Below, piece after piece: positions 1-56,095 of a stretch of DNA of 56,095 bases (positions are counted from its first letter, which is position 1; every line of letters begins with the position of its first letter). The notes beneath the pieces were generated by a model. That model did not search any database and was not told the origin of the DNA. It worked only from the letters and a program-made list of their open reading frames with translations. Position numbers and translations under genes: made by a program. Origin of the DNA: an uncultured Alphaproteobacteria bacterium (GTDB lineage: Bacteria; Pseudomonadota; Alphaproteobacteria; UBA7985); NCBI GenBank assembly GCA_905479265.1, contig CAJQLX010000005.1:1-56095 (forward strand). Direction: 5' to 3'.

Positions 1-121
1 AGAAGGTAGCATGTGTTGCAACCTTGTGAAGTCAGTTTTGCATCACAGGCATAAGAGCAAGTATTATTGGTCAGTGAATTTAACAGATAACCCCTCCCTG
101 GGGGTGTAAAGCTGCTAATTT

Positions 122-667
122 CTACGCGCCTCGTAGAATCCAAAGATTGTTGGCACCGTAGGAGGTCTTCACTTCGATGGTTTGGTCATACCGGATGGAC
201 AATTCGTGGCATCCATTGATGGCAACCATGCTGCTGAAACAAATGGCCTGCTTGTCGATATAATAGAGTCCCGTCTCACCGCCAAATTCCGCGACCCCAA
301 CACTCAATCGACCATTGACGATTCGCGCGCCCTTTGGCGTGCACGGGGCCAAGGGGCCGGGGATGGCTGTGGGGCAGGTCGGTAAACCGGCTGTCGCCTG
401 TTCGCCTGCTGTCAGGGCGACGGTCCCATAATGAATGCCGCGGTTGTCGGTGATGTCGAACAAGGGATTGCGGGCTGCCAGCTCGATCAAGTGCGTGTCC
501 TGCAGCACTTTTGCGCCCTCGTAGAAATCGGGCGGCGTGGTGTCCATCGCAGAAAGCTCCGGTGTCGAAGCGCCACAGGCGCTCAAAACAGCAGCCGTCA
601 GTCCAAGGCCCACGCATTTTGCGAGGCCAAAGCCGGACTTGATCTTATTGCGATGCACAAACATCAT
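122..667 (-). CDS. Hypothetical outer- or inner-membrane lipoprotein
   Basis: The 181-residue product starts with a basic stretch and a hydrophobic segment ending in the lipobox LSAC (Cys31), so it should be exported, lipidated and anchored in a membrane. The mature part has four further cysteines (near CPTAIPGPLAPC and CFSSMVAINGC), which could form disulfides in the periplasm. I do not recognise a family. The gene is alone, downstream of kdsB on the same strand with 138 bp between them. A 10-bp inverted repeat lies directly upstream of its start. Two ATG codons stand in tandem at the start (MM); either could be used. Confidence 0.75.
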   Translation of the reverse strand: MMFVHRNKIKSGFGLAKCVGLGLTAAVLSACGASTPELSAMDTTPPDFYEGAKVLQDTHLIELAARNPLFDITDNRGIHYGTVALTAGEQATAGLPTCPTAIPGPLAPCTPKGARIVNGRLSVGVAEFGGETGLYYIDKQAICFSSMVAINGCHELSIRYDQTIEVKTSYGANNLWILRGA

Positions 668-674
668 TGTTTCG

Positions 675-707
675 TCTCATAATAGAGTGGGCGGACATAT
701 TATGAGA
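675..707. promoter_or_regulatory. Inverted repeat upstream of the lipoprotein gene
   Basis: The arms TCTCATAATA (675-684) and TATTATGAGA (698-707) are perfect inverted repeats of 10 bp with a 13-bp spacer. The repeat begins 8 bp upstream of the minus-strand start at 667. It could be a protein-binding operator overlapping a -10-like TATTAT, or a hairpin in the 5' leader. The sequence alone does not decide between these. Confidence 0.45.
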
Positions 708-805
708 TCGTCGAAGCCATTCCCGTGCCAATTCTGCGGCATTATCCGCATTTGTCGCGACGCCGCATGCTTTGGGGGGCGGCGGTGGTGAATGACCCGC
801 TTAGG

Positions 806-1597
806 TTAGAGACCGTTCGGGTCGCCGCGTTCAGATAACAGACTCTCTATGCGGCTGATGTCCTGGGGGTTGTTGACCTCCCAAAACGGATAGCCTCGGC
901 TTTCAACGGGGACGGCTTGGATGGCGCGATCATTTTCTAGGAATCGCATTTGCTCCAACCCTTCTGCAGTCTCAAGCGGACCGACGGGGAGCGTTGGGTA
1001 TTCGAGCAAAGCATCGGGGCGGAAAGCGTAGAGGCCCACGTGATGCCAAACGTCCATCACTTCGGTCTGACCATTGAACGGCAGCACTTCCTTTGAAAAA
1101 TACAGCGCCTTGCCCGATTGACTGAGCACAGCCGTCGTCCCCCCAACCATTCCGCGCGCGCGATCGGCACGGAACAGGGCAAGAGTTTCGGCGGTGCATC
1201 GGACGACGGGCGTTGCGACGCTGACGGCAGGGTCGTCGAACGCCTTTATAATGTCCTCGACGATCCAATGCGGCGTAAGCGGCGCGTCACCCTGCAGATT
1301 GATGACAACGTCGGCGACCTCGCCGCGTGCGGAAAGTTGCTCATAGGCTTCGGCAACACGCTCGGACCCGTTAGCGCAAGCGGTGGAGGTCATGATGGCC
1401 TCGACACCTTCGCGCTTGGCTGCTGCTGCAATCAACTCATCATCGGTTGCCACGTACACCGCAGCGGCACCCGTCACGCATTTTGCAGCTTTGGCCGTGT
1501 ACGACACCACGGGAACGCCGGCTAAGGGGGCAAGCATTTTGCCCGGGAAGCGTGTTGCGCCCATGCGAGCGGGAACGATGATAATGGCTTTTACCAT
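806..1597 (-). CDS. kdsB: 3-deoxy-manno-octulosonate cytidylyltransferase (CMP-KDO synthetase)
   Basis: This cytoplasmic enzyme activates KDO with CTP to CMP-KDO for lipopolysaccharide inner-core assembly. The 263-residue product starts MVKAIIIVPARMGATRFPGK, the nucleotide-binding loop typical of KdsB, and continues with VYVATDD and VINLQGDAPL, both family hallmarks. The length fits the family. The reading frame is open for over 100 residues upstream, but that part overlaps kdsA out of frame and does not look like KdsB, so I place the start at 1597. The ATG overlaps the kdsA stop by 7 nt, so translation is probably coupled. Confidence 0.97.
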   Translation of the reverse strand: MVKAIIIVPARMGATRFPGKMLAPLAGVPVVSYTAKAAKCVTGAAAVYVATDDELIAAAAKREGVEAIMTSTACANGSERVAEAYEQLSARGEVADVVINLQGDAPLTPHWIVEDIIKAFDDPAVSVATPVVRCTAETLALFRADRARGMVGGTTAVLSQSGKALYFSKEVLPFNGQTEVMDVWHHVGLYAFRPDALLEYPTLPVGPLETAEGLEQMRFLENDRAIQAVPVESRGYPFWEVNNPQDISRIESLLSERGDPNGL

Positions 1598-2451
1598 TGA
1601 TTGATGTCCATCCGAGACGCGGGCCGAGACCGGCTGACTTCGTCCAAAGCCAGTAAATCTTCGAGCAGCATTCTTAAGTGAGTGAGCGGAACCATGTTTG
1701 GACCGTCGGAGAGCGCTTGATCTGGGTCGGGGTGGGTTTCGATGAACAGGCCATCGACGCCAACGGCGACCGCTGCGCGTGCCAGATAGGGAACAAACTC
1801 CCGCTGTCCACCGGACCGCTGGCCCAGCCCGCCGGGTTGCTGGACCGAGTGGGTTGCGTCGAAACTCACGGGGTAGCCGAGGTCGCGCATGGTCGGCAGA
1901 CCGCGAAAGTCGCTGACCAGCGTGTTGTAACCAAAACTCGTCCCTCGATCGCACAAGATCAGGCGGTCATTGCCTGCGTCCACGCATTTGGCCGCGACAT
2001 TTGCCATATCCCACGGCGCCAGAAACTGCCCTTTTTTGACATGCAGTGCGCGTCCGGTTTGCGCAGCGGCAACCAGCAGGTCGGTTTGTCGACATAAGAA
2101 CGCAGGGATTTGCAGCACGTCCACAACATCAGCAACAGCGGCGCAATGCTCGGGCAGGTGTATGTCCGTCAGCACGGGACGGCCCGTTGCCGCCTTTATA
2201 TCCTGAAAAGCCCGCAGGGTTTCTTCCAACCCCATGCCGCGCGGGGCGTCAGATGACGTGCGGTTTGCTTTGTCGAAGGAGGCTTTGAACACCAAGGGCA
2301 CGTTAAGCGCCCGTGCCAGCGCATCCAGATCATCGGCCAATGCCCGGACCGAATCCGGGGTCTCGGCCTGACAGGGGCCAGCGATCAGAACCAGCGGGTG
2401 GCCAGTGCCGATGCTGATGTTCTGATCAATCTCAACCGCCATATCGGTCAC
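1591..2451 (-). CDS. kdsA: 3-deoxy-8-phosphooctulonate synthase (KDO-8-P synthase)
   Basis: KdsA condenses phosphoenolpyruvate with arabinose-5-phosphate to KDO-8-phosphate, the first committed step of KDO synthesis. The 286-residue product has the PEP-binding AGPCQAE near residues 24-30, FKASFDKANRTS, and the family block DATHSVQQPGG. The alternative start MAVEID, three codons in, is possible. It lies 18 bp downstream of the CesT-like gene and overlaps kdsB, so the three are probably one operon. The Asn or Cys at the metal site that separates the two KdsA classes was not resolved by eye. Confidence 0.97.
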   Translation of the reverse strand: MTDMAVEIDQNISIGTGHPLVLIAGPCQAETPDSVRALADDLDALARALNVPLVFKASFDKANRTSSDAPRGMGLEETLRAFQDIKAATGRPVLTDIHLPEHCAAVADVVDVLQIPAFLCRQTDLLVAAAQTGRALHVKKGQFLAPWDMANVAAKCVDAGNDRLILCDRGTSFGYNTLVSDFRGLPTMRDLGYPVSFDATHSVQQPGGLGQRSGGQREFVPYLARAAVAVGVDGLFIETHPDPDQALSDGPNMVPLTHLRMLLEDLLALDEVSRSRPASRMDINQW

Positions 2452-2469
2452 TCTTGAGCGTGGTCTGGT

Positions 2470-2910
2470 TTAGTTGACCGTCTGGTCGTCGGGGCGAGAG
2501 GCCGCGTGCAGATCTTTCAAGCCCTGACCATGGTAGTGGAACAGGATGTTGGTGAAGCCTTTGAACGCTTCCATCATGTCTTCGAGCTGCAGGCGGTTGA
2601 TTTGCAGGGTGTTGCTGAGCAGCACCGTCCCATCGGTCGGGTTCACGGCAAATGTTGGCAACCCCGGTCCGCCAGCGCGGAAGTTTGCGAGAAGCAGGTT
2701 CACCGCCAACTCGTGCGTCAGTTCCGCGAGCTTGATTGGAACCTCGGCGACCAGATCCATGCAGTCTTCGCGAACACCCTGAGCGATTGCGACCACGATA
2801 CCGTCATTAATTCCAATACGGGCGATCCCGCTTTCGTCAAAGCTGAGGCCAGTGGCACCAAGTTCTTTGGCGATTGCTGCCAAAGCATGCGCGGGACTTG
2901 GGTAGCTCAT
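2470..2910 (-). CDS. CesT/Tir chaperone-like protein
   Basis: The 146-residue product resembles the small acidic CesT-type chaperones of type III secretion: an N-terminal helix, a strand pair around RIGINDGIVVAIAQG, the stretch ELAVNLLLANFRAGG, then TVLLSNTLQINRLQLEDM and a C-terminal helix. These proteins bind effectors or act as general protein-binding dimers. The start at 2910 has a good ribosome site (GGAGAAATTG just before ATG); a longer frame upstream has none. It is the first gene of a likely operon with kdsA and kdsB. No secretion genes are in the window, so its partner is unknown, and the family call is from pattern only. Confidence 0.6.
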   Translation of the reverse strand: MSYPSPAHALAAIAKELGATGLSFDESGIARIGINDGIVVAIAQGVREDCMDLVAEVPIKLAELTHELAVNLLLANFRAGGPGLPTFAVNPTDGTVLLSNTLQINRLQLEDMMEAFKGFTNILFHYHGQGLKDLHAASRPDDQTVN

Positions 2911-3055
2911 CAATTTCTCCGACTGTGCAGTGTAGTTGCTTATAAAGGTGAGGAAGTGCGTCGCACATTCCCCTTCGGCTTGCAATGGCACTTTCCGCCA
3001 CTATGGACTGGCTTGCATCTTGTTGCCGCCTCAGTTGCTGCCCATTTCTACCTCT

Positions 3056-3688
3056 ATGCTTAAACGAACAAAACGTCTCTCTCCCTTGGAATGGATGATC
3101 GTTCTCGGTCTGGTTTCGGGTCTTGCTTATGGGCTCTATGCTTGGTCGGTGAATCGCGGTCAGTGTGTATTCATCCCAAACAGTCTGACCATCCGGCATC
3201 AGGGTGGTTCTGTCGCTGTCTTGCAGGGGACAATGGCCGGGCAGGCGACGTGCAAGCTGCGCCGGTTGGCGCAACAGAATCCGGCGATTGAAACGCTGGT
3301 CCTGCTGGACGTGCCGGGGACGGTGGATTTGATCGACACGCAGGCGGCCACTCGATTGGTCCGGCAGAAGCGCTGGAACACGGTTGTGCCGCGCGGTGGT
3401 TCGATTGCTTCGGGTGGCGTGATGCTGTTTCTTGGCGGGGTTGATCGCGTTGTTGAACCGGGCGGAGAAGTGGGTGTTCATGCGTGGTCGCAGCCCGGCG
3501 GGGGCGGGGTTCTGTTTTCTTCACCCGATGATATTCCGGCCCATGCCGAGCGCGCCTTTCGCAAGATTTACCGCGCGCTGGGGATGGATCCCGGCTTCTA
3601 TGACTTCCAAGTTGACGCGGCCCCGGCAGAGGACATTCACTGGATGACCCGTGCGGAGTTGGAGCGTTGGAACGTGGTTACGCGCTAG
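3056..3688 (+). CDS. Membrane-anchored ClpP/SppA-fold protein (COG3904-like)
   Basis: The 210-residue product has one N-terminal transmembrane segment (about residues 12-30) followed by a periplasmic domain. The stretch RGGSIASGGVMLFLGG (113-128), with Ser119 in ASGG, and the following GVHAW resemble the crotonase/ClpP-like serine protease fold of COG3904 proteins. A catalytic role for Ser119 is inference. The ATG at 3056 gives the anchor as the N-terminus; the frame is open upstream but overlaps the divergent CesT-like gene region. The stop TAG shares the tetranucleotide CTAG with the stop of the convergent transporter gene. Confidence 0.65.
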   Translation: MLKRTKRLSPLEWMIVLGLVSGLAYGLYAWSVNRGQCVFIPNSLTIRHQGGSVAVLQGTMAGQATCKLRRLAQQNPAIETLVLLDVPGTVDLIDTQAATRLVRQKRWNTVVPRGGSIASGGVMLFLGGVDRVVEPGGEVGVHAWSQPGGGGVLFSSPDDIPAHAERAFRKIYRALGMDPGFYDFQVDAAPAEDIHWMTRAELERWNVVTR

Positions 3689-4584
3689 TTTTCGCCCTTC
3701 ACCCGGCTTTCGCGCCACAAAACGAAAAGACCGCTTGAGATAATCACGCCTGCGCCCGCAATCCCGAGCGCATTAATGCCGCCGCCAAACAAGACGGACT
3801 GCGCGACAATGCTCCAGACAATGGACATATAAAAGAAGGGGGCGACGCGGACCGGGCCGGCGTAATGCAGCGCGAGGACGTTAAACATGTGCCCTGCGGT
3901 TCCAAACACCATGCCCACCAGCAAAAACAGACCCCACGTCAGCGGATCTCCGGGCACTGACAGGTTGCCCTCGACCAGAAACAAGAACGGGATTAGGGCT
4001 ACGGCGCCGACGGTGGTGGTATAGAACACGGCTGAACCGGCGGAATCATGCGCGGCGAGCATGCGCGTGGTCATCTGCATCAACGCAAAGAAAACCGCTG
4101 AACCAAGCGAAAGCAGCATCCACGGCGAGAAGCTCGCGCCCCAAGGCTGCATCACAATCAGCACACCCAAGAAGCCCACGACAATCGCAGACCACCGCAT
4201 CCGACCCACTTTCTCACCCAACAGGGGCTGCGAGAGGGCGGCAAGGATCAGCGGGGCGCAAAAGAAAATGGAGATGGTGGTTGTCACCGGCAAATGGCCA
4301 AGCGCGATAAAGTTACAGACCGTCGTCGCCGCCATTGCTGCCGAGCGTGCAAACTGCAGCCAGGGTCGATTAACCCGCCAAATGTCCCACCGCCGATCAA
4401 TCACGACGCCGACGAAATAAGATGCAACCAACCCACCGGCCAGCCGAACCCAAATGACCATGAGGTCGGGCATGCCCTTTACGTCAATGAGCAACTTGGC
4501 CGAAACATCCAACCCAGACCAGAACACAGTCGCGGTTAACATCAGACTCATACCCAGGACCGCGTTCGGCGTTGGTGTCGCCAT
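3685..4584 (-). CDS. DMT-superfamily (EamA) inner-membrane transporter
   Basis: The 299-residue product has about ten hydrophobic segments arranged as two five-helix EamA repeats, the layout of drug/metabolite transporters. Examples are WSGLDVSAKLLIDVKG in the first repeat and GMVFGTAGHMFNVLALHY in the second. The substrate cannot be read from sequence. ATG at 4584 is preceded by AAAGG; a TTG seven codons upstream is an alternative. It is convergent with the ClpP-fold gene, overlapping it by 4 bp at the stops, and divergent from the dehydrogenase gene at 4714. Confidence 0.88.
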   Translation of the reverse strand: MATPTPNAVLGMSLMLTATVFWSGLDVSAKLLIDVKGMPDLMVIWVRLAGGLVASYFVGVVIDRRWDIWRVNRPWLQFARSAAMAATTVCNFIALGHLPVTTTISIFFCAPLILAALSQPLLGEKVGRMRWSAIVVGFLGVLIVMQPWGASFSPWMLLSLGSAVFFALMQMTTRMLAAHDSAGSAVFYTTTVGAVALIPFLFLVEGNLSVPGDPLTWGLFLLVGMVFGTAGHMFNVLALHYAGPVRVAPFFYMSIVWSIVAQSVLFGGGINALGIAGAGVIISSGLFVLWRESRVKGEN

Positions 4585-4713
4585 CGTACATATTACCTTT
4601 CGCAAACGGCGCTGTGAGACGGGTCAGCGACGCAAAGCCCACTAACGTCGGCGAGTTTCTGGTGTTAAGCACCATACGAAAATCAAGATGTCACATGAAA
4701 AGGTGTGCAGTCC

Positions 4714-7191
4714 ATGTCTTCAGGAATTCCCAGCACGGCACGTGTTGTTGTCATCGGCGGTGGTGTCGTTGGTGTTTCAGCCCTCTACCATCTCGCGAAA
4801 AAGGGTTGGTCGGATTGTGTGTTGCTTGAACGGACCGAACTGACGGCGGGTTCGACGTGGCACGCGGCGGGCCTGTTGCCGCTGTTCAACGTCTCATACT
4901 CCGTGGGGCAGTTGCACCAGTACTCGGTTGAGCTTTACGGCAAGCTGGAGGAAGAGACCGGTCAGGCCGTTTCGTTCCACAACACGGGCAACCTGCGCCT
5001 TGCCATGAATAAGGAGCGGATGGACGAATATCACTGGTATCGCTGTACGGCGGACACCATTGGTGTCGAAAGCCACATGCTGACCATCGAGGAAATCAAG
5101 AACCTGTGGCCGCTGATTAATACGGACGGTTTGACGGGCGCGCTGTGGCATCCGACCGACGGGCACATTGCGCCGGTGGACCTGACGCAGGCTTTGGCCA
5201 AGGGCGCGCGGTCGATGGGCGCGCAGATTCATCAGCGCACGGTCATGTCGAACATGGAGCGGACGGACGCTGGCGAGTGGGTTGTGACCTACCACCCCTA
5301 TGGCGAGCCCGAGAACACCTCGACCATTACCTGTGAGCACGTCATTTGCGCGACTGGCAACTACGCCCGCGAAACCGCGCTGAAGGTTGGCTTGGAGATC
5401 CCGGCTATTCCGGTTGAGCATCAATACATCGTCACGGGTGAAGATCCGGTGCTGGTGGACTATCGCGCGGCGGGTAACAAAGAGCTGCCGGTTCTGCGCC
5501 AATCGGACAGCTCGTGGTATCTGCGTGAAGAGCGCGGCGGCTGGATCCTTGGTCCCTACGAAGAAGGCGCGCCAGCGCGGTTCGCCGATGGGGTTCCGGA
5601 CTGGTTTGAAAAAGACCTGTTTGAAGGCGAGCTGGAGCGCCTGATTCCCCACGTAGAAACCTGCATGGAGCGGGTTCCATCGTTTGAAAATGGCGGCATC
5701 AAGCAGATCGTCAACGGCCCGATTTCCTACGCGCCCGATGGCAACCCGATGGTTGGCCCGGCGTTTGGCATTCCGAACATGTGGATATCCGAAGCGCACT
5801 CCTTTGGTGTCACGGCGGCCGGTGGTGCCGGTTGGCAGTTGGCGAACTGGATTGTGGACGGTGAGCCATCGGTGGACATGATCGGAGTTGATCCCCGGCG
5901 CTTTGGCGTTGTGACCAAGCATTTCACCAAGCTGAAGAACGAAGAGGCTTACAGCCACGTCTTCGTCAATCACTTCCCGATGGAAGAACGCCCCGCGGGA
6001 CGGGGTGCGCGGACAATTCCGGTGCATCAAAAGCTGTTGGACGCAGGCGCCGTGATGGGCGCGCGCTTTGGCTGGGAACGGCCAAACTGGTACGCCAAGA
6101 ACGGGGAGTCGGGCATCGACAACTACTCCTACCGCCGCTCGAACTGGTGGGAGCCGGTAAAACGTGAAGTGCACACCATGCGCGAGCGCGTTGGCCTGCT
6201 GGAGCTTTCGGGTTTCTCAAAGTTTGAGATCGAAGGGCCGGGTGCGCGGGGCTTCCTCGACACCCTCGTCGCCAATGCGATCCCGCAAAAGCAAGGGTCG
6301 GTCCGACTGGCGCACGCGCTCAATCCGTCGGGTTCTGTGCGGTCTGAATTTACCATCACCAAACTGACAGACGGCCAGCTGGGTGAGCGCTTCTACGCGA
6401 TTTCTGGCGGGGGAGCACACGACTACGATCTGGACTACCTGCTCAAATCTGCGCCCAAAGATGGTTCGGTTTACATCAACGACGTGACCACCCAGTACGG
6501 CGTATTCGTCCTCGCCGGACCGGATGCACGCCGGGTGTTGGAACAGCTCGCGGACGCGGACGTTTCCAACGAGGGCTTCAAGTGGCTGACGGCGAAAGAG
6601 ATGACCGTGGGCTTTGCGCCAAAGGTGCGGGCGCTGCGGGTGAACTTCGTCGGCTCGCTGGGCTGGGAGTTGCACCATCCGATCGAATACCAAGCGCACC
6701 TCTACGACGCGATCATGGAAGCGGGAAAGAAGTACGACATCGATCTCGTGGGCTTGCGGGCCATGGATTCCATGCGGTTGGAAAAGTCCTACCGGATGTG
6801 GGGCACGGACCTGAACGCTGAGAACTCAATCCTGCAAGCGGGCCTGAGCCCGTTCGTTCGCATGAACAAGGGTGAGTTCATTGGCCGTGATGCACTGGCG
6901 GCGGAAAAGGCGGAGGGCTCGAAGCTGTCTTACGTGACCATCGAAGTCGATGCAGACGACGCCGATTGCTTTGGCAACGAGCCGATCATCATTGATGGTG
7001 AAGTGGTTGGTCGCGGCACCGCCGGCGGCTTTGGCCACTTTGTCAACAAGTCGCTGTTGCTGGGGTACATGCAGACCGATCGCGCGACCGTTGGCACTGA
7101 TGTTAAAGTGCGCGTTCTCGATGGATTGCGCGACGCCCGCTTGATTGCGCACAGCCCGTTTGACCCTGAGAACGAGCATTTGCGTGCTTAA
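4714..7191 (+). CDS. Dimethylglycine/sarcosine dehydrogenase-like FAD-GcvT protein
   Basis: The 825-residue protein has an N-terminal FAD-binding oxidoreductase domain (dinucleotide loop GGGVVG at 15-20) and a C-terminal aminomethyltransferase (GcvT) domain, the architecture of dimethylglycine and sarcosine dehydrogenases. His50 in GSTWHAAG matches the histidine that carries covalent FAD in that family. Such enzymes oxidatively demethylate N-methyl glycines and pass the one-carbon unit to tetrahydrofolate or release formaldehyde. The exact substrate is uncertain because bacteria carry many paralogues. A GTG three codons upstream is also possible, but AAAAGG is better spaced for the ATG at 4714. 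A hairpin follows the gene. Confidence 0.9.
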   Translation: MSSGIPSTARVVVIGGGVVGVSALYHLAKKGWSDCVLLERTELTAGSTWHAAGLLPLFNVSYSVGQLHQYSVELYGKLEEETGQAVSFHNTGNLRLAMNKERMDEYHWYRCTADTIGVESHMLTIEEIKNLWPLINTDGLTGALWHPTDGHIAPVDLTQALAKGARSMGAQIHQRTVMSNMERTDAGEWVVTYHPYGEPENTSTITCEHVICATGNYARETALKVGLEIPAIPVEHQYIVTGEDPVLVDYRAAGNKELPVLRQSDSSWYLREERGGWILGPYEEGAPARFADGVPDWFEKDLFEGELERLIPHVETCMERVPSFENGGIKQIVNGPISYAPDGNPMVGPAFGIPNMWISEAHSFGVTAAGGAGWQLANWIVDGEPSVDMIGVDPRRFGVVTKHFTKLKNEEAYSHVFVNHFPMEERPAGRGARTIPVHQKLLDAGAVMGARFGWERPNWYAKNGESGIDNYSYRRSNWWEPVKREVHTMRERVGLLELSGFSKFEIEGPGARGFLDTLVANAIPQKQGSVRLAHALNPSGSVRSEFTITKLTDGQLGERFYAISGGGAHDYDLDYLLKSAPKDGSVYINDVTTQYGVFVLAGPDARRVLEQLADADVSNEGFKWLTAKEMTVGFAPKVRALRVNFVGSLGWELHHPIEYQAHLYDAIMEAGKKYDIDLVGLRAMDSMRLEKSYRMWGTDLNAENSILQAGLSPFVRMNKGEFIGRDALAAEKAEGSKLSYVTIEVDADDADCFGNEPIIIDGEVVGRGTAGGFGHFVNKSLLLGYMQTDRATVGTDVKVRVLDGLRDARLIAHSPFDPENEHLRA

Positions 7192-7235
7192 GGCACAGCG
7201 ACGCGGACTTTGTTAAGAATGGGGCGCATCGGTCT

Positions 7236-7261
7236 AAGGGGCTGAAGCGCCTTTTTCTTTT
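7236..7261 (+). terminator. Probable intrinsic terminator after the FAD-GcvT gene
   Basis: AAGGGGC (7236-7242), loop TGAA and GCGCCTT (7247-7253) form a seven-pair stem with one mismatch. It runs into TTTTTCTTTT. It lies 44 bp after the stop codon at 7191. Confidence 0.65.
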
Positions 7262-7362
7262 CACGGCTCTGTGCCACTAGAGGGCGAGTGTTCTTGAAGT
7301 CTTCGCCGATTCTGGTGGGGCCGTAAGAGCGAGAGCGCGTTTTTGTTGCCGGGAGTGATCTG

Positions 7363-8226
7363 TTGCGTCGCCAATCTCTATCCTTGATGACCCTCGCCGT
7401 TGGTGCGGTTCTTAGCATTCTTGCCCTCGCGCCCCTCGCAGCGGGTCAGATGGTGACGGCGAATGATGACGTGGTGGCCGACAGCAATGTGCCTAAGTGG
7501 CTGCGGGACCGTCCGCTGGGCCTGACGTTTGGTTACGTGACGGCTTTTGAAGGGTCGGGCGAGTTAACGCCGTCGATCAGCCTTGCCTCGGACTACAGCT
7601 CCGCCAAAGCCGCGCGCTCGCCGCTGCAAACCATGTCGTCAATCGATATTCCCATTGTGAACCTCGATCTGCTGCAGTTGGGCATCAGCGGGAACCTGTG
7701 GCCTGACATTTCTGGCGTTGGGCCAAGAGAGGGGCTCGACCTGCTGTATCCATCGGTTACCGCCGGTATTTGGGGCAGTGTTGGGATCGACTCGATGGCT
7801 CTGGATGCTAAGATTTTGGGTAAAGTCTGGGCGCCGGAGGAATTTCCGAACCCCAGAGAGGGGTATGAAGCCCAAGTCGGCCTCACTCTCTACTCACCGA
7901 TGATGCGTTTGGGTGGGGGCCGTTCTGTCGATCTGGCTGTGCGCGCGGATCTGACCATGGCGGATGATTTGTACATGGATCAGCACTTTGGAATTTCTGA
8001 AACCGAAGCTTTGGCGTCTGGCTTGGATGCATTCGATGCTTCTGCTGGCCTCAAGTCTGCTGGGCTTTCTATCGGCACAGCGGTGCCCCTGACCCGCAAT
8101 TTCGAGCTTCAGGGCGCGGCGGGCATGGTGCAGCTGCTGGACAGTGCAGCCGCCTCGCCGTGGGTTTTGGAGCGCGGTGAACTGACCGATATTTGGGGCA
8201 ATTTTGGCTTCGCATTCCGGTTTTAG
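7363..8226 (+). CDS. MipA/OmpV-like outer-membrane protein
   Basis: The 287-residue product has a signal peptide (RRQSLSLMTLAVGAVLSILA and on, cleavage near residues 27-29) and alternating beta-strand sequence that ends in AFRF, the terminal aromatic of outer-membrane barrels. LGLTFGYVTAFEGSGELTP early and the repeated aromatic-glycine strands suggest the MipA/OmpV scaffold family. I use TTG at 7363 because GGGAG sits 7 bp upstream and the signal peptide begins there. It lies directly upstream of nuoG, where nuoF would usually be. Confidence 0.62.
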   Translation: MRRQSLSLMTLAVGAVLSILALAPLAAGQMVTANDDVVADSNVPKWLRDRPLGLTFGYVTAFEGSGELTPSISLASDYSSAKAARSPLQTMSSIDIPIVNLDLLQLGISGNLWPDISGVGPREGLDLLYPSVTAGIWGSVGIDSMALDAKILGKVWAPEEFPNPREGYEAQVGLTLYSPMMRLGGGRSVDLAVRADLTMADDLYMDQHFGISETEALASGLDAFDASAGLKSAGLSIGTAVPLTRNFELQGAAGMVQLLDSAAASPWVLERGELTDIWGNFGFAFRF

Positions 8227-8379
8227 ACCGCCGGCCAATGTCGCAGGCGTAAAACTGCTGTGCGCATAGGCGCTACCATGTGACAAACTAAGGCTTGAGA
8301 TTCTACCGCTCCGCGTGTTTTTTACGGCCATGTATGAAGGGGGCACGGTGCCTCCGGTTCACCAACATTGAGTGTATCC

Positions 8380-10458
8380 ATGCCCAAAGCCATCGTGGAC
8401 GGTGTCGAAGTCGAATTTGAACACGGTATGAGTGTTCTGCAAGTCGCTGAACTTGCGGGCGCTGAAATCCCCCGATTCTGCTACCACGACCGCCTGTCCG
8501 TTGCCGGTAACTGCCGCATGTGTCTGGTCGAAGTCGAAGACCAGCGTGGCCGTGCGCCGAAGCCAGCCGCGTCGTGTGCGCTGCCCTGTAGTGACGGCCT
8601 GATGGTCCATACCCGCACGGACAAGGTAAAGAAGGCCCGCGAAGGGGTGATGGAGTTCTTGCTTCTGAACCACCCACTCGACTGCCCGATCTGTGACCAA
8701 GGCGGCGAGTGTGACTTGCAGGATCAGGCACAAGCCTTTGGTCGCGACGGTTCCCGGTTTGCGGAGAACAAGCGCGCGGTCGAAGAAAAGTACATGGGCC
8801 CCCTGATCAAAACGATCATGACGCGCTGTATCCAGTGCACGCGCTGCGTTCGCTTTGCGACGGAAGTGGCGGGCACAGAAGACATCGGCTTGCTGAACCG
8901 TGGTGAGCACGCGGAAATTTCCACCATTGAGCAGGCTGTGCAGTCCGAGATGTCTGGCAACCTCGTGGACATTTGTCCCGTGGGTGCGCTGACGTCCAAG
9001 CCTTACGCCTTCACCGCGCGCCCTTGGGAGCTGCGCAAGACGTCCTCGGTTGATGCGATGGATGCCGTTGGTGCGAACATTCGGATCGATGCGCGGGGCC
9101 GTTCGGTGCTGCGCGTTCTGCCGCGCTTGCATGAGGATGTGAATGAGGAGTGGCTTGCGGACAAGTCCCGCCACGCCATTGACGGCCTGAGCCGCCAACG
9201 CCTCGACCGCCCCTACGTGCGGGAAAACGGCAAACTGCGCCCGGCGAGCTGGGACGAAGCTTTCAAGGCTGTCGTTGACCGGTTCAACGCCACTGCGGCT
9301 GACAAAATCGCTGCGATTGCGGGCGACCAGTGTGACGCCGAAAGCATGTTCGCGCTCAAGACGCTGATGGATGCCAAGGGCGTCAAGAGCATGGATTGTC
9401 GCCAAGATGGCGCAGCGCTGGGCGAGGGTGGTAATCGCTCGGGCTGGTTGTTCAACACGACCATCGCAGGCCTCGAAGAAGCGGACGTGGTGGTGCTGGT
9501 TGGCTCCAACCCCCGCTGGGAAGCGCCGTTGATCAACGCGCGCATTCGCAAGCGGTTCCTGACCGGCGAGCTGCAGGTGTTTGGCGTCGGTGCTCCTCAC
9601 GATCTGTCCTATGAGACAACGTGGGTCGGGGCTGGTCCACAGACGCTGCACGACATCCTCGATGGCCGCACACCGGCCGCGGATGCACTGCGCACTGCGA
9701 AAAAGCCGGTGATTATCGTCGGCCAAGGCGCTGTAGCCCGTGAAGACGGTGCCGCAGTCCTCAACATCGCTGGTCAGATTGCGGAGAAATACAACGCGAT
9801 CCAAGACGGCTTTAACGGTTTCAACGTCCTGCACACCGCCGCAGCGCGGGTTGCTGGCCTGGATATGGGCTTCCTGCCCGGTGAAGGCGGCAAGGGCATG
9901 GGCGAGATCATCGCCGGTGCGCAGTCTGGCGACATCGAAATGGTCTACCTGCTCGGCGCAGATGAGTTCGACACCGAAACCCTGCGCAACGCGTTCGTGG
10001 TCTATCAAGGCCACCACGGTGATGCGGGTGCAAGCGTGGCGGACGTGATTCTGCCGGGTTCAGCGTACACGGAAAAGAACGGTCTGTTCGTCAACACCGA
10101 AGGCCGGGTTCAGGCCAGCCGTTTGGCGACCTTTGCGCCCGGTGATGCGCGCGAAGACTGGACCATCCTGCGCGCGCTGTCTGGCGCATTGGGCAAACCG
10201 CTGCCGTTCGACGACCTTGGCGCGCTGCGTCAGGCGATGGTTGCGGCGGTTCCGCACATGGGCGGCGTGGACCAGATCGAGGCGGCTGAATGGGCGCTGC
10301 CGGGCGTCGCTGGCGACATGCAGGACGCGGCATTCGAGCCGATCATCAACAACTACTACATGACCTGTCCGATTTCGCGGACATCGAAGACGATGGCGGA
10401 GTGTACCGAAGTGTACATGGCCGGCTCGCTCGACCAAGCGCGTGAAGCGGCGGAGTAA
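8380..10458 (+). CDS. nuoG: NADH-quinone oxidoreductase subunit G
   Basis: NuoG is the large iron-sulfur subunit of the peripheral arm of complex I. The 692-residue product has the [2Fe-2S] ligands Cys34, Cys45, Cys48 and Cys66, the His-Cys3 [4Fe-4S] site [14 protein letters not shown] (98-111), and a third cluster at RCIQCTRC (149-156) with a later DICPVG. A molybdopterin-oxidoreductase-like domain follows. The ATG at 8380 is preferred to a TTG 12 bp upstream. It is the first nuo gene in the window. nuoH begins 5 bp after it. Confidence 0.97.
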
Positions 10459-10463
10459 AAGGT

Positions 10464-11474
10464 ATGATTGATCTCTTTCTGACGGTCGTTTGGCCTGCGC
10501 TGAAGATTGTGCTGACGATTTTGGCCGTGATTGTGCCGCTGATTTTGGGCGTGGCTTACATGACGCTGGCGGAGCGCAAGGTGATCGCGGCGGCGCAGTT
10601 CCGTCACGGGCCAAACGTCGTGGGACCGTTTGGCGTGCTGCAGCCTTGGGCTGATGCGCTCAAGCTGATGTTCAAAGAAGTGATCCTGCCCGCAGGCGCG
10701 AACAAAGTGGTGTTCTTTCTTGCGCCAATGTTGACCTTTGCGCTGGCCATGCTGGCGTGGGCCGTGATGCCGATCACGGAAAACTTCGCCATTGCTGATA
10801 TCAATCTCGGTCTGCTGTACCTGTTCGCGATTTCGTCGCTGGGCGTGTACGGCATTATCATGTCGGGCTGGGCGTCGAACTCCAAGTACCCGTTTTTGGG
10901 CGCGCTGCGGTCTGCGGCGCAGATGGTTTCTTACGAAGTTTCCATGGGCTTGATCATCATTACCGTGGTCATCACCGTGGGCGCGGGCGGCTTTAACCTC
11001 GGTAACATTGTGGAAGCACAGCGCGACCTCTGGTTTGCGGTCATTCACTTCCCGATGTTTGTGGTGTTCTTTATCTCTGCGCTGGCAGAAACCAACCGTG
11101 CACCATTTGACTTGCCCGAAGGCGAGTCCGAGCTGGTGGCGGGTTACTTCCTCGAATACTCATCCATGCAGTTCGCCCTGTTCTTCCTCGGTGAGTACGC
11201 GAACATCCTGCTGATGTCCGCGATGACAGTGACGTTGTTCCTGGGCGGTTATCTTTCCCCGGTTGAGGTGTGGTTCTTGGGCGATGTCTGGATGCAGCCG
11301 ATTTGGTTCATGCTAAAGACCTCGTTCATCGCGTTCGTGTTCCTGTGGGTGCGCGCAACGGTCCCGCGTTACCGCTATGACCAGTTGATGCGCTTGGGCT
11401 GGAAAGTATTCCTGCCGCTATCGCTTTTCTGGGTCGTTTTGACATCCGGCATCATCGTCGGCTTCGGTCTCTAA
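10464..11474 (+). CDS. nuoH: NADH-quinone oxidoreductase subunit H
   Basis: NuoH is the membrane subunit at the junction of the two arms, forming part of the quinone chamber. The 336-residue product has eight or so hydrophobic helices, the family motif [16 protein letters not shown] near residue 35, [12 protein letters not shown], and the acidic loop [18 protein letters not shown]. Length and order agree with NuoH. It follows nuoG by 5 bp and precedes nuoI by 19 bp. Confidence 0.98.
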
Positions 11475-11493
11475 TCGAAAAGGCTATTCGCAC

Positions 11494-11985
11494 ATGTCCG
11501 CTCTTTTAAGCTCTCTGCGCAGCCTGCTCCTGCTCGAACTCGTTCGCGGGATGGGGCTGACCCTTTGGTCCATGTTCACCGGTCGCCGCGTGACCGTGAA
11601 CTACCCCTATGAAAAGGGTGTTCTGAGCCCTCGTTTCCGGGGCGAGCACGCCTTGCGCCGCTACCCAACCGGTGAAGAGCGCTGCATCGCGTGCAAACTG
11701 TGTGAAGCGATCTGCCCGGCACAGGCCATCACCATCGAAGCCGAACCGCGCGAAGACGGCTCCCGCCGGACCACGCGCTACGACATTGATATGACCAAGT
11801 GCATCTACTGCGGCTACTGCCAAGAAGCCTGCCCGGTTGATGCGGTGGTACAGGGGCCGAATTACGAGTTCTCAACCGAGACCCGGGCCGAGCTCTATTA
11901 CGACAAAGACAAGCTGCTTGATAATGGCGACCGCTGGGAACACCTGATCGCCGCCAACATCGCACAAGACGCTGCGTACCGCTAA
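11494..11985 (+). CDS. nuoI: NADH-quinone oxidoreductase subunit I
   Basis: NuoI carries clusters N6a and N6b that pass electrons to N2. The 163-residue product has two complete CxxCxxCxxxCP sites: Cys64, 67, 70 and 74 in [12 protein letters not shown], and Cys103, 106, 109 and 113 in [12 protein letters not shown]. An amphipathic N-terminus of about 30 residues lies on the membrane. It sits between nuoH and nuoJ. Confidence 0.98.
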
Positions 11986-12019
11986 GTCGGTTCCGGTATC
12001 CAGTTAGGAAAGACAAGAC

Positions 12020-12637
12020 ATGGAAGAGATCATCACAGGCTTGACCTTCTACCTGTTCGCCGCCGTGACCATTGCGTCGGCGATTATGGTCGTGGGTTCG
12101 CGCAACGCCGTTCACTCGGTGCTGTTCCTGATCCTCGCCTTTTTCACCTGTTCTGCGCTGTTCGTTCTGCGCGGTGCTGAGTTCGTCGCGATGATCTTGG
12201 TGATCGTCTACGTCGGCGCGGTGGCGGTGCTGTTCCTGTTCGTTGTGATGATGCTCCACGTCGGTGAAAACCGGCTGTTCCAAGGCGTTCGGCGCTTTGG
12301 CGTTGTGGGCGTTCTGGTCGGGTTGGCTGTTGCGGCTGAGCTGATCATCGTCATTTCAACCCGCGCGTTCCGCCAAGATACGCCGGCTGTTGCCTCCAAC
12401 CCTACGACGGCTGATTTGAACGTCACCGAGGCGCTGGGGCAGATCCTCTACACCGACTACTTCCTGCTGTTCCAGATGTCCGGTCTGGTGCTGCTGGTTG
12501 CTATGATCGGTGCCATTACCCTGACGTTGCGCCAGCGCGACGGGGTTAAGAAGCAATCCATCCCTCAACAGATCGAACGCAAGCGTGAAGACGCTGTGGC
12601 GTTGCGCAAGGTCGAGTCCGGCAAGGGCATCGGCTAA
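12020..12637 (+). CDS. nuoJ: NADH-quinone oxidoreductase subunit J
   Basis: NuoJ is a small membrane-arm subunit with five helices and a pi-bulge helix near the quinone-coupling path. The 205-residue product has SRNAVHSVLFLILAFF and EFVAMILVIVYVGAVAVLFL, both typical of NuoJ. GGAAAG precedes the ATG. A strong hairpin lies between it and nuoK. Confidence 0.97.
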   Translation: MEEIITGLTFYLFAAVTIASAIMVVGSRNAVHSVLFLILAFFTCSALFVLRGAEFVAMILVIVYVGAVAVLFLFVVMMLHVGENRLFQGVRRFGVVGVLVGLAVAAELIIVISTRAFRQDTPAVASNPTTADLNVTEALGQILYTDYFLLFQMSGLVLLVAMIGAITLTLRQRDGVKKQSIPQQIERKREDAVALRKVESGKGIG

Positions 12638-12685
12638 CCGCGCACGACTGTTGAAGACATCGACCTATAACAAGACCCTTTGAAA

Positions 12686-12718
12686 GGCGCGTCTGAGGCG
12701 ACCACCTCAGCCCGCGCC
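12686..12718 (+). other. Intercistronic stem-loop between nuoJ and nuoK
   Basis: GGCGCG (12686-12691) pairs with CGCGCC (12713-12718), and CTGAGG (12693-12698) with CCTCAG (12705-12710), around the loop CGACCA. One and two unpaired bases separate the two helices. No U-tract follows, so it is not an intrinsic terminator. It sits in the 101-bp gap, the longest gap within this nuo segment, and could be an mRNA processing or stability element. Confidence 0.5.
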
Positions 12719-12738
12719 ACGGAGATAAGACGAAGACC

Positions 12739-13047
12739 ATGGCCATTACGCTCGAACACTATCTGGTTGTCGGGGCATTGCTGCTCACGATCGGCCTGTT
12801 CGGCATTCTGCTCAACCGGCGGAACGTCATCATTATCCTTATGTCCGTTGAGCTTATGCTGCTGTCGGTCAACGTGAACTTGATCGCGTTTTCGACGGAG
12901 CTGGGTGATCTCACGGGGCAAATCTTTGCTTTGTTGATCCTGACAGTGGCGGCGGCTGAAGCGGCCATCGGTCTGGCGATCCTCGTGGTGTTCTTCCGTA
13001 ATCGCGGGAACATTGAGATCGAAGACATCAACTCGATGAAGGGCTAG
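12739..13047 (+). CDS. nuoK: NADH-quinone oxidoreductase subunit K
   Basis: NuoK is a three-helix antiporter-like subunit homologous to MrpC. The 102-residue product has three hydrophobic segments with buried glutamates in [13 protein letters not shown] and [13 protein letters not shown], the proton-path residues of the family. The start ATGGCCATTACG is preceded by a short GGAGATAAGACG. nuoL begins 9 bp downstream. Confidence 0.97.
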
Positions 13048-13056
13048 GGCAGCAGT

Positions 13057-15123
13057 ATGTTTGATTTCCTCATCGAAAAAGCGATCGTCTTCCTACCGCT
13101 GATCGCGGCGATCATTACCGGTTTCGCAGACAAGCGTCTGGGCGACCGAAATGCACAGCTGCTCACCTCGGGCACCATGGTTCTGGCGGCGCTGCTGTCG
13201 GTTTGGCTGTTTGTTCAGGTGGGCTTGAACCACAAGGACGCGTATGTCGTCCCGCTGTTCACGTGGTTCGCCTCGGGTGATTTTGCGGCCAGCTGGGCGC
13301 TGCGGATTGATACGCTGACGGCGGTGATGCTGGTGGTTGTGACCGTGGTTTCGTCCATCGTGCACATTTACTCCGCCGGCTACATGGCGGATGACAAATC
13401 GATCCCCCGGTTCCAGGCGTACTTGAGCCTCTTTACCTTTGCCATGCTGATGCTGGTCACAGCCGACAATCTGATCCAGCTGTTCTTTGGTTGGGAAGGC
13501 GTGGGGCTGAGCTCATACTTGCTCATTGGCTTCTGGTATCACAAGCCATCGGCCAACGCTGCGGCGATGAAGGCGTTTATCGTCAACCGCGTGGGTGATT
13601 TTGGCTTTGCGCTGGGTATCTTTGGTGCATTCTTGCTAACCGGTTCTGTTGCGTTCTCCGGCGAGACTGGCGTTCTGGAAATCGCGCGTCACGTCGATGC
13701 GGACAACCCGCTGCCGGGTATCCTCGGCATGTCCTTTGACACGTCGATCATCGTTGTCACCGCGCTGCTGTTCATGGGCGCGATGGGCAAGTCGGCGCAG
13801 TTCCTGCTGCACACGTGGCTGCCAGACGCGATGGAAGGCCCAACACCGGTCTCCGCGCTGATCCACGCCGCGACCATGGTGACCGCCGGTGTGTTCATGG
13901 TGGCGCGTCTTTCGCCTTTGTTCGAGCTTGCGCCGCTGGTTCTGGATTTCGTGACCGTGATCGGCGCCCTAACAGCGATTTTTGCTGCGACAGTGGGCCT
14001 GACACAGTTCGACATCAAGCGCGTGATTGCCTACTCCACCTGTTCGCAGTTGGGGTACATGTTCTTCGCCGCTGGCGTTGGTGCTTACGACGCGGCTGTT
14101 TTCCACTTAATGACCCATGCGTTCTTCAAGGCGCTGCTGTTCTTGGGCGCAGGCTCTGTCATCCACGCGATGCATCACGAGCAGGACATGCGCAAAATGG
14201 GCGGTATCTGGCGCAAAGTGCCGGTGACTTACGCCTACATGTGGATTGGTTCGCTGGCGTTGGCCGGGATCGGCATTCCGTTCCTGTTTGGCCCGGCTGG
14301 GTTTGGCTTCGCAGGCTTCTACTCCAAAGACGCCATCCTCGAAGCCGCGCACGCTGCGCACACGCTCACGGGTAATTTCGCGTTCTGGGCTGGCATTACA
14401 GCGGCGTTCCTGACCGCGTTCTACTCGGGCCGTTTGATCTTCCTGACGTTCCACGGCGAAACCCGCGCGGACAAGCACACCTTTGACCACGCGCATGAAA
14501 GCCCGCTGGTCATGGTTGGCCCGCTGGTTATTCTCGCGATTGGCGCCGTGCTCGCCGGTGGTGTTGCCTATCCATGGTTTATGGAGGGCGGTCATCACGG
14601 CTACGGCGACGCAGGCAAGCATATGAAGCAAGCCACAGACGGCGCGACCTTCTGGGCGGGTTCGGTGGTGAAAGACCACGACTTGATCGACAAGATGCAT
14701 GCGTCCGCAGCGTGGGTGAAAATCCTGCCGCTGGTGATGGCGGTATCCGGGCTGGGCCTGAGCGCAATTTTCTATCTGCTGATGCCAAACGTGCCCAAGC
14801 AGATTGCCAAGACTTTCGCCCCGATCGACATCTTCTTCCGCCGCAAGTGGTTCTTTGACGAGATTTACGACTTCCTGTTTGTCCGTCCGATCCAAAGCTT
14901 TGGCCGCTTCCTGTGGAAAGCTGGCGACGGCAGCATCATCGACCGCTTTGGCCCGAATGGGGTCGCGGGCGCGAGCCAACTGCTCGCCCGCTTCTTCAGC
15001 TCCATGCAGACTGGCTACATCTACCACTACGGCTTTGTCATGGTGGCGGGATTGGTCGCAATTATCACTTTGTTCCTGTTCGGAAGCGGCTTTGCTGGCC
15101 AGCTTCTCTCAGGCGGCAACTAA
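13057..15123 (+). CDS. nuoL: NADH-quinone oxidoreductase subunit L
   Basis: NuoL is the distal antiporter-like proton pump of the complex I membrane arm. The 688-residue product has about 16 helices. Family motifs are FFGWEGVGLSSYLLIGFWY, the ion-path block LPDAMEGPTPVSALIHAATM, and the second helix bundle around STCSQLGYMFFAAG. The C-terminal lateral helix region (RRKWFFDEIYDF) is present, so the subunit looks complete. Confidence 0.98.
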   Translation: MFDFLIEKAIVFLPLIAAIITGFADKRLGDRNAQLLTSGTMVLAALLSVWLFVQVGLNHKDAYVVPLFTWFASGDFAASWALRIDTLTAVMLVVVTVVSSIVHIYSAGYMADDKSIPRFQAYLSLFTFAMLMLVTADNLIQLFFGWEGVGLSSYLLIGFWYHKPSANAAAMKAFIVNRVGDFGFALGIFGAFLLTGSVAFSGETGVLEIARHVDADNPLPGILGMSFDTSIIVVTALLFMGAMGKSAQFLLHTWLPDAMEGPTPVSALIHAATMVTAGVFMVARLSPLFELAPLVLDFVTVIGALTAIFAATVGLTQFDIKRVIAYSTCSQLGYMFFAAGVGAYDAAVFHLMTHAFFKALLFLGAGSVIHAMHHEQDMRKMGGIWRKVPVTYAYMWIGSLALAGIGIPFLFGPAGFGFAGFYSKDAILEAAHAAHTLTGNFAFWAGITAAFLTAFYSGRLIFLTFHGETRADKHTFDHAHESPLVMVGPLVILAIGAVLAGGVAYPWFMEGGHHGYGDAGKHMKQATDGATFWAGSVVKDHDLIDKMHASAAWVKILPLVMAVSGLGLSAIFYLLMPNVPKQIAKTFAPIDIFFRRKWFFDEIYDFLFVRPIQSFGRFLWKAGDGSIIDRFGPNGVAGASQLLARFFSSMQTGYIYHYGFVMVAGLVAIITLFLFGSGFAGQLLSGGN

Positions 15124-15150
15124 GCCGGGAAAGACGAGGACACCGCCATC

Positions 15151-16665
15151 ATGGATAACCTGCCGTTTCTTTCCATTCTCATTGCGCTGCCGCTGATTGG
15201 CGCTTTGGCCATTTTGTTGCTTGCCCGTGGTGACGAGGAAACCGTCGCGCGCAATGCCAAGCAAGTCGCGCTCGCAAACTCGACCATCGTGTTTGTGATT
15301 TCACTGCTGCTCTGGGGCGGTTTCGACCGTGCCAACCCGGGCTTCCAGTACGTGGAGCAATACACGTGGATTTCACAGTACAACATCGCTTACCGCGTGG
15401 GCGTTGACGGGATTTCCGTGCTGTTCGTGCTGCTTGCGACGCTGCTGACGCCGCTGTGTATTCTCTCAGCTTGGGACGCGGTAAAGACCCGCGTTAAAGA
15501 GTACATGGTCGCCTTCTTGGTGCTCGAAGCGCTGATGATCGGTACGTTCGTCGCGCTGGATCTGGTGCTGTTCTACGTCTTCTTCGAAGCCGTGCTGATC
15601 CCCATGTTCCTGATCATTGGTGTTTGGGGTGGCGCGCGCCGGGTTTACGCCGCGTTCAAGTTCTTCCTCTACACGCTGCTTGGCTCTGTCCTGATGCTGG
15701 TTGCGATCATGACGCTGATCTACACCCAAGGAACGGCGGATATGATCCAGCTGGTCAAGGGCGATTTGGGGCTGGCGCAAAACATTCAGATATGGCTGTG
15801 GCTGGCCTTCTTCGCGTCCTTCGCGGTGAAGATGCCCATGTGGCCCGTGCACACGTGGCTGCCCGATGCACACGTGGAGGCGCCGACCGCCGGCTCGGTC
15901 ATTCTGGCCGGTGTGCTGCTGAAAATGGGCGGCTATGGCTTCTTGCGCTTCTCGCTGCCGATGCTGCCAGATGCATCGGAGTCGATGGCGCTGTTTGTGC
16001 AAATCCTGTCCGTCATTGCGATCGTCTACACGTCCATCGTGGCGCTGGCGCAGGAAGATATGAAAAAGCTGATCGCTTATTCCTCTGTCGCGCACATGGG
16101 CTACGTGACCCTTGGCATTTTCTCGCTCAACGAGTTGGGGATCAACGGCGCGATTTTCCAGATGCTCAGCCACGGCGTCATTTCTGCGGCGCTGTTCCTC
16201 ATTGTTGGGGTGGTGTACGACCGATTGCACACGCGCATGATCTCCCGCTATGGCGGTATTGTTGAGACCATGCCGCGCTACGCGATTATCTTCATGCTGT
16301 TCATGATGGCGTCGGTGGGTTTGCCGGGAACCGCTGGTTTCGTGGGTGAGTTCATGACGCTGTTTGGGGCATTCCAGTCCAACATGTGGATCGGCATCCT
16401 TGCCGCCTCAGGTATCGTTCTGGGTGCCACATACATGCTGCTGCTGTACCGCCGCGTGGTGTTCGGCAAGCTGGAGAAAGACGATCTCAAGGCCATGCTG
16501 GACATGACCCCGCGCGAGATCTTCATCTTCGCGCCTCTCGTCATTCTGGTGCTCTGGATGGGGATTTACCCCATGCCGTTCCTCGACATCATGTCGGCGT
16601 CGGTTGATGCACTGCTCGTTCCATTCGTTGAAGCCGACGCCGCTGGCGTTGCGACTTCAAACTAA
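15151..16665 (+). CDS. nuoM: NADH-quinone oxidoreductase subunit M
   Basis: NuoM is the middle antiporter-like subunit. The 504-residue product shows [18 protein letters not shown] with the conserved glutamate, [20 protein letters not shown] with the ion-path histidine, and [14 protein letters not shown]. Fourteen or so helices are visible. The gene starts 27 bp after nuoL and ends 22 bp before nuoN. Confidence 0.98.
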
Positions 16666-16687
16666 ACCGCTGATAGGGGTTTGATCG

Positions 16688-18118
16688 ATGAACTCGAATT
16701 TCTCTGACATCGCGGTAATCCTTCCCGAGCTGTTGCTCGCGGTTATGGGCATGGCGTTGCTGATTTGGGGTGCCTTCCGCGGCAACCGTGACTTCCACGT
16801 TATCACGCTGACCGCAGCGGCGCTGATGTTCGCTGCCGCAGCCGTCGCCATTGTTTCGCCAACGGGCGGGGGCTTTAACAACCTGTTCGTCAACGACGCG
16901 TTTTCCCGGTTCTGCAAAGTCGTCATCTTTGGCGCAGGCGGTGTTTCCGCGCTCATGGCCGTGACGTTCAGCTCGGACACGTTCCGCCGGTTCGAAATGC
17001 CCGTCCTGATGATCTACGCCGCAACCGGCTTGTCGATCATGGTTTCCGCGCAAGACTTGATGACCGTGTACCTCGGGATCGAGCTGTCGTCGCTGTCCGC
17101 CTACGTTCTTGCCGCGATGCGCCGCGATAACCTGCGCGCATCCGAAGCGGGCCTGAAGTACTTTATCCTCGGCGCGCTGTCGTCCGTGATTCTGCTCTAC
17201 GGCATGTCGCTGGTGTACGGGTACACCGGCGGTACGAGCTTTGAGGCGGTTGCTGCGGGTATTGGCGGTGATGCGTCCTTTGGATTGATCATCGGTCTGG
17301 TGTTCCTGATCGCTGGTTTGGCCTTCAAGATTTCCGCCGCACCGTTCCACATGTGGACCCCCGACGTTTACCAAGGCGCACCGACGCCGATCACCGCTTT
17401 CCTCGCCACGGCATCCAAGATGGGTGCATTTGCGCTGGTGATCCGTGTGATGATGGAACCCTTTGCAGACATTACCGCAGAATGGCGGCAGATCGTCATT
17501 TTGCTGGCGATTGTTTCCATGGTTTGGGGCTCATTGGCCGCGATGTGGCAGACCAACATCAAGCGCATGATGGCCTACTCGTCCATCGGTCATATGGGTT
17601 TCGCCTTGGTCGGCGTTGCTGCGGGCAGTGAAGCGGGCGTTACGGGCTGTTTGGTCTATTTGGCGACTTATGTTGTCATGAACCTCGGCGCGTTTGCGCT
17701 GATCTTGTCCATGAAGCGCGCAGGCCGTCCGGTTGAGTCCATCACCGATTTGGCGGGTTTGTCTCGCAACCGTTTGCCCATGGCACTGGCGCTTCTGGTG
17801 GTGTTCTTCTCCATGGCGGGTATTCCGCCGCTGGCTGGTTTCTTCGGCAAGTTCCTCGTGTTCACAGCCGCGGTTGAGGCTGGGTTCTGGTGGCTTGCGG
17901 TGATCGGTTTGGTGACATCCGTGCTGTCCGCTTTCTACTACATCCGCATCATCAAGATCGCCTTCTTCGACGAACCGACCGACGATGGCGAGTTTGACGC
18001 CGCTGACGTGTCGCTTCGCGCGGTGTACGGGCTGTCTGCGGTGTTCTTGCTGCTCTTCATCGCCTTTGTCCGCTTTGTTGTGGATTGGGCAAGTGCCTCA
18101 GCCAGCGTGTTCGCCTAG
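16688..18118 (+). CDS. nuoN: NADH-quinone oxidoreductase subunit N
   Basis: NuoN is the proximal antiporter-like subunit. The 476-residue product has YLGIELSSLSAYVLAAMRRD, FKISAAPFHMWTPDVYQGAP and MAYSSIGHMGFALVG, all standard NuoN motifs. It is the last nuo gene and is followed closely by birA, an order common in alphaproteobacteria. Confidence 0.98.
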   Translation: MNSNFSDIAVILPELLLAVMGMALLIWGAFRGNRDFHVITLTAAALMFAAAAVAIVSPTGGGFNNLFVNDAFSRFCKVVIFGAGGVSALMAVTFSSDTFRRFEMPVLMIYAATGLSIMVSAQDLMTVYLGIELSSLSAYVLAAMRRDNLRASEAGLKYFILGALSSVILLYGMSLVYGYTGGTSFEAVAAGIGGDASFGLIIGLVFLIAGLAFKISAAPFHMWTPDVYQGAPTPITAFLATASKMGAFALVIRVMMEPFADITAEWRQIVILLAIVSMVWGSLAAMWQTNIKRMMAYSSIGHMGFALVGVAAGSEAGVTGCLVYLATYVVMNLGAFALILSMKRAGRPVESITDLAGLSRNRLPMALALLVVFFSMAGIPPLAGFFGKFLVFTAAVEAGFWWLAVIGLVTSVLSAFYYIRIIKIAFFDEPTDDGEFDAADVSLRAVYGLSAVFLLLFIAFVRFVVDWASASASVFA

Positions 18119-18145
18119 AGCCGCTTGAAGCCGGACGAGCCGAGC

Positions 18146-18964
18146 ATGTCGGCGCATCCCTTTGACATCGAGGCGACGGACTTACCGTCGCCCTGGACCG
18201 GTCGGCTGTACGACCAGATCGGCTCGACCAGCGACGAAGCACTCGCGCTGGTCAAAGCCGGTGACATCACCACCCCCACGCTTTTCCTCACGGACCACCA
18301 GACCGCAGGCCGAGGCCGAGGGCGCGGCGCGGGCAGTTGGACGACGACAGCCGGAAACCTCGCTGTCAGCTTTGTCCACTTCCCCACATCGCCCGTGCGT
18401 GATTGGCCATCGCTGAGTTACGTCGCCGGCTTGGTGCTGGCGCAAACGCTGACGGACGTCTGCGGATTTCCGGCGGATAGCGTGCGGCTAAAATGGCCCA
18501 ATGACGCTTTTGTCAGCGGGGGAAAGGTTGCGGGCCTGTTGCTCGAAACCGCATCTTCGCCGACCGGGCAGCAGGCGCTGGTGCTGGGTATGGGCCTGAA
18601 CATTGAAAACGCACCCGTGCTTGATCGCCCGGACTATGTCGCGCGCGACTTGCGCGGGCTTGGCTACGACGGGCCAGCAAAACCAGTGGTGCTGGGGCTG
18701 ATCCACGCGTGGGCCGAGGCGGTGCGCCGTTTCGACCTCGACGCCGGTGCAAGGACACAGATTTTCAAGGATTGGCAGGCAAAAGCCTTGTACTTGAACG
18801 AAGACATCACGGTGCGGTTGGAGGGGACGAAGACCATTGCGGGGCAATTTATTGGGCTGGACTCACTCTCTGGTGCCCTTAAGCTGAAATTAAAGAGCGG
18901 AGACGTTCGGACGATTTTAGCAGGCGACGTCATGCTCGACACGCCAATGCCGCGCAACGAATGA
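18146..18964 (+). CDS. birA: Biotin--[acetyl-CoA-carboxylase] ligase
   Basis: The enzyme activates biotin with ATP and attaches it to biotin carboxyl carrier proteins. The 272-residue product has the ligase loop HQTAGRGRGRGAGSW, followed by GNLAVSF and VRLKWPND with the biotin-contacting lysine. There is no N-terminal helix-turn-helix, so it is a monofunctional ligase without repressor activity. I prefer ATG at 18146; TTG at 18125 would add seven residues. It belongs to the same probable transcript as nuoN and coaX. Confidence 0.93.
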   Translation: MSAHPFDIEATDLPSPWTGRLYDQIGSTSDEALALVKAGDITTPTLFLTDHQTAGRGRGRGAGSWTTTAGNLAVSFVHFPTSPVRDWPSLSYVAGLVLAQTLTDVCGFPADSVRLKWPNDAFVSGGKVAGLLLETASSPTGQQALVLGMGLNIENAPVLDRPDYVARDLRGLGYDGPAKPVVLGLIHAWAEAVRRFDLDAGARTQIFKDWQAKALYLNEDITVRLEGTKTIAGQFIGLDSLSGALKLKLKSGDVRTILAGDVMLDTPMPRNE

Positions 18965-18979
18965 TGGGGAGAGACTGAC

Positions 18980-19765
18980 ATGCTCCTGGCTATTGATTCC
19001 GGTAACACCAACGTGGTTTTCAGTCTTTTGGAAGACGGCGAAGTCGCTGCGTCGTGGCGGCGCGCGTCCGACGACCGGCGCACGGCAGACGAAGACGGCG
19101 TGTGGTTGCGGCAGCTGATGAAGATCCAAGGCACCAAGCCAACGGACATTAGCGCTGTGATCATCTCCTCCGTCCGCCCGGCGGCTTTGTTTGGGTTGCG
19201 GCAGTTGGCTGAGGTCTATTTCGGCTCTGTACCCTTGGTTGTCGGCGAAGATGACGTTCCGCTGAATTTCGACATTCGCGTCGATCGTCCTGAACAGGTC
19301 GGCGCCGACCGTTTGGTGAACACCCGCGCGGTTGCTTCGTTGTTGGGCGCTGGACCGGCCATTGTCGTGGATTTTGGCACCGCGACCACGCTGGATGTTG
19401 TCGCGGCAGACGGTGCTTACATTGGTGGTGTGATTGCACCGGGGGTTAATCTATCGGCCGAAGCGCTATATCAAGCAGCAGCGAGACTTCCTCGCATTGA
19501 TATTCAGATGCCGAATTCAGTTTTGGGACAGGACACGGTTGCCTGCATGCAGTCGGGTTTGTTCTGGGGCTATGTTTCTATGATCGAAGGCCTGATTCAC
19601 CGTTTGCGTGACGAGTTGGACATGCCGAGTGCGCCCGTGGTGGCGACCGGCGGTTTGGCTGCTTTGTTTGCAAGCGGGACGGATGTTTTTGATCACATCG
19701 ACGCAGACTTAACCGTCAAAGGTTTGGCGGCACTTTACGCAGATTGGGCCGAGGCGCGGGCTTAA
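18980..19765 (+). CDS. coaX: Type III pantothenate kinase
   Basis: CoaX phosphorylates pantothenate in the first step of coenzyme A synthesis. The 261-residue product has the acetate-kinase-fold phosphate motif LAIDSGNTNVVF at the N-terminus, GADRLVNTRA, the catalytic-aspartate stretch VVDFGTATTLDVV, and GGVIAPGVNLS. The ribosome site GGGGAGAG lies just upstream. The gene follows birA by 15 bp. Confidence 0.96.
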   Translation: MLLAIDSGNTNVVFSLLEDGEVAASWRRASDDRRTADEDGVWLRQLMKIQGTKPTDISAVIISSVRPAALFGLRQLAEVYFGSVPLVVGEDDVPLNFDIRVDRPEQVGADRLVNTRAVASLLGAGPAIVVDFGTATTLDVVAADGAYIGGVIAPGVNLSAEALYQAAARLPRIDIQMPNSVLGQDTVACMQSGLFWGYVSMIEGLIHRLRDELDMPSAPVVATGGLAALFASGTDVFDHIDADLTVKGLAALYADWAEARA

Positions 19766-19858
19766 ACAGCGCCAATACATTGATGGGGCGTGTCATGTCA
19801 TGGCGCGCCCAAAACCATATAGAGCCGATCGCTGGACGGTCGTGCTCGAAGGAGAACC

Positions 19859-21535
19859 ATGGCTGGACGCCTGACGAAACCCGCAAAGGACGAGATCCTT
19901 TTTGTGGCCCTTGGTGGTTGCGGTGAAATTGGAATGAACCTCTACGCTTACGGTCACAACAACCAGTGGCTTGTGGTGGATTGTGGTGTTGCCTTTGGCG
20001 ATTTGAGCACACCGGGTATGGACGTTCTGGTCCCCGATGTGAGCGCGCTGGTCGAAGGCGGCGGTACGATTGTCGGCATGGCGATCACACACGCGCACGA
20101 AGACCATATTGGGGCCATTCCTCATCTGATCGATGAACTGGATTGCCCGATCTACACCACGCCTTTTGGCGCTTCGATGATTCAGCGAAAAATAGACAGC
20201 TACGGCGGCAGTGATGCGGAGTTGATCCGCGTAAAGCCCGGCGGGACGGTCCAGATTGGTGATTTCAAGGTCGAATACATCCCTGTAACCCACTCCATCC
20301 CCGAAGCCTGTGCCCTGTCGATTAACACGGCAGCGGGGCGGATGATCCACACGGGCGATTGGAAGATCGATCCGGATCCGCAATTGGGCATGATGTTTGA
20401 CAGCGACCGCTTGGCTGCGCTGGGGCGTGAAGGTGTTTTGGGCTTGGTCTGTGATTCAACCAATGCGCTGGTTGAGGGGCATTCGGGGTCTGAGGGTGAG
20501 GTTTACCCGGGCCTGCTGGATGTCGTGCAGAACGCAAAAGGCCGCGTGGCGGTCACGTGTTTTGCCACCAACGTGGCGCGGGTGGCGACAGTGGCAAAGG
20601 TCGCTGAGGCAACGGGCCGTCGTCTGGCGCTGATTGGCCGCTCGCTTCATCGCTTGTATGAGGTTTCCAAGGAAAACGGCTATCTCCAGTCCTTTCCCGA
20701 TGTGGTCCCAGAAGACGCCGTTGGGCGCTTGCCACGGGAAGAAGTTCTGATGCTGGTGACCGGGACACAGGGCGAGCCACGGGCTGCACTGTCCAAGCTG
20801 TCTCGCAACGAGCATCACCATGTCACCCTGAGCGCAGGCGATACGGTGATCTATTCCAGCCGAGAGATTCCCGGCAACGAAACCGACATTAACCGCGTGC
20901 GCAATCACTTGGCCGGTTTGGGGGTTGAGGTGCTGGCCGATGGTCACGATGGCCTGAATGTCCACGTAACGGGCCACCCACAGCGGGACGAGCTGACCCA
21001 GATGTACCAATGGACGCAGCCGCAAGTCGCGCTGGCCGTGCATGGCGAAACCCGGCACCAGCTGGAAAACGCAAAACTCGCGCTGACGTGTCAGGTGGGG
21101 CAGGCGATGGCACCGGGTGATGGTGATGTTGTCCGGCTCAAGCAGGGACAGGCGGCGGAAATCATCGATCGTATCGATGTTGACGTTTTGGGGCTGGATG
21201 GCAGCCGCTTGGTCGCGCTGGAAAGCGAAGTGATCCGCATGCGCAAGCGGATGATGCACAATGGAGCGATCAACGTCGCGCTGGCGATTAACGAGCGGGG
21301 CGCTATTGTTGGTGATCCGGTTCTGACCTCTGCTGGTGTTTTCGAGACGCCGGAAGAAGACGAAATCGAAGACGAGGCCGCAGATTGGGCTTGGGATGCG
21401 GTGGACCGTATGAACAAGAATGACCGCAAGTCGGATGACGCGGTTGAAAGCGCGGTGTTCAAATCGCTGCGCAAGTTCTGCCGCGATAACATTGGCAAGA
21501 AGCCGCTTGTGACGGTTTCTGTTGTAAGAGTGTAG
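19859..21535 (+). CDS. rnj: Ribonuclease J
   Basis: RNase J is a metallo-beta-lactamase-fold 5'-exonuclease and endonuclease in RNA decay and processing. The 558-residue product has the zinc motif THAHEDHIGAIPHL, a beta-CASP domain with VTGTQGEPRAALSKL, and the later zinc histidine region HVTGHPQRDEL and AVHGETRHQLENA. A C-terminal domain ends the protein. The length is normal. It is placed between coaX and mce as in many alphaproteobacteria. Confidence 0.96.
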   Translation: MAGRLTKPAKDEILFVALGGCGEIGMNLYAYGHNNQWLVVDCGVAFGDLSTPGMDVLVPDVSALVEGGGTIVGMAITHAHEDHIGAIPHLIDELDCPIYTTPFGASMIQRKIDSYGGSDAELIRVKPGGTVQIGDFKVEYIPVTHSIPEACALSINTAAGRMIHTGDWKIDPDPQLGMMFDSDRLAALGREGVLGLVCDSTNALVEGHSGSEGEVYPGLLDVVQNAKGRVAVTCFATNVARVATVAKVAEATGRRLALIGRSLHRLYEVSKENGYLQSFPDVVPEDAVGRLPREEVLMLVTGTQGEPRAALSKLSRNEHHHVTLSAGDTVIYSSREIPGNETDINRVRNHLAGLGVEVLADGHDGLNVHVTGHPQRDELTQMYQWTQPQVALAVHGETRHQLENAKLALTCQVGQAMAPGDGDVVRLKQGQAAEIIDRIDVDVLGLDGSRLVALESEVIRMRKRMMHNGAINVALAINERGAIVGDPVLTSAGVFETPEEDEIEDEAADWAWDAVDRMNKNDRKSDDAVESAVFKSLRKFCRDNIGKKPLVTVSVVRV

Positions 21536-21539
21536 TTGG

Positions 21540-21944
21540 ATGTTGGGACGCTTGAACCACGTTGCGATCGCTGTGCCTGATTTAGCAGCGGCGAGTGCGA
21601 CCTATCGGGATACGCTGGGCGCGGTGGTGTCTGCGCCCCAGCCCCTGCCGGAGCATGGCGTCACGGTGGTGTTTGTCGAGCTTCCCAACACCAAAATCGA
21701 GCTGCTAGAGCCGCTGGGAGCAGACTCGCCGATTGCGAAGTTCCTCGAAAAGAACGCGCAAGGCGGGATGCACCACATCTGCTACGAGGTCGAGGATATC
21801 ATTGCGGCGCGGGATCAGCTCAAGGCCACGGGCGCCCGTGTTTTGGGCGATGGCGAGCCGAAAACGGGCGCGCATGGAAAGCCGGTTTTGTTCCTTCACC
21901 CCAAGGATTTTGTCGGCACGCTGGTCGAGCTCGAACAAATCTAA
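21540..21944 (+). CDS. mce: Methylmalonyl-CoA epimerase
   Basis: The enzyme interconverts (R)- and (S)-methylmalonyl-CoA in propionate and methylmalonyl-CoA metabolism. The 134-residue vicinal-oxygen-chelate protein begins with LNHVAIAVPDL (metal His), has MHHICYEVEDI (second metal His), and the terminal LVELEQI (metal Glu). The start lies 4 bp after the rnj stop, so the two are likely co-transcribed. No methylmalonyl-CoA mutase gene is in the window. Confidence 0.94.
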   Translation: MLGRLNHVAIAVPDLAAASATYRDTLGAVVSAPQPLPEHGVTVVFVELPNTKIELLEPLGADSPIAKFLEKNAQGGMHHICYEVEDIIAARDQLKATGARVLGDGEPKTGAHGKPVLFLHPKDFVGTLVELEQI

Positions 21945-22030
21945 ATCCGCGAAATCCTTTGCTTGTCACCCCCTAATCGAAAAGGCATGGTGCCAGCCTG
22001 TAAAGTCAGGCCGTATCAGGGGAGTGAGAC

Positions 22031-23143
22031 ATGGTCGAAAGTAGAGCCGCCGTTGCTGTTCAAGCCGGCAAGCCACTAGAAGTCACCACCATTAATGTCG
22101 ATGGACCACGCGAAGGCGAGGTTATGATCGAGATGAAAGCAACCGGCGTGTGTCACACAGATGCTTTCACGTTGTCTGGCGCGGATCCTGAGGGCATTTT
22201 TCCTGCCGTTTTGGGTCACGAGGGCGCGGGTGTTGTGGTTGACGTTGGCCCGGGCGTGAAGTCGCTGCAAAAAGGCGATCACGTCATCCCGCTCTACACC
22301 CCTGAATGTCGCGAGTGTGATTACTGCACGTCGGGCAAGACCAACCTGTGTCAGTCCATTCGGGAAACACAGGGCCAAGGCCTGATGCCCGATAAGTCGT
22401 CGCGTTTCTCCTTGGGCCAAGACAAGCTGTTTCACTACATGGGCACGTCCACGTTCTCCAACTATTCCGTGCTGCCGGAAATTGCGGTGGCAAAGGTTCG
22501 TGAAGACGCGCCGTTTGACAAGATTTGCTACATTGGCTGTGGCGTGACGACGGGCATCGGCGCTGTCATCAATACGGCTAAAGTGCAGCCCGGTGACAAC
22601 GTGGTTGTCTTCGGTTTGGGCGGGATTGGCCTGAACGTCATTCAGGGCGCGCGCTTGGCCGGTGCGAACATGATTGTTGGCGTTGACCTGAACCCTGCTC
22701 GCAAAGACATCGCCGAGAAATTCGGGATGACGCACTTCGTCAATCCAAACGAAGTCGAAGGCGACTTGGTCCCCTACATCGTCAGCCTGACCAAGGGCGG
22801 CGCGGATTACTCGTTTGAGTGCATCGGCAACGTGCAGGTGATGCGCGATGCGCTGGAATGCTGTCACAAGGGCTGGGGCACTTCGATCATCATCGGCGTG
22901 GCACCAGCAGGCGCGGAGATTTCCACGCGGCCTTTCCAACTGGTTACAGGCCGAAATTGGCGCGGGACTGCATTTGGTGGGGCGAAGGGCCGAACCGATG
23001 TGCCGAAGATTGTGGATTGGTACATGGAAGGCAAAATCAACATTGATGACCTGATCACGCACAAGATGCCGCTGGACCAGATCAACGATGCCTTTGATTT
23101 GATGCACGAAGGCAAATCCATCCGCTCTGTCATCGAGTTCTGA
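22031..23143 (+). CDS. frmA: S-(hydroxymethyl)glutathione dehydrogenase (class III alcohol dehydrogenase)
   Basis: It oxidises S-hydroxymethylglutathione, the adduct of formaldehyde and glutathione, with NAD+. The 370-residue product has the catalytic zinc ligands Cys41 (GVCHTD) and His63 (GHEGAG), the structural zinc cysteines 93, 96, 99 and 107, and the NAD loop GLGGIG. fghA follows 8 bp later and does the next step. A 5-bp hairpin (GCCTG/CAGGC) lies in the leader near 21995-22010. Confidence 0.97.
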
Positions 23144-23151
23144 GAGCAAGC

Positions 23152-23997
23152 ATGAAAATTGTAAGCGAATGCCGCTGCTTTGGCGGTCGTCAACTGACGC
23201 TTGAGCACGAAAGTGCGGCGACAGGCACGACCATGCGTGTCGCCGTGTTCCTGCCGCCCAAGGCCGATGGTTTGGGCGCGGGGGAGACTTTGGCCGGATT
23301 GGTCTTTCTCTCGGGTCTGACGTGTACGGAAGAAAACGTCACCATCAAATCCGGCGTGCAGCGCTACGCCGCTGAAGCTGGCTTGGCCTTCATCGCGCCC
23401 GACACATCTCCGCGCGGGGACGGTGTCGCCAATGATGAGCGTTACAATATGGGGCAGGGTGCCGGTTTCTACGTCGATGCGACCCAAGCGCCTTGGGCAC
23501 CGCATTTCCAGATGGAAAGCTATATCACCAAAGACCTGATTGACGCTGTTACCGCAGCGCTGCCGATTGACCGCGAGCGCTTGGGCGTTTCTGGGCATTC
23601 GATGGGCGGTCATGGCGCGCTGACATTGGCGTTACGGCATCCGGGGCTGTTCAAGTCGCTGTCTGCCTTCGCGCCGATCGCAGCACCGATGGAGGTTGAG
23701 TGGGGGCAAGTTTGCTTGGGCGGTTACCTCGGTGACGATCAAAGCCTGTGGGAAGCCCACGACGCCAGCCGCTTGTTCGCCAAGCAGACCTTTCCCGGCC
23801 CGGTTTTGGTGGATCAGGGCGAGGATGATCCTTGGCTTGAGTCTGGACTGCGTCCTGAGCGGTTGGAAGCTGCCTTTGAAGCGTCTGGGCAACAGGGTGA
23901 AATCCGGCGGCATGCGGGGTACGATCATTCGTACTTCTTCGTCGGAACCTTCTTTGACGACCACATCCGCCATCACGCCAGAGAGCTGGGCGCGTAA
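23152..23997 (+). CDS. fghA: S-formylglutathione hydrolase
   Basis: It hydrolyses S-formylglutathione to formate and glutathione, completing glutathione-linked formaldehyde oxidation begun by FrmA. The 281-residue alpha/beta hydrolase has the nucleophile Ser150 in GHSMGGHGAL, the oxyanion region LSGLTCTEEN, and the final HAGYDHSYFF with the catalytic histidine. It is in an operon with frmA and is followed by a clear terminator. Confidence 0.97.
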   Translation: MKIVSECRCFGGRQLTLEHESAATGTTMRVAVFLPPKADGLGAGETLAGLVFLSGLTCTEENVTIKSGVQRYAAEAGLAFIAPDTSPRGDGVANDERYNMGQGAGFYVDATQAPWAPHFQMESYITKDLIDAVTAALPIDRERLGVSGHSMGGHGALTLALRHPGLFKSLSAFAPIAAPMEVEWGQVCLGGYLGDDQSLWEAHDASRLFAKQTFPGPVLVDQGEDDPWLESGLRPERLEAAFEASGQQGEIRRHAGYDHSYFFVGTFFDDHIRHHARELGA

Positions 23998-24007
23998 GGC
24001 AGGGGGG

Positions 24008-24040
24008 GAGGGCCGGTCAGGAGCACTTGGCCCTCTTTTT
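24008..24040 (+). terminator. Intrinsic terminator of frmA-fghA
   Basis: GAGGGCC (24008-24014) and GGCCCTC (24029-24035) form a perfect 7-bp stem followed by a run of T. It begins 10 bp after the fghA stop. Confidence 0.85.
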
Positions 24041-24088
24041 GCTGCTATCCACACGAGACCCAGAAGCTCGGAACACATCGTGCGGGAC

Positions 24089-24946
24089 ATGCAAATCAAG
24101 CGCTTTGACCATTCAGAATATCGCACTTTCGCGCGTCCGATCACGGGCGTGCTTGGCCTTGCGCTGCTTGGCCTCGCGTTAATGTCGCTGGGCCTGATCG
24201 CGGCATTGGTCGCCCCGCAAGAATCGGTCGCGCAATCCAATAATCCCGATGCGATGCCGCTTGGCGTTTTTGCCTCTGGCGCTGACCACGTTCTCATCAA
24301 CGGCACCCGCGCCTTACCCGGCACAGAAATATTTGCTGGCGATAAGGTGACAACGAATGCCTCGGGCCGCGCGCAACTGACCTTTATCAACGCGTCTATG
24401 CTGCACCTTGCTGGGAATTCCAGCGTGCAGGTGGTGAAAATTGCACCCGCAGCGGGGAGCTGGGATGAGGTTCTGATTCTGGACTTTGCGCAGGGTGTCG
24501 GTCGCATGGATGCGGGTGAGACTGTGCTGATCCGTGGCGGCGGCGGCGGCGCGTTCATTGAAGGCGGGACGCTGGATATGGTGTCGAGCAACAGTCGGTT
24601 GGTAACGGTCATGCGGCGCGGAACGTCGCAGTGTCGCGCAGCAAGCGGTATTACGCTGACCATGACGGATGAACAGCGGGCCTGCATTTTGGCGCGGGGA
24701 ACCATTCGCCCCAGCATGCTGTCGGCCGCGATGAAACGCGTCATCGACGAGCGTCTGAGCATTCCGCCCTCCACCCGTGCGCTCAGCCAAAATGGGGCTG
24801 AGGCCGGGGCAAACGACTATGGCGTCAACCAGCTGACGAATTTGGGGCGGGAAAATACGGCGCTGGCGCCGATTGTTGAGCCCTTGCCCAGCGAAGGACA
24901 AACGCAGTCCCAACTGCTGCGACAATTCCGGGCTGACGAACGCTAG
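24089..24946 (+). CDS. FecR-domain exported protein
   Basis: The 285-residue product has an N-terminal transmembrane helix or uncleaved signal (about residues 17-44) and a periplasmic FecR-like domain (roughly 50-170) seen in NGTRALPGTEIFAGDKV, ASGRAQLTF and MLHLAGNSSVQVVK. Proteins with this fold sense or scaffold at the cell surface. No ECF sigma factor is adjacent, so it is not a classical FecIR partner. Two cysteines lie in the C-terminal half. GTG three codons earlier is an alternative start. Confidence 0.75.
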   Translation: MQIKRFDHSEYRTFARPITGVLGLALLGLALMSLGLIAALVAPQESVAQSNNPDAMPLGVFASGADHVLINGTRALPGTEIFAGDKVTTNASGRAQLTFINASMLHLAGNSSVQVVKIAPAAGSWDEVLILDFAQGVGRMDAGETVLIRGGGGGAFIEGGTLDMVSSNSRLVTVMRRGTSQCRAASGITLTMTDEQRACILARGTIRPSMLSAAMKRVIDERLSIPPSTRALSQNGAEAGANDYGVNQLTNLGRENTALAPIVEPLPSEGQTQSQLLRQFRADER

Positions 24947-25038
24947 CCAAGGGTTTTGGGCAGAGAAGGCCTCGACAAGGACGAAGCCTGCGCTCACAAC
25001 GGTGCACTATTCCATCAGCGGTTGTTCAAGGATCCTCC

Positions 25039-25764
25039 GTGACTCAAGGTCCGTTCCACCTCGTTATTTGCCCCGGCGCTTGGTGCCCGGCGTCGCAATG
25101 GGCAGGTTTCGCCCAAAGCCTTGGTCGTTCTTCATCCGATGTTTTGGGGGTTAGCACCGCCCAATGGCCCGTGACCGGTGCCGGGCTTTTGGCGCATCGA
25201 GACGCGGTGTTGGCGGTGCTGCCAGCGGGTGACGCGCCGATCGTGCTGTTGGGGCATTCCTTCGGCACGCTTCCGATGCTGGAAGCCGGGTTGGGGTTGG
25301 GCGCGCGCTTAGCCGGGGCGATTGTCGTGGATGGGTTCTTGCCTGAGCATGGCCTGTCTGCCTTTGCCCAATCAGCGCGCAGTCGCGGGCCAGAGGTCAT
25401 GCGTGCGTCAGCGGTTGACGGGACGGTGCCGCCGCCGGATCCCACGATCTGGGGGCTGAGGGGCGCAGAGGCCAAGCGGGTCGCAAATCACCTGCAACCG
25501 CACAGTCTGAGCAGTCTAGAAGAGGGCATCAGCGCGGACGCTGCTGTGTTGTTCGATGGCATGGCGCGCAAAGCCTTCATCGGTGCGTCAGCGCATCAAG
25601 GGGCAGGCAACCCGTTCAAGCGGGCCTTTGACGGGCTTGAAGGACGCAAAGACTGGTTCAGCGTTCAAATCCAAGGCGGGCATTTGCTGCATATTGAAAG
25701 ACCCGATGCGCTGGCTTACTGGTGCGCGCAGTTTCTGCGGATGGCGGCTGGTAAAGGTTTCTAA
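25039..25764 (+). CDS. Alpha/beta hydrolase, unknown substrate
   Basis: The 241-residue product has VICPGAWCPASQW (oxyanion region), the nucleophile elbow LLGHSFGTLPML and a terminal GGHLLHIERPDA with the catalytic histidine. It is a short hydrolase of the family that includes salicylate-esterase-like proteins. The start is GTG at 25039 with AGGATCC upstream. It precedes metY by 101 bp. No substrate can be assigned. Confidence 0.8.
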   Translation: MTQGPFHLVICPGAWCPASQWAGFAQSLGRSSSDVLGVSTAQWPVTGAGLLAHRDAVLAVLPAGDAPIVLLGHSFGTLPMLEAGLGLGARLAGAIVVDGFLPEHGLSAFAQSARSRGPEVMRASAVDGTVPPPDPTIWGLRGAEAKRVANHLQPHSLSSLEEGISADAAVLFDGMARKAFIGASAHQGAGNPFKRAFDGLEGRKDWFSVQIQGGHLLHIERPDALAYWCAQFLRMAAGKGF

Positions 25765-25865
25765 GCGCCGTGGTTCCCTGCGGAGGATGCGCTTGCAGTT
25801 CCCCAAGGCCAGAGGCTAGTGATAACCCAACATTCGATTAGCCCTCAAAGAACGGACGGTTCTCC

Positions 25866-27158
25866 ATGGTTGAAGCTTCTTCCTTGCGCCCAGAAACATT
25901 GGCGCTGCACGCTGGTCAAACGCCAGACCCGCGCAACGGCGCACAAGCGGTTCCGATTTACCAGACCAACGCCTATGTCTACGACGACACAGAGCACGCG
26001 GCCTCGTTGAACAATTTGGAGACCGGTGGCTATATCTACTCGCGCATCGGCAACCCAACGGTTTCAGCCGCGGAAGAGCGGATTGCGGCGTTGGAAGGCG
26101 GTGTTGGGGCGTTGGGGCTGTCGTCGGGGCATGCGGCGGTGTTTCTGACCATCGCAACCCTGCTGTCGGCGGGCGATCATATTGTGGCGACCAAGGCGCT
26201 CTATGGTGGCTCGATCAACCTGATGAAGCTGACCCTGCCACGGTTTGGCATCACCACAACCTTTGTGGATGGTTCAGACCTTGAGGCGATCAAGGCAGCG
26301 GTGCAGCCGAATACGAAGATGATTTACGGCGAGGTGATCGGCAATCCGGGGCTGGATGTTCTGGACATCGCCGGTGCGGCTGCGATTGCGCAGGAGGCGG
26401 GTGTCCCGCTGGTGATCGACAGCACATTCACCCCGCCCACGCAGTATCGTCCGTTTGAGGATGGCGCGAACATTGTGGTGCATTCGGCGACCAAGTGGAT
26501 CGGCGGGCATGGCGTTACGATGGGCGGCTTCATTGTGGACGGCGGCAACTTTGACTGGGCGGCGTCGGACAAGTTTCCAACCATGACCGAGCCCTACGCA
26601 GGCTACCCCGGCATGACCTACGCCGAACATTTCGGTCAGGCTGCCTTTATCGCCCGCGCGCGGACAGAGGGCTTGCGCGATTTCGGAACCGTGCTTGCAC
26701 CGCAAAGTGCGTTTTACCTGATCCAAGGGATGGAGACGCTGAGCCTGCGCATGGAGCGTCACTTGCAGAACGCGAAGGCGGTGCTGGAGTTCTTGTCCAA
26801 CCACGAAGCGGTTGCGTGGGTGCGTCACCCTGATTTGCCTGATCACCCGGATCATGCGGTTGCTAAACGCCAGTTGCCGAAGGGGACGACCTCGATGATC
26901 GTCTTTGGCGTCAAAGGCGGTTTTGATGCGGGGCGGAAGCTGATTAACAGCGTAAAGCTCGCCAGCCACGTTTCGAACGTTGGCGATGCTAAGACGCTGC
27001 TGGTGCATCCCGCTTCGACCACGCACATGCAGCTGGGGCCGGAGCAGCGAAAGCTGGCCGGTGTGCCGGATGACTTGATCCGCCTGTCGGTTGGGATCGA
27101 GCATGTTGACGACATCATCGACGATCTGCGTGCCAGTTTGCGCGCCAGCCAGCGCTAG
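25866..27158 (+). CDS. metY: O-acetylhomoserine sulfhydrylase (MetY-type)
   Basis: This PLP enzyme makes homocysteine from O-acetylhomoserine and sulfide. The 430-residue product has YSRIGNPT, the aldolase-like block SGHAAVFLTIATLLSAGDHI, and the PLP lysine in HSATKWIGGHG. Length and the phrase VHPASTTHMQL fit MetY rather than the shorter cystathionine enzymes, though a relative acting on another acylated homoserine is possible. I looked for a SAM-II-like riboswitch in the 101-bp leader and saw none. Confidence 0.92.
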   Translation: MVEASSLRPETLALHAGQTPDPRNGAQAVPIYQTNAYVYDDTEHAASLNNLETGGYIYSRIGNPTVSAAEERIAALEGGVGALGLSSGHAAVFLTIATLLSAGDHIVATKALYGGSINLMKLTLPRFGITTTFVDGSDLEAIKAAVQPNTKMIYGEVIGNPGLDVLDIAGAAAIAQEAGVPLVIDSTFTPPTQYRPFEDGANIVVHSATKWIGGHGVTMGGFIVDGGNFDWAASDKFPTMTEPYAGYPGMTYAEHFGQAAFIARARTEGLRDFGTVLAPQSAFYLIQGMETLSLRMERHLQNAKAVLEFLSNHEAVAWVRHPDLPDHPDHAVAKRQLPKGTTSMIVFGVKGGFDAGRKLINSVKLASHVSNVGDAKTLLVHPASTTHMQLGPEQRKLAGVPDDLIRLSVGIEHVDDIIDDLRASLRASQR

Positions 27159-27173
27159 AAGGGGTAAGCGAGC

Positions 27174-27983
27174 ATGAATTCTGTAACAGTTCGCGGCGCG
27201 CAGGCGCTGTACTTTGATGCGGGTCAACCGGCGAAAGAAGGCCAGCCGAATATCGTGTTTGTCCACGGTTCCGGTTGCGATCACTCGGTCTGGGCCATGC
27301 AATCTCGTTACTTCGCGTTTCACGGTTGGAACCTGTTCGCCGTAAATCTTCCCGGTCACGGTGTGGGCAAAAAGGTCTCTGACGGGCCAGCCCTTGAATC
27401 CGTCGAGGATATGGCGGCGTGGATTATCGAGTTCCTAGATGCCGTCGATGTGCAAACCTGTACGATGGTTGGGCATTCGATGGGCTCGCTGGTGGCGTTG
27501 GATCTGGCATCCAAGCATGCGGACCGCGTTGAGCATCTGATCCTCATGGGCGCGACCGCGAAAATGCCGGTTCACCCGGAGCTGCTGCGTGCAGCAGATG
27601 CGCGGGAAGAAAAGTCGGTTGATTTGATGATGGACTGGGGCCACGGCCCCTCGGGTCATTGGGGCGGCAACATCAACGCGGGGACGTGGGCCAAGGGCGG
27701 TGCGAAGCAAATGGTGATGCCGCGTGTGGCTGACGGCATCCTCGGCACCGACATGGCGGCGTGCAACGCCTATGCAGGCGGCGAAGCCGCTTTGGCGGCG
27801 CTCAGCGTTCGGACAACTGTGATTGCGGCACAGCGAGACAAGATGACGCCAGCAAAGAACGGCAAGGCGATTTCTGAGGCCGCAGAGGGCGGTCGTTACA
27901 TCCTGCTGCCGGAGATTGGCCACTTCATGCTGGGCGAAGCACCGAACGACTCTTTGAGCGCGCTCAAAACAGCGGTTGGCTGA
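27174..27983 (+). CDS. Alpha/beta hydrolase, unknown substrate
   Basis: The 269-residue product has FVHGSGCDHSVW (oxyanion region), the nucleophile elbow MVGHSMGSLVAL, and a late LPEIGHFMLGEAP with the catalytic histidine. The signature is that of general esterase or hydrolase enzymes. It follows metY by 15 bp and may be co-transcribed. It lies 103 bp before the beta-oxidation gene. Substrate unknown. Confidence 0.85.
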   Translation: MNSVTVRGAQALYFDAGQPAKEGQPNIVFVHGSGCDHSVWAMQSRYFAFHGWNLFAVNLPGHGVGKKVSDGPALESVEDMAAWIIEFLDAVDVQTCTMVGHSMGSLVALDLASKHADRVEHLILMGATAKMPVHPELLRAADAREEKSVDLMMDWGHGPSGHWGGNINAGTWAKGGAKQMVMPRVADGILGTDMAACNAYAGGEAALAALSVRTTVIAAQRDKMTPAKNGKAISEAAEGGRYILLPEIGHFMLGEAPNDSLSALKTAVG

Positions 27984-28086
27984 CCTAACCAAAGCCGACA
28001 AACCCCTGACAATGTAGGCGCCCTTTCTTGACTCCTCCCGGCTTTGACCCTCCTTGTACGACAGAGGATTAATCTGGGAGGAAACC

Positions 28087-30192
28087 ATGACTGCTGACAA
28101 CCCTGTTCGCTGGGAAGCGGACGGCGACGTGCTTGTGATCACCATCGACAACCCACCTGTAAACGCCCTGCGTCTGGGTGTTCGGGTTGGCATTATTGCT
28201 GCGGTTGATGCGTTGGAGGCTGATGGCGCGCTGGTTGCCGCGATTGTGACGGGCGAAGGCCGGGCCTTTATCGCTGGTGCAGACATCACTGAATTCGGCA
28301 AACCGCCGATGGACCCGAACCTCAACGATGCCATCTACAAGCTCGAACGCTCGTCGAAGCCGATTGTTGCTGCGATCAATGGCGTGGCGCTGGGGGGTGG
28401 TTTGGAAGTCACCTTGGGCTGTCACGGACGCATCGCGCATCCAAAAGCGCGGGTGGGGGTTCCCGAAGTTCACTTGGGCGTCCTGCCCGGCGCAGGCGGA
28501 ACACAGCGCATGCCCCGCATCGCTGGCGTCGAAGCCACGTTGGACATGGCCACGACGGGCAAGCACGTGCCAGCGCCCAAAGCCCTTGGCATGGGCCTGA
28601 TCGACGCGGTTGATGAAGACGTTGTTGGCGCGGCAAAGGCCAAAGCGCGGGAGCTGGCGGCTGCGGGCACGTGGCCGGTGATTGCCAATATGCCCAACCC
28701 GGTTGCGCCAGAAGGTTTCTTCGAAGCGGCACGCGCGCAGATTGAGAAGAAAGCGCGGGGCCAGATGTCACCGCTGCTGAATCTCGAAGCGGTTAAGGCC
28801 TCAACGGAATTGCCGTTCGCAGAAGGTATGGATAAGGAGCGTGAGCTGTTTGTCCAAGGACTGACCAGCGACCAGTCGCGCGGTTTGATCCACGCATTCT
28901 TTGGCGAGCGCGAAGTGGCGAAGATCCCCGGTTTGGATCCAGACGCCAAGCCGCGTGAGGTGAAGACTGCCGCGATCATCGGTGCTGGGACCATGGGCGG
29001 CGGCATTGCCATGTGCTTTGCCAATGCGGGCATTCCCGTGAAGGTGCTGGAGCAAACGCAAGAAGCGCTGGACAAGGGCTTGGGCGTTTGCCGCAAGAAC
29101 TATGAGAACACGGCCAAGAAAGGCCGTTTGACGATGGATCAGGTTGAGCAGCGCATGGCCCTGTTCACCGGAACCACCGACATCAACGACCTCGCTGACG
29201 TCGATATTGTCATCGAAGCCGTGTTTGAGAACATGGACGTGAAGAAGGATATCTTCACCAAGCTCGACGCGGTCTGCAAAGAAGGCTGCGTGCTGGCAAC
29301 CAACACCTCGACGCTGGACATCAACCAGATTGCGAGCGTGACCAAGCGCCCGCAAGACGTGATTGGCATGCACTTCTTCTCCCCCGCGAACGTCATGCGT
29401 TTGCTGGAGAATGTGCGCGGTGATGCTACGGCTGACGACGTGATCCTGACCGCCATGAACATGGGCAAGCGACTGGGTAAAGTCTCGGTTCTGGTTGGCG
29501 TTTGTGATGGTTTTGTCGGCAATCGCATTTTGCACGAATACATCCGCTGGGCATCAATCCTGCTCGAAGACGGCTGTTTGCCGGAGCAGATCGACAAGGT
29601 TTGGACCGACTTCGGCATGCCGATGGGGCCGTTTGCCATGTCCGATCTCGCCGGTTTGGACGTGGGCTACCGCATCCGGAAGGAGCAGGAAGCCACACGG
29701 TCTTCGAACGTGCGTTACGTCCACATCGCCGACAAGGTGGTTGAGATGGGGCGCTTGGGTCAGAAGACGGGCGGCGGTTTCTTTGACTACATCGACGGGT
29801 CTCGCGTGCCGGTGCCGAATGCTGAGGTGACGGCGCTGGTGCTGGCGGAAAGTGAGCGCAAGGGGATTGAGCGGCGGGAATACTCCGATGACGAAATCCT
29901 GAACGCCCTGACCGACCTGATGACCAACGAAGGCGCCAAAGTCCTCGAAGAGGGCATCGCCATGCGGCCGGTCGATGTCGATATCACCTACATCTTTGGC
30001 TACGGCTACCCGGCTTATCGGGGGGGTCCAATGCACCGCGCAGACGCGGTTGGCTTGGCTGAAACGTTGGCGCGGATCAAGGCGCGCTATGAGGAAACCG
30101 GCGATCATTCCTGGAAACCTGCGGCCCTGCTGGAGCAGTTGGTGGCAGAGGGAAAGACGTTCGATGAATGGAGCAAGGCCCGCGCGGCCTAA
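28087..30192 (+). CDS. Enoyl-CoA hydratase / 3-hydroxyacyl-CoA dehydrogenase (FadB/FadJ-like)
   Basis: The 701-residue protein fuses a crotonase domain (residues 1 to about 190, oxyanion stretch GEGRAFIAGADI and catalytic-glutamate stretch GVPEVHLGVLPGAGGTQR) with a 3-hydroxyacyl-CoA dehydrogenase (NAD loop IIGAGTMGGGIAMC and HFFSPANVM, from about residue 295). It catalyses two successive steps of fatty acyl-CoA beta-oxidation. GGGAGG before the ATG supports the start at 28087; a start 33 bp upstream lacks this. A thiolase gene follows 17 bp later. Confidence 0.95.
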   Translation: MTADNPVRWEADGDVLVITIDNPPVNALRLGVRVGIIAAVDALEADGALVAAIVTGEGRAFIAGADITEFGKPPMDPNLNDAIYKLERSSKPIVAAINGVALGGGLEVTLGCHGRIAHPKARVGVPEVHLGVLPGAGGTQRMPRIAGVEATLDMATTGKHVPAPKALGMGLIDAVDEDVVGAAKAKARELAAAGTWPVIANMPNPVAPEGFFEAARAQIEKKARGQMSPLLNLEAVKASTELPFAEGMDKERELFVQGLTSDQSRGLIHAFFGEREVAKIPGLDPDAKPREVKTAAIIGAGTMGGGIAMCFANAGIPVKVLEQTQEALDKGLGVCRKNYENTAKKGRLTMDQVEQRMALFTGTTDINDLADVDIVIEAVFENMDVKKDIFTKLDAVCKEGCVLATNTSTLDINQIASVTKRPQDVIGMHFFSPANVMRLLENVRGDATADDVILTAMNMGKRLGKVSVLVGVCDGFVGNRILHEYIRWASILLEDGCLPEQIDKVWTDFGMPMGPFAMSDLAGLDVGYRIRKEQEATRSSNVRYVHIADKVVEMGRLGQKTGGGFFDYIDGSRVPVPNAEVTALVLAESERKGIERREYSDDEILNALTDLMTNEGAKVLEEGIAMRPVDVDITYIFGYGYPAYRGGPMHRADAVGLAETLARIKARYEETGDHSWKPAALLEQLVAEGKTFDEWSKARAA

Positions 30193-30209
30193 GTGGAGGA
30201 GAGAAAGTC

Positions 30210-31409
30210 ATGTCAAACATCAATATGGGCGCGCGTGAAGCCGTCATTGCATCCTACGCCAGAACCCCAATCGGCAAAGCCTACCGGGGTGCTTTTAACG
30301 ACACCGGCGCCCCTGAAATCGCTGGTGCAGCAATCGCCGCAGCGGTTGAGCGGGCCGGCATCAACGGCGCTGACGTCGACGATTGTGTCATGGGTTGCGC
30401 CATGCCGCAGGGTTCGGCTGGTCTGAACATTGGCCGCTCAGCGGCTTTGGCCGGCGGGTTGCCTGTTACTGTTTCCGGTATGACGATGGACCGCCAGTGC
30501 TCGTCGGGCATGATGGCGATTGCCACAGCGGCCAAGCAAATCATCGCGGACGGCATGACCACGGTTGTTGGTGGCGGCGTTGAGTCGATCTCGCTGGTGC
30601 AGAACGAGCACCAGAACACGCACCGCTTGCTCGATCCTGCTGTGTTGCAGAACGCGCCAGACTACTACATGCCGATGCTGCAAACCGCGGAAACGGTCGC
30701 CAAGCGCTATAACGTATCGCGTGAAGTGATGGACCAGTATGGCGCAGCATCTCAGACCAAAGCCATCGCAGCGAACGAAGCGGGGCGGTTGAAGGATGAA
30801 GTGATTTCCATGACCGTGACCAAGAAAGTCATGGACAAGGAAACCAAGGAAGTTTCCGACGTTGAAGTCACGGTTGACCGGGATGAGGGCTTGCGCCCCT
30901 CGACCTACGAGCAGGTTTCCAGCTTGCGCACTGTGATCGAAGGCGGAACGATCACCGCCGGTAACGCCTCGCAGTTATCTGACGGCGCAGCGGCAAGCGT
31001 GATCATGGAACGCGGTGAAGCAGAGCGGCGCGGAATCGAGCCACTGGGCTTTTATCGCGGTATTGCGGTTGCGGGCTGTGAGCCGGACGAAATGGGCATC
31101 GGCCCCGTTTTCGCGGTTCCAAAGCTGCTCAAGGCGCATGGTTTGACCGTTGATGACATTGGTGTTTGGGAACTCAACGAAGCCTTTGCGGTGCAGGTTC
31201 TGTACTGCCGGGATCAGTTGGGTATTCCGGACGAGAAGCTGAACGTAAACGGTTCTTCCATCGCCATCGGTCACCCCTACGGCATGACCGGCGCACGCCT
31301 GGTTGGCCATGCGTTGATGGAGGCGAAGCGCCAAGGGGAGCGCTATGCCATCGTCACCATGTGTGTTGGCGGCGGCATGGGGGCTGCTGGACTGTTTGAG
31401 GTCGCCTGA
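30210..31409 (+). CDS. Thiolase (acetyl-CoA acyltransferase)
   Basis: It carries out the thiolytic cleavage or condensation step of beta-oxidation. The 399-residue product has the nucleophilic Cys in [12 protein letters not shown], the histidine in [16 protein letters not shown] and the second Cys in [13 protein letters not shown]. The [11 protein letters not shown] form differs from the usual GGAIALGHPLGA, so it may belong to a divergent thiolase subfamily. GGAGGAGAG precedes the ATG. It forms an operon with the upstream two-domain protein. Confidence 0.94.
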
Positions 31410-31498
31410 AGTTCCTAAAATTCAAAGAAGTTGGCCTTGGTTTCAGAAAGTGTATTAGACTGAGGCAACTGTACTTTTTTGAACAATTGGAGGTTTTC

Positions 31499-32053
31499 AT
31501 GCGTTCGTTTGTCATTGCGTTAGCGCTTCTTGGGCTTGGTCCGATTGGGGCTCAAGCTCAAACATGTGATGAGTTGATCGACTTACGGGATTCAAGCCTG
31601 AGTCAGCTTTTGGCGGCTCAGAGTTCGATCCCGAGCGATGCTGAGGTTCTCACCCTTCAGCGGGAGGTCAGCGACACGGTCTCGGCGCTGGAATTGGCAA
31701 AAAGAACCATGGAAAACGCCATCCCGAATTTCGCGCGCGAAGTTGGGGACTTTGATCAATTGGTGATGTCATTCATCGACAGTGATCAGGGGGAAACGGT
31801 GTTGAAGGCGCAAATTGATGAGGCGGTGGAGGAGTTACGCTCTGCGGCTTATCAGTTGATAGAAATTCGCCGCGCAGAAGCGGCGGTGCGGACGATGAAC
31901 GACCAACTGGTCGATCGGGTTACGGCCTACAACAAGCGGGTCACGACCTACAACGATCAGGCGCAGTCCTTTCAGGATCTGCAGGGGCGTTTGCTTAATG
32001 ACTGCGGCATCAAGCCTGTTGTGAGTTTTGCGGAGAAAACTCAGGGTACGTGA
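31499..32053 (+). CDS. Hypothetical periplasmic coiled-coil protein
   Basis: The 184-residue product has a signal peptide (hydrophobic residues 3-16, probable cleavage after GAQA near residue 20). A mature helical region follows, rich in Glu, Gln and Leu with heptad-like spacing (about 40-160). Two cysteines, near both ends of the mature protein, could form a disulfide. GGAGG precedes ATG at 31499. I do not recognise the family. It sits between the thiolase and dehydrogenase genes on the same strand. Confidence 0.7.
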   Translation: MRSFVIALALLGLGPIGAQAQTCDELIDLRDSSLSQLLAAQSSIPSDAEVLTLQREVSDTVSALELAKRTMENAIPNFAREVGDFDQLVMSFIDSDQGETVLKAQIDEAVEELRSAAYQLIEIRRAEAAVRTMNDQLVDRVTAYNKRVTTYNDQAQSFQDLQGRLLNDCGIKPVVSFAEKTQGT

Positions 32054-32075
32054 CCCGGATAAATGGAGTGACATC

Positions 32076-33272
32076 ATGGACTTAAAGCATTCAGACGAAG
32101 ACCTAGCGTTCAAGAAACAAATTGAAGAGTTCTGTGAATCATATGTGTCGACGGAAATCCGGCAAAAGATTGCTTTGGGCCATCGTCTCAGCAAGCAGGA
32201 CATCGTGGATTACCACAAAGTCCTCTATGCGCATGGATACGCCGTTCCAAACTGGAAAGAAGAATGGGGTGGCCGCGACTGGACCTCGATCCAGCACCAG
32301 ATTTTCGATGACGTAACGGCCGCTTACGATTGCCCGCGTCGCTTGGCCTTTGGCGTGTCGATGGTCGGTCCCGTCTTGCAGGCTTTCGGTTCGCGTGAGC
32401 AGCAGGAAAAGTACCTGCCGCGCATCGCTCGCCTTGATGATTGGTGGTGTCAGGGGTTCTCAGAGCCCGGCTCTGGCTCCGATTTGGCCTCGCTGAAAAC
32501 CACCGCCGTGCGCGATGGCGACGAGTATGTGCTCAATGGCCAGAAGACCTGGACCACCTACGCCCAGCACGCGGACATGATGTTCATCCTGACCCGTACC
32601 GACAGCGATTGTAAGCCGCAGGAGGGGATTTCCTTCATGCTGCTGGACATGAATACGCCTGGGATTTCCGTAAAGCCCATCATCTTGCTCGATGGCTATC
32701 ATGAGGTGAACGAAGTCTTCTTCGACAATGTTCGCATCCCGGCGGAGAACCTGGTGGGTGAGGAAAACAAGGGTTGGGATTACGCCAAGTTCTTGCTGGC
32801 GCACGAGCGTTTTGGCATTGCGCAGATTGGCTACGCGAAAAACCAGCTGAACCGCCTCAAGGACATTGCCGGCCAAGAGCGCACGGAAACCGGTGAGCGC
32901 TTGGTGGACGATGTGTTCTTCTCGCAAAAGCTGGCGGAGATCGAAATGGATCTGACAGCGCTGGAAGTCACCAACTTGCGCGTTCTCTCGGATGCCAAGA
33001 ACCAGTCTGATCTGACCTTTGCCGGCATGCTGAAAATCCGCGGTTCTGACCTGAATCAAAAGCTCACGCGCCTGATCATGGAAGCGGTCGGCCCGGCCGC
33101 AGCGGTCGAGCAGCAGGATTTGGTGTTGCACGGCCGGAATGAACCGCCGCTTGGCCCTGACTACGCCGCCGGCGCCGCGCCTTCCTACCTGAACAACCGA
33201 AAGCTCTCGATCTTTGGTGGTTCCAACGAAATCCAGCGGACCATCATTGCGAAAGCCATGCTGACGGCCTAA
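32076..33272 (+). CDS. Acyl-CoA dehydrogenase
   Basis: The 398-residue flavoprotein has the N-terminal helical domain, the middle block WWCQGFSEPGSGSDLASL, KTWTTYAQHADMMF and a C-terminal helix bundle. Near the end, SIFGGSNEIQRT replaces the usual YEGT with FGGS, so the commonest catalytic glutamate position is Gly. That pattern occurs in dehydrogenases whose base lies elsewhere or that form heteromeric pairs. ATGGAGTG precedes the ATG at 32076. The next gene is a second, shorter acyl-CoA dehydrogenase. Confidence 0.93.
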   Translation: MDLKHSDEDLAFKKQIEEFCESYVSTEIRQKIALGHRLSKQDIVDYHKVLYAHGYAVPNWKEEWGGRDWTSIQHQIFDDVTAAYDCPRRLAFGVSMVGPVLQAFGSREQQEKYLPRIARLDDWWCQGFSEPGSGSDLASLKTTAVRDGDEYVLNGQKTWTTYAQHADMMFILTRTDSDCKPQEGISFMLLDMNTPGISVKPIILLDGYHEVNEVFFDNVRIPAENLVGEENKGWDYAKFLLAHERFGIAQIGYAKNQLNRLKDIAGQERTETGERLVDDVFFSQKLAEIEMDLTALEVTNLRVLSDAKNQSDLTFAGMLKIRGSDLNQKLTRLIMEAVGPAAAVEQQDLVLHGRNEPPLGPDYAAGAAPSYLNNRKLSIFGGSNEIQRTIIAKAMLTA

Positions 33273-33318
33273 CGGCCCGCGAACTCATAAAAAGAACAAG
33301 ACCACAGAGGAGGGGACC

Positions 33319-34380
33319 GTGGATTTTTCGCTCAGCGACGAGCAGCGCATGTTGCAAGATACCGTCGGCAAGTTTGTTGCGGACCGTTACAGCCTTGATC
33401 AACGCAAGAGCTATATGGCTCAAAGCGCAGGGCATGACGCAGGCGTTGCCAACGAATTGGCGGACCTTGGCTTGAACCTTGTTCAAATTGCCGAAGAGCA
33501 GGGCGGATTGGGCGGTGACGCCTTTGATGCCATGATCGTTGGTGAAGCGCTTGGGCCGGGATTGGTGCTGGAGCCGGTTATGGACGTCATGACCGCCGTT
33601 TCTGCGCTTGCCGGTGGTCGCGAAGACATCCTCGAAGACAGCAACGCCTACACGCTGGGTCTGTACGAACGCGGCCAGCGGTATGCGCTGACCCCGGCCG
33701 GGACCACAGTCGCAGACGGCAAGATCACGGGGACCAAGACCCTCGCGCCGATTTCTGCAGCTGCGACCCACGCGTTGGTGAGCGCCAAGGACGGTGACGA
33801 CGTGGGGCTGTACCGCGTCTCCCTGACCGCCGACGGTGCCACGGTGTTCAATTACCCCCTGCAAGATGGCCGACCTTTCGCTGATTTGCAGTTCGACGGC
33901 GTCGCAGCAGAGCGGATTGACGGTGTGGGTCTCGCTGAGATCGAGGCCGCCGTTGCCCGTTTGACCATTGCAGAATGCGCCGTTGCCGTGGGCGCGATGC
34001 AGGCTGCGCTGGATATGACCAAGGAATACTTGTCTGTCCGCAAGCAGTTCGGGCGCCCGCTCGCAGCCTTTCAGGAGCTGCAGTTCCGCTTGGTGGATAT
34101 GAATATGGAAGTGCAGGACGCGCGATCCATGTCGATCTGGGCGGCCAATCAGGCAAACCAAGCCAGCGGTGATGCGCTGTTGCGTTCGGCGTCACTGGCA
34201 AAAGCCAAGATCGGCAAAGCGGCGACCCATGTTTGCGAAGATTCCATCCAGCTGCATGGCGGCATGGGGATGACGCAGGATTACGGCGTTGGCGCTTATG
34301 CCAAGTACCTGCTGACGTTCAATCTGCTGCATGGCGATGTGGACTACCACACAGGCCGGGTGATGCGCCTTTCCGCTTAG
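33319..34380 (+). CDS. Acyl-CoA dehydrogenase, second subunit-like
   Basis: The 353-residue product begins with the family N-terminus DFSLSDEQRMLQDTVGKFVA and ends with the C-terminal bundle (SVRKQFGRPLAAFQELQFRL and QLHGGMGMTQDY). It is shorter and more divergent than its neighbour and ends in LSA. Tandem full-length and short divergent dehydrogenases often form alpha2-beta2 enzymes, as in some actinobacterial steroid pathways; that is inference here. The start is GTG with GAGGAGGGGACC upstream. A bidirectional terminator follows. Confidence 0.92.
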   Translation: MDFSLSDEQRMLQDTVGKFVADRYSLDQRKSYMAQSAGHDAGVANELADLGLNLVQIAEEQGGLGGDAFDAMIVGEALGPGLVLEPVMDVMTAVSALAGGREDILEDSNAYTLGLYERGQRYALTPAGTTVADGKITGTKTLAPISAAATHALVSAKDGDDVGLYRVSLTADGATVFNYPLQDGRPFADLQFDGVAAERIDGVGLAEIEAAVARLTIAECAVAVGAMQAALDMTKEYLSVRKQFGRPLAAFQELQFRLVDMNMEVQDARSMSIWAANQANQASGDALLRSASLAKAKIGKAATHVCEDSIQLHGGMGMTQDYGVGAYAKYLLTFNLLHGDVDYHTGRVMRLSA

Positions 34381-34410
34381 CGGCGTGGTCCCGCGCTGCG
34401 TTGAGACATA

Positions 34411-34450
34411 AAAAAGGCCCCGCTGGTATGACCGGCGGGGCCTTTTCTTT
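34411..34450. terminator. Bidirectional terminator between convergent genes
   Basis: AAAAAGGCCCCGC and GCGGGGCCTTTT are inverted repeats around the loop TGGTATGACCG. A-rich and T-rich flanks let it act in both directions. It lies between the convergent acyl-CoA dehydrogenase and outer-membrane protein genes. Confidence 0.88.
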
Positions 34451-34479
34451 CGAGTTTTGGGCTCGGGGTTAGAAGGGGC

Positions 34480-36267
34480 TTAGAAGCTCGCTGAGATGGA
34501 GCCTTTAAGACCGTAGTTTTGCCAGCTGCCGCGACCCAGTGTGGGCATGCGATCCGCCGCGTCGACAGCTGTGCCATCCACTGCGCCTGTCACAATCGGC
34601 GCGCCAGAGGTGATGCCGGCGAAGACGCCTGCGCCAATCCGCACGTTCGGTGTCAGGGAAAGCGACAGGCCCGCATCGATCTCACCGGTCACCAGTGTGC
34701 CCGTATCGCTGGCTTCGGCCATGTAGGTTGTGCCGAGATATTCCTGCGTCGTGGTCATCATGGAGTTACCGTAGAGCGCCTGGACCGAACCACCGAAGTG
34801 CGCGCTGAGCGAGCCGGTGACGTTTGGATCGAAGTTCACCCGAAGCGTTGGGCCAACGTACGTGCCGTAAACTTCTTCGGTGTAGGTGTGGTCGGTAAAG
34901 GTTGCCGAGGTCAGTTCACCGGACGTAACTTCGGTCAGGACGCCGGTTACATCCACATTCGTTGTGCGGTTCAGGGACTTACCCGCGATACCAACACCCA
35001 CGTTCAATGGCAGTCCAGCAAGGTTAATCAGGTAGCCCGCTGCGCCGCCAAAATCGTTGATGCTGGAGTTAATGTTGGCGATCACTTCCATGGAGTCATA
35101 GGCGTCAACTTCGATGCCATCGCCGGAACCGTAGGTAAACAGGCCAGAGAACGCCGCGATGTCGCCGTCAACCGTCAGGGCGGCTGGACCGATCAGGGTC
35201 GCGGAGTCAGCCTGCGCTTCAGCCAGGTTGTACACTTGGGAGATAGCGTAATCTTCAACCTGGTAGGAGCCGCCGACCGCATCGATGAAGAAGTTGCCCG
35301 CGTCCGCTTTCAAGGAGCCGTAAATGCCCTTGTGCTGCAGTTCTTCGTCAATCCAAGCGGTGCCGTTGTTTGTCGATGCGCCGCCGGTGCTGGTCCAGTC
35401 TGCGGAATCGATGGAATCGGAGGTGTAATTGCCCTCGATGCCGTAGTTAAAGTTGCCGGAGGTGGCGTAACCGTAGCCAACCGACAAGCGCGCCGCGTTG
35501 TTGCGGGTTGGACCGCCGTAGTACGGCGTGTCTTCGATAACGATCGTGTCTTCATTCAACTCGAAATCAGGGATGTTCGGGTTGATTTCGATGTAGGGTT
35601 CTTCGATCGGATCGTTGGCAACCACAATTTCATCAATCACGATCTCTTCGGGGAGCAAGTCCTCTGGGAGGTCCGGCTCTTCGTCAGAGATAAATCGTGC
35701 TTCTGGGTGCTCGTGGCTGTGCTGGTGCTGTTCGTATCCGTGGGAGTGTTCAACGAACGCGTGGTCGTGCTCCATATATTCGTGAGTGTGGTCCACGTAC
35801 ATTTGGGCCTCGGGGGCAGGAGCAATCTGGGAGGAGTCTGGTTCCATGCCATAGTTCATCATGGGGTTGCCGTAAGCATCCATTTGAACAGTGGGAGCAG
35901 GCGACAAACCGGCATAGGACGGCTGAGCCGACGTTGGCGCGGCATAAGTCGCTTGAGATGCAGCAGGCGCAACGTACGTTGGCGCCGGTGCATACTGGTA
36001 CTGCGATGCAGCAGGCATCGCGTAGGTCGCCGGGAGGGGCATAGGGACAGGGGCCAGTTGCTGCGGCGCGAGCACGTAGCTTGGGTAGCTCGGTGCAGGG
36101 CTTGCAGCCTGGTATGAAGGGCTCCCGCCGTAGGACGAGGAAACCTGAGTTTTGGCGGGAGACGCTGAAGCGCTCTTGAAAACGACTTGAGCAGATGCAG
36201 CGCTCGTTAGGGCAGAGGTCGCCAGCAAAATCGCGCCGGCAGACGCGATAAATTTCGCGTGGTTCAT
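34480..36267 (-). CDS. Outer-membrane beta-barrel with Pro/Ala-, His-rich and acidic N-terminal region
   Basis: The 595-residue protein has a signal peptide (cleavage near ASAQ, residue 27), a Pro/Ala/Ser/Tyr-rich stretch (about 35-155) and a His-rich block at 160-187. The His block holds ten histidines in HxH units spaced seven residues apart (HTH, HDH, HSH, HQHSHEH). An acidic linker of Asp, Glu, Pro and Ile follows (195-245). From about 255 come beta-strand repeats ending in SISASF, a barrel terminus. It is a paralogue of the next minus-strand gene: SAHFGGSVQALY and DFGGAAGY are shared. Metal binding by the His block is inference. Length before the barrel is unusual for a simple porin. Confidence 0.72.
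   Translation of the reverse strand: MNHAKFIASAGAILLATSALTSAASAQVVFKSASASPAKTQVSSSYGGSPSYQAASPAPSYPSYVLAPQQLAPVPMPLPATYAMPAASQYQYAPAPTYVAPAASQATYAAPTSAQPSYAGLSPAPTVQMDAYGNPMMNYGMEPDSSQIAPAPEAQMYVDHTHEYMEHDHAFVEHSHGYEQHQHSHEHPEARFISDEEPDLPEDLLPEEIVIDEIVVANDPIEEPYIEINPNIPDFELNEDTIVIEDTPYYGGPTRNNAARLSVGYGYATSGNFNYGIEGNYTSDSIDSADWTSTGGASTNNGTAWIDEELQHKGIYGSLKADAGNFFIDAVGGSYQVEDYAISQVYNLAEAQADSATLIGPAALTVDGDIAAFSGLFTYGSGDGIEVDAYDSMEVIANINSSINDFGGAAGYLINLAGLPLNVGVGIAGKSLNRTTNVDVTGVLTEVTSGELTSATFTDHTYTEEVYGTYVGPTLRVNFDPNVTGSLSAHFGGSVQALYGNSMMTTTQEYLGTTYMAEASDTGTLVTGEIDAGLSLSLTPNVRIGAGVFAGITSGAPIVTGAVDGTAVDAADRMPTLGRGSWQNYGLKGSISASF
35707..35793 (-). repeat. Heptad HxH repeat inside the outer-membrane protein gene
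   Basis: The codons encode residues 159-187 as four units of the form acidic/Gln-His-x-His with the His pairs at 160/162, 167/169, 174/176 and 181/183, and then 185 and 187. The seven-residue period is 21 nt. The pattern looks like a short internal duplication with drift. Confidence 0.75.
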
Positions 36268-36511
36268 GGCTTAGTTTCCAATAGGTTTCTTAAATATTGG
36301 CCGAGACAGAAAATATGGTTGCCTCGGTTTGTTGGTACCCATGGCTGCAACGCCTATGCCAAGAAGATTAGTCAGGTAATACAGGCGTAAATCGAAAAAA
36401 ATTAGTGGTTTATAAAATTGTAAAACACTAAAATCGGCTAAAATAGTTTGTATTAATGGGGTATTCCCATGAAAATCCTTTTTGAATTAATCAATTTTTC
36501 TGCATCACGAG

Positions 36512-36572
36512 GGCGCATAATATGTTCCGTTAAAGAAGGTGCATAACGTACTGCAGTAATAAGGCGCGTAAT
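36512..36572. promoter_or_regulatory. Three spaced copies of GGYGCRTAAY upstream of the His-repeat protein gene
   Basis: GGCGCATAAT (36512), GGTGCATAAC (36538) and GGCGCGTAAT (36563) are spaced 26 and 25 bp apart, about two and a half helical turns. An exact GGCGCATAAT also occurs at 38404-38413, upstream of the paralogous gene. A shared binding site is a reasonable guess, not proven. Confidence 0.4.
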
Positions 36573-36699
36573 GTTGGACATGAGAATATATGCGACTGGC
36601 GCTGTGCCAGACTTAGGATGATCTTTTCCAGAAAGGACCGGATCCGTGGCTGGATCGCCGGGTAGGGTGCTTTGGCTGCTGGGGTGCCGGGCAAAAAGA

Positions 36700-36729
36700 A
36701 AGGCCGCTGGTGGAAGAACCAGCGGCCTT
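36700..36729 (-). terminator. Intrinsic terminator of the 36807-38261 gene
   Basis: AGGCCGCTGGT and ACCAGCGGCCT are perfect 11-bp inverted repeats around the loop GGAAGA. On the minus strand they are followed by TTTCTTTTTG. Confidence 0.9.
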
Positions 36730-36806
36730 GATCTCAAGCGTTTGCCGTCAGGGGGCGTAAAGTCTTAGGAGATGCCCTTTAAGCCCCTTTTGGCGATGCC
36801 ATTATC

Positions 36807-38261
36807 CTAGAAGCGGAGCGACAGGGAGCCCTTTAAGCCATAGGTCACCAGCGACTGATCCGAAATGGTCGCGAAGTCACCCGTTCCTTCGGTCGCTAAT
36901 TCGGTGTCGTAGGGTACGAAGCCGGGCGCGGAGGAGAGGAAGGAGCCAAAGCCGCCAACGGACAGGGATAAATTGTCGGTGACAGCAAACCCAATTCCTG
37001 CATCCAGCTCACCAGCAAACGCAAAGCCGTTTGCGGCAACTTGCGAGATTTCAGAGATCGTCGTGCCGGCTGTATCCGTCTGCTTGGCGTCCAACGTGCG
37101 CTGGCTGTAAAGCGCCTGTGCGGAGCCGCCGAAGTGTGCAGAAAGGCGGCTGCCAAGGTTCTGGTCAAAGTTCAAGCGAACGACGGGGCCGATGTAATTG
37201 CCAGCGTAAGCCACTTCGAGGTTGTGGTCAGAGTAGCTAAAGGCGCTCTCGTCAAAGGCGGTGCCTGTTGAATCCTGCGCTTCTTGCGTGACGGCGATGG
37301 TGTCCGAACCCTGAATACGACGACCGCCTACACCGATACCAAGGCCAAGCCCGCCACCGAAGTTGAACGAGTAGCCCGCTGCGCCGCCAAAGTCGGTCAA
37401 CGTCGAGGTCCGCTCATAGGTTGTCCGCAGGATGTCACCACTGATGTAGACATCCGTCGTTTGGAACGTCGCTGACGTGAAGCCGGCAGCGTCGGTCTGT
37501 GTGCCATCGACGAAGGAGAACTCCGGACCAACAGCCGTGTCTGCGGAACCAATCAGCCCATCAAGATCATCGTCAACGTCGTCGGTCGCCGTCTGATTGA
37601 AGTAGCCGAAGCCACCATCAACAAAGAAAGACGCAACATCAGCGCGGAAGGAGCCCGATGGACCGCGCATTTGAATGTCGGAGGTGTAGTGGTCTTGCGT
37701 AGCGTAATCCGTGGATCCACTTTGCGCGCCGTAGCCAAAGGAACCCATCGACGCGAAGCCATAGCCGCCGTTCAGTCGGATGAAATTCGCCGCAGCGACC
37801 TTTACCGGATCAACGAAGTCCAAATCCTCGTCGGCCAGTTCGTCGATGAGGGAATCGATCTCCGGGTCAATGAAATCCGTATCAATGAAGTCGGACTCGA
37901 TCGCGACCGGATCGCTGAACTCGGAATCATCGATCATGATGTCGTCAGAGATGGGGGAGGTCTCAAACTCGACAACCGGGACAACAGCAGCCTCGTAGAC
38001 CGCTGGCTGTTCCGGCACGTATTCGATCGGCGCGTATTGCACCGTCGGCGCGACCCCTTTGGTGTACCCCTGTGGCCCCTGGCCATAAGACTGGTAGCTT
38101 GTGCCATCCTGTGTGTAGGACACAATCGGCGCGCCTTGTTGTGCTGGCACGAAATTAGTGCCGGATTTGCTGTAGCCCGTTTGCGCGTGAGCTACCCCCG
38201 TAAGCGACGTGGTCGCCAACAAACTGACAGCAAAAAAGGCTGTTCTTGTTATGTTGGGCAT
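36807..38261 (-). CDS. Outer-membrane beta-barrel protein, paralogue of the adjacent gene
   Basis: The 484-residue product has a signal peptide (cleavage near AHAQ, residue 27), a low-complexity Gln/Tyr/Thr stretch, an acidic linker (DSEFSDPV and the following Asp/Ile-rich run), and a beta-strand domain ending in SLSLRF. Its barrel shares DFGGAAGY, VVRLNFDQN and SAHFGGSAQALY with the downstream paralogue. It has no His repeat. The start at 38261 has AGGAG upstream; a longer upstream frame lacks a signal peptide. The two genes arose by duplication and then diverged in the N-terminal half. Confidence 0.75.
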   Translation of the reverse strand: MPNITRTAFFAVSLLATTSLTGVAHAQTGYSKSGTNFVPAQQGAPIVSYTQDGTSYQSYGQGPQGYTKGVAPTVQYAPIEYVPEQPAVYEAAVVPVVEFETSPISDDIMIDDSEFSDPVAIESDFIDTDFIDPEIDSLIDELADEDLDFVDPVKVAAANFIRLNGGYGFASMGSFGYGAQSGSTDYATQDHYTSDIQMRGPSGSFRADVASFFVDGGFGYFNQTATDDVDDDLDGLIGSADTAVGPEFSFVDGTQTDAAGFTSATFQTTDVYISGDILRTTYERTSTLTDFGGAAGYSFNFGGGLGLGIGVGGRRIQGSDTIAVTQEAQDSTGTAFDESAFSYSDHNLEVAYAGNYIGPVVRLNFDQNLGSRLSAHFGGSAQALYSQRTLDAKQTDTAGTTISEISQVAANGFAFAGELDAGIGFAVTDNLSLSVGGFGSFLSSAPGFVPYDTELATEGTGDFATISDQSLVTYGLKGSLSLRF

Positions 38262-38720
38262 TTTGAATCTCCTAAGTATCGACTCATGTTGAAATCGACT
38301 TTGCAAAGCCCAGACAGAATGTGTCCGTTCTCCACAATGGATAGGCAACCGATGTGCCAATCATCATTGATTTATTCATTTTCAAGTTGATATTCACTAT
38401 ATAGGCGCATAATTTTATCAATCTTAAGCAAATATGATCGTTTTATGATCTATCTTGTAGCAATATGTATGCGTTCAGTTTTCTTGTCCGATCGGAAGAA
38501 CCATCCATCCTTCGAAATTCCGCAAATGTGTTCGCGATTTGCATCAGAAGTTCTCAAATCTTGGTCTGACGCCGCGAATTAAAATGCACTTGCCATATAG
38601 TTTCATGGCTTTAACGAAGTTGGCAGCTGGGGGTGGTTCTTGTCGGTCCATCCAAACGCCGGTCGGGCACGACACAGTGATGAGGTTTTGGCCCCATCAC
38701 TGCGTCGATAAACCCAGCCC
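38262..38720. other. AT-rich intergenic region, 459 bp
   Basis: No gene is supported. It holds the leader of the 36807-38261 gene. On the minus strand TTGATA and TATAGT form a weak promoter-like pair near 38420 and 38395, with spacing too short for a confident call. The motif GGCGCATAAT is at 38404-38413, and a stem-loop at 38675-38702 lies near the end of the VWA gene. Confidence 0.65.
38675..38702 (-). other. Stem-loop downstream of the VWA gene
   Basis: CAGTGATG and CATCACTG are perfect 8-bp inverted repeats around a 12-base centre that can add two more G-C pairs. It begins 18 bp after the VWA stop on the minus strand. No U-tract follows, so it could protect the mRNA 3' end or act with Rho rather than be an intrinsic terminator. 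Confidence 0.5.
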
Positions 38721-40421
38721 TTATTGATCCGTGCTTGAGGTGTCAGAATCAGAGGCCATTGTTGCGGTCTCTGCTTCATCAACCGACATGGCCGACATTC
38801 GGGCTTTTTCGCTGACTTCGATTGATACGATATTGCCGATGGAGAACGCGGACTTCAGCGCCTCGTTACCGCTGGTCAGCAGGTTCAGCATTTGGTCAAT
38901 CGCAGCCCGGAGAGAGCCGTTTTCGTTCAGCAGATCCGCGTTCATTTGTGTCAGATCAAGATTTGCCGTCGAAGACGCCGAGAGATCGTCCCGCAGGCCG
39001 TCAATCTCGTCGCGCAGATTGCCAACCAGCTTCACCTGACGGTCACGGTCGTCCTGCGTTTCATTCAACAGGCGCTGTGTATCCATCAAATCATTGCGTG
39101 TGGCGCGCAGCTCACCGCGGGTGTTGAGCAGGTCACCTTCCGTGTCCATCAGCACCTGTTTGGTATCGAACAGGGCTTTTTCAGTGCCCAGCAGGGAATC
39201 CAGCGTTGCCGCCAGTTCGCTCTTGGTGTCGCGCAAAGTGGCTTGCGTGTCATCCAGCGCAGCTTCGGTTGCGTTCAGGCGACCGGTTTGTTGCGACAGC
39301 TCTTGGCGAAGCTGTGAGGTCTGGTTCAGCAGATCACTGTTCTGGGCCTGCAACTCGCCCTTCATGACTTGCAGCTGGCTGTTCCGAACTTCCAGATCCG
39401 CCGCGCGGGTTTGTAGCGCGTTATTCTGGCCTTCGAGGTCAGCCGCGCGGGTTTGCAGAGCGCTGTTCCGGCCTTCGAGGTCAGCCGCGCGGGTTTGCAG
39501 AGCGCTATTCCGGCCTTCGAGGTCAGCAGCACGGTTTTGCAACGCGTTGTACAGGCTTTGGAGATCGTCTTTCATTGACCGCAGCTGGGAAAGCTCAGAC
39601 TGCAACTGGTTCCCCTGTTCTGCGAGTCGGGAATTTTCAGCAGCCAGGTTGATGATGTCCTGCTGTGATGCACCCAAGGTGTCTTTCAACTGACCGATCA
39701 TACCCTGAAGATCGCTGATCTCGTCGTTGAGTTGCACCAATTCAATGGCTTCCTTGAAGGCAAAATCCAAGGCGTCGGCATTGGCGGCGGTGAGGTATTC
39801 GCCACCCGTGATCGAGGCGATGCAGCTCAACTGGCTGCCTTCTTCCTCTGTCACGCCAAAGCCAATGACGTGCGCTGTCATGCTCAGGCCAGCGTCTTGC
39901 AGCGCACCGATGGTGGCGCAGGGATCGCGGTCACAGCTTTCGATGCCATCAGTCAACAGAATGACGTTCGCTGGCTTGCCGTTGGCAATGAAGTAACTCG
40001 CCGCCTGCTCAATCGCGGAGGTGAGGGGCGTGCGGCCCTTCGGCTGGGCCTGGGCGAGGAAGCGTTCGACGATGGATGTATCCAGCTCACCCGGTGGTGA
40101 GATCAATTGGATATCAGCACAGTCGTTCTTATAGCGGTGACCATAGGACAGCAGACCCAAATTGGTGAGTCGGTTCCAGCTGCCAAAGTTCTCTTCAATG
40201 ATGTCCCGTGCAATATCGACTTTGGGCACACCATTGATTTGGCCCCACATGGAATTGGAGTAATCCATAATAAGGATGGCGTCGCCTGCTTTGCGATCCG
40301 CCAGCTGTGCCTGAGCCGGTGCACTCAGTCCCAGTGCGCCAAAGGCGAGAATGGCAAAAGTGGTCCAGCGCGCTGCTGGCTTGTGGATAGATGCTTTTAG
40401 AGCTTGAAAGAGCTTTTTCAT
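38721..40421 (-). CDS. Exported VWA-domain protein with long coiled coil
   Basis: The 566-residue product has a signal peptide (cleavage near AQAQ, residue 39), a von Willebrand factor A domain (about 45-225) with the metal site DYSNS (53-57), Thr131/Thr134 and LLTDG (156-160), then a long coiled coil (about 230-540) and a short acidic Ser/Thr tail. The paired cysteines in CDRDPC (163-168) could form a disulfide. The coiled coil contains 14-residue repeats. VWA domains bind a partner through Mg2+. ATG at 40421 is chosen because it starts the signal peptide. The role is unknown; surface or periplasmic scaffolding is inference. Confidence 0.8.
   Translation of the reverse strand: MKKLFQALKASIHKPAARWTTFAILAFGALGLSAPAQAQLADRKAGDAILIMDYSNSMWGQINGVPKVDIARDIIEENFGSWNRLTNLGLLSYGHRYKNDCADIQLISPPGELDTSIVERFLAQAQPKGRTPLTSAIEQAASYFIANGKPANVILLTDGIESCDRDPCATIGALQDAGLSMTAHVIGFGVTEEEGSQLSCIASITGGEYLTAANADALDFAFKEAIELVQLNDEISDLQGMIGQLKDTLGASQQDIINLAAENSRLAEQGNQLQSELSQLRSMKDDLQSLYNALQNRAADLEGRNSALQTRAADLEGRNSALQTRAADLEGQNNALQTRAADLEVRNSQLQVMKGELQAQNSDLLNQTSQLRQELSQQTGRLNATEAALDDTQATLRDTKSELAATLDSLLGTEKALFDTKQVLMDTEGDLLNTRGELRATRNDLMDTQRLLNETQDDRDRQVKLVGNLRDEIDGLRDDLSASSTANLDLTQMNADLLNENGSLRAAIDQMLNLLTSGNEALKSAFSIGNIVSIEVSEKARMSAMSVDEAETATMASDSDTSSTDQ
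39387..39554 (-). repeat. Four tandem 42-bp repeats in the VWA gene
   Basis: Four units of 42 bp encode residues 290-345, of the form ALQTRAADLEGRNS. The two central units (39429-39470 and 39471-39512) differ at one base, and the outer ones have drifted. Fourteen residues equal two heptads, so copy-number change would keep the coiled coil in register. Confidence 0.9.
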
Positions 40422-40841
40422 TCGTTCGTTCCAAAGGTGCGAGCCGTCGCACCAACGCAACAGCCCCGTCATTTGGAGGCGTTAGTTGCAAATGTCCTGC
40501 CATTTGCACTCCATAGTATGTTTTTCCCAAAAAAATCCTCAAATTGGGCGAAAAAGCTGGCTGTTCCGCAATTTAAGGCGAAAAACGCTCAAATTCTTTG
40601 AGGCCAATGCATACTGATGAACACTTAAATTACACATTTGGGTGCTAGTATTCTCATAATTAGTCGTAAGGATTGCATCTCTGCTTACAGTTGTTTTTAC
40701 TGGCGGTGGATGGGGCAAGCTTGGATAACAAACGATGAAAACCGGCTTGAAACTGGCTTAATTATACGACTTCGATGGGTTGTCGCACGCTGAGGTATAC
40801 GGCATACCTAGAGGAATCGTGGAGATGGAGATCACTAAGTG
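40422..40841. other. AT-rich divergent regulatory region, 420 bp
   Basis: No gene is supported. It separates the divergent VWA and small lipoprotein genes and should contain promoters for both. Two dyads stand out: TGCAAATG and CATTTGCA at 40487-40508 (8-bp arms, 6-bp spacer), upstream of the VWA gene, and AGGTAT and ATACCT at 40793-40809 (6-bp arms, 5-bp spacer), about 35 bp before the lipoprotein start. Confidence 0.6.
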
Positions 40842-41165
40842 ATGAAGAAGATTGCAATTGCAGCCGCTGGCCTGAGCCTTTTGGGTTTGGGTGCCTGTGT
40901 GTCACCGGCTTATGCCCCGTACTACGGCAATGCTGAAGGTCACGACGGGCACGGCGACAGCGCCTACTACGTCCACCCGAATGGCAACTGTGTCGTGCCA
41001 AGCGCGCTGGTTGGTGGTTTGGCTGGTTTGGCCGCGTACGCGCTGGCTGACGAAGTGCTGGACTGGGCTGGCCCGATCAACCGTGATGAGCTGCTGCTCT
41101 CCGGTATCGCTGGTGCTGGTGTTGGTGGCATTATTGGCGCTGGCTCGCACTGCCCCCGCTACTAA
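40842..41165 (+). CDS. Small glycine-rich lipoprotein
   Basis: The 107-residue product has a short signal with the lipobox LGAC (Cys19 counting from the second Met), then a mature Tyr/Gly/His stretch and a small glycine-rich hydrophobic segment (SGIAGAGVGGIIGAG), like the glycine-zipper tails of some outer-membrane lipoproteins. The codon before it is GTG and could also start translation. It is divergent from the VWA gene and is followed by a terminator. Function unknown. Confidence 0.75.
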   Translation: MKKIAIAAAGLSLLGLGACVSPAYAPYYGNAEGHDGHGDSAYYVHPNGNCVVPSALVGGLAGLAAYALADEVLDWAGPINRDELLLSGIAGAGVGGIIGAGSHCPRY

Positions 41166-41211
41166 TCCATCGGGATTTCAGCTGATCGCAGGATCCGCTG
41201 GTTCGTTATAA

Positions 41212-41252
41212 GAGAGGGGACGTTGCATCGGCGGCGTCCCCTCTTGCTGTTT
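41212..41252 (+). terminator. Intrinsic terminator after the small lipoprotein
   Basis: GAGGGGACG and CGTCCCCTC are 9-bp inverted repeats around a 12-base loop, followed by TTGCTGTTT. Confidence 0.8.
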
Positions 41253-41263
41253 ACAGCCGCCCC

Positions 41264-42076
41264 TTAAAACGGTTCGGGGATCAGCAGCGCCTGTTCGGTT
41301 CCGGAACGACTGAGCCTCTCGGGCTCAACGCTGCGCGGTGGCAGGCTTTGGATCTCGGCCTCCCGCGGGGAATGTGGGATTTGGCTCAGCAAATGCGCGA
41401 TGCAATTCAGCCGCGCCCGCTTCTTGTTATTGCTGTCTACGGCGTGCCAGGGCGCCCATGCCGTGTGGGTGTGTTCGAACATCAGGTCTTTGCACCGGCT
41501 ATAGTCGTCCCATTTTTCCCGCGCCCGCACGTCGATGGGCGAAATCTTCCACCGTTTGGTGGGGTCATCCGTTCGCGCCTGCAGGCGGCGTTCTTGCTCG
41601 GTGGCTGTCACGCTGAACCAGTATTTGATGATCTGGATGCCATCGTCGACCAGCAGTTTTTCAAAGGTTGGGACAGCGGCGAGGAAATCCTGATGCTGTG
41701 CCTCGCTGCAAAAGCCCATGACCGGTTCGACGCCGGCGCGGTTGTACCAAGACCGATCAAACAGCACCATTTCGCCGGCGGCAGGGAGGTGCTGAATATA
41801 GCGCTGAAAGTACCACTGATGCTGCTCGCGTTCCGTGGGCTTGCTGAGCGCGACGACCCGGGCTTGGCGCGGGTTCAGCGGCTGGGTGATGCGCTTGATC
41901 GCGCCGCCTTTTCCCGCCGCATCGCGCCCTTCAAAGATCACCAGCACGCGGGCGCCACTGGCACGGATGTCATTCTGCATGCGGATCAGTTTGACATGCA
42001 GGTCTTTGAGCGCCCGCTCATAGGCCTTCTTGCTCAATGATTTGTCTTGAGCAGCAAGCTCGGTTTTAGGCGTCAT
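41264..42076 (-). CDS. ppk2: Polyphosphate kinase 2
   Basis: PPK2 transfers phosphate between polyphosphate and nucleotides. The 270-residue product has the Walker A-like [15 protein letters not shown], the lid stretch [16 protein letters not shown], and the Walker B-like [14 protein letters not shown], all PPK2 hallmarks. I use the ATG at 42076, which has GGAGG upstream. The start overlaps the stop of the upstream haloalkane dehalogenase gene by 11 nt, so translation is likely coupled. Whether it prefers GDP or ADP cannot be read here. Confidence 0.94.
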
Positions 42077-42992
42077 CGATCCTCCTGAGCCAAGATGCAA
42101 CGGCATCGGCGATTTCATGTGGACTGTCTTCTTGAATGAAGTGAGAGCCCTTGACCGTCACTTCGCTCTGGTTGGGGAAGGTACGACAGAATTCGCGTGA
42201 TGCGCCAGTGAGGATTGCGCCCGGTTCCGCGTTGATGAACAATTTCGGCGTTTGGGTTTGGGTAAGCCAGTCCTGATAGCTTTGGACGACGTCAATAACC
42301 GCCTGCGGCTCGCCCGCAATGGGGATCTGGCGGGGCCAAGTGAGCGTTGGGCGGCGGTCTTCACCGGGTTCGAGAAACGGTGCGCGATAGTGGTCCATTT
42401 CGACTTCGCTGAGCGTGCGGAGAATAGAGCCCGGCAGCACGCGTTCGACAAAAATGTTTTTGTCGAGAACCATGGCCTCGCCGTTGTCGGATCGGAAGCC
42501 TTGGAACACCCGGCGCGACGCCTCCGGCCAGTCATCCCAGCTTGGAATAACGCCGGGGATGCCTTCCATGTAACACAGCCCGCTGACCCGTGCCGAATGA
42601 CGGTGGGCCCAATGAAACCCTAACGCTGAGCCCCAGTCATGGATCACCCAGATGATGTCGTCGCCTAGGTCCAGCGCGTCGAGTGCGCCGTCGAGATAAT
42701 GCCGGTGGTCGTCAAACGTATAGCGTCCCGGCCCGCTGTCAGGCAGCTTATCCGAGTGTCCCATGCCGATCAGATCAATGGCAACGCACCGTCCAAAGTC
42801 GGCCAAAGCCGGCATGATGTTGCGCCACAGATAGGAACTGGTCGGATTGCCGTGCTGGAAGACCAGCGTGCGGCCTTCCTTGGCGCCGGGGGTTGCCGGC
42901 TGATCAACCACCGCCATGCTGAGCCCATCAACCGTGATTGTGGTGTGGGGCAGGGCTTGAGTGCCAATGGTTTGAGACGTGGTAACAGTCAT
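42066..42992 (-). CDS. Haloalkane dehalogenase (HLD-II-like)
   Basis: It hydrolyses a carbon-halogen bond to an alcohol and halide. The 308-residue alpha/beta hydrolase has the full catalytic set by position: Asn49 (HGNP) and Trp120 (HDWG) for halide binding, nucleophile Asp119, Glu143 (YMEG) as acid and His284 (GSHF) as base. The Asp-Glu-His arrangement with Asn-Trp is that of subfamily II, as in DhaA and LinB. It is upstream of and overlaps ppk2. Substrate unknown; the family also includes members with no known natural substrate. Confidence 0.93.
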
Positions 42993-43175
42993 GGTGGTGC
43001 TCCTCCGGCGCGCATGATGCGAAAGCGGAAGTGAAGCACAAACACCTGTATGCGCAAAGAAAACCGGTGGTGTGGAAAGTTTGATTAACCTGCGTGGGTT
43101 GCGCGACGCGCTGGCGCGCGCGTTAGCGCGGTCCAGCGTCGGCGCAACCGAATTTGGGCCCAGAGACTCCAGCGG

Positions 43176-43229
43176 CGTCGCCCATCCAACGGATGGGTGA
43201 CGCGGAAAGCGTCGGACCCGCAGGGTCCG
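43176..43229. repeat. Two adjacent GC-rich hairpins between dehalogenase and coxL
   Basis: GCGTCGCCCATCC and GGATGGGTGACGC (43176-43204, loop AAC) form a long stem. CGGACCC and GGGTCCG (43213-43229, loop GCA) form a second. They lie between the coxL stop and the dehalogenase start, in a 277-bp gap (42993-43269) with no supported gene. They may be terminators or a dispersed palindromic repeat. Confidence 0.5.
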
Positions 43230-43269
43230 GCATTTTGGTCAAGACTCCCCTGCGGACGTCCGATGAGGT

Positions 43270-45555
43270 CTAGGACGCCGCCCGAATTTGCCGCCACAGC
43301 CGATCCGGTGTCGCCGGCATATCAACAAAGCCAACATCCAACGGGTCAAGCGCGCGCTGAATCGCATTCATCACCGCTGCACACGCGCCAACCGTACCCG
43401 CTTCACCGCAGCCCTTGATGCCCATCTCATTGTTCAGCGATTTCACGCCCATGTGGGTGAAATCAATGTCCGAAATCGTGTCAGCCCGCGGCACCGTGTA
43501 GTCCATGAAAGATCCCGTCAGCAGCTGACCGGTCTCATCATAAACCGTGCGTTCCATCAGCGCCTGGCCCAATCCCTGAACAATCCCGCCGTGGACTTGA
43601 CCCTGCACCACCAGCGGGTTGTACAGCAGTCCAAAATCATCCACGACCACGTAGTTTTCCAGCGTCACAACACCGGTTTCTTCGTCCACTTCGACTTCAG
43701 CGATGTGACAGCCGTTGGGGAAGGTCGATGTATAGTCATCGTGTCCCGCTTCCACGTCCAGCGTGCCTTGCGGCAACCCGCCCGCGAGCGTTTTCAGATC
43801 CAAGCTGATGTCGGTTCCCGAAACGCGGAAGGCTCCATCGTCAAAGCTCAGGTCTTCCGGCGCACATTCGAGCTTCTCAGCCGCATGATCCTGCGCCTTT
43901 TCGATCAGCGCCCGCGCCGCCGCGCGCATGGCAATCGCCTGCGCGATCAAGGACCGTGAGCCGCCCGTGCCGCCACCATTCTTGATCCGGTCCGTATCGC
44001 CTTGAACGATGACAATATCCTCAATCGGCACACCGGTTTGTTCGTGAACAACTTGCGCGTAAACCGTCTCGTGACCTTGGCCGTTGGATTGCGTCCCAAC
44101 GGTCACTTCCAGCTGGCCCGTTGGGTTAAAGGTGAAGGTCGAATCCTCATGCGGCGCACCCAAAGTACACTCGACATAGTAGCACAGCCCCATATCCCGG
44201 CGCAGACCCTTGGCCGCCGACGCCGCTTGGCGCTTTGCCAAGCCATCATAGTCAGCCTTCACCAGCGCCGCACGCATGAGCTTTTCAAATTCACCCACGT
44301 CGTACGTCAGGCCCACAGCGGTTTTGTATGGCATTTGCTCCGGTCTGATGAAGTTTAGCGAGCGGAACTCGATCGGATCCATCCCAACGTGCTTCGCCGC
44401 CACGTCCATCAAGCGTTCAAGCAGATAAATCCCCTCCGGTCGCCCCGCACCGCGATAGGCGTCAATCTGGGTGGAGTTGGTGAAGACGCCGTCCACGCGA
44501 AAGCGCGAGGCTGGAATATCATAGACGCCGGGCAGGATTTTTTCCTGCAGCATCGTCGGGATCCCTTGCGCAAATTGCGAGAAGTACGCCCCCATGCCGG
44601 CATAGGAGTGGATGTCGATGCCCGTAATCCGGTGATCCTTGTCCAAGGCCAGTTTGGCGTTGGAAATGTGATCCCGACCCATGTTGTCGGACAGCATGGA
44701 TTCCCCGCGTCCGGCCAGCCACTTGACTGGCCGACCCAGCTGGATCGCCGCAAACGGCGCAAGATATTGCTCGGGGTAGGTGAAGGCTTTCATCCCAAAA
44801 CCGCCGCCAACGTCCGGTGTCACCACGCGCACGTTTTCTTTTTCCAGCCCCAAACACGCCGACAAGCGGTCCTTCAGAGCCCAGCCACCTTGCGTGCTGG
44901 TGATGACGGTCAGCTTGTCGCCGTCCATATGCGCAACAGCAGCCCGCGGCTCCATCGCCACCACAATCACGCGGTTGTTTTCAAGCCGCATCTCAACGAC
45001 CGTTTCGGCTTCGGACAGGATTTGCTCCATTTGCGCGTCATCGCCTTGACCGCGCCAGCGAAAGGCGATGTTGCCCGGCGCATCGTCATGGACCAGCGGC
45101 GCATCGGGCGCGATGGCGGATTCGATGTCGGTTACGGCATCTAGGATGTCGTAGTCCACGTCGATCAGTTCTGAGGCTTCTTCGGCCTGTGCTTGTGTCT
45201 CGGCAACAATGATCGCCACCGGCTCCCCAGCAAACCGAACCCGACCATCGGCCAAAATCGTCCGGTCGGGCTTGGCGCTTTCTTGGCCAACGATGGCATA
45301 GGGCATTTTATTCGCGCCACCAGCGGCAACGAAGTCAGCGCCGGTATAAACGCCCAGAACGCCGTCTGCGTCTTTGACGTCATCGGTGTTGATGGACTTG
45401 ATGATTGCGTGGGCAAAGGGTGAACGAACCACCACCATATAAACTTGGCCGTCGATGTTCACATCATCGGTGTATTGGCCCTGTCCGGTAACAAAACGCT
45501 CATCTTCCAATCGACGCACAGAAGCGCCTGTTGAGAATTTCTCAACAATACCCAT
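43270..45555 (-). CDS. Form II carbon-monoxide-dehydrogenase-like large subunit (CoxL family)
   Basis: The 761-residue protein is a molybdopterin subunit of the xanthine-oxidase family, with GGGFGMK (250-256), the molybdenum-site stretches GTQSNGQGHETVYAQ and GGTGGSRSLI, and GCGEAGTVGA with the catalytic glutamate. The active-site loop is AYRGAGR (366-372), the form II signature; proven CO-oxidising form I enzymes have AYRCSFR. It may therefore act on another aldehyde or heterocyclic substrate. ATG at 45555 follows GGGAG. It is divergent from the Cox accessory genes. No CoxS or CoxM is adjacent. Confidence 0.93.
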   Translation of the reverse strand: MGIVEKFSTGASVRRLEDERFVTGQGQYTDDVNIDGQVYMVVVRSPFAHAIIKSINTDDVKDADGVLGVYTGADFVAAGGANKMPYAIVGQESAKPDRTILADGRVRFAGEPVAIIVAETQAQAEEASELIDVDYDILDAVTDIESAIAPDAPLVHDDAPGNIAFRWRGQGDDAQMEQILSEAETVVEMRLENNRVIVVAMEPRAAVAHMDGDKLTVITSTQGGWALKDRLSACLGLEKENVRVVTPDVGGGFGMKAFTYPEQYLAPFAAIQLGRPVKWLAGRGESMLSDNMGRDHISNAKLALDKDHRITGIDIHSYAGMGAYFSQFAQGIPTMLQEKILPGVYDIPASRFRVDGVFTNSTQIDAYRGAGRPEGIYLLERLMDVAAKHVGMDPIEFRSLNFIRPEQMPYKTAVGLTYDVGEFEKLMRAALVKADYDGLAKRQAASAAKGLRRDMGLCYYVECTLGAPHEDSTFTFNPTGQLEVTVGTQSNGQGHETVYAQVVHEQTGVPIEDIVIVQGDTDRIKNGGGTGGSRSLIAQAIAMRAAARALIEKAQDHAAEKLECAPEDLSFDDGAFRVSGTDISLDLKTLAGGLPQGTLDVEAGHDDYTSTFPNGCHIAEVEVDEETGVVTLENYVVVDDFGLLYNPLVVQGQVHGGIVQGLGQALMERTVYDETGQLLTGSFMDYTVPRADTISDIDFTHMGVKSLNNEMGIKGCGEAGTVGACAAVMNAIQRALDPLDVGFVDMPATPDRLWRQIRAAS

Positions 45556-45719
45556 CACAATTCTCCCAAAAATCACTGGCCCTCGTTGAGAGCCGTGCCT
45601 ATTTTCATAGCTGAACATAGGGTACTAGGCAGTGCGGCACAGGGTCCAGCGTCTATGTAGGGATACAGAGCCTCTCTTATTCACATGTGCCAATTAATCG
45701 CCTTTGGGAAGGAAACAGC

Positions 45720-46214
45720 ATGGAAATGACCGGATCGTCACGATTGAAAGCAGACCGGGACACGGTTTGGGCCGCGCTCAATAACCCCGAGGTGCTGCAA
45801 GCTTGCATTCCCGGTTGTGAGAGTTTCGAGTCCACCGGCGAGAACGCGTTTGCCGCCGAAGTTGGCGCGAAAATCGGACCGGTCAAAGCCAAGTTCAAAG
45901 GCAATGTGGAATTGGTCGATATCGTTCCTTCTGAATCCTACCGCTTGGTCGGCGAAGGCACAGGCGGTGCTGCTGGCTTTGCTAAGGGTGGCGCCACCGT
46001 GCATCTGACGGACATCGACGGCGGCACCGAACTCGCTTACGAGGTCAGCGCCAACATGGGCGGAAAAATCGCTCAATTGGGCGCACGGTTGATGACCAAC
46101 ACGGCCAAGAAGTACGCGGACAAGTTCTTTGACGCTTTTGCCGAACAAGTCGGCGGTAAGCTCGATGATGAAGACGACACCGCCGCTGACGGTGAAGGCG
46201 AGAACGCAGCATGA
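45720..46214 (+). CDS. coxG: CoxG-family SRPBCC protein
   Basis: The 164-residue product has the CoxG pattern: VWAALNNPEVLQACIPGCES near the N-terminus, KFKGNVELVD and VSANMGGKIAQLGARL. The fold binds hydrophobic ligands; in CO dehydrogenase it is linked to membrane association. It ends with an acidic tail. GGGAAGGAAACAGC precedes the ATG. It is the first gene of the accessory operon, divergent from coxL by 164 bp. Confidence 0.92.
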   Translation: MEMTGSSRLKADRDTVWAALNNPEVLQACIPGCESFESTGENAFAAEVGAKIGPVKAKFKGNVELVDIVPSESYRLVGEGTGGAAGFAKGGATVHLTDIDGGTELAYEVSANMGGKIAQLGARLMTNTAKKYADKFFDAFAEQVGGKLDDEDDTAADGEGENAA

Positions 46215-46260
46215 TGCCGCTGCTCACCCGGCGCGAGCCTTGCGGACGGGGCGTCGATCT

Positions 46261-47220
46261 GTGAGCAACGCCCCGCACCCGAACCCGGAACCGAACCCGC
46301 ACTCGGAACCAAACCCGGCCGCCTTTTCGGGCGATGTCTTTCCCTCCGTCCCCGCCGCGCAAAGCGCGCTGGCCGATACCGGCTACATCGCCAACACTGA
46401 GCTTGCGACGGCCATCCACCTCGCCATGAAACTCACCCGGCCTCTGTTTTTGGAGGGCGAGGCGGGAACCGGTAAAACGGCCATTGCCCAGGCGTTGGCA
46501 CAGGCGCTCGACCTGCCGCTTGTGCGGTTGCAGTGTTACGAGGGCTTGGACCAGGCCGCCGCGCTCTATGATTGGAACGTTGCCGCGCAGTTGCTGGAGC
46601 TCAAGCGCGACACCGGCGCGGATTTGTACGACGAGCGGTTCTTGCTCGCTCGTCCCCTGCTGCAGGCTCTGCGGCACCCAAGCGGGAAGCGTGCAGTGTT
46701 GCTGATCGACGAGATCGACCGCGCCGATGCCGCGTTTGAAGCGTTCCTGTTGGAGCTTTTGTCAGACTGGCAAATCACCGTGCCGGAGCTGGGAACGATC
46801 GAAGCCACTCAGCCGCCAATCACCATTTTGACCGCCAACGGCACCCGTGAAATCCACGACGCGCTCAAGCGCCGCTGCTTCTATGCCTACGTCGAGTTTC
46901 CCTCGCGAACCTTGGAATTGGACATCCTGCGGACCCGACTGCCACAGGTGCCCGCGCAGCTATCCGGCCAAGTCGTCGATTTCGTCCAAGCGCTGCGGAA
47001 CGAAGGCGTCTTCAAAGCTCCCGGCGTGGCTGAAACGCTCGATTGGGCCCGGGCACTCGTCGCCCTTGATGCCGCGGTTCTCGATCCCACAATCGTTGAT
47101 GCCACCCTTGGCGCTGTCTTGAAGTATCAGGACGATCTAGCCGCCATTCGGGGCGAGCGGGCGCGGGCCATTCTGAACGACCTCAGCGGGCTGCAGCGCG
47201 ATGCGCAAGTGTTGTTCTAG
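46261..47220 (+). CDS. coxD: MoxR-family AAA+ ATPase (CoxD-like)
   Basis: The 319-residue product has Walker A GEAGTGKT (66-73), Walker B LLIDEIDRAD (147-156), and the MoxR block ITILTANGTREIHDALKRRC. CoxD proteins help insert sulfur and copper in CO dehydrogenase, with a VWA partner, here the next gene. The start is GTG at 46261; the first 20 residues are a Pro/Asn/Glu repeat (PNPEPNP). A longer frame upstream overlaps coxG and is not used. Confidence 0.9.
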   Translation: MSNAPHPNPEPNPHSEPNPAAFSGDVFPSVPAAQSALADTGYIANTELATAIHLAMKLTRPLFLEGEAGTGKTAIAQALAQALDLPLVRLQCYEGLDQAAALYDWNVAAQLLELKRDTGADLYDERFLLARPLLQALRHPSGKRAVLLIDEIDRADAAFEAFLLELLSDWQITVPELGTIEATQPPITILTANGTREIHDALKRRCFYAYVEFPSRTLELDILRTRLPQVPAQLSGQVVDFVQALRNEGVFKAPGVAETLDWARALVALDAAVLDPTIVDATLGAVLKYQDDLAAIRGERARAILNDLSGLQRDAQVLF

Positions 47221-47238
47221 TCCGGGACGCGGTGGATC

Positions 47239-48405
47239 GTGACCTCTGATACCACCAACGTCAAAGCCGGTCACCTTGCTGACAATATCGCCGGGTTCGC
47301 CGATTTGCTGCGTCGGTCAGGCATGGCTTTGGGCTTTGACAGCGCTGGTTTGGCGGCGGAAGCACTGGCAACGGTGGATATGACCGACCGGCGTCAAGCC
47401 AAGGCGGCGCTGAGTGCGGCTTTGGTTAAAAACCGTCGAGATCGCGCGCTGTTCAGCGCTGCCTTTGCCCTGTTTTGGCGTGAGCCAACGAGCGGTTTCA
47501 CCGCCGAGGCGGACGACAGCGACCACGCACCCGACGTCCCCGAACGCGAAGATTTGCCAAAAGCGCTTGAGGACGCCTTGCGGGCCAATCAGCCGCAAAC
47601 CGACGTTGGCCAAACCGTGGAGGTCCAACACCAAGCAACCCACGCGACCAAGACCGAACGCTTGCAGACCCTCGATTTTGCCGCCATGTCAGCGGAAGAA
47701 ACGGCCCAAGCAGAAGCCCTGATCCGGCGCTTCGCCACGTCGCTCAAGCCCCGCCCCACGCGGCGGTTCAAGCGCGCAAGTGCGGGCCGCATCGATCTTT
47801 CCGCGAGCCTAAAGAGCATGCCGCGCACAGCGGGCGAGCTGCAGCGTCTTTATCGGCGGCAGCGTCAGCGGCGGCCGGATCCCTTGGTGATTATTGCCGA
47901 CGTATCGGGGTCGATGGACGCCTACACGCGCCCGGCGCTGATTTTCGCACACGCTTTGGCACAGCGCCTGGAAAGCCCAGTGGAGACCTTTGTTTTCGCC
48001 ACGCGCCTCACGTCAATCACCCGTGACCTGCGCCGCAAAGACCCAGACAAAGCCATGAAATCCGCCATTGACCGGGTGACGGACTGGTCTGGTGGGACGC
48101 GGTTGGGGGAAATCCTTGCCGCGTTCAACCGCCGCCATCTGCGCCGCGTTTTGTCCAGCGGCGGGACGTGTTTGCTCATCACCGATGGCTTGGAGCGGGG
48201 CGACACCAGCCTGTTAGCCTCTGAAGCCCACCGGCTTTCCCGGTTTTCGCGTCTGTGGTGGCTTAACCCCTTGATGCGGTTTGACCAATACGCGCCCTCT
48301 GCACGCGGCGCTGCTATTTTGGAACGTTGCGCAGAGCGTCGCGTGTCTGTTCATTCTCTCGACTCTCTGGCGGCAATAGGTGAAGCTCTCACCGAGCTTC
48401 GATAG
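47239..48405 (+). CDS. coxE: CoxE-like VWA-domain protein
   Basis: The 388-residue product has a C-terminal VWA domain with the metal site IIADVSGSMDAYTRP and SGGTRLGEILAAFN, and an N-terminal helical domain. CoxE partners with the MoxR ATPase in CO-dehydrogenase maturation; MoxR and VWA genes are typically adjacent, as here. The start is GTG at 47239, 18 bp after coxD. The VWA domain type matches CoxE (COG3552-like). Confidence 0.9.
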   Translation: MTSDTTNVKAGHLADNIAGFADLLRRSGMALGFDSAGLAAEALATVDMTDRRQAKAALSAALVKNRRDRALFSAAFALFWREPTSGFTAEADDSDHAPDVPEREDLPKALEDALRANQPQTDVGQTVEVQHQATHATKTERLQTLDFAAMSAEETAQAEALIRRFATSLKPRPTRRFKRASAGRIDLSASLKSMPRTAGELQRLYRRQRQRRPDPLVIIADVSGSMDAYTRPALIFAHALAQRLESPVETFVFATRLTSITRDLRRKDPDKAMKSAIDRVTDWSGGTRLGEILAAFNRRHLRRVLSSGGTCLLITDGLERGDTSLLASEAHRLSRFSRLWWLNPLMRFDQYAPSARGAAILERCAERRVSVHSLDSLAAIGEALTELR

Positions 48406-48490
48406 CGCGACCCACCCATTTCACCCACCAAATCCATCCACCGAAACCAATCACCGAATCAACCTGAAAATCGGCCAAAGGCACAATCGA

Positions 48491-49393
48491 ATGAGTGAAA
48501 ATCTCGACGTTCTGGAAGCGCTCAAACAGTGGGAAATTGACGGCAAAAACGCGGTCTTGGCGACTGTTGTCTCCGCTTGGGGCTCCGCGCCGCGTCGTCC
48601 GGGTTCGCAAATGGCCATCCGCGAAGATGGGCACATCGTGGGCAGCGTGTCGGGTGGCTGTGTCGAAGGCGATGTGATTGCCCAAGCGCTGGAAATCATG
48701 GACCGCGACGGCTCCGACCCCGCCGCCGTGGTGCGGCAGGCGGATTACGGGGTCAGCGACGCGAGTGCTTGGGCCGTGGGTTTGGCCTGTGGTGGGAAAA
48801 TCAGGGTACATTTGCACCAACCAGCCCCCGGTTTCGCCGCCCAAACCCTGCGCACCATGGCCGACACGGGCATCGCTGAAGTGGCGCTGGACGTCGGTGA
48901 GGCCGAAGCCGTCCAAGTCACCTACGCCGCGCCCTTGCGCTTGTTGATTCTGGGCGGTGTCCACATTGCTCAAGCGTTGGTCGCACTGGCCCCAACGGTG
49001 GGATTAAGCCCGACCATCATTGATCCACGCGGTGGCTTTGCCAGTCCTGAGCGCTTCCCCGGTATTCCGCTGGTGACACAATGGCCCGACGAGGCTGTTG
49101 CGGCCTTTGGCATCGACGCCCGAACCGCCGTGGTCGCCCTGACCCATGACGAAAAACTCGACGACCCCGCCTTAATCGCAGCCTTTGCGTCCAAGGCGTT
49201 CTACATCGGCGCGCTAGGCTCACGACGGACTCAGAGCCAGCGGCGCGAGCGCATGTTGAACGCAGGGATCCGTGACGCGGACTATCACCGGCTCTATGGC
49301 CCCATCGGTCTGGACATCGGTGCTGCCAATCCGCCGGAAATTGCGCTGGCCATCCTCGCCCAGATTATCGCAGCGCTGCGGGGTAAGGCGTGA
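48491..49393 (+). CDS. XdhC/CoxI-family maturation protein
   Basis: XdhC-family proteins bind molybdenum cofactor and help sulfurate and insert it into xanthine-dehydrogenase-type enzymes. The 300-residue product carries both parts: an N-terminal domain (APRRPGSQMAIREDGHIVGS, GSVSGGCVEGDVI) and a C-terminal Rossmann domain (LLILGGVHIAQALVAL, FYIGALGSRRT). The ATG at 48491 starts this domain; the upstream frame has no family sequence. It overlaps the mocA start by 4 nt. Confidence 0.93.
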   Translation: MSENLDVLEALKQWEIDGKNAVLATVVSAWGSAPRRPGSQMAIREDGHIVGSVSGGCVEGDVIAQALEIMDRDGSDPAAVVRQADYGVSDASAWAVGLACGGKIRVHLHQPAPGFAAQTLRTMADTGIAEVALDVGEAEAVQVTYAAPLRLLILGGVHIAQALVALAPTVGLSPTIIDPRGGFASPERFPGIPLVTQWPDEAVAAFGIDARTAVVALTHDEKLDDPALIAAFASKAFYIGALGSRRTQSQRRERMLNAGIRDADYHRLYGPIGLDIGAANPPEIALAILAQIIAALRGKA

Positions 49394-49968
49394 GCCTGAC
49401 GACATTGGTACTCGCAGCCGGGCAGGGCCGTCGCTTTGGCGCAAAATCCAAGCTGTTGGCGTCTTTGGGCGGACGAGCGGTTTTGGGGCACGTTTTTGAC
49501 CGGTTGGCCGAGGCGGGCTTGAAAACCGGCTTTGTGGCTTTGCCTGATGATAGTCGATTTTCGGCACTAAAAGCCCTTGTGCCCGCCGATTTTACTGCCG
49601 TTGAGATCGACCAAGGGACGGTGGGAATGGGCCGAAGTTTGTCCGCGATTGCGCAAAAAGTGCCCGCTGGCAACGCGGTCTTGCTGGTTTTGGGGGACCA
49701 GCCGCTGTTGACGCGCACGGCGCTCCACGCCCTGATCGCCCACCAATCCGGCACCCGCATTGCGCGCTTGACCCACGCAGGAACAGCCGGGCATCCCGTG
49801 CTGTTTCCTGCGCGCCTGGTCGGTGAGCTAACAGCCCTGACCGGGGACCAAGGCCCACGGCATTTGATCAAGCAATACGGCTACGAGCCGGTGGAGGTCG
49901 ACGACCCGATGGTTCTGTGCGACGTCGATACCCCCGAAGCCCTTGAACGTTTGCAGGCCTATGCTTGA
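49390..49968 (+). CDS. mocA: MocA-like molybdenum cofactor cytidylyltransferase
   Basis: The 192-residue product is a MobA-like nucleotidyltransferase with the loop LAAGQGRRFGAKSKLL at the N-terminus, VLLVLGDQPLL, and the stretch GTAGHPVLFPARL. It likely makes molybdopterin cytosine dinucleotide, the cofactor form used by CoxL-type enzymes. The start GTG overlaps the previous stop as GTGA, so translation is coupled. The next gene overlaps its end by 8 nt. Confidence 0.88.
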   Translation: MSLTTLVLAAGQGRRFGAKSKLLASLGGRAVLGHVFDRLAEAGLKTGFVALPDDSRFSALKALVPADFTAVEIDQGTVGMGRSLSAIAQKVPAGNAVLLVLGDQPLLTRTALHALIAHQSGTRIARLTHAGTAGHPVLFPARLVGELTALTGDQGPRHLIKQYGYEPVEVDDPMVLCDVDTPEALERLQAYA

Positions 49969-50761
49969 TTTTGTCTTTCTCGATTTGCCCGGCCCCGTTT
50001 GGCTGATCGCTGTGCTTGCCGTGACCTCCATGGGTATCTCCAAGGGCGGTTTTGGGTCTGGCATGAACGTCATTTCAACACCGCTGTTGGCTTTGTTTAT
50101 CGAGCCCGTGCTCGCCGCTGCGATTATGCTGCCTTTGTTGATTGTCATGGACGCGCTGGGGAACCGGGCTTATTGGCGGCGCTGGCATTTACCAACCGTC
50201 CGATCGCTGGTTTTGCCCATGTTGGCCGGGGTTGTGGTTGGCATTGTGCTGTTCACCATGGTTGACCCCAACTGGCTGCGCATCCTGCTGGCCTTGGTGG
50301 CGTTCTATGTGCTGTTTGACCGCTGGGGCATTTCTCGCGCGCTGGGGCTGTCGGCAAAGAAAGCGCGACAGGATACGCCGACGCCGGGCGGGATTATCGC
50401 ATGGATCCTCGGCGGACTGCTGGGGATCACCAGCACAATTGCCCATGCTGGCGGCGCTGCTGGATCAGCGTATTTGCTGCGGTTCAACTTCGATAAAACG
50501 ACGTTTCAGGCAACAACGATCCTCACATTTACCATCGTCAATCTGATGAAGTTGCCGTTTTACATTGCGATTGGCTCGATCCCACTGAGCACGCTGACCC
50601 TGTCCGCCGTTCTGCTGCCTGTGGCCGTGGTGGCGATGTTGCTCGGGGTGGTGTTGCACCGAATTATGCCCGAACGCCCTTTCTTCATCCTGATGGAAGT
50701 CGCGCTGTTCGTGACGGCTTCAAAGCTGATGTGGGACGGCGTCACTGGGTTGCTGAACTGA
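49961..50761 (+). CDS. TauE/SafE-family membrane transporter
   Basis: The 266-residue membrane protein has seven to eight hydrophobic helices with SKGGFGSGMNVISTPLLALF, a TauE/SafE (sulfite exporter-like) signature. It overlaps mocA by 8 nt and is the last gene of the Cox accessory operon. Such transporters are frequent in molybdoenzyme clusters, where they may move a sulfur or carbon-containing anion. The substrate cannot be told. Confidence 0.88.
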   Translation: MLDFVFLDLPGPVWLIAVLAVTSMGISKGGFGSGMNVISTPLLALFIEPVLAAAIMLPLLIVMDALGNRAYWRRWHLPTVRSLVLPMLAGVVVGIVLFTMVDPNWLRILLALVAFYVLFDRWGISRALGLSAKKARQDTPTPGGIIAWILGGLLGITSTIAHAGGAAGSAYLLRFNFDKTTFQATTILTFTIVNLMKLPFYIAIGSIPLSTLTLSAVLLPVAVVAMLLGVVLHRIMPERPFFILMEVALFVTASKLMWDGVTGLLN

Positions 50762-50837
50762 TTTCATGTCAGTTTGAGAATTGTGTTACACAGGGATCGG
50801 ACTGTCGCCGATCGACAGGATGGAGGAGGGCGGGCCT

Positions 50838-51545
50838 TTGAGCTCACAAGACGACACCGGCAAGCCTTGGGTTTTCCCCTTGGATGCGGACCCCGAAACA
50901 ATGGAAGATTTAGACGGGATCAATCGCTTCCCCAAGGAAATCCCCATCAAGCCCGGCTTCCGCCCGTTTCGCTTTATCGGCGTTTGGGGCATGAAGTTCA
51001 TGGGGTGGCGAGCCGTGGGAACATTGCCAGAGCGTCAGAAGTTCATGGTGATCCTGATTCCCCACACCTCAAGCGTGGATTTCCTGCTCGCCATTTGGAT
51101 CTTCCTGATGTTCCGCGTGGACATGCGGTACATGATCAAAGCCGAGGTCTTTAAGTTCGGGTTTGGTCGGTTCCTGCGGTGGACTGGGGCCATTCCGATT
51201 GTGCGGAAGAAATCGCACGGGCACGTTGACGCCGCGATCGAGGCCTTCCGCGCCGCCGGCGACCGCGTCATTCTGGGCATCGCGCCCGAAGGCACTCGAT
51301 CCCCCACGCCCACGCTCAAAAAAGGCTTTTACCACATCGCCAAGGGGGCCGATGTTCCGATCCTGTTGGTGACCATGCACTACGATAAAAAGCTCGTACA
51401 GTTTGGCCCCACCATCCGTTCTGATCGTCCGTGGGAAGAGGTCGAAGCCGACCTTGAAGTCTTCGCTGGAAACGTCTCTGGGCGCGAGCGGGGGTATCTT
51501 GATCGGGTGGAAAAAGGCTGGATTCATCTGCGCAAGAAGCCCTAA
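50838..51545 (+). CDS. PlsC-like acyltransferase
   Basis: The 235-residue product has the acyltransferase motifs HTSSVD (the HxxxxD site) and APEGTRSP, with an adjacent hydrophobic stretch DFLLAIWIFLMFR. These enzymes acylate lysophospholipids or related acceptors at the inner membrane. I use TTG at 50838, well spaced after GGAGGAGGG; ATG at 50820 is an alternative that would add six residues. A terminator follows. Confidence 0.85.
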   Translation: MSSQDDTGKPWVFPLDADPETMEDLDGINRFPKEIPIKPGFRPFRFIGVWGMKFMGWRAVGTLPERQKFMVILIPHTSSVDFLLAIWIFLMFRVDMRYMIKAEVFKFGFGRFLRWTGAIPIVRKKSHGHVDAAIEAFRAAGDRVILGIAPEGTRSPTPTLKKGFYHIAKGADVPILLVTMHYDKKLVQFGPTIRSDRPWEEVEADLEVFAGNVSGRERGYLDRVEKGWIHLRKKP

Positions 51546-51591
51546 TCGTGGTCAGAGGCGCTTGACGCTGGCGACAAGCTCACTAGGTTCG

Positions 51592-51626
51592 AACAGGCGC
51601 TGGATAGACCGGCGCCTGTTTTTTTG
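51592..51626 (+). terminator. Intrinsic terminator after the PlsC-like gene
   Basis: AACAGGCGC and GCGCCTGTT are perfect 9-bp inverted repeats around the loop TGGATAGACCG, followed by a T-run. The nadM-type gene begins 26 bp after it. Confidence 0.9.
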
Positions 51627-51651
51627 TGCCTGCAAGGAGCTTGTTGGGCTT

Positions 51652-52758
51652 ATGTCGATTGATCGAACTGGCGCTGGGTTCAGCGCTGATGTTGCTGTTT
51701 TTATTTTGCGGGCTCAGCCGTTTCATTTCGGCCATCGCGCCGTGATTGAACAAGCCTTAGCGCAGGCGAAACACGTCCTGCTGCTGCTTGGCTCATCCCA
51801 CCAACCCCGCTCGCCCCGTAACCCCTTCACGCACGAAGAGCGCGCCGCCATGATCCGCGCCAGCTTCAGCGCAGACGGTAACGCGCGCATCGAAATCGTG
51901 CCCCTGATGGACGTTCTCTATAACGATCCCGCGTGGATCACGAACATCCGCGTGGCCGTTGAGCGTGAAACCCGGCGGCTTGAGCCGGGCAACGGCAACC
52001 CATCGATTGCGCTCGTGGGGCATTCCAAGGACGAGAGCTCGTATTACCTGCGATTGTTCCCCGAGTGGCACAGCATCGATTGCGATAACTACCGCGGCAT
52101 CAACGCCACCGACTTGCGGCGTGCGATCTTTGACGCTGGCGGGGATATTTCCGACGATGAGTCCGCCGTCGTGCAGTATTTGCGATCGGTCACAACCGAC
52201 GCGGTGATCGAGCTGCTTCGCGGGTTGATGGTCAAGCGCGACGTTGTCGAGGTGGTCGAAGAAGACCGCTTTATTCAGAATTACAAGAAAGGCTGGGAAA
52301 ACTCGCCCTATCCGCCGACGTTCGTGACGGTTTCTGCGGTGGTTGTGCAGTCTGGTCACGTGTTGCTGGTCAAGCGCAAGACCCGCCCCGGCTTGGGGCA
52401 AATGGCCTTACCCGGCGGCTTTCTGCGCAGTGACGAGAGCCTAGAAGACGGTGCCATTCGCGAGCTGAAAGAAGACACCCGCCTGAAGGTTCCCGAACCG
52501 GTCCTGCGCGGATCCATCCGGGAAACCAAGGTGTTCGACTATCCAAAACGCTCCGCCCGAGGCCGCACCATTGCCCACGCGCATCTCATCCAACTGCGGG
52601 ATGACACGTCGCTGCCAAAGGTTCGCAGCGGTGATGAAGTGCCACAGGCCATGTGGGTGCCGTTCAACCAAATCGACCCCGAGCGCATGTTCGAAGACCA
52701 CTATCACATCATCCGATCGTTGATTGGGACGGCGTTCCGCGTGGAAATGGGGGGCTAA
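51652..52758 (+). CDS. nadM: Bifunctional NMN adenylyltransferase / Nudix hydrolase
   Basis: The 368-residue protein joins an N-terminal nucleotidylyltransferase (about 1-180, with QPFHFGH as a variant of the usual QPFHxGH and LVGHSKDESSYYLRLFPEW) to a C-terminal Nudix domain (about 215-340) whose box reads GGFLRSDESLEDGAIRELKED. The family makes NAD+ from NMN and ATP and can hydrolyse ADP-ribose, as known from the cyanobacterial and Francisella proteins. The Nudix box has Thr where a Gly is usual near its end. A terminator precedes it. Confidence 0.9.
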   Translation: MSIDRTGAGFSADVAVFILRAQPFHFGHRAVIEQALAQAKHVLLLLGSSHQPRSPRNPFTHEERAAMIRASFSADGNARIEIVPLMDVLYNDPAWITNIRVAVERETRRLEPGNGNPSIALVGHSKDESSYYLRLFPEWHSIDCDNYRGINATDLRRAIFDAGGDISDDESAVVQYLRSVTTDAVIELLRGLMVKRDVVEVVEEDRFIQNYKKGWENSPYPPTFVTVSAVVVQSGHVLLVKRKTRPGLGQMALPGGFLRSDESLEDGAIRELKEDTRLKVPEPVLRGSIRETKVFDYPKRSARGRTIAHAHLIQLRDDTSLPKVRSGDEVPQAMWVPFNQIDPERMFEDHYHIIRSLIGTAFRVEMGG

Positions 52759-52895
52759 TTTTACGCCCTCGGCGCGAAATTTGCTGCAATCCCTGCGGGG
52801 GTGATAACAAACAGTCACCCTCAACCAAAATGCGAAGCTGCGACGGGGAATTCCGTTGTGACCCGTATTGTATGTGTTAAGAACAATGCTCACGG

Positions 52896-53330
52896 ATGGG
52901 AACGACTAGAGATCTGATGGCCCTGCTAGATTTGACTGTCGAAAGCTCAATCGAAGAGCTGCAAGCGATTGCGAACCAGGTTGATGGCGTTGCAGAACAG
53001 CAGGGCTGGTCGCAGAAGACCGTCTTTGCCTTGCAAGTTGCCCTCGATGAATGGATCAGCAACGTCATCAAATACTCCTATAAGGAGCGTTCGGATCAGC
53101 CGATCCGTGTGGTCGTCAATGAAAACGAAGATGAACTGATCGCGTCCGTTGAAGACCTCGGCACCCCATTCGATCCCTCGTCCTCCGCCGTCCCCGCGAC
53201 CCTCGATGATACCTTGTCAGGAAAGCGCGAAGGGGGCATGGGCCTGTTTGTTATGCATCACCTGTTGAGCGATATTGCTTTCGAACGGGTGAATAACCGG
53301 AATATAGTAACGTTGCGAGTAAAGCTTTGA
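52896..53330 (+). CDS. rsbW: RsbW-type anti-sigma-factor serine kinase
   Basis: The 144-residue GHKL ATPase has the N-box DEWISNVIKYSY (Asn56), ASVEDLGTPFD (G1-like box, Asp87) and EGGMGLF (glycine-rich lid). RsbW proteins bind a sigma factor and phosphorylate an RsbV-type antagonist. The partner STAS gene is next, but no sigma factor or PP2C phosphatase is seen. ATG at 52917 is an alternative start. The 137-bp gap upstream contains an inverted repeat GGGTGA/TCACCC at 52799-52820. Confidence 0.9.
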   Translation: MGTTRDLMALLDLTVESSIEELQAIANQVDGVAEQQGWSQKTVFALQVALDEWISNVIKYSYKERSDQPIRVVVNENEDELIASVEDLGTPFDPSSSAVPATLDDTLSGKREGGMGLFVMHHLLSDIAFERVNNRNIVTLRVKL

Positions 53331-53417
53331 GCGGCCCCGCGACGCTTGGGCGAGCCCCGATGGCTCTGCCTTCCACTCCGATGCAGTTAACAGCTGCTGG
53401 AACCATTGGATAGAACC

Positions 53418-53750
53418 ATGGAACTGCTAGAAGCCATTCAGGACGGCGTGACCGTCATTTCGCCAAAGGGCAACATCAACCGCGCCACCAGCCCAGAGCT
53501 GCAAGGGCGTCTTTCGCCGTTGGTCGAAGAAGGCAAAGACGTGGTCGTTGACCTGTCAGAGGCCGCAACGGTGTCCTCTGCCGGATTGCGAGTCATGTTC
53601 ATTATTGCGAAAGCAGCGGGCGAAAAGGGCAAATTTGTCCTCGCATCACCGAATGAAATGGTCGCTGACATCCTGAACGTTACGGGATTTGCGAGCTTGA
53701 TCACCGTCAAAGACGACGTGGAATCCGCTATTTCCTTCATAAATTCCTAG
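53418..53750 (+). CDS. rsbV: RsbV-type STAS anti-anti-sigma factor
   Basis: The 110-residue STAS-domain product has the conserved core VVVDLSEAATVSSAGLRVM, with the phosphoacceptor serine at 53 or 54. Unphosphorylated, such proteins bind the RsbW kinase and release the sigma factor. I place the start at the ATG at 53418; TTG at 53406 is weaker. It follows rsbW by 87 bp, the reverse of the common rsbV-rsbW order. A hairpin lies after the stop. Confidence 0.9.
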   Translation: MELLEAIQDGVTVISPKGNINRATSPELQGRLSPLVEEGKDVVVDLSEAATVSSAGLRVMFIIAKAAGEKGKFVLASPNEMVADILNVTGFASLITVKDDVESAISFINS

Positions 53751-53761
53751 GCGAAGTACCA

Positions 53762-53798
53762 TAATATCGCCTTCGGTGAAGATTTTTCACCAATATTA
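53762..53798 (+). other. Hairpin after rsbV
   Basis: GGTGAA (53775) and TTCACC (53786) pair around GATTT. TAATAT (53762) and ATATTA (53793) can extend the stem across an asymmetric internal loop. No U-tract follows. It may mark the end of the rsbW-rsbV transcript. Confidence 0.45.
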
Positions 53799-53832
53799 AG
53801 GGTCTGCCTACAAAACGGCACACCTTTTGTAA

Positions 53833-53904
53833 CCTCAATTCCAAGCGCCGCCCATACGGGGCAAAAAGCGATTTAAGGCGCAGAAAAATATTTTGGAATT
53901 GAGG
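53833..53904 (+). promoter_or_regulatory. Nested inverted repeat leader that includes the Shine-Dalgarno sequence
   Basis: CCTCAATTCCAA (53833-53844) and TTGGAATTGAGG (53893-53904) are perfect 12-bp inverted repeats. Inside, GCGCC (53845-53849) pairs with GGCGC (53877-53881), and GCCC (53850-53853) with GGGC (53859-53862). The right arm ends in GAGG, 8 bp before the ATG at 53913, so the ribosome site would be hidden when the stem forms. It could be an RNA switch, a thermosensor or a repressor dyad. Confidence 0.6.
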
Positions 53905-53912
53905 ACTCTTTC

Positions 53913-54956
53913 ATGTCCGCTGAAACCACCAAACGCGTCGCGCGCGTGCTGTCCATCTCGGGGGATGGCGCACGAACCGCTATTGCGGCGCATGTCTTGG
54001 CTGAATTAGAGCGCCGAACGGGGCAACCCGTGCATAAGCTGTTTCACATGATCGTGGGGGAGGGCGCGGGCGCTGTCTTGGCCATGTTGCTCGCCCTGCG
54101 CAGTGTCGGCGGGCGGGTGCTGCCCTTGGGCGCCGAAGCCGCGGCGATCGCCATCGAAGAAAGCCTGCCAGCCTTTCAGCCGCCGTCATCGGGATGGTCG
54201 TCCTTTGGCGCACGCATGATGGGACGAGCGCCCCAATCCAAGCCGCTGGGGACATCCCCGCTGACCGGCGAAGACGGGCTGCTCGGCGGTGCGGATTTGT
54301 CATCGGCGCTGACTGATTTGGCCGTACCCGTCTTTGACACCGCAAACGTCCGTCCGTTCCTGTTCCGCAGTTGGAAGGCGCAGGGGATGTACTTGCGCGA
54401 TGGCGAAGGATCGGGCCGGTTCGAGTTCCGAGGCAGCGACATTGCCGCCGCCGCACTCCGCCACCCGCTGAACCGCCGGGAAAACCCCAGTATCCAAGCC
54501 CGCAGCCGCGCCGAGTTCCGCTTGTGCGGCGGCGGTGCCCTCGCGCCCGACCCGGTGAGCCTTGCCGCCCTGCAAGCGCGCCAGCTGTATCGCCGCGCCA
54601 ATGTCATCCAGACGATCTCGCTGTCGTTCAGTGGCCGAAGCCAGAAAGAGAGCGTGGATTGGGCCGAAGCAGGCCACCGGGTGTTGAGCCAGATCACTGC
54701 TAAGGGCATAGCTGAGCAGGTGCTGACCCTGTCTTTGCCCGTAGACCAAAGCGCAACCTTTGTCCCGCCGCACTTGATGCAGCGTCAGATGCGGCTGTTG
54801 GCGCAAGGGTTTCTCGAGGACCAAGAAACCAATGGATTCAGTGCCTTGGTTCAGGAATACACCGCCACCCGCGCGGTGCCGCACACGGCCCTGCGCACCC
54901 CCCAAACGGTGCGCACCGCGCCAAGCGGTGGGTTTTCAGCCCTTTTGGCGACTTGA
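53913..54956 (+). CDS. Patatin-like protein with substituted catalytic residues
   Basis: The 347-residue product aligns with the N-terminus of patatin-type phospholipases: SISGDGART (14-22) at the oxyanion loop and MIVGEGAGAV (46-55) where GxSxG is expected. The nucleophile Ser is Gly51. The Asp-Gly-Gly site reads CGGGALAPDP (206-215), so the catalytic Asp is absent. The middle block VPVFDTANVRPFLFRSWKA resembles patatin. The protein is therefore probably not a lipase, though a relocated active site cannot be excluded. It follows rsbW and rsbV and has a structured leader. Confidence 0.78.
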   Translation: MSAETTKRVARVLSISGDGARTAIAAHVLAELERRTGQPVHKLFHMIVGEGAGAVLAMLLALRSVGGRVLPLGAEAAAIAIEESLPAFQPPSSGWSSFGARMMGRAPQSKPLGTSPLTGEDGLLGGADLSSALTDLAVPVFDTANVRPFLFRSWKAQGMYLRDGEGSGRFEFRGSDIAAAALRHPLNRRENPSIQARSRAEFRLCGGGALAPDPVSLAALQARQLYRRANVIQTISLSFSGRSQKESVDWAEAGHRVLSQITAKGIAEQVLTLSLPVDQSATFVPPHLMQRQMRLLAQGFLEDQETNGFSALVQEYTATRAVPHTALRTPQTVRTAPSGGFSALLAT

Positions 54957-54965
54957 TTTGACTAC

Positions 54966-54979
54966 GGTATTATAATACC
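54966..54979. promoter_or_regulatory. 14-bp perfect palindrome upstream of rplM
   Basis: GGTATTATAATACC is a perfect palindrome beginning 9 bp after the patatin-like stop and containing TATAAT at its centre. A matching -35 at standard spacing is not evident, so an operator or a promoter element is equally possible. Confidence 0.4.
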
Positions 54980-55057
54980 AAAATTGTAGAACACTGAAAT
55001 CGCGTGGTTTTTTGTCCTTGAAGTCCCCGAACTTCTTGGTAGAACCCACGTCATCTG

Positions 55058-55089
55058 AAAGGCGCCGCGGGTGATTCTGTGGTGCCTTT
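55058..55089 (+). promoter_or_regulatory. Leader hairpin before rplM
   Basis: AAAGGCGCC (55058-55066) pairs with GGTGCCTTT (55081-55089) over nine positions with one G-U. It ends 33 bp before the rplM start. Ribosomal protein operons often have leader structures for feedback; this one is not a form I recognise. Confidence 0.4.
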
Positions 55090-55122
55090 GTCCGTATAGA
55101 CATTCAAGCATGGATTACACGC

Positions 55123-55584
55123 ATGATTAAGTCGTTCACTGCAACGCCCAAAGACATCAAGAAGGAATGGATCCTGATTGATGCTGAAGACGTGGTATTG
55201 GGCCGTTTGGCCTCGCGTGTCGCGAACCTTCTTCGCGGCAAGCACAAGGCGACCTACACGCCGCACATGGATTGCGGCGACAACGTCGTCATTATCAACG
55301 CCGAGAAGGTTCGTTTGACCGGTAACAAGCGTCAGACCAAGACCTACTACTGGCACACCGGCCACCCGGGCGGGATCAAGGAGCGTAAGGCGCACCAGAT
55401 CCTCGACGGTGACTACCCAGAGCGCGTTCTGACCAAGGCCATCGAGCGGATGATCCCGCGCGGTCCGCTGGGTCGTCAGCAGATGAAGAATCTGCGCGTT
55501 TACGCTGGCTCTGAGCACAAGCAAGAAGCTCAGAACCCACGGGTTTACGATTTCGCGTCTGAGAACGCGAAGAACACCCGCTAG
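55123..55584 (+). CDS. rplM: 50S ribosomal protein L13
   Basis: The 153-residue product matches L13, with [37 protein letters not shown] and [17 protein letters not shown]. It binds 23S rRNA early in large-subunit assembly. It is followed after 17 bp by rpsI, the standard order. The patatin-like gene lies upstream and is not part of this operon in the usual arrangement. Confidence 0.98.
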
Positions 55585-55601
55585 GCCAAGGAGCAAAGAC
55601 T

Positions 55602-56095
55602 ATGAATGAGACTGTTCAAGATCTCGCAGACCTGAACCAGCTGACTGGTGAAGGCGCTGCTGCGGCTCCAACTCAGGCGCCTGCGCCTAAGTACGAGGCG
55701 GTTCGTGACGAATTTGGCCGTTCCTACGCAACCGGTCGCCGGAAAGAATCCGCGGCACGCGTATGGTTGAAGCCAGGGACGGGTGTGGTGATGATCAACG
55801 GTCGTCCGATCGACCAGTACTTCGCACGCCCCGTGCTGCAGATGATGCTGCACCAGCCGTTCCAGATTACGGAGCGTTTGGGCCAGTTTGACGTGATGGC
55901 AACCGTTAAGGGCGGTGGCCTGTCTGGTCAAGCCGGCGCGGTCCGCCACGGCATCTCCCGCGCACTGACGCTATACGAGCCAGAACTCCGCCCCCAGTTG
56001 AAAAAGGGCGGCTTCCTGACCCGTGACTCTCGTAAGGTCGAGCGTAAGAAGTACGGCCGCCGGAAGGCACGCCGGAGCTTCCAGTTCTCTAAGCG
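55602..56095 (+). CDS. rpsI: 30S ribosomal protein S9 (incomplete at window edge)
   Basis: The visible 164 codons end in the S9 C-terminus FSKR, in which the last Arg codon lacks its third base and the stop lies beyond the window. The core has [19 protein letters not shown] and [19 protein letters not shown]. Residues 1 to about 35 form an Ala/Pro-rich extension not present in short S9 proteins but common in alphaproteobacteria. The ATG at 55602 follows AAGGAGC. Confidence 0.97.

Follow-up and report, generated by a model that had tools for sequence, protein, structure and literature searches.

A conserved patatin-fold protein without catalytic residues as a candidate pseudoenzyme in an alphaproteobacterial genus

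Results

A patatin-fold protein stripped of its catalytic residues

Near the end of the window (the whole stretch of 56,095 nucleotides that was analysed) lies a gene for a 347-aa protein with a predicted patatin fold that lacks the nucleophile, the catalytic Asp and the oxyanion loop, and all 6 genomes of its genus carry the gene with these same losses. We put at roughly two in three the probability that this pseudo-patatin is a pseudoenzyme, which selection maintains not for hydrolysis but for what would be ligand binding or scaffolding. The features discussed are listed in Table 1.

Table 1. Features of the pseudo-patatin locus and its relatives, in window coordinates unless a contig is named.
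Feature	Position	Strand	Basis or distribution
RsbW-like HATPase_c_2 kinase, upstream neighbour	52896..53330	+	adjacency genus-specific
RsbV-like STAS protein, upstream neighbour	53406..53750	+	adjacency genus-specific
CGGCAYRMCWTTTGTA, 16-bp sigma-54-like element (GG-N10-GT), candidate own promoter	53816..53831	+	once per genome
Pseudo-patatin gene, 347 aa	53913..54956	+	ATG-to-stop ORF, uninterrupted
Asp18 codon, former oxyanion loop	53964..53966	+	Gly in 47/47 canonical relatives
Glu50 codon, immediately before nucleophile position	54060..54062	+	Thr/Ser in 46/47 canonical relatives, Glu in 0/47
Gly51 codon, nucleophile-Ser position	54063..54065	+	alignment with canonical homologues
His184 codon, former TSAAP loop	54462..54464	+	Ala in 45/47 canonical relatives, His in 0/47
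Gly206 codon, catalytic-Asp position of DGG	54528..54530	+	alignment with canonical homologues
rplM (L13), conserved downstream neighbour	55123..55584	+	synteny
Tandem canonical and degenerate patatins of G006, between parC and rplM	L035:10218-12358		

Profile searches place the protein near patatins, with a weak Pfam match to PF01734 (E 0.0057; 17.3 bits, below the curated cut-off of 27.7 bits), an NCBIfam CBASS_lipase match over residues 11–69 (E 8.6e-10; 38.3 bits, short of the equivalog score of 200), a CapE match (E 2.3e-5) and a PADLOC phospholipase effector profile that covers residues 7–263 (E 3e-14). The AlphaFold2 model (pLDDT 80.9, pTM 0.82) superposes on patatin-17 (4pkb; Z 26.7, 286 residues aligned, rmsd 3.1) and on CapE and CapV structures (Z ~24), with Foldseek matches down to E 5.9e-13, and because of these superpositions the protein is predicted to have the patatin (PNPLA) alpha/beta fold for which PF01734 stands as fold family. 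A first-pass annotation, made from the sequence alone, had already called it patatin-type and proposed structure prediction as a check; profiles and model both bear this out.

Aligned with canonical homologues, the protein has Gly51 in place of the nucleophile Ser (within G49-E50-G51-A52-G53) and Gly206 in place of the catalytic Asp (within G206-G207-G208), just as the first-pass annotation had read the two motifs. That annotation also had the protein aligning with patatins at the oxyanion loop, which is where we depart from it: the loop itself is broken across the genus (DGGGxRG becoming S/A-G-D-G/P-x-x-T/V), reading S-G-D-G-A-R-T (SGDGART) in the studied protein and S/A-G-D-P-A-x-V (e.g., SGDPATV) in the sister lineage. 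Thus the GxSxG Ser, the DG[GA] Asp and the GGGxxG oxyanion loop of catalytic patatins are missing from six of six genus genomes. Since both nucleophile and base are missing and the oxyanion loop carries an acid, classical Ser-Asp hydrolysis is impossible for this protein, the change from Gly18 to Asp placing a negative charge at the very site where the oxyanion is to be stabilised.

The former active-site positions are fixed in the genus rather than drifting, since D18, E50, G51, H184 and G206 are all invariant within it. Three of these residues (Asp18, Glu50 and His184) occur in 0 of 47 canonical relatives, and their motif positions lead us to infer that they share one site. Elsewhere the family motifs SLGTG, Y111 and D283 are eroded as well, F188 partly so, and the catalytic motifs hold no new invariant Ser or Cys.

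Conservation and selection within the genus

Relatives were recovered by an alignment query of genome contigs, a single-protein query of the same kind of contigs having given no match. The relatives are recorded as metagenome-assembled genomes of marine origin, under the labels Geminicoccus sp., Rhodospirillaceae bacterium and Kiloniella sp. Within the genus the gene is intact in G001–G004 and divided between two contigs in G005, with identities to the studied protein of 73% (G001), 70% (G003) and 47–49% (G002 and G004), and the open frame is kept among genus copies down to 44–49% identity. All six copies read GEGAG or GEGTG and have Gly at the catalytic-Asp position, so that the check proposed in the first pass, whether Gly51 and the GGG site persist in close relatives, came out with both glycines in every genome.

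Estimates of dN/dS, which are approximate because dS is near saturation, fall at 0.17–0.18 (NG86) and 0.12–0.18 (YN00) for those pairs that could be computed, several pairwise values not being computable. For the canonical paralogue in the same genomes they are 0.03–0.10, so the pseudo-patatin values are about twice as high, and they also exceed those of neighbour genes. Across five genus sequences, 121 of 347 positions are invariant. Because all 6 genus genomes share the changes with open frames, and because dN/dS is about 0.12–0.18, the gene is under purifying selection, that is, kept. Sequencing error or chance was rejected on the recurrence of the same state in 6 genomes, and a pseudogene on the intact frames and dN/dS <1.

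We surveyed 58 non-redundant homologues for the two catalytic residues and found both Ser and Asp in 47. The other 11 are the 6 genus copies, 3 copies from family f3, copy 2 of G006 and L081, such that outside the pseudo-patatin group of this order both residues are kept in 47 of 48 homologues, L081 being the exception. This last homologue (L081:739-1812, minus strand, genome G122) belongs to another alphaproteobacterial family and carries Ala for Ser and Asn for Asp; its double loss arose independently.

Intermediate states and origin in the order

The order shows intermediate states at a linked locus, with Ser lost and Asp kept in f3 and a canonical plus a degenerate copy in tandem in G006. 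The f3 copies (G007, G009, G010) read GTGTG or GSGTG, retain the Asp and have the loop DAGGVRG, whereas the degenerate copy of G006 (f2) reads ATSAS, DGAGLKA and DAT; its canonical partner, copy 1, sits at the linked parC-rplM locus. Gene order is NMNAT-Nudix, rsbW, rsbV, pseudo-patatin, rplM, rpsI in the genus; parC, canonical patatin, degenerate patatin, thioesterase-like ORF, rplM, rpsI, argC in G006; and parC, patatin in f3, where parC, argC and the thioesterase were identified by reading their sequences and not by profile search. As G006 bridges both arrangements, all are argued to descend from one locus.

A 57-row tree unites f1, f3 and G006 copy 2 (support 80/92) and has a long branch leading into the genus clade. 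For a smaller set with the active-site columns removed, p-AU was 0.38 for one clade including G006 copy 2 and 0.25 for f1 and f3 alone. Without the motif columns, then, descent of all pseudo-patatins in the order from one origin is neither supported nor rejected and synteny alone argues for it, and the order may have seen one loss of Ser or several.

Flanking elements

Each of the 6 genus genomes has exactly one copy of the element CGGCAYRMCWTTTGTA, ~81 nt ahead of the pseudo-patatin start codon, and a search across the order found it in no other genome. It has the GG-N10 spacing of sigma-54 promoters, but GT replaces the -12 GC, and the genome encodes RpoN; together this suggests that the pseudo-patatin gene has its own promoter here. 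A perfect inverted repeat (TACAAAA-N9-TTTTGTA, 53809-53831) overlaps the element in G000, G001 and G003.

Just past the pseudo-patatin stop, at 54966-54979, is a perfect palindrome, GGTATTATAATACC, present as a single copy in each of four genus genomes; with the TATAAT that it includes, it may serve the rplM promoter as -10 region. Farther upstream, a fused cytidylyltransferase-like (NMNAT-type) and Nudix protein is encoded at 51403-52758, directly before rsbW, and the region 43270-49968 holds genes for a molybdopterin-binding dehydrogenase large subunit, CoxG, a MoxR-type AAA protein, CoxE, XdhC and a MobA-like protein, a CO-dehydrogenase-type maturation cluster.

Discussion

What the protein might do

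We interpret the pseudo-patatin as follows. A canonical patatin between parC and rplM in this order would be its most likely ancestor; the line leading to the genus would then have lost the nucleophile, the catalytic Asp and the oxyanion loop, and the former active-site pocket would have been rebuilt as Asp18, Glu50 and His184 became fixed. The rebuilt pocket probably binds a ligand (lipid head group, nucleotide or metal) or a protein partner without cleavage. What we infer, beyond the predicted fold and the observed losses, conservation, purifying selection and synteny, is non-catalysis, the binding role and the ligand. That a dead patatin may still bind and assemble has a precedent in AbCapV S58A, a patatin without nucleophile that was solved as a filament with 3'3'-cGAMP bound (PDB 9kej, entry title).

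A bolder version, somewhat unlikely in our estimate, is that Asp18, Glu50 and His184 form a new acidic/His site, used either for binding a metal or ligand or for some other chemistry, in a protein encoded at a conserved housekeeping-like locus. The protein would then be a natural bacterial counterpart to plant pPLAIII that has gone beyond them in giving up the oxyanion loop as well.

The first-pass annotation had proposed a conserved inactive patatin, of which the conserved part holds (both residues are lost, in six of six genomes and under purifying selection), whereas inactivity does not follow from the two swaps by themselves, since plant pPLAIII patatins, which have a GxGxG esterase box and in some members GGG for DGG, reportedly remain active acyl hydrolases (PMC4623698; for GxGxG also PMC4204433). 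For this reason alternative catalysis has to be weighed: the protein could still be an active acyl hydrolase of a non-canonical type, which is what has been claimed of pPLAIII, with a different nucleophile or a general-base mechanism that employs Asp18, Glu50 and His184. The equal motif state of a plant family reported to be active and three new ionisable residues fixed at former active-site positions speak for it, but the oxyanion loop, unlike that of pPLAIII, is lost and bears an acid, the catalytic motifs have gained no invariant Ser or Cys, and SLGTG, Y111, D283 and partly F188 are eroded, so we consider such activity unlikely.

Distinctly doubtful, too, is a part for the protein as effector or regulator in RsbW/RsbV partner switching, controlled by or reporting to the kinase and the STAS protein, a regulatory role at which the first-pass annotation had hinted from gene position. 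The order rsbW-rsbV-pseudo-patatin is indeed kept across the genus, and the STAS protein retains a Ser in its phospho-acceptor region (SSAGL). Yet the pair adjoins the patatin gene in the genus only, f2 and f3 relatives being without it there and the order's relatives having the patatin gene beside parC instead; the 162-nt gap contains the conserved promoter-like element; and rsbW looks disrupted in G002 (two in-frame stops, L030:8721-9183) and G005 (frame disruption, L033:1397-1882), metagenome assemblies in which errors in these frames are possible, while both keep the pseudo-patatin gene. Because of the genus-only adjacency and these disruptions the positional argument is weak; co-occurrence with intact rsbW and rsbV is not conserved, and an RsbWV operon partner was rejected on the same two grounds.

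That the gene is a decaying patatin remnant heading for loss is scarcely credible, for although the genus clade has a long basal branch and dN/dS is raised over paralogue and neighbours, the frame is intact wherever a contig spans the gene, dN/dS is well below 1 and 121 positions are invariant.

Comparison with known patatins

The nearest solved bacterial structures (9iom-9ioq, 9kh6, 8zr9) and the nearest profiles are those of the CBASS effectors CapV and CapE, from which the pseudo-patatin differs in being without catalytic residues and in its housekeeping-like locus beside rplM. A SMODS domain search found no SMODS-type CD-NTase partner in 11 genomes of the order, and none adjacent to the gene. 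A role in CBASS or another defence system was rejected on this result and on the chromosomal locus beside ribosomal-protein genes. The AbCapV S58A precedent, for its part, is engineered and carries one mutation, its remaining motifs being unaltered. Canonical alphaproteobacterial patatins (G006 copy 1, L062, L063) share the family, the FxSWKA(Q/R)G segment and the C-terminal tail with the pseudo-patatin, but retain DGGGIRG, GTSTG and DGG.

A literature search for bacterial pseudo-patatins returned nothing relevant. Most of what is documented on naturally Ser- and Asp-less patatins concerns plant pPLAIII, and the activity reported for these is a puzzle. Here a single order holds intact, Ser-lost and Ser-, Asp- and oxyanion-loop-lost states, with the independent L081 loss elsewhere, and this graded series offers small proteins for testing both GxGxG patatin catalysis and what a dead patatin does.

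The first-pass statement that known patatins keep Ser and Asp is contradicted by plant pPLAIII (PMC4623698), and since these share both swaps, the pseudo-patatin is an unusual variant and not an unprecedented one. The two have in common the patatin fold and the replacement of both Ser and Asp by Gly (here GEGAG and GGG), evidently by convergence between different kingdoms, and they part at the anion-binding loop, which pPLAIII retain as DGGGx(xx)G (PMC4623698) and which is lost here (SGDGART / SGDPATV).
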